Assembly (NCBI GenBank): GCA_025362495.1
Contig: JANYGI010000164.1
Span: 1-38,563, forward strand
Origin: Byssovorax sp.
GTDB lineage: Bacteria > Myxococcota_A > Polyangia > Polyangiales > Polyangiaceae
Reading direction: 5' to 3'
DNA length: 38,563 nt
Shown here: positions 1-38,563 of the stretch, one piece after another
Layout: each line of letters opens with the position of its first letter
Position numbering within the stretch: position 1 is the first letter of the stretch
The notes under the pieces: generated by a model
Told to the model about the DNA's origin: nothing
Databases searched by the model: none
Seen by the model: the letters and a program-made list of their open reading frames with translations, nothing else
Program-made: the position numbers and the translations under genes

Positions 1-559
1 CGGAGCCGCGGTACTTGATGAAGGCCCAGTCGCCGACCTCGCGGACGATCTGCACCGTGGTGTCCTTGGCGACGATCGCCACGATCCCCGCGCCCGGGAG
101 GGGATCCTCGAACAGCTTCAGCGGCCCTATCGATCGCCCCATCTTCGGCGCCCCCGCGCCGCCGGGGAGCGCGCCGAAGATCTTCCGGTCGCGCTCGCGA
201 TCCTCGGGCGATCGCCGGCCCGGCCACATGCCGTCGGGGTAGTCGCGCTCGAGCTGCGTGAGGTGCGGCTCGTCGTTGTCCTCGTCGTCGTCGTCGCCGG
301 GCGCGACGATCGGATTCCCGGGCGCGCCGAGCGGCGCCGTGGGGAGCTTGAGCCGATCCGGTCCGCGCGTCTCGGCGTCGTCGGTCGGAGCGCCGAACCC
401 CGCCGCGCGCAGCAGCGACGGCATCGCCGTGGCGACCACCGCCGCGAGCGACGCGCCGAGGACGAGGACCACGCCCCTGTCGGTCCAGCGCTGGGTACGT
501 CGCTTTCGAGGCGCCGCCGGGGCGGGGCTCGGGACGGCGGATTGCGGCGACTCGCTCAT
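1..559 (-). CDS. Membrane-anchored SH3-like domain protein, 3' end cut by window edge
   Basis: Reading from an ATG at 559 the frame stays open to the left edge, giving 186 visible residues. A basic, proline-rich cytoplasmic head (about residues 1-28) is followed by one hydrophobic segment (about 29-50), an acidic stretch with a run of Asp/Glu near residue 90, and then, around residues 145-186, an alternating hydrophobic pattern ending in VREVGDWAFIKYRGS. That last piece resembles the core of a bacterial SH3-type domain, in which a tryptophan follows a short turn. Such domains often bind peptidoglycan or peptides outside the membrane. The gene lies 46 bases downstream of the FGE-like gene on the same strand, so it may be the last gene of that operon. 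Function is not known; the SH3 reading rests on a short truncated match. Confidence 0.7.
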   Translation of the reverse strand, partial: MSESPQSAVPSPAPAAPRKRRTQRWTDRGVVLVLGASLAAVVATAMPSLLRAAGFGAPTDDAETRGPDRLKLPTAPLGAPGNPIVAPGDDDDEDNDEPHLTQLERDYPDGMWPGRRSPEDRERDRKIFGALPGGAGAPKMGRSIGPLKLFEDPLPGAGIVAIVAKDTTVQIVREVGDWAFIKYRGS

Positions 560-605
560 GCTCGGGCGGAGGATACGACGCCGACGCGCCGCGATCGACC
601 TGCGT

Positions 606-1673
606 TTACCGGAGTTGCTCGGGCAGCGGGGCGCGCGACGAGTCGTCGGAGGACGATTTGCGCACGGGGATGACGCCGGGATCCGTGCAGCAGCGGAACC
701 CTTCTTGATAGAAAATGTGGTTCTCGTCGTGAGATCGCGTGGCCGGCCGGCAGCGCGTGCGCACCGGGCCCCAGTAGCCGCCCTTGAGGATGCTGGGGCG
801 CTCGCCCTCGTGGCTGGAGCGCGTCCACTCGTCGACGTTGCCCGTCATGTCGTAGACGCCGAAGGGGCTCTTGCAGCGCGGCTGCGAGCCCGACGTCACG
901 CCTTGCCAGAGGCGATCGACCTCGGCCATCGCCGTCGCTCCGTCGCGCGGGCGCATCGCCGACTCGTGGAAAGGGCGCCAGTGCTGATCGATGTCGCAGG
1001 CCGTGGCGTCGCGCGAATAGCCGTACGGATACGGCATCGCCTCGTCGCCCTCGCAGGCGAACGTCCACTCTTGCTCGTCGCAGATCCGCTTGCCTTCACC
1101 CGCGCAGAGGTCGACCGCCTCGTACCAGTTGACCATGATCCAGGGGTAAACCCCCTTCTGGTTCGGGTACTCGAAGCGGTCCATGCAGAAGCTCATCGGC
1201 TTCGTGGCGAGGTCTTTCGAGATGGAGACCCACTTGGTGCGATCGAACTCGGCGCAGCGCTCGGGATACTCCTTGTTGATCCACTTCGTGCACGTCGTCT
1301 TCTGCAGCTCCTCGACCGAGTTGTGGTCGTAATAAGAGTTCGACGACGGATCGAGCTTGAGCGCGCCCTTGACCTCCACCATGCCGGCGCCGCAGGCCCC
1401 GCGGGTGCCTTCGGCGGCGTCGGTCGACTCCTGGCTCTCGCTCGGCGACGAGACGATCTGCCAGTGCTTGCCCTCGCGCAGCCGCCACTCGTGGCCAAGC
1501 CCCTGCTGCACCATCGCCTGCGTGATCGACGCGCTGGTGGAGCCGCGGGCCGCCTGTCCGACGAACCCGCCGAACGACGCGACGCCCGCAGTGAGGCCCA
1601 GACCGAGGAGGACACGAAATGCCACTGCCTCTGATCGTGAACGCTTTCGCGCAGGAGATCCAAAATCGGGCAT
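606..1673 (-). CDS. Formylglycine-generating-enzyme-like (SUMF1/FGE-sulfatase domain) protein, membrane anchored
   Basis: A 355-residue protein with an ATG at 1673. One hydrophobic segment lies near residues 20-42, so the rest is probably exported and anchored. The C-terminal two thirds carries the marks of the FGE-sulfatase fold: MSFCMDRFEYPN, the RICDEQEWTFACEG helix, GVYDMTGNVDEWT and a late GGYWGPVRTRCRPATR / EGFRCC region. True FGE uses a pair of active-site cysteines close together just after the GGS motif. Here only the later cysteine in RTRC is evident, so oxidase activity on a sulfatase cysteine is doubtful. Many members of this fold have other roles, such as ligand binding or modification of small molecules. 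It lies 24 bases downstream of the sulfatase-fold gene on the same strand, which suggests a functional pair. Confidence 0.85.
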   Translation of the reverse strand: MPDFGSPARKRSRSEAVAFRVLLGLGLTAGVASFGGFVGQAARGSTSASITQAMVQQGLGHEWRLREGKHWQIVSSPSESQESTDAAEGTRGACGAGMVEVKGALKLDPSSNSYYDHNSVEELQKTTCTKWINKEYPERCAEFDRTKWVSISKDLATKPMSFCMDRFEYPNQKGVYPWIMVNWYEAVDLCAGEGKRICDEQEWTFACEGDEAMPYPYGYSRDATACDIDQHWRPFHESAMRPRDGATAMAEVDRLWQGVTSGSQPRCKSPFGVYDMTGNVDEWTRSSHEGERPSILKGGYWGPVRTRCRPATRSHDENHIFYQEGFRCCTDPGVIPVRKSSSDDSSRAPLPEQLR

Positions 1674-1697
1674 AGAAATCGAACGCCGGTGCCGGGA

Positions 1698-3854
1698 CTA
1701 AGGTGAAGGCTTCTCTTCGAACGTGGCTCGCAACGCCCCGAGCCGCGCCGTGTCTTCCGCCCTCTCCTTCGAGAGGTCGGTCTTCTCTTCGGGGTCCTTC
1801 GAGAGATCGAAGAGAAAGAGACGATCCGCCTTTTTCCGCTCGACGATCATGAGCTTGAGCGGCCAGTCGATCAAGGCCGCTTTCTTCTGGGTACGAGCGT
1901 ACACGGGTCCGTGCTTGCGGGTGAGATCACCGCGAACGATCGGCAGCAGGCTCGCCCCGGCGACGCCCGCCCCATCGGCCCCGGCGAGCTCGATCACCGT
2001 GGAAGCAACGTCGAGCGTGCTCACCGCCGCCTCGTAGCGGCCGGGTTTCGCCGACTCCCCCGGGGGCAAAGCGACCACCAGCGGAACGCGGATCGCCTCG
2101 TCGTAGACCTCTTTTCCGTGGCCGCTCTCTTCGTGCTCCCCCAGGCCCTCGCCCTGGGAGCCGTGGACGATCCAGGCCGTCTTCGTCGCGCGGGGGCTCG
2201 CCGCGACCGCGGCACGGAGCTCGCCCAGCTGCTTGTCGACGAACGCGACCTCCCCGTCATAGAGCCCCGCCTTCCCCTTTCCGAAGCGGATACCGGGGTG
2301 CTCGAGGTAACGCTCGTGGGCGTCGAAGAGATGCACCCAGAGAAAGATCGGGTGCGGATCTTTTGCGAGCTTCTCCAGAATCGTCAGGGCAGCCTGGACG
2401 GCGATCGGCCCCGTCGACTCGCGCTCGGGGTGAACGCCGACGAACACCGGGCTGAAGTAGTCGAACCCCTGGGAGAACCCGCGCTCCTCGCTCAGCCACG
2501 TGAACGAGGTGACCGCGCCGGTGCGGTAGCCGCCGCGCTTGAGGCGCTCGGCGAGGGTGTCGACCTCGGGGAGGATCGTCGGCCACTCGCGCGCGTCGTG
2601 CGCCGTGTCGGCGAAGCGACGGCCCGACACCAGCGGGGCGAGCGCGCGGCGAGGATCGCTCCCCGTGGCGTAGGCGTGCGCGAAGAGGGTGCCAGTCGCG
2701 GCGAGGGCCGCGAGCGACGGCGTCGTGGCCTTGTCGTAGCCGTAGGCCGAGGTGTGATCGGCGCGGACCGTGTCGAGCGTGACGAGGATGATGTCAGGTT
2801 TGCCGCCCTTCGCCGCGTCGGGCGCAGCGGTCGCGCTCGGTGCCGCGCTCGCGCCGGCCGAGGGCGCCGCCGTGGCGTCGGCGGGAGCTGCCGAGACGAC
2901 CACGCTCGGGGCGCCCGGGGGATCGACGCCGTCGCAGTCCTGATCAATCCCGTCGCCGGCGATCTCGGGGGCGCCCGGATGGCGCGTCGGATCGCCGTCG
3001 TCGCAGTCGTCGCCGCCGAAGTGGGAGCCGAAGCCGTCGCCGTCGCGATCGGTCCAGCCTTCGAGCACGCCGAGCAGCGTCGAGGGGAGGCCGCCGCCCG
3101 CCTTGAACGCGCGCGCCTGGGCCGGCGACGATCCCATCAGCCACCCGGCGCCGAGGAACACGAACAGGGCGAGCGGGACGCCGCCGATCCGGGCCGGCTT
3201 CCGCAGCGCCGCGGGGAGGTCCATCGACGCGGCGAGCGCCGTCGCGACGAAGACGATCGCCCCGTCGAGGATGGCCGCGCGGACGCCGGCCGCGGCGCCC
3301 TCGCCCTGCTCGCGCCCGAGCGTGGCGGCGACGACGAGGAGCGGCACCACGCCGATGGCCGAGCCGATCGCCGCGGGGATCCAGGGCGCGAGGCCGCGCT
3401 CGACCAGGGCGCGACCGAGGCGCACGAGCCGCTGCGCGAGGAGCGCGGCGCCCGCGACGATCACCAGGCCGAGCACGCCGAACGTGGCGCCGGCGATGCC
3501 GCGGTGGTGCGTCGTGGCCTTGAGCACCGCGCCGAGGCCTTCGAGTAGCGGCAGCGCGATGCCGACCCAGAGCGCGATCCGCAGCACCGCGGCGCGAGGC
3601 CCGCCGGCCTGCACGAGCAGATGAAAGCCGCGCCCCGAAGCCCGCGAGAGGATCAGCGCCGCCGCGACGATCGGGACGAGCACGCCCGCGCCGAGCAGCC
3701 AGCCTGCGGGGAAGCTCCCGCCGGCCCCGGCCGTGCGCAGCGCCGTCGGTACCGAAGCGAGGAGCACGACGGCGACCGCGCGCAGGCATGCCTCGCCGGC
3801 GCGCAGAAACCAGGGCGGCTCGGCCGCAGCGGGGGGGTTCGGGCCGGCGGACAT
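1698..3854 (-). CDS. Polytopic membrane protein with MopE-like metal-binding motif and C-terminal sulfatase-fold domain
   Basis: I place the start at the ATG at 3854 (718 residues). The frame is open further upstream, but that part overlaps the opposite-strand barrel gene and has no family character. Residues 1-250 contain six to seven hydrophobic segments. Residues 267-312 form an Asp-rich repeat (DRDGDGFGS..DDCDDGDP..GDGIDQDCDG) matching the MopE-type metal-binding motif. After an Ala/Pro/Ser linker, residues 352-700 have the alkaline-phosphatase/sulfatase fold: LVTLDTVRADHTSAYGY (D361), LFDAHERY (D511, H513) and GEGLGEHEESGHG. The expected C/S-x-P-x-R maturation site aligns only loosely with SDPRR at 399-403 and has extra spacing. 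The metal-binding Asp-His usually seen before GE is Ser566-Gln567. The domain may therefore be inactive or have a changed substrate. It heads a likely operon with the FGE-like gene. Confidence 0.85.
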   Translation of the reverse strand: MSAGPNPPAAAEPPWFLRAGEACLRAVAVVLLASVPTALRTAGAGGSFPAGWLLGAGVLVPIVAAALILSRASGRGFHLLVQAGGPRAAVLRIALWVGIALPLLEGLGAVLKATTHHRGIAGATFGVLGLVIVAGAALLAQRLVRLGRALVERGLAPWIPAAIGSAIGVVPLLVVAATLGREQGEGAAAGVRAAILDGAIVFVATALAASMDLPAALRKPARIGGVPLALFVFLGAGWLMGSSPAQARAFKAGGGLPSTLLGVLEGWTDRDGDGFGSHFGGDDCDDGDPTRHPGAPEIAGDGIDQDCDGVDPPGAPSVVVSAAPADATAAPSAGASAAPSATAAPDAAKGGKPDIILVTLDTVRADHTSAYGYDKATTPSLAALAATGTLFAHAYATGSDPRRALAPLVSGRRFADTAHDAREWPTILPEVDTLAERLKRGGYRTGAVTSFTWLSEERGFSQGFDYFSPVFVGVHPERESTGPIAVQAALTILEKLAKDPHPIFLWVHLFDAHERYLEHPGIRFGKGKAGLYDGEVAFVDKQLGELRAAVAASPRATKTAWIVHGSQGEGLGEHEESGHGKEVYDEAIRVPLVVALPPGESAKPGRYEAAVSTLDVASTVIELAGADGAGVAGASLLPIVRGDLTRKHGPVYARTQKKAALIDWPLKLMIVERKKADRLFLFDLSKDPEEKTDLSKERAEDTARLGALRATFEEKPSP

Positions 3855-4077
3855 CGGGCGCGGCGTAGCATCGACGCCCGAGGCGGGGAAGAGACCCGCG
3901 CCGAGCCGGGCTGCTCCGCCGAGACGGGGACGGCGCGCCTCGCCACGCCAATCGGCGTCGACGCTCCCGTGCGCCCCGCTGCCGTGGCGGAAACCGGTGC
4001 GACAACCTCGGATGGCCGGCGTCCTTGGGGTGGGCCGCGAGCCGCTCCCTTCGAGCGGTGGCCCTGGAGGAATGCAC

Positions 4078-4728
4078 ATGAAGACTCTGGTCACTGGGCT
4101 CGCGCTCGGGCTCGCTGCCCTGATGGGGCTCGAGGCGCCTGCGCGCGCGGGGGACAAGCCCGCGGCGGCCACAGCCACGACGACGACGACCACCACCACG
4201 ACGCCGGTCACCGCCGCGACGACGCCGGAGAAATCCGAGGTGAAAGACGGCTTCCGCCTGCGCGGCGGCTTCAGCCTCAACGGCGGAACCGCCTTTGGCA
4301 ATGGCCTCTCGGGCGGAGTGGTGAGCCTCGGAGTACGCCTCGGCGTCCAGTTCAACCACTACTTCGGCATCTACTATCAGAACACCCCGATGGTGACGCT
4401 GCTCGGCGCCAGCGACGGCATCGCTGCGGGCTTCATCGACTACAACTCCACGCTTGCCAATCTCACGCTGCTGCACGCCATCGACATCGGAGCAGGCCCC
4501 TCGGTGGACTATGTCTCCGTCGCCGGCTGCACCGCGGACATCGAGTGTGGCTCGTCGTCGAGCGTCGCCTTCGGCATTCACAGCCGCGTCGCCCTCAACA
4601 TCGGAGGTCTCTCGGGCAACGGTCCGCGCCGGAGCGGCTTCTCGCTCGGCGTCGACGTGCACCCGATCTTCCTCTCCGCTGGCACGCTCGTGACCATGAC
4701 GGGCGGCATCGGCGGAGAGTGGTACTGA
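4078..4728 (+). CDS. Outer-membrane beta-barrel-like exported protein
   Basis: The start is the ATG at 4078, which has a GGAGG ribosome site seven bases upstream; the in-frame ATG at 4072 is too close to that site. The 216-residue product has a clear Sec signal peptide (MKTLVTGLALGLAALMGLEAPARAG), then a low-complexity linker with a run of about nine threonines. The remainder (about residues 55-216) is made of alternating Gly/hydrophobic stretches and ends in a C-terminal aromatic (GGIGGEWY), both typical of small outer-membrane barrels. Two cysteines near residues 150-156 could form a disulfide. No specific family is recognised. It stands alone on the plus strand, divergent from the sulfatase-fold operon, with hairpins downstream. 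Confidence 0.8.
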   Translation: MKTLVTGLALGLAALMGLEAPARAGDKPAAATATTTTTTTTTPVTAATTPEKSEVKDGFRLRGGFSLNGGTAFGNGLSGGVVSLGVRLGVQFNHYFGIYYQNTPMVTLLGASDGIAAGFIDYNSTLANLTLLHAIDIGAGPSVDYVSVAGCTADIECGSSSSVAFGIHSRVALNIGGLSGNGPRRSGFSLGVDVHPIFLSAGTLVTMTGGIGGEWY

Positions 4729-4757
4729 TCCGGGTGGCGGGCGCCCGCCCGCCCCCC

Positions 4758-4791
4758 GCTTCCTCGGCTGCTCCGTGAGCGCCGAGGAAGC
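4758..4791 (+). terminator. Perfect 11-bp hairpin after the beta-barrel gene
   Basis: The arm at 4758-4768 pairs exactly with 4781-4791, with a 12-base loop, 30 bases after the barrel stop codon. There is no T tract directly after it, so intrinsic termination is possible but unproven. It could also protect the mRNA 3' end. Confidence 0.45.
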
Positions 4792-4813
4792 CCCGACAGG
4801 GCCATGGAGCTGA

Positions 4814-4862
4814 AAAACCTCATCGCGACAGGGGGCTGAATACCCTGCCGTGATGAGGTTTT
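4814..4862. terminator. Bidirectional rho-independent-type terminator
   Basis: The arm AAAACCTCATC (4814-4824) pairs exactly with GATGAGGTTTT (4852-4862). A second inner pairing (CAGGG at 4829-4833 with CCCTG at 4843-4847) extends the stem. The A run on one side and T run on the other give a terminator shape on both strands, fitting its place between the convergent barrel gene and the small lipoprotein gene at 5135-5518. Confidence 0.7.
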
Positions 4863-5134
4863 GCGGTTTCAAGAGGCCTTCGCACGAGGCGCAGACAGAC
4901 TAGCTACAAAGGCAGCTCCTGGCTGCGCCCCTCCGCTCGAGGGGTGCGCCGGGAGCCCGCCTGACGCGGCAGGGGGACGGGGGATGCTGGCTCCAGTCCG
5001 GAGTCGGCGGAGGAGCCAGCATGCGCCGTCATGGACAGGGAAAGTCCACGGGGCAGCGGCGGCGGCGTCGCGGAGAGAACGAATCCACGCGTACGCCGCC
5101 GCCGGGAGATTTCGAGCGCGAGGCTACGGCGCTC
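4863..5134. other. Intergenic region with two further hairpins; possible small RNA or 3' structure
   Basis: No coding frame here looks real. A long imperfect hairpin spans 4910-4962: AGGCAGCTCCTGGCTGCGCC on the left pairs with most of the right arm ending AGCCCGCCT around a CGCT loop. A perfect 11-bp stem follows (ATGCTGGCTCC at 4984-4994 with GGAGCCAGCAT at 5012-5022, 17-base loop). With the two hairpins just upstream this makes four strong structures in about 265 bases. I recognise no RNA family. Confidence 0.4.
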
Positions 5135-5518
5135 TCAGTTGAACTCGGCCAGCACGTAGCAATCGACCGTGTTCAGATCGATGTCTTCACCGCAGAAGCC
5201 ACCGTCGACGTCCGCGCACTCGACGGCCCAGACATGGCCGCCGTCGCAGAAGATGATCGTCCCGTCGTCATCGCACCAGCCGATGCCCTGGGCCGAGTCG
5301 TCGCACGTCACCTGCTCGTAGGTGGCGCCGAGGTCCTTGCCCTTGGACTCATTGCCCTTGGCAGCGCCGACCAGCTGGCCGTCCGACAGCGCCACCGCGC
5401 CCTTCACGCCGCCTCCCTTCGTCTTTGCCGACTTGGCACCACAGCCGATCATGACAGAAGGCGCCGCGAGGACGAGCGCAGCGAGGACGAGAGCGGTACG
5501 GGAGATGATACGGAGCAT
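5135..5518 (-). CDS. Small cysteine-rich lipoprotein of unknown function
   Basis: I place the start at the ATG at 5518, with a GGAGGG ribosome site about eight bases upstream, rather than at the upstream alternative. The 127-residue product begins MLRIISRTALVLAALVLAAP and reaches a cysteine in VMIGCGAK, a weak lipobox. A short Lys/Gly-rich stretch follows. The C-terminal half contains six cysteines (VTCDD, GWCDDDG, IFCDGGH, VECADVDGGFCGE, VDCYVL) spaced as in a small disulfide-bonded domain, with many aspartates. I do not recognise the family. It is a single-gene unit, converging on the barrel gene across the hairpin array, with its back to the kinase gene's 3' end. Confidence 0.7.
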   Translation of the reverse strand: MLRIISRTALVLAALVLAAPSVMIGCGAKSAKTKGGGVKGAVALSDGQLVGAAKGNESKGKDLGATYEQVTCDDSAQGIGWCDDDGTIIFCDGGHVWAVECADVDGGFCGEDIDLNTVDCYVLAEFN

Positions 5519-5691
5519 GATGAAACCCTCCAGAGGGTGGATGACGGGCGAGATCGGTTGTGGGTCGCGCTCGTGTTGCACGAACCGCGTTTGCGGGGCG
5601 GACTGCTCGTCGGCTGTCCGTCTCCACCTCGAAGACGCCGGAGGCGCGGAGTCGTCGCAAAGAAATCCGGAGGCCCCGGGCCTCGCGGGCG

Positions 5692-8631
5692 TCAGCGGGC
5701 GAGAAAGACCTCGGCAGAGCGCGCGAGGCGGACACCAGCGATCCCCGCGTTGCGACCGATGTCCCGCGCCTGCTCGGCGAGGGCGCGCACGCGGACGGGA
5801 TCACCACCCGAGGCGCGGAGCGCGCGGGCGAGATCGAGCGCGATCTCGCCGATCTGGCGAGGATCACCCTGGATCTCGGCGCGGCTCGCGCGTGCGTTTT
5901 CGAGCAGCGCGACGCCCTCGCGGGCGCGGCCCAGCTTCGTCACGCAAGCGCCGAGCCCTCCGAGGAGCACCGCGTGGTCGGCTGGATCCGTTTCACCGTG
6001 CGCGTCGTCGGCGGCGCGCTTCCACACCACGCACGCGTCGGCGAAACGCCCCTCCCCTTCGAGGGCGCGGGCGATCAACAGGTCGGGCTCTCCGGCGCGC
6101 GACGGCAAGCTCGCTTGCAGGTGGGCCCGAGTTTTTTCCAGCAACGGAAGCGCCTCGCGGCTGCGGCCGGTGTCGATGAGGCACTCGGCGCGCACCTCGA
6201 CGAGGAAGCTGCGGTCCCAGTCGTCGGGGGTGAGCGGTTCGAGGAGCGTGGCGGCCCGATCGAGCAAAGGGAATGCGAGCGCGCACTGCCCCAGCTCGCG
6301 GCGAAGCATAGCGACGCTGAGAAGCGCCCTGCCCACGTGGGTGTGGCTCGGTCCAAACGCCGCCGTGGCGATGGCAAGGGACCGTTCGGCGAACCCGAGC
6401 GCCTCCTCGAAGCGGCCCATCGCACCGAGGACCTGGCTCGTGGCGGCGACCATGCTCGCGACGACGAAATGACCTGAACCGAGGTGCGCCTCCGTGAGAC
6501 GAAGCGCACGCTCCGTGAGCATCAGGGCCTGATCGAGCTGGCCGCTCGTGTTGTAGACATCGCTCAAACCCGCGGTCAGGTCGGCGGCCCTCTGGCTATC
6601 GGGGCCGTTGACGCGCTCCACCAGAAGGAGCGCCTCGTCGTAGCGCGCGATCGCCTCATCGATGCGATCGTTCAAGCTGGCGACGCTGGCCAGCGCCACC
6701 AGCAGCACGATGCGCGCCTCGTCATCGCCGCCGGCGCGCGCGATCGCCACCTCGGCCTGGCGCGCGAGCCGCGGGGCCTCCGCCGCTCGAGATTGGCGGA
6801 AAGCGATGACCCAGAGCAGCCTGGCCCGGGCCGCGGCGGCGACGTGGTCCGCGTGGCACGCCTCCGCCGCCCACGCGGCCTCGTCGAGCGTGGCCTCTGC
6901 GGTCTTCAGCTGGTCGTTGCGCTCCTCCATGAGGGCGCGATCGAGCAGCGCCTGCGCGCGCAGCGGCGCGAAGCCGGAGCGATCGGCGGTCGCCACCGCC
7001 GATCGAGCTGCGGCGAGCGCTTCGGGGAGCTTGCCAGCGGCGTCGAGAACACGCGCACGCCCGAGGTCCGCCTCGGCCTCGTCGAGCAGCCGCACGGTCA
7101 TGGCGTCGGTCGGCGGCTCCATCGGTCCGACGAGCGCCTGGGCGCTGCACGAGCTCACGGGCTGGAGTGACGTCACGATCTCGAAGAGGTGGGGCGCGAC
7201 GCTCCGGTCGGCGCGCTCGAGGAGATTCACGGTGCCCGCCAGCGCGGCGAGGCGACGATCGAGGCAGCGCTCGCGCAGGTCGAGCAGGTGCGGTGACTGC
7301 TCGCCGCGCGCGTGCGTCGCGAGGCACGCGTCGACGCGCGCCGCGGACCAGCTCCTCGCGTACGCGTCGAGAGCCGCGCGCGCGGGAGGCCAGGCCTCGG
7401 CGGTGTACGGCAGGCCAAGTCCGTCGAGCTGCGCCGCGATCGTGACGGAGCGCGCGTCGCTCCAGACGCCGGTGATCGGCGCGCCCGCAACACCGCACAT
7501 CACCGCCGGATCGGGCGGCTTCGCGGCCCCGGCGCGCGCAACGACGGCCGCTGTCGCCATGGCGACCACCACCGCGACGGCTGCAGCGATCTGGCCGCGT
7601 CCCTTCGGTGTGAGCTCGGCGAGGAGCGCGGCCATCGTCGCATGGCGCTCCGAAGCATCGACCGCGAGCCCGCGCACCAGGGCGCGGCGCACGCGCATCG
7701 GCACGCGCGAGCCGCGGGGCGCGGGGCGCACCACGCCGCGGCTCACCGCCTCGGCCAGCGCCTCGCGCGTCGCCCCCGCGAAAGGCCGCGCGCCGTAGAG
7801 CGCTTCGTAGAGCGCCACGCAGAACGAGAACTGGTCGGTGCGCGCGTCGGTCGCGATCCCCGCGTGCTGCTCCGGCGCCATGTACGCCGGGGTCCCGACG
7901 CGCGCGCCCGAGCGGGTCATCGCGAGCCCAACCTCCCCCCCTTCCGGCGGCTGCGACGGCGTGTCGTTCGCCGCGAGCTGCGCCAGCCCGAAGTCGCTCA
8001 CGAGCGCCCGACCGCCCTCGGTCACCAGCACGTTGTCCGGCTTGAAATCACGATGAACGATCCCCGCCGCGTGCGCCGCCGCGAGGCCCCGGCCTGCTTG
8101 CACGAACAGGTCGAGCACGGCGCGCCACCCCGGTCGCCGCTCGCGCAGCAGCGCCGCCAGCGTCCCGCCCGTCACGAGCTCCATCGCGATCACCACGTCG
8201 TCGTCGATCACCGCGGCGTCGAACACGGTGACCACATTGGGGTGCGCGAGCCGCGCGATCGCCTGGGCCTCACGGAGCAGCCGCGCCTTCACCTGCGGCG
8301 CCCGCAGCGCCAGATCGCGGCGCAGCAGCTTGAGCGCCACCCGCCGGTCGAGGCGCTGATCGTGTGCTGCGTACACGATCCCCATGCCGCCCGCCCCGAG
8401 CTGGTGCAGCAGCGTGTAGCGCCCGAGCCGCGCGCCCGACGGCAGCGCCCGGACGGCGCTCGGCGCGACGTCGCTCGAGACGTCGACGGGGCTCGCCGCA
8501 CGCCCGACCTCGGCCACCACCTCGCGGCACATCGTGCAGCAGTCGAGGTGCTCTTCCAGCGCGTCGCGAGACGCCTCCGCCACGCGCCCCTCCGCCAGCT
8601 CGAGCAGCACGGCGTCGGCGGGGCAGTCCAT
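5692..8631 (-). CDS. Zinc-finger / Ser-Thr protein kinase / TPR-like repeat protein
   Basis: The ATG at 8631 has GAGG six bases upstream and is preferred to the ATG at 8643 (979 residues). Residues 1-40 hold C3 and H28-x3-C32-x2-C35, the pattern of zinc-binding anti-sigma domains. Residues 71-340 are a Hanks-type kinase with all key motifs: glycine loop GAGGMG, K101 in VALKLL, HRDFKPDN (193-200), DFG (213-215) and APE (252-254). A single membrane segment follows (about 348-368). The rest, about 600 residues, is helical, Ala/Leu-rich and repetitive, with tetratricopeptide character (EALGFAERSLAIA, REALPLLEKTRAHL). This places the kinase and zinc finger in the cytoplasm and the repeats probably outside. 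It is divergent from a sigma factor gene across about 86 bases, which suggests it senses a signal and controls that factor. Confidence 0.92.
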   Translation of the reverse strand: MDCPADAVLLELAEGRVAEASRDALEEHLDCCTMCREVVAEVGRAASPVDVSSDVAPSAVRALPSGARLGRYTLLHQLGAGGMGIVYAAHDQRLDRRVALKLLRRDLALRAPQVKARLLREAQAIARLAHPNVVTVFDAAVIDDDVVIAMELVTGGTLAALLRERRPGWRAVLDLFVQAGRGLAAAHAAGIVHRDFKPDNVLVTEGGRALVSDFGLAQLAANDTPSQPPEGGEVGLAMTRSGARVGTPAYMAPEQHAGIATDARTDQFSFCVALYEALYGARPFAGATREALAEAVSRGVVRPAPRGSRVPMRVRRALVRGLAVDASERHATMAALLAELTPKGRGQIAAAVAVVVAMATAAVVARAGAAKPPDPAVMCGVAGAPITGVWSDARSVTIAAQLDGLGLPYTAEAWPPARAALDAYARSWSAARVDACLATHARGEQSPHLLDLRERCLDRRLAALAGTVNLLERADRSVAPHLFEIVTSLQPVSSCSAQALVGPMEPPTDAMTVRLLDEAEADLGRARVLDAAGKLPEALAAARSAVATADRSGFAPLRAQALLDRALMEERNDQLKTAEATLDEAAWAAEACHADHVAAAARARLLWVIAFRQSRAAEAPRLARQAEVAIARAGGDDEARIVLLVALASVASLNDRIDEAIARYDEALLLVERVNGPDSQRAADLTAGLSDVYNTSGQLDQALMLTERALRLTEAHLGSGHFVVASMVAATSQVLGAMGRFEEALGFAERSLAIATAAFGPSHTHVGRALLSVAMLRRELGQCALAFPLLDRAATLLEPLTPDDWDRSFLVEVRAECLIDTGRSREALPLLEKTRAHLQASLPSRAGEPDLLIARALEGEGRFADACVVWKRAADDAHGETDPADHAVLLGGLGACVTKLGRAREGVALLENARASRAEIQGDPRQIGEIALDLARALRASGGDPVRVRALAEQARDIGRNAGIAGVRLARSAEVFLAR

Positions 8632-8717
8632 CGGCGGCCTCATCGCACGTTTGCCCGGCCCGGAGAAGCGAGCGCCGCTTGTGGCCTCGACCGAGGCCAG
8701 GCAAGCTCCCGGCGATC

Positions 8718-9566
8718 ATGCCTCCGCCCGACTCCCTCGATCCCGCGACGTCCGACGGCGTGGCGCGCTTCGTCGCCGCGGCCCGCGAGGCCGAGCCCGA
8801 TCTCGCGCTCGACGTGGCCACCTTCACCGCGCACGTCACGACGCTCGCGCGCGATCCCGCCGTGGATCTCGACGCGGCCTCGGCGGCCGACGTCGCCCTG
8901 GCGTGGGCCGCATCGCGCGGCGACCCCCACGCCATCGCCACGATCGAGCGTCGCCACATGCCCGCGGCCCGCACCGCCGTCGCCCGCATCCTCGGCGACG
9001 ATCGCGCCGAGGACAGCATGCAGCAGCTGCGCGCGCGCCTCTTCGTCGGCGACGACGCGCCGCCGCGGATCACCGAGTACCGCGGCCGCGGCTCGCTCCC
9101 GGGCTGGCTCCGCGTCGTCGCCGTGCGCGGCGCGCTCAGCCAGCGCCGACGATCGAAGCGCGCCGAGGATCGCGAGGTCGGCGACGATCCGCTGATCGAG
9201 CTCGCCGGTCCGCTCGATCCCGAGCTCGATCACCTGAAATCGCGCTACCGCGGCGAGCTGAAGGCCGCCTTCCAGACGGCGCTCACCGCGCTCTCGGCGC
9301 GCGACCGCAACCTCCTCCGCCTCCATTTCATCGAGCGGCTGACCATCGACGAGCTCGGCGTCATGAACCAGGTCCACCGCGCCACCGTCGCGCGCTGGAT
9401 CGCCGCCCTGCGCGACCGCCTCTTCGAGGCCACGCGCGAGGATCTCACCCGTCGACTCGGGGTCGATCGCGCCGAGTTCGAAAGCCTCGTCGCGCTCGTT
9501 CGCAGTCAGCTGGACGTGAGCCTCCACCGGTTCCTCGACGCGGACGACGACGCGCCCCTCTCGTAG
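8718..9566 (+). CDS. Sigma-70-like RNA polymerase sigma factor (resembles the Myxococcales-specific family)
   Basis: A 282-residue protein from the ATG at 8718. Residues near 110-150 (ITEYRGRGSLPGWLRVVAVR) match the end of sigma region 2, where the Tyr/Gly/Leu/Trp-Leu-Arg pattern is shared by sigma factors that bind the -10 element. About residues 190-250 (LSARDRNLLRLHFIERLTIDELG then a helix ending in RATVARWIAALRDRLFEAT) form a region 4 helix-turn-helix. The N-terminal 100 residues are longer than in typical ECF factors. This length and layout recall a family described from myxobacteria, but I could not run a profile. The gene is divergent from the zinc-finger kinase, so the kinase's zinc finger is a natural candidate for its anti-sigma domain. 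Confidence 0.85.
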   Translation: MPPPDSLDPATSDGVARFVAAAREAEPDLALDVATFTAHVTTLARDPAVDLDAASAADVALAWAASRGDPHAIATIERRHMPAARTAVARILGDDRAEDSMQQLRARLFVGDDAPPRITEYRGRGSLPGWLRVVAVRGALSQRRRSKRAEDREVGDDPLIELAGPLDPELDHLKSRYRGELKAAFQTALTALSARDRNLLRLHFIERLTIDELGVMNQVHRATVARWIAALRDRLFEATREDLTRRLGVDRAEFESLVALVRSQLDVSLHRFLDADDDAPLS

Positions 9567-9605
9567 ACGCCGCCCGCGCCGGTCCGTCGCACCGATTTCG
9601 CGACG

Positions 9606-10619
9606 TCACTCGCCCGGCGCCACGGCGGCGCCGATCGCGCGCGGCGCCGCGGCCCGGTCCACGCGCGGCCGCGCCGGCGAGCCGCGGTGGGCCAGCCGAT
9701 GCACCGCGAGCGCGAACGTCGACACGGCGGCGATCACCACCATCCGGCCGCCGAAGGCCGCCGCGCCGAGCGCGAGCATCACCACGGCCACGACGAGGTG
9801 ATAGGCATAGTAGAGCGCGGGTATCGCCCACAGCCGCCGATCCGGCGCCTGGCCGGCGGGCATCGATCGCCACGAGAGGGCGAAGACCAGGAAGCTCACC
9901 GCAAAGAGGCCTGCGACGATCGTCCCGTCGGGCACGCCGAGGTGCTTGAGCAGGTGAAACGGCAGGAACGACAGCACCCCGAGCACGATCGTCAGGAGCG
10001 CGACCGGCAACGCCAGCAGAGCGACGCGCCACGGATGCCCGAGATCGCCGCCGTAGCGCGCGAAGATCCGGGTCAGCGCGGCGAGGATCCCGCCCCAGGC
10101 CAGGTGCCAGTAATAGCTCGTCACCGGCACGTCGTGCCAGCGAAAGGCCATGTTGGGATCCGTCAATGACCAGCTCCACCAGCCCTGGGTCGGGCCGAGG
10201 ATGTCAAAGGGCATGTCCATCGCCACGATCAGCATCCCGGCGGTGAAGGCCTGGGCCACGATCCCCGCGCGGAGGCGGCGCGCCGTGACGATGCTCGTGT
10301 ACTGGAGCACGGGATAGAGCGTCACCACGTAGAGCGGGAGCTGGTGGCGATAGAACATCACCGTGAAGGGGCCATGGACGAAGCTCGTGAGGAAGTTGTA
10401 CGAGAGAAGCTCCATCACGATGCCGTAGGTGAACGAGGCCGCCCAGACGAAGAGCGGGACCCCGTCGCCCCGCCGCCGCTCGCCCAGGGCGTGCAGCAAG
10501 GCCAGCACGCCGCACGCCACCACGGTGATCTCCAGCCCGAGGAACGAGAGCCCCACCGACCACGGGGCGCGCAGCGTGACGAAGGCGGTGTCGAGCAGCG
10601 TTTGCGGTGCGTGGCTCAC
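9606..10619 (-). CDS. Polytopic inner-membrane protein, translationally coupled to the hydroxylase
   Basis: The start is the GTG at 10619, which overlaps the TGA of the upstream hydroxylase gene (GTGA), so the two are translationally coupled. The 337-residue product has about nine hydrophobic segments and few long loops. A conserved-looking central part contains FTVMFYRHQLPLYVV, then DMPFDILGPTQGWWSW and FRWHDVPVTSYYWHLAWGG. The order of Asp-Pro, Trp-Trp and Pro-x-x-x-Tyr-x-x-Trp recalls membrane enzymes of the carotenoid hydratase (CruF/DUF422) type, but this is only a resemblance. Coupling to a di-iron hydroxylase suggests a part in the same lipid or isoprenoid pathway. The C-terminal 30 residues are Arg/Pro/Ala-rich and probably cytoplasmic. 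Confidence 0.8.
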   Translation of the reverse strand: MSHAPQTLLDTAFVTLRAPWSVGLSFLGLEITVVACGVLALLHALGERRRGDGVPLFVWAASFTYGIVMELLSYNFLTSFVHGPFTVMFYRHQLPLYVVTLYPVLQYTSIVTARRLRAGIVAQAFTAGMLIVAMDMPFDILGPTQGWWSWSLTDPNMAFRWHDVPVTSYYWHLAWGGILAALTRIFARYGGDLGHPWRVALLALPVALLTIVLGVLSFLPFHLLKHLGVPDGTIVAGLFAVSFLVFALSWRSMPAGQAPDRRLWAIPALYYAYHLVVAVVMLALGAAAFGGRMVVIAAVSTFALAVHRLAHRGSPARPRVDRAAAPRAIGAAVAPGE

Positions 10620-11476
10620 GAGATCGGCTCCGCCTTGGCGCGCGCGTCCGCCGCCGCCCCCGCGGCCGGGATCGCCTTGCGCCGGTAATCCATGTACGGC
10701 GCCGGCGCGGCCTCCGAGCCCCCCGGCGCGACCGCCCCGCGCCCACCGAAGACCGACGCCCCGTAGACGCGCCCCACGCGCCGGTAGGTGCCAAAAATCC
10801 GGTCCCAAACGCCCATGTTTTGCCCGTAGTTGACGTGAAAGTGCACGTGGTGATCGTCATGGAAGCGCGTCGGCGGCTGCCAGGGAAGCCACGAGTGGAG
10901 ATCGATCCCCGAGTGATCGACCAGGGCGACGTAGTTCTGGTAAACGAGCACCGCGACCAGCCCCGCCACGTGCACCGGCAGCACGAAGAGCGGCAGCAGC
11001 ATCACCGACTGGTAGGTGGCGAGCTCCAGCGGGTGCATCGCCATGGCCGTGAACGCGTTCGGCGCCGTGTAGCGGTGGTGATACCGATGGATGTAGCGGA
11101 ACAGGAGCGGCCGATGGAACGTGCGGTGTGCCCAGTAGAGGCCGGCGTCCGTGAGGAGGAAGTAGAACACCGTCGCAAAGGCGGCGTAGGCGAGGCCGCG
11201 CTCGTGCCAGTCGAAGTACACGGCCGAGCGCCCGCCCCCCGCCAGATAGGCGCAGAAGAAGCCCGAGGCGATCGACGCCGCGGTCATGTTGCAGGTCCCG
11301 AGGATGAGCTGCTGACGACTCTGGGCCGGGGAGAGAAAGCGCCGCGGCTGGCACTTCCACTCGGCCGCGCGGGCTCGCCGCGCGCGGTAATAAACGAGGT
11401 TAAATGCCCCGGCGATGCCGAAGTACATCCCGAGGCCCCCGGCGATCGCTACGGCGACGTACATCAGCGTTGTCAT
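10616..11476 (-). CDS. Fatty acid hydroxylase / sterol desaturase family membrane di-iron enzyme
   Basis: A 286-residue protein from the ATG at 11476 with four or more membrane segments. The di-iron histidine clusters are complete: H117-RTF-H121, H130-RY-HH (133-134), H148 in AMHPLE, H188 in VDHSG and H206-DD-HH (209-210). Family members hydroxylate or desaturate sterols, fatty acids or carotenoids using O2. The C-terminal 50 residues are Ala/Gly-rich and probably disordered. It is the first gene of a coupled pair with the polytopic protein at 9606-10619 and is divergent from the Rieske oxygenase gene across 157 bases, a region that should hold both promoters. The substrate cannot be told from the sequence; the Rieske neighbour makes a sterol or other cyclic isoprenoid plausible. 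Confidence 0.9.
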   Translation of the reverse strand: MTTLMYVAVAIAGGLGMYFGIAGAFNLVYYRARRARAAEWKCQPRRFLSPAQSRQQLILGTCNMTAASIASGFFCAYLAGGGRSAVYFDWHERGLAYAAFATVFYFLLTDAGLYWAHRTFHRPLLFRYIHRYHHRYTAPNAFTAMAMHPLELATYQSVMLLPLFVLPVHVAGLVAVLVYQNYVALVDHSGIDLHSWLPWQPPTRFHDDHHVHFHVNYGQNMGVWDRIFGTYRRVGRVYGASVFGGRGAVAPGGSEAAPAPYMDYRRKAIPAAGAAADARAKAEPIS

Positions 11477-11633
11477 GCTGGAAACGATCGTGTATCTCCG
11501 GGCTGACGGTCGTCAACGGAAATCGCCGGGCCGCGCGCGGCCAGCTCCCCGGAGCGAGCGACGATGCTCGCCGTGGGCGCCGCGCTTTCACGCGAAAAAT
11601 TCTGGTGCCTTGTCCTCAACCCTGGAGTCGCCG

Positions 11634-12743
11634 ATGAGCAGCGTCGTCCCTCGTCACATGCGTTTGCCGCCGCAGTTCGCCACGGGCTGGTTCGCCGCGC
11701 TGCGCGCGGACGAGGTGGTCCCGGAGCGCGTCACCACCTTCCAGTTCATGGGCCAGGAGCTGGTAGCCTTTCGCGACGCCAGCGGCGCTGTCGCCGTCCT
11801 CGACGCGGTCTGCCCCCATTTCGGGGCCCACCTCGGCCACGGCGGCACGATCGAGAGCGGGTGTATCCGCTGCCCGTTTCATGGCCTCACCTTCGACGGA
11901 GCAGGCCAGTGCGTGGGAGGTGGCCTGTACGCCGAGCGCGGCTATCGCGCCCTGCGCACCCCGGCGTGGACGGCCCGCGAGACGGCGGCCTGCGTGTTCC
12001 TCTGGCACGGCCCCGACCGCGCCAACCCCGGATGGCCCATGCCCCTCGAAGGGCTGGACTGGAGCGGATGGTCGCGCCCGATCACCAACGCCGGGCGCGC
12101 CCTCCCCCGCACCAACCTGTTCTTCCCGACGGAGAACATCATCGACATGACCCACTTCGTCAACGTCCACAAGTGGGATCTCCACCGGATCACCGTCCCG
12201 CCGCACGTCGACGATCGCGGGTTCATGCGCGCGCACATCGACGTGACCTGGACCGCCGGCGCGCAGAGCCAGCGGCCCTGGGTGCGCCGGCTGGGCCAGC
12301 GGATCAACTCGCCGTTCCAGGTCGAGCTGGTGATCCTCGAGCCCGGGATCGCCATGGCGACTACCCTGCTCACCGAAGCGCAGGGTGCTTTGCGCGTCCG
12401 CAGTCTGATCCTGATCACGCCGGTGAACGCGGCGGACTGCAACATCCGCGCGGTGATGTCGGTCTACGATCCGGCTCCCGGGCGGCTCGGCGGCGTCGTC
12501 CGCCGCGCCCTCGGCGTGGGCCTGCCCGAGCTGCTCTCGCCCTTCTTCCTGGCCATGGGCACCGCCGACTTCGACGGAGACGCGCTGATCTGGTCGAACC
12601 GCACTCACCTGGAGCGGCCGCGGCCCCTCAAGGAAGACGGGCCGATCGTGGCCTATCGTCGCTGGAGCGAGCGCTTCTGGCCCGAAGGCTACGAGCGAAT
12701 CGCGGCTGTCGAGAAGGCCCATCACCTCCATGTCGTCGACTGA
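11634..12743 (+). CDS. Rieske non-haem iron oxygenase (KshA / cholesterol-desaturase-like)
   Basis: A 369-residue protein from the ATG at 11634, with TGGAG about seven bases upstream. The Rieske [2Fe-2S] ligands are C60-P-H62 and C80-PF-H83 with the standard 17-residue spacing. The mononuclear iron site is N168-II-D171-MT-H174-FVNV-H179. A conserved acidic stretch (TADFDGDALIW) near residue 310 likely gives the third iron ligand. Length and the ENIIDMTHF motif resemble single-component oxygenase subunits that act on sterols and steroids (3-ketosteroid 9-alpha-hydroxylase, cholesterol 7-desaturase). No reductase gene lies nearby, so it would borrow electron donors encoded elsewhere. It is divergent from the hydroxylase operon. 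Confidence 0.9.
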   Translation: MSSVVPRHMRLPPQFATGWFAALRADEVVPERVTTFQFMGQELVAFRDASGAVAVLDAVCPHFGAHLGHGGTIESGCIRCPFHGLTFDGAGQCVGGGLYAERGYRALRTPAWTARETAACVFLWHGPDRANPGWPMPLEGLDWSGWSRPITNAGRALPRTNLFFPTENIIDMTHFVNVHKWDLHRITVPPHVDDRGFMRAHIDVTWTAGAQSQRPWVRRLGQRINSPFQVELVILEPGIAMATTLLTEAQGALRVRSLILITPVNAADCNIRAVMSVYDPAPGRLGGVVRRALGVGLPELLSPFFLAMGTADFDGDALIWSNRTHLERPRPLKEDGPIVAYRRWSERFWPEGYERIAAVEKAHHLHVVD

Positions 12744-12799
12744 CGAGAGCGCGAGTCGGCCGCGCCGCCCCGGGGTGATCCTGGCGCCGCGCTCGGGGC

Positions 12800-14032
12800 T
12801 CAGTACTTCTTCAAGAACGCTTCGAGGCTCGGCGCAGCGGCCTTGCGGCTGGCCTCGCACAGCGAGATCGACTCGAGCGCATTGGCGAGCCGGCGCGTGG
12901 CGCCGTCGATGGTCCTCGCGCGCGGGCCGAACAGGGCCTCGGCGCGCGCCCGGTGCCCGGCGTCGCAGAACACGTCCGGGATTTCGAAGAGGAAGGGCCG
13001 GTCGAAGCCGGACGATCGCTTCAGCAGCTCGTCGAGATGCGCTTCGATGAAGGCATACGCGTCCTCCCGCGTCGCGCGCCCCCCGAGCTGCTCGTAGACG
13101 ATCGAGAGCGTGGCGGAGACCTCGAGATCGGGAGAGAGCACGAAGGCCCGCGCCCGCGCGGCCAGGGCCGGATCGGTGAACTGCCCCAGCGCCCGCAGCA
13201 GCCGCGATCTCTCGCTGCGATCGCCCGTGGTCCTCGCGAGCCTCGCCAGGCGGTCGAACAGGGCTGCTTGGTTTCCGTGCGCGGCCAGCGCCAGCACCGC
13301 GCCCACCACGTCGGGAGCCACGGAGGCGTGGTCGACGAGCCACCCGTCGGCGAGCCGCTCACCCGTCTTCAGGAGCTCGGGATCTTCGCCCTTGACGCCG
13401 GCGAAGGAGAGCAAGAACGCGCGCATCCCCGTCGCCCCCGGATCTTCGCCGGGCCGGGGAACGAAGCCTGCCGCCCGCGCCGGCGCCGCGAACGTCTTGC
13501 GCACGAAGCGCTGGTATTCGAGCGCGAGCGGACCGGAGAGATCGGCCTCGCGCACGTTGCGAAGGATGCTTTGCATGGATCCCAGCATCGTGTTGTCCCC
13601 GGAGCGTACGGCGTCGGGGGCGAGCGACAGCGCCGCTCCGAGCGAGATTGATCCGCTGGTGATCAGCAAGCCCACGTCGCGCAGGAGGGCGGAGCGCTCC
13701 TCGATCGTGAACTTCGCCTTGTCGCGCAGCGCGAGCTGGCCGAGGGCCTCGGCGGGATAGCGGCTCACGTAGTAGCCGACGCCGCCTTCGTTGGGCGCCA
13801 CCCAGGTGGGGCACGCCTCGAGATCGGGGATCGTGACCTCTTTGCTCTTCTCGCTCAGGAAGGTGCAGAGGTGGCCCGTCTCCGCTCCGCGCCCATAGCG
13901 CGCACAGACTGGCACGCTCCACAGCGCGGCCGGTGCGGTGCTTGCGAGAGGCACGAAGCGCTCCTGTTCGATCCGGAGCCGGGGCGCGCCGGGGCCGCAG
14001 ATCGGCGTCACGGTCACCAGCGGGACGCCCGG
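12800..14032 (-). pseudogene. C-terminal (helical) part of the interrupted M1 aminopeptidase
   Basis: This stretch is in the same frame as the gene at 14033-15526 and follows directly after its TAG. It reads PGVPLVTVTPICG and continues as the small beta-sandwich (LRIEQERFVPL) and helical-repeat C-terminal domain of M1 peptidases, ending EAFLKKY at 12800. About 410 codons are intact with no further stops, which argues that the interruption is recent or not real. A GTG at 14017 could start a separate product, but there is no convincing ribosome site and the domain would lack the catalytic part. I treat it as the remainder of one gene spanning 12800-15526. Confidence 0.8.
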
Positions 14033-15526
14033 CTAATCGAGGAAGGACGAGAACGCGGCGGCGGCGTCGGCGCCCGCGACCGCGGCGACCGCGGAGGTGA
14101 AATCGTCGGACGCCGCCGTCTTCCAGGCATGCTCGTGGAGATATCCTCGGACGGTCTTCTGCCAGACCGCGGGCGTGACCGCGTGCTCGATCATCGTGAT
14201 GACCGAAGCGCCCTTGTCGTAGGTCAGGGCGCCGTCGAACGCGTCGAGGATATCCGCCGGCGACTGCACCGGTTGACGCATTCGCTTCGCCGAAGCGAGC
14301 GAGTCGGCTTGCATGGCAGAGGCCGCTCGATCCAGCCCCACGCGCCCGAACTTCCACGACGGCTCGACAGCGTCGGTGATCTTCGCGTCCATCCACTGGG
14401 CGAACGACTCGTTCAGCCAGGTGTCGTCCCACCACTTCATGGTCACGTAGTCGCCGAACCAGTAGTGGGCGAGCTCGTGCGCGGCGATGTCGGTGTACGC
14501 CCGCCGGCGCGACAGGCCCTCTTCGCCGGGCGCGATCAGCGTGAGCTCCTGCGCCATGGCGACGATCCCGGGGTGCTCCATCGTGCCGTCGTCGTGCGGG
14601 ACGACGGCCACGTCGAGCTTGGAGTAGGGATAGGGCATGCCGAAATACGCCTCGAGCCGGGCGACGATCGCCGGGGTGACCTGCGCGGCATACCGCGTCT
14701 CGGCGCCCCGGCCGCGCGGCACGATGAAGCGCAATCGCCGCTTTTCCTGGCCCACGGTCCCCGCGTCGACGGTGTCGAACGGCCCGGCCATGAAGGCCAC
14801 GAGGTAGCTCGGGAGCGGCGGAGTCTCGGCGAACGAGAACTTCGTCATTGCTCCTTCGTCGACCTCGCTCACCACCTCGGCGTTGGAGAAGGCCTTGTGG
14901 CCCTTGCGCACGCGGATCGCGAGCTTCCAGGGCACCTTGTACCCGGGCTCGTCGAAGCACGGGAAGGCCCGCCGCGCGTCGAGGGGCTCGAACATGCTGT
15001 AGACGTAGCGATCGTCGGCGCCCTTCCCCTCGCTCACTCCGTAGATGCCTTGCGACCGCTCGCCGTCAATCTTGCCCTCGTAGTCGATCCGCAGCACACC
15101 CGGGCTGTCCGGCGAGAGCTCTGCGGGAAGAACGATACCGACGAACGGCGCCGCCGAGGCCACCACCGTCGCTGGCAGGGCCGCGCCTCCCTGGCTGAAC
15201 GTGGCGCCTTTGATGGTGAGGTCCTCGGCGTGGAGCCACACGATCCGCGTGGCCCGGCGCGCGCCGAGGTGAATCGAGAGAACGCCGCCAAAGCTGTCCT
15301 TGGCCGGATCGAGCGTGAGCTCGGCCTCGTAGCGCGTGGGAAACGCCACGTCCGGCAAGCGTAGCTCCGGCGGATCGAGCGACGGTGACGTGGTCGCAGC
15401 GACGACCGGCGGAGCCGCGGTGAGGGCCGGCGCAGGGCCCGCGGGGTCCGACGCCGCGCCGGCGCACGACACGGAGAGAGCCACGCAAGCGAGCGAGAAC
15501 GAGAGGGACAGGGAGGTAGTCTTCAT
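14033..15526 (-). CDS. M1-family zinc aminopeptidase lipoprotein, N-terminal catalytic part, ended by in-frame TAG
   Basis: A 497-residue reading frame from the ATG at 15526. The signal peptide ends in a lipobox (LSVSC21), so the enzyme is probably a lipoprotein. The N-terminal beta domain is followed by the M1 landmarks: GTMEHPG (the GAMEN-type substrate motif), HELAHYWFGD (zinc ligands and catalytic Glu) and WLNESFAQW (third zinc ligand). The frame stops at 14033-14035 with TAG after SSFLD, and the next codons give PGVPLVTV. In M1 enzymes this place is normally a W..QpG.P motif, so TAG stands where CAG (Gln) is expected, a single C-to-T change. The catalytic domain is complete but the C-terminal half would be lost unless the stop is read through. 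Confidence 0.88.
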   Translation of the reverse strand: MKTTSLSLSFSLACVALSVSCAGAASDPAGPAPALTAAPPVVAATTSPSLDPPELRLPDVAFPTRYEAELTLDPAKDSFGGVLSIHLGARRATRIVWLHAEDLTIKGATFSQGGAALPATVVASAAPFVGIVLPAELSPDSPGVLRIDYEGKIDGERSQGIYGVSEGKGADDRYVYSMFEPLDARRAFPCFDEPGYKVPWKLAIRVRKGHKAFSNAEVVSEVDEGAMTKFSFAETPPLPSYLVAFMAGPFDTVDAGTVGQEKRRLRFIVPRGRGAETRYAAQVTPAIVARLEAYFGMPYPYSKLDVAVVPHDDGTMEHPGIVAMAQELTLIAPGEEGLSRRRAYTDIAAHELAHYWFGDYVTMKWWDDTWLNESFAQWMDAKITDAVEPSWKFGRVGLDRAASAMQADSLASAKRMRQPVQSPADILDAFDGALTYDKGASVITMIEHAVTPAVWQKTVRGYLHEHAWKTAASDDFTSAVAAVAGADAAAAFSSFLD

Positions 15527-15672
15527 GGGCCCGGGGGAGCGAAGTTATCACCTATCTTCACGCGGCGGGGCCGCAGCTTGGCGAAAACGGGAGAGCGAGC
15601 GAACCGCCTGGCCTGGCACAGAGGTGCTCATCAGGACGTCGGCGTCCGGATCCCGCGGGCGAGGTTGAAGGT

Positions 15673-15687
15673 ATGGGGGCGCCCCAT
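15673..15687 (-). terminator. Short perfect hairpin after the VOC gene
   Basis: ATGGGG-GCG-CCCCAT forms a six-base stem with a three-base loop, 11 bases beyond the stop of the VOC protein gene. No clear T run follows on the minus strand, so the terminator role is a guess. Confidence 0.3.
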
Positions 15688-15698
15688 CGATGGTAATG

Positions 15699-16073
15699 TC
15701 AAGCCTCGGGTTCGTGGCAAACCGCTTCGATGTTGTGCCCGTCAGGACCGATGACGAACGCTGCATAGTAGCTCGCGTTGTACTGCGGGCGCAGACCAGG
15801 CGCGCCATTGTCCTTGCCGCCCGCCGCCAGCGCCGCGCGGTAGAAGGCGTCGACTTGCTGGCGAGTCTCGGCCGCGAACGCCAGGTGAAGAGGCGCGGGC
15901 CTGTCCTCGGTCTGGTACAGGCACAAGGAGGCTTTGGCCTTCGAGCACAGCTCGACACCGTACGTCGGCGACCCCTCCGAGGCGACGGCCACGCCGAGCG
16001 GCTCGAGCGCCTTGACGAAGAAGGCTTTGCTCGCCGCATAGTCGCTGACACCGAACTTGACGTGATCAAACAT
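15699..16073 (-). CDS. VOC (glyoxalase/bleomycin-resistance) superfamily protein
   Basis: A 124-residue protein from the ATG at 16073, with AGGAG upstream. It has the single-module VOC pattern: MFDHVKFGVSDYAASKAFF at the start (metal-site His and strand-helix), LHLAFAAET.QQVDAFYRAAL in the middle, and YYAAFVIGPDGHNIEAVCHE at the end, with the expected C-terminal metal-ligand Glu. Length is normal for the family. Many such proteins in proteobacteria and myxobacteria are annotated only as VOC proteins; their substrates vary and cannot be predicted here. It is probably a single-gene unit. Confidence 0.9.
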   Translation of the reverse strand: MFDHVKFGVSDYAASKAFFVKALEPLGVAVASEGSPTYGVELCSKAKASLCLYQTEDRPAPLHLAFAAETRQQVDAFYRAALAAGGKDNGAPGLRPQYNASYYAAFVIGPDGHNIEAVCHEPEA

Positions 16074-16153
16074 GCGCTCTCCTGAAGTGGTCGGTCCTGG
16101 GCGAGGCCTGACAATTCTGGCGCTCGCTCGCGCCGCGAGGCGGCGTCGTGTGC

Positions 16154-16174
16154 AGCGCCTCGTTCGGAGGCGCT
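16154..16174 (-). terminator. Hairpin just after the Rpn-type gene
   Basis: AGCGCCTC (16154-16161) pairs exactly with GAGGCGCT (16167-16174) around a five-base loop, five bases beyond the stop of the minus-strand Rpn gene. The T tract is missing, so it is either a weak terminator or an end structure. Confidence 0.4.
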
Positions 16175-16178
16175 CGCG

Positions 16179-17135
16179 TCACTTCGCCATCGGTCGTTCA
16201 TGACCGGGGAGCGCCCCCGGAGTGACGATCTCCTCCGCCGAAGCGGCCGTCGTCGCCCGTGCGATCCACTGATCAAGCGTCGCTGGAACGTCGCACGATT
16301 CGATATGAGCGCGGAGCTCGGTGCTCACGGGAAGGCTACGCGCCGCGAGGATTGCGAGGATTGTAGACACCTTACCTCGGGTGAAGCCGGCGGCTTCTCC
16401 TTCCGCCTTGCCTTCCGCCCACCTGGCCTCGGCGATCGCCAGCACCTGCTGGATCTCGTCCCTTACCTTTTCGTACGCGTCGAGCTCCTCTTGCGTGAAC
16501 GTCGCCTTGTTCGCGAGCGCGAGCGCTTCCCTGTGCACCACGGGCAAATCCGCCGGCACTTCCGTCAGCTCCGGCGCATGCACGAAGAGCCAGGCCCATT
16601 GAGAAGCCCCGCTCTCGGGCCTCCGCGCTGGCAGCTTGGGCAGCTCCAGGAACGCATATTGAACCTGCAACAGCCCCGCGTTGCCGGAGCCGCGCTCGGC
16701 CATGTTCCATCGGCTCAACATGGGCACCGGGGCGAGCCCCTGCGCCTTTTGCATCGCGTCCGGCCATATCTCGAAGTCGCAAATGGAGATCGCCACAACG
16801 TCGGTCAGGGTGTCGTACCACTTGCCGGACTTGAGCTGACCGACATACGCCTTGCACGCGTTGTACACAACGCGGTTGACGAAGCCGGGATGGTGGATGA
16901 GCTGCATCTCCACCACGAAGGTCGTTCCAGCCCGGTCCTTGCACCGAACGTCGAGGATGGACAGCTTGGCCCCGGCCACCAGCGGAAGCTGCTCGCTCGG
17001 CAGGTATTCGATGGCATCGATCGCTTGCTCGCCTTGCCGATCGAGCAGATCGTCGAGCAATCCTCGAAGAATGTCGGGATGCGTCGCGAAGATGCGCCGG
17101 AAAACGAAGTCGTTGGTCAGATCCGCGAAGGCCAC
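16179..17135 (-). CDS. Rpn family recombination-promoting nuclease / PD-(D/E)XK transposase-like protein
   Basis: A 318-residue protein from a GTG at 17135. The start MAFADLTNDFVFRRIFATHPDI is typical of the family (a phased stretch ending in a short helix). The PD-(D/E)XK core is D62 in ILDVRCKD and E76-M-Q78 in VVEMQ, followed by NRVVYNACKAYVGQL. The later region has the usual helical tail with a Gly/Glu/Ala-rich repeat (WAEGKAEGEAAGF) and a small C-terminal domain. Relatives promote recA-independent recombination or act as DNA nucleases; they are often multicopy and mobile. It is intact. A possible remnant of a related protein lies at the right edge of the window. Confidence 0.87.
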   Translation of the reverse strand: MAFADLTNDFVFRRIFATHPDILRGLLDDLLDRQGEQAIDAIEYLPSEQLPLVAGAKLSILDVRCKDRAGTTFVVEMQLIHHPGFVNRVVYNACKAYVGQLKSGKWYDTLTDVVAISICDFEIWPDAMQKAQGLAPVPMLSRWNMAERGSGNAGLLQVQYAFLELPKLPARRPESGASQWAWLFVHAPELTEVPADLPVVHREALALANKATFTQEELDAYEKVRDEIQQVLAIAEARWAEGKAEGEAAGFTRGKVSTILAILAARSLPVSTELRAHIESCDVPATLDQWIARATTAASAEEIVTPGALPGHERPMAK

Positions 17136-17464
17136 GCTTCCGTGGTACCGACGCCCGAGGCCGGAAGCAACCTGATCACGGCGAAAAGCAGCAGAAATGG
17201 GGGACCAGCCGCGTCACGGAGCCCCGTCAGATGCGAACCGGCGGGCTCCCGCGTTGCCACCTCTGGTCCGCCCGCCCAACGCTTGGCGGTGTGCCGCGGG
17301 CGCGTAGGGCTCGTCGTGCACCAGCGCTCAGTTGGGCGGTTGCTTGGCTGTCGTGGGATCGCTGCCGAGATGTCGTGGCGGGGTTGCTCGCCATAGAGAG
17401 CCGAATTGGAACGCAAAGGCGCGGAGACGCAGAGGCGCAAAAAGGCGAAGAGGGAGATTGATGT
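17136..17464. other. Intergenic stretch with purine-rich tandem repeat next to the GxxExxY gene
   Basis: There is no convincing coding frame in these 329 bases. Positions 17410-17456 hold a degenerate purine-rich repeat built from units like CGCAAAGG, CGCGGAGA, CGCAGAGG. A similar purine-rich string is found on the other strand on the far side of the neighbouring gene. The rest shows no structure I can name. Confidence 0.6.
17410..17456 (+). repeat. Left copy of inverted purine-rich repeat flanking the GxxExxY remnant
   Basis: About four degenerate 8-10 base units (cgcaaagg, cgcggaga, cgcagagg, cgcaaaaagg) lie eight bases beyond the stop of the minus-strand gene. The right copy is at 17908-17940 in opposite orientation. 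The similarity is clear but imperfect. Confidence 0.5.
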
Positions 17465-17821
17465 TCACTCTTGGAGCCCGTTTACCACGCGATGGATACC
17501 CTGCCTCACCTGCCGTTCGCCGAAGTTGACCACGAGCGCGAGCCGGAGGTCGCACAGACGCAGGTAGGTGAGGGCTTGGGCCTCGAACAGGCTATTGTGG
17601 GCGGTCGTCGCCTTGCACTCCACGATGACGAGGTCGCTTGTCAACAGGTCGAGACGAAGGTCAGATGCCAGCCGTCCGCCCTTGTACATGAGCGGGACCG
17701 CCTTCTGTCGGGTCACCGTCAGCCCGCGCGATTCTAGCTCGAAGGCCAGCGCCTCATCCCACCCCCGGGCCACCTGTGCGCTGCTCGGAACACCTCCGCG
17801 CGCGGTTGCCCCCCATTGCAC
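17465..17821 (-). pseudogene. GxxExxY-family protein with disrupted N-terminus
   Basis: The frame from a GTG at 17821 gives 118 residues. From about residue 22 it matches the family well: DEALAFELESRGL, PLMYKGGRL, LRLDLLTSDLVIVECKA, EAQALTYLRLCDLRLALVVNFGE and GIHRVVNG. The name motif G-x-x-E-x-x-Y, which should lie just before DEALA, is missing. The first 20 residues (MQWGATARGGVPSSAQ) are unlike the family, whereas another frame in the same place reads EVFRAAHRWPGG, close to the usual EVHRALGPG. This points to a frameshift plus a small deletion right at the signature. Relatives are PD-(D/E)XK-like proteins of unknown role, often multicopy. An intact alternative start is not visible. Confidence 0.65.
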
Positions 17822-17907
17822 CTTCCTCCACCCGCTCTCCTCCGGTCAAACCGGGATGGAGATCGTGAAAGAAAGGCGAGCACTCACGGTGTGCCTGCGC
17901 CCGATGA

Positions 17908-17940
17908 CTGCTCTTCTCTCCGCCTCTCCGCCCCTCAGCG
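17908..17940 (-). repeat. Right copy of inverted purine-rich repeat flanking the GxxExxY remnant
   Basis: On the minus strand this reads CGCTGAGGGGCGGAGAGG followed by CGGAGAGAAGAGCAG, resembling the left copy at 17410-17456 in inverted orientation. It begins at the rsmG stop codon (17935-17937), so the insertion of this unit may have occurred exactly behind rsmG. Confidence 0.45.
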
Positions 17941-18654
17941 GCCGAACTGGCGCTTCGGCTCTTCCCCGGCGCGGCGGAGCATCACGATCTTGCCCGTGGG
18001 CGTGGGGATCGTCTTCACGAGCGTGACGCGCTGGCGGCCGAGGACCCAGCTCGCCTCGGCGATCTCTTCCTCGGCGCGCTGGCCCTTGATCAGCAGCACG
18101 ATCCCGCCCGCGCGGGCGAAGGGTGACGTCAGCGGGACGAGCATCACCAGGCGGCCGACGGCGCGCGCCGTGACGGCGTCGAACATGCCGCGGAGATCGC
18201 CCTTGCCGAGCTGCTCGGCGCGCTCGGCGCGGACTGACACGTTGGTGAGGCCGAGAGCCGCGGCGACGGTCACGAGGAACGTGGCCTTCTTCTGGGTGGC
18301 CTCGACCAGCGTCACCTGGAGATCGGGGCGCGCGATCGCCAGCGGGATCCCCGGGACGCCGCCGCCCGAGCCGACGTCGACGAGGCGCGCGCCCGCCGGC
18401 AGCTCGGCCAGGTGGGGCAGGAGGGTGAGCGAGTCGAGCACGTGCTTGTCCCACGCGTCGACCGGATCCTTGATCGCCGTGAGGTTCATCAGCTCGTTCA
18501 TCGCGAGCATCCGCGCGAGGAAGTCGCCGAGCTTGACGATGGTCGCGTCGTCGAGCGTGACGCCGATCGCCAGCAGCCGCGCCGCGAAGCCCTCGGGAGG
18601 CGTCAGCGGGGCGGGGATCGGCAGCGGGATGGCGGGGCGTTCGTCGAGGCTCAT
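17935..18654 (-). CDS. rsmG: 16S rRNA (guanine-527-N7)-methyltransferase RsmG
   Basis: A 239-residue protein from the ATG at 18654. The frame is open upstream into the ferritin-like gene but has no family character there. The family landmarks are present: LARMLAMNELMNLTAI near residues 50-65, DSLTLLPHL, the SAM-binding VDVGSGGGVPGIPLAI, LVEATQKKATFL and VTARAVGRL. The C-terminal region (GGIVLLIKG, RAGEEPKRQFGR) is also as expected. RsmG methylates G527 of 16S rRNA, at the streptomycin site, in the cytoplasm. In most bacteria it sits beside mnmG or parAB near the origin; here it follows a ferritin-like gene with 131 bases between. A purine-rich repeat begins at its stop codon. Confidence 0.93.
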   Translation of the reverse strand: MSLDERPAIPLPIPAPLTPPEGFAARLLAIGVTLDDATIVKLGDFLARMLAMNELMNLTAIKDPVDAWDKHVLDSLTLLPHLAELPAGARLVDVGSGGGVPGIPLAIARPDLQVTLVEATQKKATFLVTVAAALGLTNVSVRAERAEQLGKGDLRGMFDAVTARAVGRLVMLVPLTSPFARAGGIVLLIKGQRAEEEIAEASWVLGRQRVTLVKTIPTPTGKIVMLRRAGEEPKRQFGR

Positions 18655-18785
18655 GAGGGTCGCGCAGCTTAGTCCCGCGCGCCGCCAACGGGGGCGATAC
18701 CGACGCGCGGGCCGCGGGGGCGCTCCGCAGCGGCCGGCGTGCAGAGCCGACGGCGCGACGAGATCGCCTCGAATCGAAGGGTATT

Positions 18786-19451
18786 TCAGCAGCCTGGGGC
18801 GCGGGCGATGCCCTTCTTCAGGCGCGCGAGCTCCTGGATCTCCTGGGCAATGGCGAGCGTGCGGAGCGCCGCCGTGCGCGCGCGGCCCTGCTCGTCGTCG
18901 GTGACGGCGAGGCGCAGGAGGAGCTTGCGGCCGAGCTCGTGGTGGTGGGCTTCGTCGGGCTGGATCACGTCGCGGTAGAGGCTCGCGGTGACGCTGTCGC
19001 CCTTCGATTCGCAGTACGCGATGAAGGCCTCGTTGAGCACGCGCGCCAGCGCCTCGCGGGTGAACTGCCCCGCCGCGACGCGCTCCACCGTCGTCGTCAG
19101 CGTCTCCAGGTACTTGAACATCGGGCTGGGTTCGCCGCTCTGCGCCTGCACCTTCGCCGGATCGACGCCGAGCTCGCGGAGGCGCGCCTCGATCAGCCGG
19201 TAGTGCCGCGCCTCGTCGCCGCACTGGCGCGCGAGCGCGAGCTTGACCTCGACGTCGGGCTCGCTCACCAGCCAGAGCGCCGCCTCTTCGGTGGCTTCGA
19301 GCTCTTTCTTCAGCGCCGTCGCGAGCAGCTCGGGGACGCCGAGGCTCGGGCCCGGCTCGGCGCCCGCGCCGCTCTCGGCGATCTGATCGAGTCGAGATTG
19401 CACGGCCCGATCGAGCTCGGCGAGGAAATCGCTGGATTGCATGAGCCGCAT
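18786..19451 (-). CDS. Ferritin-like four-helix protein with putative di-iron motifs
   Basis: A 221-residue protein from the ATG at 19451 (an ATG nine bases later is also possible). It is almost entirely helical and polar, with no signal peptide, so it is cytoplasmic. The helices carry the glutamates and histidines of a ferritin-like di-iron bundle: EATEEAALWLV, QCGDEARHYRLIEARL, NEAFIAYCESKGD and VIQPDEAHHHELGRKLL. The DEARH and DEAHH motifs are the expected Glu-x-x-His ligand pairs. Members of this superfamily store iron, act as oxidases or serve as hydroxylases; the exact family is not recognised. It lies 23 bases after the cytochrome lipoprotein gene on the same strand, so it may belong to that operon and link it to iron or oxygen. 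Confidence 0.8.
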   Translation of the reverse strand: MRLMQSSDFLAELDRAVQSRLDQIAESGAGAEPGPSLGVPELLATALKKELEATEEAALWLVSEPDVEVKLALARQCGDEARHYRLIEARLRELGVDPAKVQAQSGEPSPMFKYLETLTTTVERVAAGQFTREALARVLNEAFIAYCESKGDSVTASLYRDVIQPDEAHHHELGRKLLLRLAVTDDEQGRARTAALRTLAIAQEIQELARLKKGIARAPGC

Positions 19452-19474
19452 GCTGGGCACAGTTCCGGGCCCGG

Positions 19475-19864
19475 TCAATCGTCGGGAGCGCCGCACACGA
19501 GCCAGCCTTCGATGGCGACGCGCTCGGCCGACGTGAGCGGCGAGGCGCCCTCGGGAGGCATCTTGCACGCGTGGATCTGGTTCAGCACGGCGCTCCGCCG
19601 CGCGAAGACGTCGGCGTGGTCGGTGAGCGGTTTGTCGGCCGCCGCGCCGCCCGGCGCATGGCAGACGGCGCAGCGCGCGGCGATCACCGTGGCCACGTCG
19701 GTGGACCACGTCGGCGCGGGCGTCGGGCAGCTCGCGGGGAGATCGTTGGGGCAGCTCGCCGCGCCGCCGGTGCCGCTGCTGCCGGTGGTCGACGTCGAGG
19801 TGGTCGTCTCGCCGCCGCACGCGGCGACGAGCAGCAAGAGCGTGGAGAGCGCGATCGATTTCAT
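19475..19864 (-). CDS. Small c-type cytochrome lipoprotein
   Basis: The ATG at 19864 overlaps the stop of the upstream redoxin gene by one base (TGATG); a GTG three bases earlier is possible. The 129-residue product has a signal peptide and lipobox (LLLVAAC), a Ser/Thr/Gly linker, then one haem-binding site CAVCH. A later KMPPEG gives the methionine expected as sixth ligand, followed by the closing helix (SAERVAIEGWLVCGAP). This is the plan of single-haem cytochromes found in many delta-proteobacterial and myxobacterial lipoproteins, carrying electrons outside the cytoplasmic membrane. Coupling to a thiol redoxin and a barrel suggests one exported complex or pathway. Confidence 0.88.
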   Translation of the reverse strand: MKSIALSTLLLLVAACGGETTTSTSTTGSSGTGGAASCPNDLPASCPTPAPTWSTDVATVIAARCAVCHAPGGAAADKPLTDHADVFARRSAVLNQIHACKMPPEGASPLTSAERVAIEGWLVCGAPDD

Positions 19865-20433
19865 CACTTCCGCCTCAACGCGCAGCCCAGCGCTGCGGCC
19901 TCGGCCGGCCGCGGATCCGCGCCGGCGAGCAGGCGATCGACGGCGTCGCGGACCCAGAGCGAGGCGTTGGCCGTCACGTGGGTGCGGTCCGAGTCGAGGC
20001 CGCCGCGATAGCGCACGGCCCCCGCGCCGTCGATGATCACCGTGTACGTCGCGAACTCGGCGCCGAGCGCGTCGGCGAGCGCGCCCGCGGGATCGGCGAG
20101 GATCGGGAACGGGTAGTGACGCGATTTCGCCTCGTTTTCAGCGCGATCCGGCGTGGCTCCGGCCTCGGAGTCCACGGCGATCACCTCGACGCCGCGGCCC
20201 TGGTACGCGACCGCGAGCTCGCGCAAGCGAGCGTCGTGCGCCGCCTGGCAAGGGCACTCGGCCGAGAAGAACTCGATCACCGTGACGTGACCGGGCTTGA
20301 CGATCTCGGCGAGGCGATGCGGGCCGTCGCTCGCGAGCAGCGTCGCGTCGGGCAGGCGCGACGGCGCGCGCGAGGCTGGCGCGCAGGCTCCGATCGCGAG
20401 CGCGATCGCGAGCGCGATCGCGGCGCGGATCAC
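19864..20433 (-). CDS. Thioredoxin-fold redoxin lipoprotein with CPC active site
   Basis: A 189-residue protein from the ATG at 20433, which overlaps the upstream barrel gene's stop (ATGA). The signal peptide is unusual: its core is built from ALAI repeats encoded by a 12-base tandem repeat, ending in the lipobox AIGAC. The mature part is a redoxin/TlpA-type thioredoxin fold: DATLLASDGPHRL, VTVIEFFSAECPCQAAHDARL, VEVIAVDSEAG and the cis-Pro region replaced by a later FATYTVIIDGAGAVRYRGG. The active site is C-P-C rather than C-x-x-C, as in some redoxins paired with copper or haem maturation. It probably reduces or protects thiols, or handles a metal, in the periplasm. Confidence 0.87.
   Translation of the reverse strand: MIRAAIALAIALAIGACAPASRAPSRLPDATLLASDGPHRLAEIVKPGHVTVIEFFSAECPCQAAHDARLRELAVAYQGRGVEVIAVDSEAGATPDRAENEAKSRHYPFPILADPAGALADALGAEFATYTVIIDGAGAVRYRGGLDSDRTHVTANASLWVRDAVDRLLAGADPRPAEAAALGCALRRK
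20391..20422 (-). repeat. 12-bp tandem repeat inside the redoxin signal peptide
   Basis: CGATCGCGAGCG occurs at 20391-20402 and 20403-20414, with a partial third copy to 20422. On the coding strand it gives the repeated Ala-Leu-Ala-Ile of the hydrophobic core. Copy number change would lengthen or shorten the core by four residues without breaking the frame. Confidence 0.75.
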
Positions 20434-21362
20434 GACCAGCTCCGCAGGATCATCAGCGTGAGCACCGCGCTCGCAGGCTGGTTCCAGCCGAGATAGCGCA
20501 CCGGCAGATCGGTCCCGAGGCTGCCTTGCAGGCGCCAGAGATCGCTAATCGGCACGCCCCCCGCGACGCCGACGCGCGTCGCGGCGCGTCCGCTCCCGGG
20601 CACCGCTGCGCCGTCGATCGTCGCGTCGAGCTCGGCCGTGTACGACAGCGTCAACGCCAGCACCGGCCCGCTCGCGAACGAGTAGCCACCCGCCGCGGAG
20701 GCCACGAATTGCAGGCCCTGGCGCGTGTGCAGCTCGCCGACGGTGCGCGGCGCGCGCCACGCCGCCGCGCCGGTCACGTTGACGAGCCACGGCCCGAACG
20801 TCTGCTCGAGCGCGAGCGCGATTGAAGCCTGCAGCGCTCCGATCCCCGTCGCGTCGGTCGCGAGCGGTTTCATCGAGGCCTCGGGCGCGCGGCCCGTCGG
20901 CAGCATCACGCCGGCCGCGAGCGCGATGCCGGGGATCGTCACCGACGAGCCCGAGATCGTGAAATCCCACCGCGCGCCGAGCTGCAGATCGCCGAGATCC
21001 CCGCCTGACTCGGCGAGCCCGGGCACGCTCCGGTACGTCTCGACTATCGGCACGATCGCCGAGAGCTGCCCGCGCCGGAGCACGCGGACGCTGCCCGCGA
21101 GATCCTGCTCGAAATCGAATTCCTTCGCGCCGGCCGAGGCGCCGAGGAAACGCCGGTCTCCATCGAACGATCCGTGGAGATCGGCCCCCTTGATCTGGAG
21201 CCCCACGAGGGCGTCTTCGTGCAGCGCGAGGCGCGCCGGCGTGAGCGCGCTGGCCCCCGCGCAGCACGCCTGCGCCGCGGCGACGCGCGGCGCGAGGACG
21301 GCGAGCGCGAGCGCCGCGGCAGCGAGGAAACGGCTAGTGGATCTGGAACGCGACGGTGGCAC
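20430..21362 (-). CDS. Outer-membrane beta-barrel / transporter-like protein
   Basis: A 310-residue protein from a GTG at 21362, the only start that keeps the whole signal peptide; it overlaps the end of the YtkA-like gene by 29 bases. After the signal peptide (LAAAALALAVLAPRVAAAQ) comes a Cys-Cys pair (ACCAGASA) and then amphipathic strands with Gly/aromatic turns (LGDLQLGARWDFTISG, GIALAAGVMLPTGRAP, WRLQGSLGTDL, VLTLMILRSWS). The pattern and length match a 12- to 14-strand barrel of the family often called transporter or MetA-pathway-of-phenol-type proteins, but the exact family is uncertain. Its operon partners suggest a channel for small molecules, metal or electrons serving the cytochrome and redoxin. 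Confidence 0.82.
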   Translation of the reverse strand: MPPSRSRSTSRFLAAAALALAVLAPRVAAAQACCAGASALTPARLALHEDALVGLQIKGADLHGSFDGDRRFLGASAGAKEFDFEQDLAGSVRVLRRGQLSAIVPIVETYRSVPGLAESGGDLGDLQLGARWDFTISGSSVTIPGIALAAGVMLPTGRAPEASMKPLATDATGIGALQASIALALEQTFGPWLVNVTGAAAWRAPRTVGELHTRQGLQFVASAAGGYSFASGPVLALTLSYTAELDATIDGAAVPGSGRAATRVGVAGGVPISDLWRLQGSLGTDLPVRYLGWNQPASAVLTLMILRSWS

Positions 21363-21774
21363 TGTCTTTCACGGCTCCAGCGATCGTCGTCCGCAGCTCC
21401 CACCGGCCGGGCATGAAGCACGCGACGTCGGAGATGAGATAGTGGCCACCACCCTTGGCCTCGATCGACGGCTTCGTCGAGGCCCCGTGGCCCATCTCGG
21501 GCATCCACGGCTGCACCGCGAGATCGAGGCCGTCGACCGGCGTTCCGTTGGCGTCGGTCGCGACGATCTCCACCGAGATCAGGCCGCGCGTGGGCGGCTG
21601 CGCGGGCGCGGTGCGCACCTCGAACGAGAGCGCGCCGTGGTCTGTCTTCAGCGTCGTCAGCGGCGCCGAAGGGAACGTGGGATCGGCCCCGCCCCCCGCG
21701 GCCGTGCCCGACTCGCCGGTGCATCCGAGCAAGAGCAGCCCGAGGGCGAGCCCTGCCGCGATCACGTTGCGCAT
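21334..21774 (-). CDS. YtkA/FixH-like lipoprotein 1
   Basis: A 146-residue protein from the ATG at 21774 with a strong GGAGGA ribosome site. The lipobox is LLLLGC, then a short Gly/Ala linker. The mature domain is an immunoglobulin-like beta sandwich of YtkA type: FEVRTAPAQPPTRGL, ISVEIVATDANGTPVDGL, VQPWMPEMGHGAS, GGGHYLISDVACFMPGRWEL and TVAFQIH. The Met/His motif (MPEMGHG) is the family signature and may bind copper or another metal. Similar proteins appear beside cytochrome oxidases and copper-handling genes. It is 36 bases from YtkA-like protein 2 and overlaps the barrel gene, so all three are probably one transcript. Confidence 0.85.
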   Translation of the reverse strand: MRNVIAAGLALGLLLLGCTGESGTAAGGGADPTFPSAPLTTLKTDHGALSFEVRTAPAQPPTRGLISVEIVATDANGTPVDGLDLAVQPWMPEMGHGASTKPSIEAKGGGHYLISDVACFMPGRWELRTTIAGAVKDSATVAFQIH

Positions 21775-21810
21775 GCGCTGTCCTCCACCGTCACCCAGCG
21801 TTGACGGCGA

Positions 21811-22458
21811 TCAGGGAACGTTGACGAAGAAGGCCACGTGGCCGTGCGGCGAGTCCTCGGTCAGGTCCGAGCAGTCCTCGTGGATGTGGAAGCGGACGGT
21901 CCACTTGCCGGCCGCGTCGAAGCGGATCGGCCCGACGGCGTACGTGCCCGTGGGCGACTCGGTCGTCTTGGCGTCGCTGTTCGGAGCCGGGTGCGTGTCG
22001 TTGAGGTAGGCCTCGATGTCGACGTCCCCCATCGGGACAGGCTTGCCGTCGCTCTTGGTGGTGATGACGGCAGTGAAGGTGACGTCGCTGTTCTCGCCGA
22101 TCGACGTCGCCGTCCAGCTCAGGTGGTACTTGCAGTCGTCGTCGTCGGCCTCGGCGTTCGAGAGCGTGTCGCCGTACTCGCTCACGGCGCCGCCCGCGCC
22201 GGTGCTCGTGCTCGTGCTCGTGCCGCCGCCGCCGGCGCCGTCGGTCGGGTGGCAGGCCGCGGCGCTGACAGGCTGCACCTTCGCGCCGCAGTGCTTGTCG
22301 GCGGGGCCCGTGACGGGGCCGCCCGTGCCGCTGCTCCCGCCGCCGCTGCCCGTGCTGGTGGAGCTGGTGGTGCCGGAGGACGAGCAGGCGGCGCCCGACA
22401 TCACGAGGGCCAGCGCGAGCGTAGCGAGCGAAGAAGCGACGGAAAAGCGAGCGAGCAT
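21811..22458 (-). CDS. YtkA/FixH-like lipoprotein 2 with long cysteine-bearing linker
   Basis: A 215-residue protein from the ATG at 22458 with GGAGA upstream. The lipobox is SGAAC, followed by two Ser/Thr/Gly-rich low-complexity stretches around a small Cys-containing part (DKHCGAKVQPVSAAACHP). The C-terminal 110 residues are a beta sandwich: YHLSWTATSIGENSDVTFTAVI, VDIEAYLNDTHPAPNSD, TGTYAVGPIRFDAAGKWTVRF and HIHEDCSDL...SPHGHVAFFVNV. This shares the order of strands with the two other YtkA-like proteins here but has its His/Cys residues near the C-terminus rather than a MPxMGHG motif, so its metal site, if any, differs. It heads the minus-strand operon, divergent from the cytochrome pair. 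Confidence 0.75.
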   Translation of the reverse strand: MLARFSVASSLATLALALVMSGAACSSSGTTSSTSTGSGGGSSGTGGPVTGPADKHCGAKVQPVSAAACHPTDGAGGGGTSTSTSTGAGGAVSEYGDTLSNAEADDDDCKYHLSWTATSIGENSDVTFTAVITTKSDGKPVPMGDVDIEAYLNDTHPAPNSDAKTTESPTGTYAVGPIRFDAAGKWTVRFHIHEDCSDLTEDSPHGHVAFFVNVP

Positions 22459-22591
22459 GGGCGGTCTCCAGGAAGCGAGATTGGTCGGGAGACGGCGACC
22501 CTAGCGCGCGCCCGCAGCTCGCACGATGCGGCATGTTGTCGCAGCACCCGCCTGCCGCGATCGCGATCGGCATGGTAGCGTCCGCGTCCCG
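22459..22591. promoter_or_regulatory. Divergent promoter region between the two arms of the exported cluster
   Basis: These 133 bases separate the outward-reading YtkA-like gene and cytochrome-like gene and must hold both promoters. I see no confident -35/-10 pair. The local sequence has a short A-rich spot near 22440-22445 and a CGATCGCGATCG palindrome at about 22558-22569 that could be an operator. Confidence 0.35.
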
Positions 22592-23026
22592 ATGATCTCG
22601 TCCGCTTTCACTCGCGCCGTCGTGGCCCTCGGGCTCGCCGCGCTGGCCTCGGGCTGCGGCCCCGCCGAGACGACGTCGACCTGCGTTCAGGGCCTCGATC
22701 TCGCGTGCGCGCCGCTCTACGAGCCCACCTTCGATCAGATTTACACGCGCACGCTGAAGCCCACGTGTGCGATCTCGGGGGCGAGCTGCCACGCGAGCGA
22801 GGGCGCGATGGGCGGCCTCGTCTTCGCCGACGCCGACGGCGCCTACGCCGCGCTGCTCGGGCAGGGCGGCGCGAAGCCCCGCGTGGTGGCGGGCGACGCG
22901 GCCTGCAGCCTGGTGATCGAGCGGGTCGACGCGACCGACAGCAAGGTCATGCCGCCGGGCGCGCCGCTCGCGGACGCCGAGCGCTGCGCCATCGCGCAGT
23001 GGATCCAGAACGGAGCGAAGCGATGA
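22592..23026 (+). CDS. Cytochrome-like lipoprotein with atypical C-x6-C-H motif
   Basis: A 144-residue protein from the ATG at 22592; the frame upstream of it has no ribosome site. The lipobox is LASGC. The mature part reads PTFDQIYTRTLKPTC then AISGASCHASEGAMGGL, later SLVIERVDATDSKVMPPG and CAIAQWIQNGAKR. This is the plan of the cytochrome-c-like domains common in myxobacterial and planctomycete lipoproteins, including a Met-Pro-Pro sixth-ligand motif, but the two haem cysteines are six residues apart instead of two. It either binds haem in an unusual way or has lost it. The stop overlaps the start of the five-haem cytochrome gene (ATGA), so the two are coupled. Confidence 0.82.
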   Translation: MISSAFTRAVVALGLAALASGCGPAETTSTCVQGLDLACAPLYEPTFDQIYTRTLKPTCAISGASCHASEGAMGGLVFADADGAYAALLGQGGAKPRVVAGDAACSLVIERVDATDSKVMPPGAPLADAERCAIAQWIQNGAKR

Positions 23027-24528
23027 AGCACGTCGGAGGCTTGATCGCGGCGTCGGCGGCCGCGGCGCTGCTCGGGGCCGGCGCGTGCAGCGGCGGGACG
23101 AGCGGCACCAGCGGCACGGGCGGCGCCGGCGGAGCGGTCGCGCCGCTGACGACCGAAGAGCTGATGGACCCTCAGGCCTGCTCCACCTGCCACCCCGATC
23201 ATTTCAAGGAGTGGTCCGGCAGCATGCACGCTTATGCCGGGGAAGATCCGGTGTTCCTGGCGATGAACGCCCGCGGCCAGCGCGAGACCAAGGGCGCTCT
23301 CGGCGACTTCTGCGTGAAGTGCCACGCTCCGATGGCGCTGAGCACCGGCGCCACGAAGGACGGTCTGAACCTGGCCGACGTGCCCGCGAAGCTCCGCGGC
23401 GTGACCTGCTTCTTCTGCCACTCGGTCGACGCGGTGAAGGGCACCCACGATAACCCCCTCACCCTCGCCGGCGACGGCGTGATGCGCGGCGGGATCAGCG
23501 ATCCCGTGAAGACAGGCGCCCACCAGGCCGCCTATTCGAGCCTGATGGATCGCACCACGGCCGACTCGTCGAGCCTCTGCGGGAGCTGCCACGACATCGT
23601 CGCTCCGCTCGGCGCGCACCTCGAGCGCACCTACGCCGAGTGGCAAGGCACGCTGTTCTCGCACGCCGATACGCGGCTCTCGTGCAGCCAGTGCCACATG
23701 GATGGTCGCTCCGGCCTCGCGGCCCAGGCCCCCGGCGTGAAGCTCCGCAAGGTCCATGGCCACGGCTTCCCCGGGGTCGACGTCGCGCTCACCGATTTCC
23801 CCGAGCAAGCGACGCAGACGGCGGCCATCCAGGGATCACTCGATACCACGCTGCAAGCGGCCCTGTGCGTGAAGGGCGCCGACTCGCCCGGCGCGACGAT
23901 TCAAGTCGTCCTCGACAACGTCGGCGCCGGGCACCTCTGGCCGAGCGGCGTGGCCCACGATCGCCGCGCCTGGGTCGAAGTCCAGGCCTTCGCTGCCGGC
24001 AAGGTCATCTACCAGAGCGGCGTGGTGGCCGACGGCGAGTCCATCACCAAGAGCCCTGATCCCGATCTGTGGTTGATGCGAGAGTGCCTGTTCGACAAGC
24101 AGGACAAGCAGGTCGCCATGTTCTGGGAGGCCGCCAGCTCGGAGACGGCGCAGCTCCCGGGGCCGACGACCAACGTGCCCACCGATCCCGATTACTACCT
24201 CACCCACGTGTTCCGCACCTTCCCGCGGCCGACCTCGACGCCGGCCGCGCTCGCAACGCCGCCGGACCGGATCACGATGCGCGTGCGGATCGTGCCAGTC
24301 GGCCTCGACGTGCTCGACGATCTCGTCGCCAGCGGCGATCTGAAGGCCGCAGTGAAGGCCAAGATGCCAGTCTTCACGCTGGCCGGGACGACCCTGGAGT
24401 GGACGGCCGCCGCCGCGACGATCAAGTACCCCGAGCAGGGTATCCCGGTCTCGTGCGTCTCGGCCGGGCTCACGACCGGCGCCAACACCGCATCCCCCGC
24501 GCCGGAGAACACCAAGTGCTCTCCCTGA
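23023..24528 (+). CDS. Five-haem c-type cytochrome lipoprotein
   Basis: A 501-residue protein whose ATG at 23023 overlaps the previous gene's stop. After a signal peptide and probable lipobox (GAGAC22) and a Gly/Ser/Thr linker, five CxxCH haem sites lie at 53-57 (CSTCH), 97-101 (CVKCH), 129-133 (CFFCH), 186-190 (CGSCH) and 221-225 (CSQCH). Several spare histidines (HPDHFKEW, MHAYAG, KVHGHGFPG) could act as distal ligands. The spacing recalls the cytochrome c554 / multihaem group. Residues after 260 have no haem and form a beta-rich domain (ATIQVVLDNVGAGHLWPSG, AWVEVQAFAAGKVIYQSG) that may bind a partner or substrate. It probably moves electrons in the periplasm or at the surface. Confidence 0.92.
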   Translation: MKHVGGLIAASAAAALLGAGACSGGTSGTSGTGGAGGAVAPLTTEELMDPQACSTCHPDHFKEWSGSMHAYAGEDPVFLAMNARGQRETKGALGDFCVKCHAPMALSTGATKDGLNLADVPAKLRGVTCFFCHSVDAVKGTHDNPLTLAGDGVMRGGISDPVKTGAHQAAYSSLMDRTTADSSSLCGSCHDIVAPLGAHLERTYAEWQGTLFSHADTRLSCSQCHMDGRSGLAAQAPGVKLRKVHGHGFPGVDVALTDFPEQATQTAAIQGSLDTTLQAALCVKGADSPGATIQVVLDNVGAGHLWPSGVAHDRRAWVEVQAFAAGKVIYQSGVVADGESITKSPDPDLWLMRECLFDKQDKQVAMFWEAASSETAQLPGPTTNVPTDPDYYLTHVFRTFPRPTSTPAALATPPDRITMRVRIVPVGLDVLDDLVASGDLKAAVKAKMPVFTLAGTTLEWTAAAATIKYPEQGIPVSCVSAGLTTGANTASPAPENTKCSP

Positions 24529-24537
24529 GCCGGGCCT

Positions 24538-25077
24538 TCAGCCGTCGACGCAGAAGCTGACGACGGCCGAATCGTCGAGGCCGCCGGGCGTCGTCACCGT
24601 GAAGGTGATTTGCCAGACTCCCGGCATGAAGAGGTTCACCGGGTTGATCTCGTAGGTGCCGTCGGTGCCCTTGGCCGTGGCCGTGGGCTTGATCGAGCTA
24701 CCGTGGTTGTGGTCGGGCATGAACGGCTTGGTGACGATCGTCGCGCCGTTGATGGGCTTACCGTCCTTGTCGAGCAGCTGCACCGTCCAGGTGTTGTTAC
24801 CCTTGGTCGGCGGCGCCGGAACGGCATCCATGAAATGAACGGTGAGCGCCCCGTCGGTGGCCTTGGCCACGACGCCGACGGCGTACGAGGTGGTGCGAGG
24901 ATCCTTGGCGCAGGCGGCCTCGACCGTGGTTCCGGTGCTGGACGAGGCCGACGTGGACGCGCCGCCGCCCGTCCCGCCGGTCGTCTCCCCCTGCCCGCAG
25001 CCGGCCGCGAACGTCGCGGCGAGGAGGCCAATCGAAGCGAAAAGGGCCGCGGATACGTGGGATCGAACGGTGGGCAT
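24538..25077 (-). CDS. YtkA/FixH-like lipoprotein 3
   Basis: A 179-residue protein from the ATG at 25077 with GGGAG upstream. The lipobox is FAAGC, then a Gly/Ser/Thr linker. The mature domain has the same strand order as YtkA-like protein 1: GALTVHFMDAVPAPPTKGN, TWTVQLLDKDGKPINGA, TKPFMPDHNHGSS, GTYEINPVNLFMPGVWQIT and SAVVSFCVDG. The Met/His motif here is MPDHNHG, clearly the counterpart of MPEMGHG. The gene converges on the five-haem cytochrome with only nine bases between them, so it is a separate transcript but part of the same locus. Confidence 0.86.
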   Translation of the reverse strand: MPTVRSHVSAALFASIGLLAATFAAGCGQGETTGGTGGGASTSASSSTGTTVEAACAKDPRTTSYAVGVVAKATDGALTVHFMDAVPAPPTKGNNTWTVQLLDKDGKPINGATIVTKPFMPDHNHGSSIKPTATAKGTDGTYEINPVNLFMPGVWQITFTVTTPGGLDDSAVVSFCVDG

Positions 25078-25158
25078 GGGCTGGTGCTCCCGGGAAAACA
25101 GGACGGCTACGGCCGAAGAGTACCGTCGGTTTCGGCGCGGCGCCGCCGACGGCGACGA

Positions 25159-25794
25159 TCAGGCGCGGGCGAGCAGGCGCGCGTCGAGGCTCGCCCGCAC
25201 CGAAGGCCACTCGGCCGCGAGGATCGAGTAGGTCGCGCTGTCGCGCAGCGTGCCATCCACGGCCGGGAAATGCGCGCGGACGACGCCGTCGAGGCGGGCG
25301 CCAAGGCGCTCGATCGCGGCGCGGGAGCGGGCGTTGCGGACGTCGGTCTTGAGCGTGACGCGGTGGAAACCCCACGTTTCAAAGGCCAGCGCGAGCATCA
25401 GGCGCTTGGCCTCGGTGTTCACGGCGGTGCGCTGCGCCTCCTCGGCGAGCCAGCTCCAGCCGATCTCGCCGGCGTCGGGCGCGCCGTCGGTGCGCGCGGA
25501 CGCGTGGCCTTCGGGCCAGGGCCAGCGCTCGAGGTTGCCGAAGCGCGTGCTGCCGACCACGCGACCGAGGGCGAGGCTCACGGTCGCGAACGGGAGCGCC
25601 ATCCCCGCGGCGCGCGCGTCGAGCGCCGCCGTGATGTACTCGCGCATCTTCGCCTCGCCGTCGGGCGTCGTCGTCAGGCGAAACGTCTCGCGCGGGCCGC
25701 TCGCGGCGGCGACGAGGGCCGGGACGTGGCGGAGCTCGAGCGGCTCGAGGCGGACGTGACGACCTTCGAGGACCACCGGCGCGAGGGGCTTCAT
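25159..25794 (-). CDS. GNAT-family N-acetyltransferase (RimJ/RimL-like)
   Basis: A 211-residue protein from the ATG at 25794. It begins LEGRHVRLEPLELRHVPAL, typical of the RimJ/RimL-like group. The middle has PFATVSLALGRVVGSTRFGNL and GEIGWSWLAEEAQRTAVNTEAKRLML, the acetyl-CoA-binding part of the fold. It closes with HRVTLKTDVRNARSRAAIERLGARLDGVVR, the conserved Asn-Arg-Ser helix. The mid-protein insertion (WPWPEGHASARTDGAPD) is short. The likely reaction is acetyl transfer from acetyl-CoA to an amine of a protein or small molecule; the substrate is unknown. It lies 42 bases from the mvaS stop on the same strand, probably without functional connection. Confidence 0.9.
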   Translation of the reverse strand: MKPLAPVVLEGRHVRLEPLELRHVPALVAAASGPRETFRLTTTPDGEAKMREYITAALDARAAGMALPFATVSLALGRVVGSTRFGNLERWPWPEGHASARTDGAPDAGEIGWSWLAEEAQRTAVNTEAKRLMLALAFETWGFHRVTLKTDVRNARSRAAIERLGARLDGVVRAHFPAVDGTLRDSATYSILAAEWPSVRASLDARLLARA

Positions 25795-25836
25795 TTGCCG
25801 GCGATCCTAGCACGCGATCGCCACGACGAGGCCGCG

Positions 25837-27057
25837 CTAGCTCGGCGTGGCGAGGCCGTAGATGCGACGATCCGCGGTGTCGACGCCGAGGAACGCCACG
25901 GGCTGCTCGGACGCGCCCAGGTGCAGCGCGGCGCTCGGCGGCGCGGCGCGACGATCGGCGCCGGCGTCGGCGCTACGGATCGCCTCGTACTCGGCCATCG
26001 TGAGGCGCGTCGAGGCGCGCACCGGCGCGTCGAGATCGAGGCGCGCGACGAGCTCGCCCGCGCCCGCGGCGACGCGCCCCGCGAAGAACTCCGCCACGCA
26101 GCCGGAGCCGTAGCTGAAGAGGCCGACGCGCTGCCCCTCGATCGCGCGGGCCTCGGCGTGGAGCAGCGACGCGAGCGCGACGTAGAGCGAGCCGGTGTAG
26201 ACGTTGCCGATCTGCGCCGGCAGCAGCAGCGACGACGCGACCTCGGCGGCGAACGTCGCGTCGGCAGAGGCCTCGTCGAGCCCGTCGATCATCCGCCGTC
26301 GGCGATGGGCTTTGCGCGCCATCTTGCCGTAGGGCACGTGATAGCAGGTGCGCGCGAGGGGCTCGGCGTCCGCGGGCTCGTCGCGGCGCCACTCGCCGTA
26401 GGCCCCCGCGAGCGCGTCGAGGTAGCACTGCACCGAGAGCTGGCCGTCGACCGCCGCGTCCTTGCTGTGGAGCGGCCGCCAGAAGTCGTGGACGTCGCGC
26501 GCGTAGGCCCCGCTCCGGCCCACGTCGAGCTCGATCAAGCGCGGGCGCTCGCTCACGATCATCGCCACGGCGCCGGCGCCCTGCGTCGGCTCGCCCGGCG
26601 ATCCCGGGGCGTAGCGCGCGACGTCGGCGCAGACCACCAGCGCCGATCGACCGCGCGCCGAGCCCGACGCGATCCAGTCGAGGGCGTTGAGCAGCCCCGC
26701 CGTGCCGCCGAAGCACGCGTGCTTGGTCTCGAAGATCCGGCACGCCGAGGGCAACCCGAGCAGGCCGTGGAGGAACGCGGCGATGGGCTTCGAGTGATCG
26801 ACCGCGGTCTCGGTGCCGACGACGCAGAGGCCGATCTCCTTTGGATCAAGGCCCGACAGAGCAAACGCGCGGCGCGCCGCCGAGGCCGCGAGCGTGACGG
26901 GATCCTCGTCGGCCGCGGCGATCGCCATGCGGTGCGTGCCGATGCCGTCGAGGTACTTGGAGGCCGGAACGCCGCGCGCCGCGGCGAGATCGCGGAGATC
27001 GAGGTGGCCGCGGGGGACGCCGAGCGCGAGCGAGTCGATGCCGATGGTGGAGCGCAT
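25837..27057 (-). CDS. mvaS: Hydroxymethylglutaryl-CoA synthase (mevalonate pathway)
   Basis: A 406-residue protein from the ATG at 27057. The catalytic residues of HMG-CoA synthase are clear: E83 in GTETAVDHSKP, the nucleophile C115 in KHACFGGTAG, and the His in CYHVPYGKMARKAH. GSLYVALASLL and GLFSYGSGCVAEFF are also typical of the bacterial form. The enzyme joins acetoacetyl-CoA and acetyl-CoA in the cytoplasm to make HMG-CoA for isoprenoids. Relatives in polyketide clusters (beta-branching HCS) share these residues, but no polyketide genes are near, so the mevalonate role is more likely. Myxobacteria use this pathway. No other mevalonate gene lies in the window. Confidence 0.92.
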   Translation of the reverse strand: MRSTIGIDSLALGVPRGHLDLRDLAAARGVPASKYLDGIGTHRMAIAAADEDPVTLAASAARRAFALSGLDPKEIGLCVVGTETAVDHSKPIAAFLHGLLGLPSACRIFETKHACFGGTAGLLNALDWIASGSARGRSALVVCADVARYAPGSPGEPTQGAGAVAMIVSERPRLIELDVGRSGAYARDVHDFWRPLHSKDAAVDGQLSVQCYLDALAGAYGEWRRDEPADAEPLARTCYHVPYGKMARKAHRRRRMIDGLDEASADATFAAEVASSLLLPAQIGNVYTGSLYVALASLLHAEARAIEGQRVGLFSYGSGCVAEFFAGRVAAGAGELVARLDLDAPVRASTRLTMAEYEAIRSADAGADRRAAPPSAALHLGASEQPVAFLGVDTADRRIYGLATPS

Positions 27058-27163
27058 GCGCCGACCCTAGCGGGCGACCGTGGAGCGAGGGTGGAGCCCG
27101 GGAGGAGCCTGTTTGCCCCCGCGTGAAATCGCGGCGCGCGGCGGCGATGCGCGCTTTCCGGTG

Positions 27164-28297
27164 TCAGCGGCGAGGCCGCCGCTTGCCTCGTCGGAGGAGG
27201 CGGCGCCGGATTTCGGTGCCGAGGAGGGCCACGACGGCGATGGTCGCGAACCACAGGAGCGCGTAGTTCACGGGCGTCGGCTCGCCGCCGTACCCGAGGA
27301 ACGGCGCCTTCGGGCCCGCCTCGCCGCCGGGCAGCCCACCCGCGGCGCGGCGGCCGAGGATCTCGGCGATCTCGCGCTCTTCGGCGCTGGCGTCGACGTC
27401 TTGCTTCTCGGCCAGCTTCAGCTTCGCGAGGAGCCGATCGGCGCGCTGCGCGGCCGCGAGCGCCGCGGGATCGAGGGCCACCGCAGCGCTCGCCACGGCC
27501 GAGCCGACGCCCGTCGCCGATCCGCCGGGCCGCGCCGCCGGGCCCCCACCGCTGGCGCTGCCGCCGGGCGCCGCGGCCGCGCGCAGCTTCACGTGGAGCA
27601 CCACGGGGAGGTAGATCCGATCGAGCTCGATCGGGACGATCTCGCGGTCCGGGTGCTCGAGCGACGCGCGCGCGTCGTCGATCTTCGTCTGCTCGGCGTC
27701 GATGGCGCGGGCGCAGGCCTCGAGCGACGGATCGAAGGCGCGCCAGGGCTGCTTCATGGAGTCGCTGCCGCGCGACGCGGGCGACGAGCACATCTCGACC
27801 ACCTCGGCCGCGTGCAGGGCGTCGTCGCGGTGCAGGAGCGCGAGCAGGTCGTCGCCGCGCTGGGCCTGCGCGCGCGAGACGGAGCCGACCCCGAGGAAGC
27901 GGTAGCGCACGCGGACGGCGGGCCGCGCGGCATGCGTGACCGGATCGACGACGGTGATCGGCTCGCGCGAGAGGCGCTTGAGATCGACGTCGACCTGGCG
28001 CCGCTGGCTGATGGTGATCTGGCGGAGCTGCAGCGCGGAGAAGGCCGATTTCAGCTCGTGCCGGACGCGATCGAGCACCGTGATGTTGCTGGCCGAGGGC
28101 TCGACGTAGACGACGGCCTCGAACGCCAGCGCGGCGAGCTCGCCCGCGGGTTGCGCCGCCGCGGGCGCCTCGACCGGGGGCTGCGTCTCGCCGGGGCTCT
28201 CGCCGTCACACCCGGGCCCGGCGAGCAGCGCGAGGAGGCCAGCCGCGGCGAGGCGGGCCCCGAGGCGCGAGCGAGGCGGATCGATGAAGGCGGTCAC
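27164..28297 (-). CDS. Lipoprotein-like protein with C-terminal membrane anchor, unknown function
   Basis: A 377-residue protein from a GTG at 28297; I see no better start. The N-terminus is a lipoprotein signal peptide (LAAAGLLALLAGPGC). A Pro/Ala linker leads into a mixed domain (FEAVVYVEPSASNITVLDRVRHELKSAFSALQ ... VDVDLKRLSREPITVVDP), then helices with charged faces and an Ala/Gly-rich linker. Near the C-terminus is one hydrophobic segment (YALLWFATIAVVALLGTEI) followed by a strongly basic tail (RRRLLRRGKRRPRR). A lipid anchor at one end and a stop-transfer helix at the other is an unusual design and would hold the domain against the inner membrane. The family is not recognised. Confidence 0.8.
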   Translation of the reverse strand: MTAFIDPPRSRLGARLAAAGLLALLAGPGCDGESPGETQPPVEAPAAAQPAGELAALAFEAVVYVEPSASNITVLDRVRHELKSAFSALQLRQITISQRRQVDVDLKRLSREPITVVDPVTHAARPAVRVRYRFLGVGSVSRAQAQRGDDLLALLHRDDALHAAEVVEMCSSPASRGSDSMKQPWRAFDPSLEACARAIDAEQTKIDDARASLEHPDREIVPIELDRIYLPVVLHVKLRAAAAPGGSASGGGPAARPGGSATGVGSAVASAAVALDPAALAAAQRADRLLAKLKLAEKQDVDASAEEREIAEILGRRAAGGLPGGEAGPKAPFLGYGGEPTPVNYALLWFATIAVVALLGTEIRRRLLRRGKRRPRR

Positions 28298-28476
28298 GAC
28301 GCGCGCGAGAAATTACACCGAACCACGGCGCGATCGTGCCGAAATCATTGCGGCGCGACAGCGCGGATTTCGCGTGCACCGCCGCCGCGTGGGTTCGACG
28401 CGGGCTCGCGTGACGCGCGTCGACCACGCCTCTCGTCGCGGGGACTGGTGCTACTGTCGCCGCCAGGAGAAGCCCG

Positions 28477-28893
28477 ATGCCCCCCGACGACGCCGAGATC
28501 CTCGCCGCCAATCAATCGTTCTACGACGCGTTCACCCGCGCCGATCTCGAGACGATCGAGGAGCTCTGGGCGTCGCTCACGCCGGTGGCGTGCATCCATC
28601 CCGGCTGGGACGCGCTCCACGGGCGCGACGACGTGCTGGAGAGCTTCCGCGCGATCCTCGGCGGCGGCAGCGGGCCGCGCGTGACGTGCGTCGATCCCGC
28701 GGCGACGCGGTTCGGCGACGCGGCGTTCGTCGTCTGCCACGAGGCGATCGACGACACGCGCCTCGTCGCGACCAACGTCTTCGTGCGCGAGGACGGGCGC
28801 TGGAAGCTCGTTCACCACCAGGCCGGGCCGATGAGCTCGCGGCGGCCGGCGACCCGCGCGCGCAAGGTGGTCAGCCGCGGCATGATGAACTGA
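28477..28893 (+). CDS. NTF2-like / SnoaL-like protein
   Basis: A 138-residue protein from the ATG at 28477, with AGGAG nearby upstream. The order of elements matches the NTF2-like cone fold: an initial helix (ILAANQSFYDAFTRADLETIEELWA), CIHPGWDALHGRDDVLESFRAIL, VTCVDPAATRFGDAAFVVCHEAI and LVATNVFVREDGRWKLVHHQAGP. The HPGW and final HHQAGP are typical of the group often called SnoaL-like or DUF4440-like. These proteins may be enzymes or small-ligand binders; the role here cannot be predicted. The C-terminal tail is Arg-rich. Confidence 0.88.
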   Translation: MPPDDAEILAANQSFYDAFTRADLETIEELWASLTPVACIHPGWDALHGRDDVLESFRAILGGGSGPRVTCVDPAATRFGDAAFVVCHEAIDDTRLVATNVFVREDGRWKLVHHQAGPMSSRRPATRARKVVSRGMMN

Positions 28894-28939
28894 GCGGCGC
28901 CGCCGACGAGCGACGCTCTCGTGCTACGTTCCCCGGTCG

Positions 28940-30310
28940 ATGCGCCTCTTCGCCCGCCGCCTCCGCGGCCTCCTGGGAGCCGGGTTCCTCCTCGTCGTCG
29001 GCGCGTGCGGCGTGCTCGCGGCGGCCTCGCCCGCCGGCTGCGCCACGGCCCCACCCTGCGCTCGCAACAGCGACTGCATCGGCGCCTACTGCGCGAACGG
29101 CGTGTGCAAGCAGGACTGCGTCGACTCCGAGCTCGACTGCCCGCACGGCTCGCACTGCAACCTCGTCGCGCAGTGCGAGTCCGACGAGCCGAGCGGGAGC
29201 ACGACGAGCGGGGCCGGCGGCGCCTCGACCGCGTCGACGACGAGCGCGGGCGGCGCAGGCCCCGGCGCCACGACGACCTCGGGCCCCGGCGTGACGAGCG
29301 GCGTCACGAGCGGCACCGGCGGCAACCCGCCGACAGGCAAGGCCACGTTCGATCCCTGCCTCGCCGACAGCGACTGCGCGCCGAACCTCGCGTGCCGTCC
29401 CCTCACCCGCAACGGGACGCGGAGGTGCTTGCCCACCTGCGCGTCGAACGCCGGCTGCCCCTCGGGCACGCGCTGCGAGACGCTGAACGGCACCTCGTTC
29501 TGCGCGGGCATCGACGTCGGGCGCGCGTGCGTCGACGGCACCACGTGCAACTTCGCCTGCGTTCCAGGCCCGAATTACTGCACGATGCAGTGCTCGGGCG
29601 GCGCCGACTGCCCCAACGGCTATGGCTGCATGGCCATCGGCCAGCAGAGCGTCTGCGTGAAGGCCGAGGCCCCGTGCTCGGCGGGCGACACCGCGGCCTG
29701 CATCGCCCCCGCGGCCTGCGACACCTCGCCCACGCTCGTCGTCAGCGGCTGCACGCTGGCCTGCACCTCGGCGAACGACTGCCCGCGCCGCGCGGCCGGG
29801 CTGCCCGCGTGGTCGTGCGACGCAGGGGGCCTCTGCCGGCGGCCGAGCGACGTCCTCGGCCCGCTCGAAGGCGGCTTCGCGCCCGCGCAGTACGCGTGCA
29901 ACGCGCAGAGCCAGCCCGCGAACCTCTGCAACGACAACCAGCACATCGACTTCAACGCCTTCACCATCCCGGGCGCGCCGGCGGTGAATTGCAGCTCGAC
30001 GACGACGACCGACGGGCTCTCCGGCGACGCGTGCGTCGACTCCTGCCGCTACCAGGGCGGCTGCCGCTTCGGCTACGGGTGCACTGCCGTCGGCGGCGCC
30101 TTCGGCGCGCGGATCGGCCTGTGTTTGCCGGCCGGCGCGGGCGAGGTCGGGGCCGTGTGCACCGTCGATTCGCAGTGCGTGTTCGGCTACTGCAGCAAGG
30201 GGAAATGCAGCCGCGACTGCACCGCCGACGACATTTGCCCGACGGGCTCCGCGTGCCTCGCGGGCGGCGCTCCCGCCGTCGAAGGGGTCGCGTTCAAGCG
30301 CTGCCAGTAG
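28940..30310 (+). CDS. Cysteine-rich secreted lipoprotein
   Basis: A 456-residue protein from the ATG at 28940. The signal peptide ends in a likely lipobox (LLVVGAC). More than thirty cysteines follow in repeated small blocks of the type DSDCAPNLACRPLTRNGTRRC or GADCPNGYGCMAIGQQSVC, each about 25-40 residues, separated by a Ser/Thr/Gly linker (about residues 88-132). This is the layout of disulfide-rich repeat proteins common in myxobacteria, which resemble the Dickkopf N-terminal cysteine-rich module. The protein is likely on the outer surface. A ligand or partner is not evident. The next gene begins 37 bases later. Confidence 0.87.
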   Translation: MRLFARRLRGLLGAGFLLVVGACGVLAAASPAGCATAPPCARNSDCIGAYCANGVCKQDCVDSELDCPHGSHCNLVAQCESDEPSGSTTSGAGGASTASTTSAGGAGPGATTTSGPGVTSGVTSGTGGNPPTGKATFDPCLADSDCAPNLACRPLTRNGTRRCLPTCASNAGCPSGTRCETLNGTSFCAGIDVGRACVDGTTCNFACVPGPNYCTMQCSGGADCPNGYGCMAIGQQSVCVKAEAPCSAGDTAACIAPAACDTSPTLVVSGCTLACTSANDCPRRAAGLPAWSCDAGGLCRRPSDVLGPLEGGFAPAQYACNAQSQPANLCNDNQHIDFNAFTIPGAPAVNCSSTTTTDGLSGDACVDSCRYQGGCRFGYGCTAVGGAFGARIGLCLPAGAGEVGAVCTVDSQCVFGYCSKGKCSRDCTADDICPTGSACLAGGAPAVEGVAFKRCQ

Positions 30311-30347
30311 ACGCCCCGCGCGCCCCTGCTACGCCTTCGCCGAAGCC

Positions 30348-31673
30348 ATGAGCCTGGATCCTACGCCGCTCGATCCTGATCTCGATCTCGATCCCGATCC
30401 TCCCGCCGATCCTGGCGGCGACGTCGCGCGCGAAATCAAGCCGAAGCGAAGCCGTTTCGGCCTCGTCCTCGGCGTCGTCGCGGGGCTCTTCGCCGCCACC
30501 GGCGTGGGCGCGTACTTCGGCTACGAGCCGCTCGTGCGCCACCTCGTGCAGCGCGAGACGGCGCGCCTCGGCTTCGTGGTGACGTACGACGCGATCGAGA
30601 TCCACGGCTTCTTTCTCGGCGCGGTCCTCCACGGCGTGCACGTCGATCTCGACGGCGTCCGCGGCCTCGACGCCGACGTCGATCAGGTCGTCGTCGATCT
30701 CGACGGCTACCGCGCGCAGCGCCTCGTCACGTCGGGCGTGCGCGTCACGGTGGCGGCCTCGGCGGCGGATCTGCTGCTCGATCTCGGCGCGTGGATCAAC
30801 GGCCACCCCGATCTCTACCGCGTCCCCGGCGAGGGCACCGGCGTCGCGCTGACCTGGGCCGACGCGCCCGGCGACGCCCCGTGGCTGACGCTGAACGACA
30901 GCGAGCTCTCCTCGAACGGCACCGACGCCACGTTCCGCACGAAGGCGGCCACGGTGGGCGGGTTCCCCGTCGGCGCCGTCGGCGCGGCCTGGGCGAACGC
31001 GGCCTCCACGATCACGCTGGGCCTTGGAAACGAGGCGATCGCCGACGCCCTGGTCCGCGTCGAGCTCCACCCGCTCGACCAGCCGGCGACAGCCCTGCTC
31101 ACGCTCCGCCCCACCAAGCTCGAGAGCCTCGGCGCTCCGCTCGGCCTCTCCCTGCCCGCGCCCGGCGCCGTCGCCGAGGGCTCTGTCGCGCTCTCGCTCG
31201 GCAAGAAGGCGGGCCAGGGCGCCATCGACGGGAGCGCCTCGTTCACGCTCACCGGCTGGGTCCCGCCCCACCCCCGCGAGCTCGGCGGCATCGTCTTCGG
31301 CGACCGCACCACGTTCGCGGCCAGGCTGGCGATCGCCGAAGATCACCGCAAAGTCACGCTCACCGACGCCGCGCTCACCGCCGGCGCGCTCAAGCTCAAG
31401 GGCGGCGGCACGATCGAGCGGCACGACGCCTACGCCGTCAGCGCCCTCGATCTGAAGGGCTCGCTCGCCTGCGCCGACGTGGCCCGCTCGGCCGTGGCCT
31501 CGAGCTGGGGCGATCTCGCCGGACAGCTCGCCTTCGGCGTGGCGCGGATCGCCGTCGACGGCGGCGTGGGGATCAAGGTCCACGTCGAGGCCGACACCCG
31601 CGATCTCCGGGCCGCCAAGCTCACCCACGAGGTCGGCGTCGGCTGCGGCCTGAAGCTCCCGAAGCTGTTCTGA
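30348..31673 (+). CDS. Single-pass membrane protein with AsmA/DUF748-like beta-rich domain
   Basis: A 441-residue protein from the ATG at 30348. The N-terminus is a Leu/Asp/Pro repeat (about residues 3-25), then a basic patch and one membrane helix (about 37-58: FGLVLGVVAGLFAATGVGAYFG). The rest is beta-rich with Ala/Gly/Leu strands and a characteristic early motif (TYDAIEIHGFFLGAVLHGVHVDL), like the start of AsmA- or DUF748-type proteins that sit in the periplasm and help lipid transport to the outer membrane. Later strands (LKLKGGGTIERHDAYAVSALDLKG) are consistent. The C-terminus (GVGCGLKLPKLF) is not a membrane segment. The assignment is by pattern only. Confidence 0.78.
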   Translation: MSLDPTPLDPDLDLDPDPPADPGGDVAREIKPKRSRFGLVLGVVAGLFAATGVGAYFGYEPLVRHLVQRETARLGFVVTYDAIEIHGFFLGAVLHGVHVDLDGVRGLDADVDQVVVDLDGYRAQRLVTSGVRVTVAASAADLLLDLGAWINGHPDLYRVPGEGTGVALTWADAPGDAPWLTLNDSELSSNGTDATFRTKAATVGGFPVGAVGAAWANAASTITLGLGNEAIADALVRVELHPLDQPATALLTLRPTKLESLGAPLGLSLPAPGAVAEGSVALSLGKKAGQGAIDGSASFTLTGWVPPHPRELGGIVFGDRTTFAARLAIAEDHRKVTLTDAALTAGALKLKGGGTIERHDAYAVSALDLKGSLACADVARSAVASSWGDLAGQLAFGVARIAVDGGVGIKVHVEADTRDLRAAKLTHEVGVGCGLKLPKLF

Positions 31674-31739
31674 AGCAGGCGCGCGATCCGCGCAGGCTCT
31701 GTAAGTCGACGGCCGGGCCGCCCATGAGAGCGTGAAGCC

Positions 31740-33920
31740 ATGGTCGCTAAACGACGTCCCGGTACGATTGCCCGGCGTCTCCCGTTGCCGCTCTGCCTCG
31801 TCGCTCTCGTCGGCTGCTCCTCGGGCGGCGGCGCCACGGGCGACGATCCCGTGCCGATGTGCACCCCCCACCGTGGCGCCGCCGCCGGCCAAGGTGCCTG
31901 ACGACAAGATATCTCCGACCCGGCTCCTCCGCCGCGTCACCCTGGCGCTGAGCGGGCACGTGCCCACGATCGACGCCTACGAGGCGCTCGCCAAGGCGCC
32001 CGACGCCGAGGCCGTGATCCAGAAGGCCATCGACGACGGGCTCGCCTCCACGGCCTTCTACGAGCAGATGGTGGACTTCGGTCACCAGTGGATCACCACC
32101 GGCGCCTTCAGCACCGGCGCCATGGGCGACGGCTACTCGGGCAACATGTCGGCGCACATGGGGCAATGCAGCTCGACGTCGCTCCACCCCGGGGCGTGGT
32201 TCGTTTACCAGGAGTCGCCCGTCGCCGAGAATTGCTGCGACGACAAGGACGAGATGGGCAATCCATCGCCCGCCCCGCTCGAGGTCGTCGAGCCCTGGTG
32301 GGCGCCGGGGACGCAGGTCACCGTCGTCGGCTGGGCGACGAAGAAGGATCTGGAGTACGACGACGGCGGCGGCAAGATGGTCAATTGCGCCTCGGCGGCC
32401 ACGCTCTACTACAACGCCGGGAGCACGGCGGGCTGCGGCTGCGGGCCCAACCTGGTGTGGTGTTATCCCGGCTCGGGCCTCGGCTCGGGCTCGTCGCTCG
32501 ACGACAAGCAGCAGCGGCGCCACGCGTGGGACGAGCCGGCGCGCCTCGTCGCCCACCTGGCCTGGCACGATCGGCCGCTCAGCGATCTCGTGACTGGCAA
32601 TTACACGGTGGCCAACAACATGGTCCGCGCGCCGGCCTCCGCATCGCCCGGACGTGGGATCCTGCCGATCCGAAGAACCGGGCCGGCTACACTCTCACGC
32701 CCGCCGGCTACGGCTGGGTCGACGCCAAGCTCGCCGACCGCACCACGGTGATTCACCGCATCAACCAGGGCGCGTTCGATCACGGCGGCGCCTACGTCTC
32801 GGCCATGTGCGGCGTCCCCGGGGCGTCGTACCGCGCGCCGGCGTTCGTCTCGGTGATTGCCAATTTCCTCAACCGGCGCTTCGCCGACAGCCGGCCTCTG
32901 CCCTGCGTCGCGATCCGCGCCAACGGGATGCCCGTCGCCTCCGGCCTGCCGGCGGCCTCGTCCCCGGTCCTCATCCAGTCGTTCGACGGGATCTCCTGGT
33001 ATTTCTCGGCCGATCCCGCCGTGGCGCCCTGGTGGAAGGGGCACGAGACCCGCAGTCCCTTCGACGTCCCGCCCTTCGGCGCCGACGATCCGACTCGCTC
33101 CATCCCCGCGACCGATCTCGAGCGCTTCACCCTGCAGCGCCTCCGCAAGCTCCATGGCCACTCGTCGGCCGGGACCGACGCTATCGCCCAGCAGATGTAC
33201 GAGGGCTACGCCCAGACCAGCACCACGCTCGCCCGCGACCTCGTCAAGGTCCTCAACGCCACCAAGGGAGCCGAGCACGCCAAGCCCGACTACGCCGCCG
33301 CCTATGGCCCCTTCGGCGTCACCTTCGGCGCGGCCAACGGCGGGGTCGATCTCGCGGGCGCGGCCGACATGACGCTGCGGCTCCTGAAGAGCGATCTCTG
33401 CAGCGTGGTGTATGCGTTCCTCGACGAGGTCTACTATGACAGCCACTCTGGCCAGATCGGGCAGGCTTCGGGCACGGCGCGCCTGCGGGCCGAGCTCGAC
33501 ATCATCGCCCGGATCCTGGGCGAGATGAAGCAGACCCCGGCCCCGGGGCTACCCGGCAAGACGCTCTATGACGACACCCTCGTCGTCATCCTCAGCGAGT
33601 TCAGCCGCACCTGGGCCAGCGGCAAGGACCAGAGCTCCGCGGCAGGGTGGCAGTTCCCGGACGACCACTTCAATTACACCAGCGTGATCCTCACCGGCGG
33701 GAACACGGCGCCGAACCGCCAGATCGGCGGCTTCGACCTCGATCCTGCCGTCAAGGGTCAGGCCGTGGCCATCCTCGACGAGAGCGGCACGATGGTGAAG
33801 CGCGTCCCGACGGCCGCCGATCTCGTGGCCACCGTCTGCGGCGCCTTCGGGATGAAGATGGGCGCCGATTTCTTCATCCCCGGAGGCTACGGGCAAATTC
33901 AGGGAGCCATTTCGATGTAA
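31740..33920 (+). pseudogene. Lipoprotein with DUF1549-like and DUF1501-like parts, broken by two opposite frameshifts
   Basis: Reading from the ATG at 31740 gives a lipoprotein signal peptide (LPLPLCLVALVGCSSGGG) but this frame ends near 31910. At a run of six C (31863-31868), skipping one base joins it to a second frame reading VAPPPAKVPDDKISPTRLL, then a DUF1549-like stretch (RVTLALSGHVPTIDAYE, VDFGHQWITTG) and a Cys-rich part, up to about 32632 (NNMVRA). Here the meaning moves back to the first frame (GLRIARTWDPADPKNRAG) and continues to 33920 with a DUF1501-like region (AFDHGGAYVSAMCG, DTLVVILSEFSRTWASG, NYTSVILTGGNTAPN). One added base and one lost base thus cancel out over 726 codons. 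The family pair is common in planctomycetes and myxobacteria as two adjacent genes; here they may be fused. Sequence error is a fair alternative to decay. Confidence 0.75.
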
Positions 33921-33928
33921 TATTTCAA

Positions 33929-33988
33929 GCGCGCTGAATCACCCTCGCTCGACCGATGATCGGGTGATGCAGGGGGGTTTCAGCGCGA
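33929..33988 (+). terminator. Bulged hairpin after the frameshifted lipoprotein gene
   Basis: CGCGCTGAA (33930-33938) pairs with TTCAGCGCG (33979-33987), and the adjoining ATCACCC pairs with GGGTGAT at 33962-33968, leaving a ten-base bulge. It starts about ten bases after the stop at 33920 and lies between convergent genes. No T tract is present. Confidence 0.45.
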
Positions 33989-34036
33989 GGTCAATTGAGT
34001 CCTGGCTCGCCGCCGGCGCTCAGAACAACTGATCTC

Positions 34037-35086
34037 TCACGGCCCCGTGCCGCCGTGCTTCTTGCAAGGGCCCATCTGGCGCTGGATCAGCGGCATCGGC
34101 AGCGCGAGCTCCATCGAGAAGCGGCCGTCGCGCGGCGAGACGCGGGCGAGCTCCATCAGCTCTGCCAGCTTCTCGTCGCCGTCGGACTGGGCCTTGAGCC
34201 GACCCAGCGACAGCGCTGCTCCGAGCGTCTTGCCGAGATCGTTCACGTCGGCGGCCGTCGGCCCGGTCGCGTCGGCCACCATGGCCACGTCGTCCGAGGC
34301 GTCGACGTGGAGCTCGATCTGCTCGAGCGCGCCGCGGAGTCGCTCGGCGATGTCGCGCTGGCTCTCGGGCAGCATCCTCGCGAAATCGTCGGCCGAGAGC
34401 ACGCCGTACGCGTCGCCGTAGGCCGACCACTCCGGGATCAGCGGCGGCTCCGGCGGCGTGCGATCTTCGAGGCGATCGATCGCGGCCTCGATCTCCGTCG
34501 TGTCGCCGAGGAGCTGAATGCCGTCCCCCCACGTCGCGATGCTCCTGCCCGTCTGCCCTTCCTCGCTCGCGTAGATGGTGCCTTTGCTCCCGTACGATCG
34601 CCTGGGCCGATCGAGCTTGTCCCAGTGCGCCGCGCCGAAATCGCCCGACAGGACCATCACCTTCTGCGACGAGACGGCGACGCGGTCGACGTCGTTGAGC
34701 ATGTCGACGCCGTAGTCTTTCTTGAAGCGATCGAGCTCGCGCGCGTCCCGATCGCTGAGCATGCAATCGACCCAGAGCCGGCCGATGGGCGACTCTTTCA
34801 GGGCCGCCGCCTCGAACACCATCGCCGACTTTCCCTTCGCCGTCGGGAGCGCCGTCATCAGAGGATCGCGCTTCTGGCGATACCCCTCCTTGGTGTCGTC
34901 CTTGAGCGGCGGCGGCGCGAGGGTGCGCCGCTCCTGGTTGCGCTTGTGCTCTTCCGGCCGCGCGAAATGCGGAAACTCGACGTGGGCCACCGGCGCCGGC
35001 TTCTCCTTGCTCTCGCCGCGGCGCATGAGGAACGCAGCGCAGGCGAGGAGCACGAGAGCGGCGAGGAGCCAGGCGCGGCGCTTCAT
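34037..35086 (-). CDS. Membrane-anchored or exported protein of unknown function
   Basis: I use the ATG at 35086 (349 residues), since the upstream one adds only MYAPGP. The N-terminus is basic then hydrophobic (MKRRAWLLAALVLLACAAFLMRR), which is a signal anchor or a lipoprotein signal with a weak lipobox (LLAC). The rest is soluble and charged, with an Asp-rich region (SDRDARELDRFKKDYGVDMLNDVDRVAVSSQKVMVLSGDF in two consecutive parts) and strands around WGDGIQLLGDTTEIEAAIDRLED, then DAYGVLSADDFARMLPESQRDI and a helix-rich end. This recalls periplasmic proteins that measure or bind something by comparing two similar halves, but I cannot name the family. It lies 81 bases downstream of the M50 protease gene on the same strand. 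Confidence 0.78.
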   Translation of the reverse strand: MKRRAWLLAALVLLACAAFLMRRGESKEKPAPVAHVEFPHFARPEEHKRNQERRTLAPPPLKDDTKEGYRQKRDPLMTALPTAKGKSAMVFEAAALKESPIGRLWVDCMLSDRDARELDRFKKDYGVDMLNDVDRVAVSSQKVMVLSGDFGAAHWDKLDRPRRSYGSKGTIYASEEGQTGRSIATWGDGIQLLGDTTEIEAAIDRLEDRTPPEPPLIPEWSAYGDAYGVLSADDFARMLPESQRDIAERLRGALEQIELHVDASDDVAMVADATGPTAADVNDLGKTLGAALSLGRLKAQSDGDEKLAELMELARVSPRDGRFSMELALPMPLIQRQMGPCKKHGGTGP

Positions 35087-35167
35087 GGGCCCGGGAGCGT
35101 ACACGCCGCCGGGCGAATGCGCCCGGATTGCTTCCAGCAGCCCGGCGGGGATCGAAGCGACGACATT

Positions 35168-35932
35168 TCAGCCTTCGTCGGGGGGATCTTTCGGAGGCGG
35201 GTTCGAGCGGGCTTTGCCGAGGATCCGGTCGAGCACCCGTCGGATCTCGCGCGGGATGGGCGCCGGGGCTTCCCGGTCCGAGGCGTCGAGATCGTCAATC
35301 TCCTTCTCGACGGCCGCGCGCGCCTTCTTCTTGCGGGCGGCGTCGCGCCTGGCGTTGGCGTCGGCGAGGTGCTGGAGCCACTCGGCCGATCGACTCCAGC
35401 GGCTGGTCGGGCGCACGTCTGGATCGCCGTGGGTGGGTTTGCGAAAGCCACGCTCGGCCGCGAGGATCGGAATCAGCGTCCAGGCGCGCGAGCCGTCGAG
35501 GGGCGGTATCGGCAGGAGATTGACCACCATCAACCAGACGTTGGTCGAGACGAGCACGTGCGCGAACCCCTGGAGAAACCAGGGAACGGGGCCCGTCATG
35601 GCCAGCACCAGCAGCGTCGCCGCGAGCAGCACGGCCTGCGCCGCGACGCCGCCCGCGGCGATCACCGCGTCTTGCTTGGCCGTGGGATCACCCGCCCACT
35701 CGCAGCGACCGCCGAGCCCGTTGATCTCGATCGCGGCGACCCCGTACCCGTAGAAATGCACGCACGCCGCATGGCCCAGCTCGTGGACAATCACCAGGAC
35801 CAGAAAGCCGAGCCACACCAGCGGGTTGATCGAGAAGCCCGTGAAGAAGATGGCGCCGAGCGGCGTGGTCCAGTGGACGCGGATCGGCGTCCCGCGGACG
35901 TGGGCAATCGTGATCGAGCCTCCCTGAAGCAT
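35168..35932 (-). CDS. M50-family (site-2-protease-like) membrane metalloprotease
   Basis: I prefer the ATG at 35932, which has GAGG eight bases upstream, over a GTG at 35983 with no ribosome site (254 residues). The zinc motif H50-E-L-G-H54 lies within a membrane helix (LVLVIVHELGHAACVHFYGYG), and the second motif NLLPIPPLDGSRAW gives the third ligand Asp. Four hydrophobic segments are seen. The last 80 residues are highly charged (ARRDAARKKKARAAVEKEIDDLD) and cytoplasmic. Such proteases cut transmembrane segments of regulators or lipoprotein remnants; the absence of a PDZ domain puts it in the small-subunit class. It is divergent from the desaturase gene. Confidence 0.9.
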   Translation of the reverse strand: MLQGGSITIAHVRGTPIRVHWTTPLGAIFFTGFSINPLVWLGFLVLVIVHELGHAACVHFYGYGVAAIEINGLGGRCEWAGDPTAKQDAVIAAGGVAAQAVLLAATLLVLAMTGPVPWFLQGFAHVLVSTNVWLMVVNLLPIPPLDGSRAWTLIPILAAERGFRKPTHGDPDVRPTSRWSRSAEWLQHLADANARRDAARKKKARAAVEKEIDDLDASDREAPAPIPREIRRVLDRILGKARSNPPPKDPPDEG

Positions 35933-36063
35933 GCGGCGGACCTCTCTGACGATGAGCGCGATGAGCGCGACCGACGGTAGCACGGGCCCACGAGCGCGGC
36001 CGCGCCGGCGCGCTGGTCGCGATCGATCCCCCGTCGCGCGCCGAGCGCTGGTAGGTTCGCCGC

Positions 36064-37056
36064 ATGTCGGAGACCGCCCCTCCCGAGGCCGTCGCTCAGG
36101 AAGCCCGCGGGATCGCCCGTGATTTCGAGGCCGCGCTCCGCGACGATCCCGGCGCCGACCGGCGCGCTCGCCTCGCCGGCCTGCGCCTCGCCGCCGAGTG
36201 GATCGCGATCGTCGCCGTCACCTACGCGCTGGTCTACGCGGTCCGCTCGGTGCCGCTCAAGCTCGCGCTGCTGATCCCCTGGTCGATCTACGCGAGCCTC
36301 GCCCTCGACAACATCACCCATTACGCCAACCACTGGCCGCTCTTCCGCGGCGCCCTCGCCAATGGCCTCTGGCGCGCGAGCGGCGTGCTGGTGTTCTTCA
36401 ATCCCCGGGAAATCCAGGCGATCCACAGCGATCATCACCGCGCCTACAGCCGCCCCGACAACGACGAGCGGGTGTTCGGTCCCGAGCAACGGGGAGAGGC
36501 GTTCTGGTGGTATCTGCTCGTCGAGTCGCTCGACGGGCTGCGCGTCCTCGTGCCCTTCCGGGCGATGGCGGCCCCGGTCTTGGCCATGGGCGCGCGCCGG
36601 CCAGGCCATCTGCGCGAGATCCGCGCGATCCGCTGGGCGTTTCTCGGGTGGTTCGCGCTGCTCGTCGCGGCCGACTGGCACGATACGCTCTTCTACTTCG
36701 TGCCCTTCGTGCTCCTCGTGGGCTCGTTTGCCAGCCTGGTGATGAACCTGACGGACCACATCCCCGGCGACTCGCGTCATCCGTTTCGCTTCGCCACGTA
36801 CCTCGATCCCGCGACGCGCGCCGAGGAGCTGTGCTCGGCGATCAACCACCAGACCTGCGCGACGCACCTCACGCACCACCTCTTCCCGCGGGTGCACTGG
36901 ATTCATCTGCGGGCGCTCCAGGAGCGGCTCTTGCCCATCTACCGGCGCAACGGGGCGCCGCGCTCGCTGATCGTGAACTCGACGCTGACCGGCAACCCGT
37001 TCGCGCTGGCGCGGGTGCTGCGCGAGCTCGCGCGACGGCGCTTCGATCTCGCGTAG
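36064..37056 (+). CDS. Membrane fatty-acid desaturase-type di-iron enzyme
   Basis: A 330-residue protein from the ATG at 36064. It has four membrane segments and three histidine boxes: H86-YAN-H90, H121-SD-HH (124-125) and the C-terminal HLTHH, with an additional TDHIPGDSRH and NHQTCATH near them. This is the FA_desaturase / alkane hydroxylase superfamily, which binds two irons and uses O2 to desaturate or hydroxylate lipid chains. The first 40 residues are a charged cytoplasmic tail. No ferredoxin or reductase lies next to it, so electrons come from elsewhere. Its substrate may be a fatty acid or carotenoid. It is divergent from the M50 protease and upstream of an esterase gene on the same strand (131 bases apart). 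Confidence 0.9.
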   Translation: MSETAPPEAVAQEARGIARDFEAALRDDPGADRRARLAGLRLAAEWIAIVAVTYALVYAVRSVPLKLALLIPWSIYASLALDNITHYANHWPLFRGALANGLWRASGVLVFFNPREIQAIHSDHHRAYSRPDNDERVFGPEQRGEAFWWYLLVESLDGLRVLVPFRAMAAPVLAMGARRPGHLREIRAIRWAFLGWFALLVAADWHDTLFYFVPFVLLVGSFASLVMNLTDHIPGDSRHPFRFATYLDPATRAEELCSAINHQTCATHLTHHLFPRVHWIHLRALQERLLPIYRRNGAPRSLIVNSTLTGNPFALARVLRELARRRFDLA

Positions 37057-37186
37057 ATTCCGCGGCGGCCTCGCGGTGGATGGCAAACACTCCGCGATAC
37101 GCGGTACACATGGCGCTCACGAAGCGGCCTCGTCGTCCGCGTCCGCAACCGTCGAGTCCCGGGGCGCCCCCGGGAAAAGGCCACGA

Positions 37187-38230
37187 ATGAAGCTCGCCGC
37201 CGCCGTGAATCGCGCTCCTCTCGCTGCCACGGCAGCTCTCCTCGTGGCCTCCGCGGGCCTCCACGCCTGCTCCGCGGGCCCCGATCAGCCGACGGGCGGC
37301 ACCGGCGGGAGCGGCGGCGGCAGCACCAGCAGCGCGTCGACGACGTCGACCACGGGCGCGACGTCGTCGGCGACGAGCAGCGGGAGCGCGAGCACCACCA
37401 CCGGGACCGGCGGCACCCCGGCCGCCTGCGCCGCCACGACGTTCGGCGGGACGAGCCGCCCGGCCAAGCTCCACGTCCCGCCGACGTACGCTTGTGACAA
37501 TGCCGCTCCGCTGGTGATCATGCTCCACGGGTACGGCGTCACCAGCGCCTCGGAGGAGGCCTATCTGGGCTTCCTGGCCGAGTCCGACAAGCGCGGCTTC
37601 CTCTACATCGCTCCCGACGGCACCAAGGACGCCACCACCAGCGAGTTCTGGAACGCGACCGACGCCTGCTGTGATTACTACGCTTCCAAGGTCGACGACT
37701 CGACCTACCTGAGCACGCTGATCAAGGACATCGAGGCCGAGTACAGCGTCGATGCGGGGCGCGTGTACCTCGTCGGTCACTCGGCGGGCGCCTTCATGGC
37801 GCAGCGGATGGCGTGCGATCACGGCGACCAGATCGCCGGCGTCGTCAGCCTCGAAGGAGCGATGTTCCAGGATCCGACCAAGTGCCCTGGCACGACGCCA
37901 GTGAGCATGCTCGAGATCCACGGGACGTCCGACGCCATCATCGCTTACAACGGCGGCTTCATCGGCGCGAACGCCTTCCCCGGCGCGACGACGACCCTCG
38001 GTGACTGGGCGAAGATCGACGGCTGCGGGACCGCGGACACCACTCAGGCGCCCCTCGATCTCGACGCCAGCTTGCCGGGCAAGGAGACGTCGATCATCGC
38101 CTATCCGACGTGCAAGGCCGGCACGAGCGTGGAGCTCTGGACGATCGCCGGCGGCGCGCATTTCCCCACGCTGAGCCCGACGTTCGTGCCCACCGTGCTC
38201 GACTTTCTCTACGCGCAGAAGAAGCCCTGA
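37187..38230 (+). CDS. LpqC / polyhydroxybutyrate-depolymerase-type esterase lipoprotein
   Basis: A 347-residue protein from the ATG at 37187; the reading frame upstream is not coding. The signal peptide ends in a likely lipobox (SAGLHAC28), followed by a long Ser/Thr/Gly linker (about 33-78). The catalytic domain starts TSRPAKLHVPPTYA and has the oxyanion LHGYG, IAPDGTKD, FWNATDACCDYY, the nucleophile S199 in GHSAG, D249 in HGTSDAIIAYNG and the His in GGAHFP. This is the alpha/beta-hydrolase group that includes PHB depolymerase, LpqC and feruloyl esterases, here attached to the envelope and facing outward. Its natural ester is unknown. The gene is intact and followed by a short non-coding piece. 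Confidence 0.92.
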   Translation: MKLAAAVNRAPLAATAALLVASAGLHACSAGPDQPTGGTGGSGGGSTSSASTTSTTGATSSATSSGSASTTTGTGGTPAACAATTFGGTSRPAKLHVPPTYACDNAAPLVIMLHGYGVTSASEEAYLGFLAESDKRGFLYIAPDGTKDATTSEFWNATDACCDYYASKVDDSTYLSTLIKDIEAEYSVDAGRVYLVGHSAGAFMAQRMACDHGDQIAGVVSLEGAMFQDPTKCPGTTPVSMLEIHGTSDAIIAYNGGFIGANAFPGATTTLGDWAKIDGCGTADTTQAPLDLDASLPGKETSIIAYPTCKAGTSVELWTIAGGAHFPTLSPTFVPTVLDFLYAQKKP

Positions 38231-38563
38231 TCGCTGCGGAGTGACGCGCGGGGCACGTCTGCGGCAGGCCTTGGTTGAGCTGGCCGCGATGCCGGCGGAG
38301 ACACGGGAGCGTGCCATCGCGGAGCCGGTGCTGCGACGCTGCCGCATAGAGATCGCGAAGGAACCGACCGGGCGCACGAGCGAAGGCGAGGAATTCATGC
38401 ATTGCCGTCCGAGCTGAAGGCGGTCATCGAGCAGACACAGGAGGAAGCGACGCTGCTTTCGTGGCTCCGGCTCATCGAAAAGAGCTCGGCCGAGGCGTTC
38501 GCAGCGACGGTGCTCGCGGAGCGCGCGGGCTGAGGCGATCCTCCAGCGCTGGTCCCGGCCCGC
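38231..38563 (+). pseudogene. Frameshifted remnant resembling the tail of an Rpn/transposase-like protein
   Basis: One frame reads LVELAAMPAETRERAIAEP and goes on to GEEFMHCRPS and a stop at 38415-38417. A second frame takes over at about 38399 with ALPSELKAVIEQTQEEATLL followed by SWLRLIEKSSAEAFAATV, ending at a stop near 38534. Joined, the two give a helical tail of the sort found at the end of Rpn-type or DUF4351-type proteins (a proline-linked helix pair after a variable region). No start codon or N-terminal part remains. The match is weak and based on pattern only, and the piece after 38535 shows nothing to the window end. Confidence 0.3.

Follow-up and report, generated by a model that had tools for sequence, protein, structure and literature searches.

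To our knowledge, the passage of copper over the outer membrane and its matching to respiration are poorly known in Gram-negative bacteria outside the model groups. In Rhodobacter the relevant genes stand in the order PrrB-PrrC (SenC/Sco)-PrrA, or RegB-SenC-RegA, and the hallmark motifs of the system are GGxxNPF and RCR in RegB and a cysteine in the helix-turn-helix of RegA. The active site of TlpA, ResA and DsbE is CxxC. COG4313 channels and FapF occur in contexts of aromatic catabolism or amyloid secretion, and a porin-cytochrome conduit needs a large barrel able to hold a multihaem cytochrome. CrdA of Helicobacter pylori keeps company with CrdB, CzcB and CzcA, and in MbnP/MbnH (also MopE/SACCP and CorA/CorB) a haem protein adjoins a copper-binding partner protein. 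As far as the consulted parts of the sources go, the YtkA protein of Bacillus subtilis, CtaK, has been linked, together with Sco, to the assembly of CuA, and copper rescues its loss (PMC13344008); CtaK has conserved His and Met residues, a His118Tyr mutant is defective, and Sco (SenC/PrrC) proteins carry CxxxC and a distal His as their hallmark (PMC9145763). The consulted parts also describe CrdA as secreted and devoid of His or Cys, with Met99 inside a methionine cluster that has been proposed, from a model of CrdA, as the place where copper binds (PMC9182242), and R. capsulatus RegA as a copper-binding protein with a Cys156 (PMC9147068).

The locus presented here, from Byssovorax sp., is probably an envelope copper-handling set arranged around lipoproteins of the YtkA/CtaK/CrdA type. 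Re-reading of the open reading frames in the window (the whole stretch of DNA analysed, 38,563 nucleotides) places eight genes for exported proteins at 19475-25077, all where a preliminary description had put them. The five genes of the minus-strand operon are tightly coupled. The first, Ytk2 (21811-22458), encodes a YtkA-domain lipoprotein with an acidic/Cys/His region and a lipobox-like GAAC; 36 bp separate it from Ytk1 (21334-21774), a YtkA/CtaK-like lipoprotein with MPEMGHG followed by M-x-G-x-W. The barrel gene (20430-21362) starts with GTG 29 bp inside the 3' end of Ytk1 and meets the redoxin gene (19864-20433) at GTGA, and the redoxin gene in turn meets the last gene, cytL (19475-19867), at TGATG. 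Two genes lie on the plus strand, PSCyt (22592-23026) and the pentahaem cytochrome lipoprotein gene (23023-24528), which overlap by ATGA at 23023-23026. Beyond them is Ytk3 (24538-25077, minus strand), a YtkA/CtaK-like lipoprotein with MPDHNHG followed by M-x-G-x-W and the partner of the pentahaem module. Both the MPEMGHG and MPDHNHG motifs and the ATGA and TGATG couplings of the preliminary description are thus present in the sequence. Its ferritin-like gene exists as an open reading frame (18786-19451), but Pfam DUF455, MiaE and Ferritin match it only below their cut-offs. The profile of this gene matched only itself in the 61 loci searched; it looks like a mere neighbour and is not counted as part of the locus.

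A search of the entire 10.8-Mb genome for the YtkA domain (PF13115) gives exactly three matches, and since all three fall at 19475-25077, their clustering exceeds chance. All three pass the curated cut-off in the genome search. As proteins, Ytk1 (E 2.7e-10) and Ytk3 (E 2.2e-15) are above it and Ytk2 scores 25.5 bits against a cut-off of 25.9. Conservation is concentrated on Met and His residues: in the Ytk1 set Met91 is present in 43/43 sequences and His96 and Met121 in 42/43 each, and in the Ytk3 set Met120, His125, Met151 and Trp155 are invariant (17/17) and His123 is kept in 16. These conserved Met and His residues are putative copper ligands. Among solved structures the Ytk profile matches the H. 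pylori copper determinant CrdA best (5e-9), with the methionines of MP and M-x-G-x-W paired in the alignment, and CrdA also comes first for the Ytk1 structure model (pLDDT 91; 9ll2, E 3.5e-6; silver form 9ll4, 1.9e-5). Ytk1 Met121 would pair with CrdA Met99. An adhesin ranks second among the sequence matches of this profile, and the YtkA models also bear a weaker-scoring likeness to non-metal Ig-like domains. A further family of relatives (c12) is, by eye, another YtkA/FixH-like Met/His protein; its single tested member had no NCBIfam match, and it enters none of the counts given here.

The barrel protein matches Pfam Phenol_MetA_deg (PF13557, E 4.2e-7). Its model (pLDDT 90.5, 310 residues) has 12 strands, counted by hand, so that strand number and PF13557 together fit a channel of the COG4313/MetA type; the foldseek matches include FapF (5o67, 3.6e-17) and 4rl8 (1.1e-15). 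The suggestion that this protein is the outer-membrane part agrees with the model, and the barrel is accordingly predicted to be an outer-membrane channel. It shares its fold with COG4313 channels and FapF (TM-score about 0.7 to the query), but differs from them in its copper-type genetic context and in an N-terminal CC motif, Cys33-Cys34, which lies at the predicted mature N-terminus and is kept in 40/41 aligned sequences.

The redoxin is a thioredoxin-fold lipoprotein that matches Redoxin/AhpC-TSA in Pfam (Redoxin E 2.4e-12), and its best solved match is 2ywi (2.2e-28). Its alignment has 22 rows, three of them of doubtful membership (L056, L058 and the truncated L105) but counted all the same. 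C60 is kept in 21 of the rows, C62 in 18 and the C-terminal C184 in 20; the CPC motif of the locus protein recurs in 16. The protein is not a Sco, having CPC and no CxxxC; just 4 of the 22 rows have a CxxxC, and in each of these its final Cys is that of the leader's lipobox. Nor is it a TlpA/ResA/DsbE protein, with CPC in place of CxxC and a DsbE score of 29.6 against a cut-off of 123. An active-site CxxC is confined to L056 and L058, both of which resemble other thioredoxins. In its Met/His YtkA-domain lipoproteins beside an exported thioredoxin-fold lipoprotein, the locus resembles CtaK and Sco of B. subtilis; it differs from them in CPC rather than CxxxC, in the added outer-membrane barrel and cytochromes, and in that no oxidase motif was found nearby.

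Three of the eight proteins are cytochromes or cytochrome-like. The mono-haem c lipoprotein cytL (PF13442, E 1.4e-5, 25.8 bits, cut-off 27) has one CxxCH and an MPP motif; the CxxCH, Met103 and four other cysteines are kept in 7/7 sequences. PSCyt is a cytochrome-like lipoprotein with MPPG that matches PSCyt1 (PF07635, E 2.3e-6) without a CxxCH; a C-x6-CH stands in its place, and the set of 17, the locus protein included, contains 16 Cx6CH, one Cx5CH and no CxxCH. The pentahaem protein is a five-haem cytochrome as described earlier, with five CxxCH counted, and belongs with Cytochrome_C554 (PF13435, E 8.5e-9). Its best solved match is cytochrome c552 (5ze8, 4e-15), and it is 49-60% identical to 26 relatives.

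Comparison with relatives (one of them from the named-genome scan) indicates that the locus is two recurring modules with optional genes and not one fixed eight-gene set. Because some genes escape the home-made gene caller (e.g., the barrel of L035 and L037), the counts were taken from profile matches. Module A consists of Ytk1, its core gene, and the barrel, with or without the redoxin; module B consists of PSCyt and the pentahaem gene with a nearby YtkA gene. The neighbourhood does recur: a YtkA gene sits on the barrel's strand and no more than 700 bp from it in 36/40 loci fetched from the class and 17/20 from other classes (the exceptions are L042, L054, L062, L072, L128, L134 and L135), and YtkA plus barrel is the stable core. 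The eight genes do not travel as a unit, as the redoxin accompanies the barrel in only 19/40 class loci and 4/20 others and a pentahaem gene lies within 9 kb of it in only 6/40 and 0/20. By the same comparison the cytochromes are a second, more widespread module; in 15/20 fetched pentahaem loci, a YtkA gene is found at most 1.2 kb away from the pentahaem gene.

This pattern raises the possibility, an unlikely one, that two separate systems simply adjoin here: one made up of YtkA, barrel and redoxin, the other a pentahaem redox protein that works independently of it with a YtkA partner of its own. Module B is far commoner, with pentahaem matches in 127/192 class genomes (E<=1e-3; own genome and distant matches included) against barrels in 40/192, and most genomes that have both modules do not have them near each other. 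Against such independence, their closeness recurs in six loci (L040, where they are 7.7 kb apart, L043, L046, L051, L052 and L057), and barrel-pentahaem pairs within 5 kb number 5 where about 0.03 are expected (45 best pentahaem places). The modules also share parts: each has a YtkA gene, Ytk2 and cytL are found with either, and a RegB/RegA pair sometimes adjoins either. Homologues of Ytk2 lie near a pentahaem gene, RegBA or a barrel in L043, L055, L057, L094, L107, L118 and L120.

Neighbours in relatives tie the set to copper protein families. A RegB/RegA-like pair lies within 6 kb of the barrel in 14/40 class loci and 6/20 others. At a distance of 5 kb or less, RegB has the barrel as a neighbour in 15 places (about 0.03 expected) and MbnP in 17 (about 0.12 expected); the same linkage count gives one barrel-MbnP pair and no pentahaem-MbnP pair. 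ActS/PrrB/RegB and ActR/PrrA/RegA are the best NCBIfam families for 4/4 RegB and 4/4 RegA proteins tested, the latter by 87-101 bits, at scores under the equivalog cut-offs (223-272 vs 350 bits and 173-188 vs 250 bits). The RegB proteins carry GGxxNPF in 38/41, RCR in 34/41 and HExxTP in 33/41; 26 of 37 RegA proteins have the Cys, 10 have none and one is unreadable. MbnP and MbnH above curated cut-offs stand beside RegBA in L107, which has Ytk3-like and Ytk2-like genes as well, and in L119, and MbnP does so in L123; L141 unites barrel, YtkA, RegBA, MbnH and MbnP, the last two by single-sequence profiles. No family match for barrel, YtkA or MbnP was found near RegBA in 9/20 RegB-anchored loci (L109-L115, L121 and L122), of which L110 is only 3.3 kb long and L114 has a weak pentahaem match 3.7 kb off. 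In the Byssovorax genome, MbnP (TIGR04052) is absent at E<=1e-15 and RegB at E<=1e-40 (9 of 172 first-look candidates scored), no RegBA lies beside the locus, and the best RegA belongs to a divergent pair at another place (C30, 103 bits), so that the links to the regulator and to MbnP derive from relatives.

Set against the described systems, the relatives resemble Rhodobacter in placing a RegB/RegA-like pair beside an exported copper-type set, often with the redoxin, but their RegB/RegA scores are below cut-off, YtkA, barrel and CPC redoxin stand where Sco would be, and the pair itself is absent at the Byssovorax locus. With MbnP/MbnH the locus has in common a haem protein next to a putative copper-binding partner, and in L107 and L141 those genes lie beside YtkA genes; the locus departs from that pair in a pentahaem protein of the Cytochrome_C554 and not the MauG type, and in the lack of an MbnP match in its own genome.

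Copper may be handled for tolerance instead of supply, with CrdA-like YtkA proteins as buffers and the barrel removing copper or a copper complex in detoxification; this too is possible yet improbable. The closest solved relative, CrdA, is a copper resistance determinant. The consulted part of one source places a PF13442 cytochrome gene, from the Pfam family nearest cytL, in the Myxococcus xanthus copper-tolerance cluster curA (PMC3707914). In L091, a P-type ATPase gene of copper class by eye (ACPC, YHS/heavy-metal-type N-terminus) lies 92 bp upstream of a YtkA gene that itself adjoins a pentahaem gene. Yet this is the one copper-type ATPase (by eye) in 101 loci, in a motif scan that covered P-type ATPases and multicopper oxidases and found none of the latter, and the likeness to CtaK and the RegB/RegA-type neighbours point toward respiration and supply. 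The ATPase motif scan gave three hits in all: the second, in L065, is by eye of another class, and the third, in L132, is a motif that occurs by chance in the YtkA gene, a frame of 148 residues. Crude motifs that divergent forms would escape found no haem-copper oxidase, CuA, NosZ or multicopper oxidase in the 101 loci, and so a client is not named.

The preliminary description had left the choice between electron transfer and metal handling, and metal, specifically copper, is the better-supported theme. Extracellular electron transfer, in which cytochromes and barrel form an electron route over the outer membrane, would account for pentahaem, mono-haem and PSCyt lipoproteins beside an outer-membrane barrel and for the faint resemblance to ExtKL proteins that the pentahaem protein shows (NF040886, 28.6 bits, cut-off 250), but is very unlikely: the modelled barrel, with best matches among COG4313/FapF channels, is too small at 12 strands and 310 residues for a large conduit, and the pentahaem gene is rarely near it. 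Highly improbable is transport of hydrophobic organic compounds through a MetA-type channel with a redox system and no metal role, to which the Pfam name and COG4313 fold of the barrel and the aldehyde-dehydrogenase-like genes (cluster c9) several genes off in four loci (two same-genus pairs) might point, for no other catabolic-looking gene recurs beside the barrel, whereas YtkA, redoxin and RegBA do.

The copper-handling reading starts from what was observed, namely the structure of the genes, their conservation, the folds predicted for their products and the linkage to copper protein families in relatives; from these we infer copper binding, transport direction, redox partners, regulation and client. 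Beyond the cytoplasmic membrane, copper, most probably as Cu(I), would be bound by the YtkA Met/His sites, and the barrel, with 12 strands and a Cys pair at its N-terminus, would be an outer-membrane passage, in either direction, for copper or a small copper carrier. The CPC redoxin may keep metal sites or client cysteines reduced, like Sco/TlpA-type proteins beside CtaK-type partners. Electrons may be exchanged between the mono-haem and pentahaem cytochromes and either YtkA-borne copper or the respiratory chain, and in relatives the RegB/RegA (PrrB/PrrA)-like redox two-component pair, often adjoining, probably controls the set. No described system with this exact set, as had been said before, appears in literature titles or abstract openings among the matches listed.

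A bolder and decidedly doubtful proposal credits the phylum with a copper pathway of its own at the outer membrane, in which copper would pass between a YtkA lipoprotein and the Cys-tipped channel, a CPC redoxin would replace Sco, RegBA would tie the set to respiration, and the pentahaem cytochrome would act on Ytk3 as a redox or maturation partner; this last pair would parallel MauG-like/MopE, CorB/CorA and MbnH/MbnP, but from unrelated parts. The YtkA-barrel core is found through the phylum, is linked in relatives to RegB/RegA-like sensors and MbnP/MbnH, and supplies concrete genes and proteins for copper tests. It may represent the CtaK route in a form that does without Sco and works at the outer membrane, and it would give the very common pentahaem cytochrome a YtkA partner.

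The eight genes for exported proteins claimed in the preliminary description are all present, as are the ATGA and TGATG overlaps by which it had argued that the operon is real. The window is an entire contig (C56) of a 10.8-Mb genome with a completeness of 96.6%. On the minus strand, the Ytk2 gene (21811-22458) is followed after a 36-bp gap by the Ytk1 gene (21334-21774), which overlaps the barrel gene (20430-21362) by 29 bp; the barrel and redoxin (19864-20433) genes meet in GTGA, and the redoxin and cytL (19475-19867) genes in TGATG. On the plus strand, the genes for the cytochrome-like protein PSCyt (22592-23026) and the pentahaem cytochrome (23023-24528) have a common ATGA, and the Ytk3 gene (24538-25077, minus strand) is convergent to the latter, with 9 bp separating the gene ends. 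Seven of the eight proteins have a lipoprotein-like N-terminus (six by pattern and Ytk1, with LLGC, by eye), and the eighth, the barrel, bears a conventional signal peptide, also judged by eye. About 23 bp downstream of cytL, as placed by the gene caller, starts a ferritin-like gene whose family matches are all below cut-offs and whose profile had no other match among the 61 loci searched. At 31873-33920 lies an overlapping pair of adjacent genes, the first of which, by eye, resembles a DUF1549-type (planctomycete cytochrome-associated) protein.

A Pfam YtkA search of the whole genome returns exactly three matches, every one above the cut-off and within this locus; the same search of 14 control genomes finds a match in four, above the cut-off in two. 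Conservation is high both in the Ytk1 set (Met91 43/43; His96, Met121, and Trp125 each 42/43) and in the Ytk3 set (Met120, His125, Met151, and Trp155 each 17/17). The best match of a 33-row Ytk profile is the Helicobacter pylori copper determinant CrdA (5e-9), followed by an adhesin (1.9e-8), and the alignment with CrdA pairs the methionines of the MP and M-x-G-x-W motifs. The Ytk1 model (pLDDT 91) has as its top structural matches the apo (3.5e-6) and silver (1.9e-5) forms of CrdA; weaker-scoring matches include a DUF4426 protein, the P19/FetP/FtrA copper proteins, and CopC, as well as non-metal Ig-like folds.

Twelve long strands were counted in the barrel model (pLDDT 90.5), whose best folds are FapF and the COG4313 channel, and Cys33-Cys34 is kept in 40 of 41 sequences. 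The redoxin has a CPC motif and a C-terminal Cys, with 2ywi, 3u5r, and 2cvb as thioredoxin-like relatives. The pentahaem protein has five CxxCH motifs and many invariant His; the solved sequence nearest to it is cytochrome c552 (5ze8; 4e-15), followed by MccSep, a multihaem selenoprotein (2e-7). Canonical CxxCH is found in none of the 17 PSCyt sequences compared (window 22592-23026 and those of L046, L051, L057, L086-L088, L092, L093, L095-L098, L100-L102, and L104, loci from relatives), which have C-x6-CH (16/17) or C-x5-CH (1/17) with a conserved MPP. Because C-x6-CH is conserved, cytL has canonical CxxCH, and four Cys beyond the lipid Cys are conserved in both proteins, wide-spaced attachment of haem can fairly be inferred, with C-x6-CH as a candidate non-canonical haem c attachment motif.

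Barrel matches occur in 40 of the 192 Polyangia genomes (E<=1e-3, own genome included), at 43 places besides its own, and a barrel profile matches 57 of 282 genomes over the phylum (E<=1e-20, own included). Forty of the 43 places were fetched, omitting those in G048 (later L124), G173, and G085. In 36/40 class loci the barrel has a YtkA gene on its own strand at most 700 bp away (exceptions L042, L054, L062, and L072). Redoxin is near the barrel in 19/40, RegB or RegA within 6 kb in 14/40, pentahaem within 9 kb in 6/40, PSCyt and Ytk2 in 3/40 each, and cytL in 4/40; these class counts are lower bounds, since many contigs stop close to the barrel gene. One genome with an intact barrel locus (G162) also holds a fragmentary second YtkA-barrel copy (L067, on C327), with a stop codon within the barrel match. 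Among 20 barrel loci selected by hand from other classes, YtkA adjoins the barrel in 17 (exceptions L128, L134, and L135), redoxin is found in 4, RegB/A in 6, and pentahaem in none.

Pentahaem matches occur in 127/192 class genomes (E<=1e-3, own and distant matches counted). In 20 loci picked from the best of these, after setting aside the barrel loci described above, the pentahaem gene has a YtkA gene no more than 1.2 kb away in 15 and PSCyt in 13, PSCyt being on the pentahaem strand every time; nearby YtkA was not found in L089, L097, L101, L103, and L105, of which L097 and L105 are close to contig ends. The Ytk1-barrel(-redoxin) module and the PSCyt-pentahaem-YtkA module lie near each other in the window, L040 (7.7 kb apart), L043, L046, L051, L052, and L057, and possibly in genome G081, where a contig break (L094, L053) would lie between them. 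Five barrel-pentahaem pairs no more than 5 kb apart were counted, versus about 0.03 expected (a rough value for an 8-Mb genome, from the 45 best pentahaem places only). After its pentahaem and YtkA genes, L099 (4441-10998) encodes exported proteins similar to DUF3570 and DUF4266 and has genes resembling, by eye, alternative complex III.

A gene cluster recurring next to the barrel in relatives encodes a two-component pair, histidine kinase plus response regulator. The pair is RegB/RegA-like, as these are the best NCBIfam families for all eight proteins tested (ActS/PrrB/RegB, 223-272 bits; ActR/PrrA/RegA, 173-188 bits; next family of a different kind, 84-115 bits), but it scores below equivalog level, the cut-offs being 350 and 250 bits. 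The RegB motifs GGxxNPF, RCR, and HExxTP are found in 38, 34, and 33 of 41 sequences, and a Cys within the RegA HTH segment in 26/37. RegB-type kinases occur in 107/192 class genomes (E<=1e-40). At that threshold the own genome has none (9/172 first-look candidates scored), and its best RegA (103 bits) belongs to a divergent pair on contig C30, so the predicted regulator link is a property of the relatives. The C30 pair (L146, 12500-13021 and the neighbouring gene), its kinase with GGLHNPF, is unlinked to the window locus.

Among 20 loci chosen from the best RegB matches, 11 (L106, L107, L108, L116-L120, and L123-L125) carry one or more of barrel, YtkA, Ytk2/cytL/pentahaem, and MbnP near RegBA, some barrel matches being weak (34-63 bits) and L117 and L124 carrying a barrel already known; the other nine (L109-L115, L121, and L122) have no such family match near RegBA (L110 spans just 3.3 kb). 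L109 has, by eye, a Met/His-rich protein. A second barrel type beside RegBA (L106, L108, L123, and L125) has, by eye, a CxxC at its mature N-terminus, much like the CC with which the window barrel begins, and then a GD.TLT-like sequence. MbnP (TIGR04052), now named copper-binding protein in NCBIfam, and MbnH (TIGR04039) exceed curated cut-offs in L107 and L119, as does MbnP in L123; MbnP is present in 64/192 class genomes. Within 5 kb, RegB lies with MbnP in 17 places (about 0.12 expected), with the barrel in 15 (0.03), and with pentahaem in 5 (0.05); barrel-MbnP occurs in one place and pentahaem-MbnP in none. About 6.3 kb of L107 holds RegA, RegB, a Ytk3-like gene (MPDHGHG), a Ytk2-like gene, cytL, MbnP, and MbnH, and L141, from another class, joins barrel, YtkA, RegB, RegA, MbnH, and MbnP (the last two by single-sequence profiles).

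From the following published precedents, we infer that the window locus is an envelope copper set. Bacillus subtilis CtaK (YtkA) and Sco are jointly implicated in CuA assembly, copper rescuing loss of either (PMC13344008, PMC9145763); CrdA is a copper-binding protein with a Met-rich candidate site (PMC9182242); Rhodobacter capsulatus RegA binds copper and, with Cu(II) and oxygen, dimerizes through Cys156 (PMC9147068); and MbnP and MbnH were described as partners in 2013, before direct copper data were at hand (PMC3621798). The YtkA lipoproteins would be copper carriers, the barrel channel would pass copper or a copper carrier inward or outward, the CPC redoxin would perform thiol chemistry, and the cytochromes would set the redox state of copper or thiols. 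Copper supply is the first choice for the role because of CtaK and RegB/RegA. A strong competing reading, copper tolerance, draws on the likeness to CrdA, the ACPC P-type ATPase gene (class by eye) 92 bp upstream of the YtkA gene adjoining the pentahaem gene in L091, and Myxococcus xanthus curA, a copper-tolerance operon that includes a PF13442 cytochrome gene (PMC3707914). The preliminary description had known of no system with this exact set, and judged by title or start of abstract, none is described among the matches listed in the open literature, subscription papers being largely outside. The parts of the set are of known kinds, and the whole would fall under envelope copper handling.
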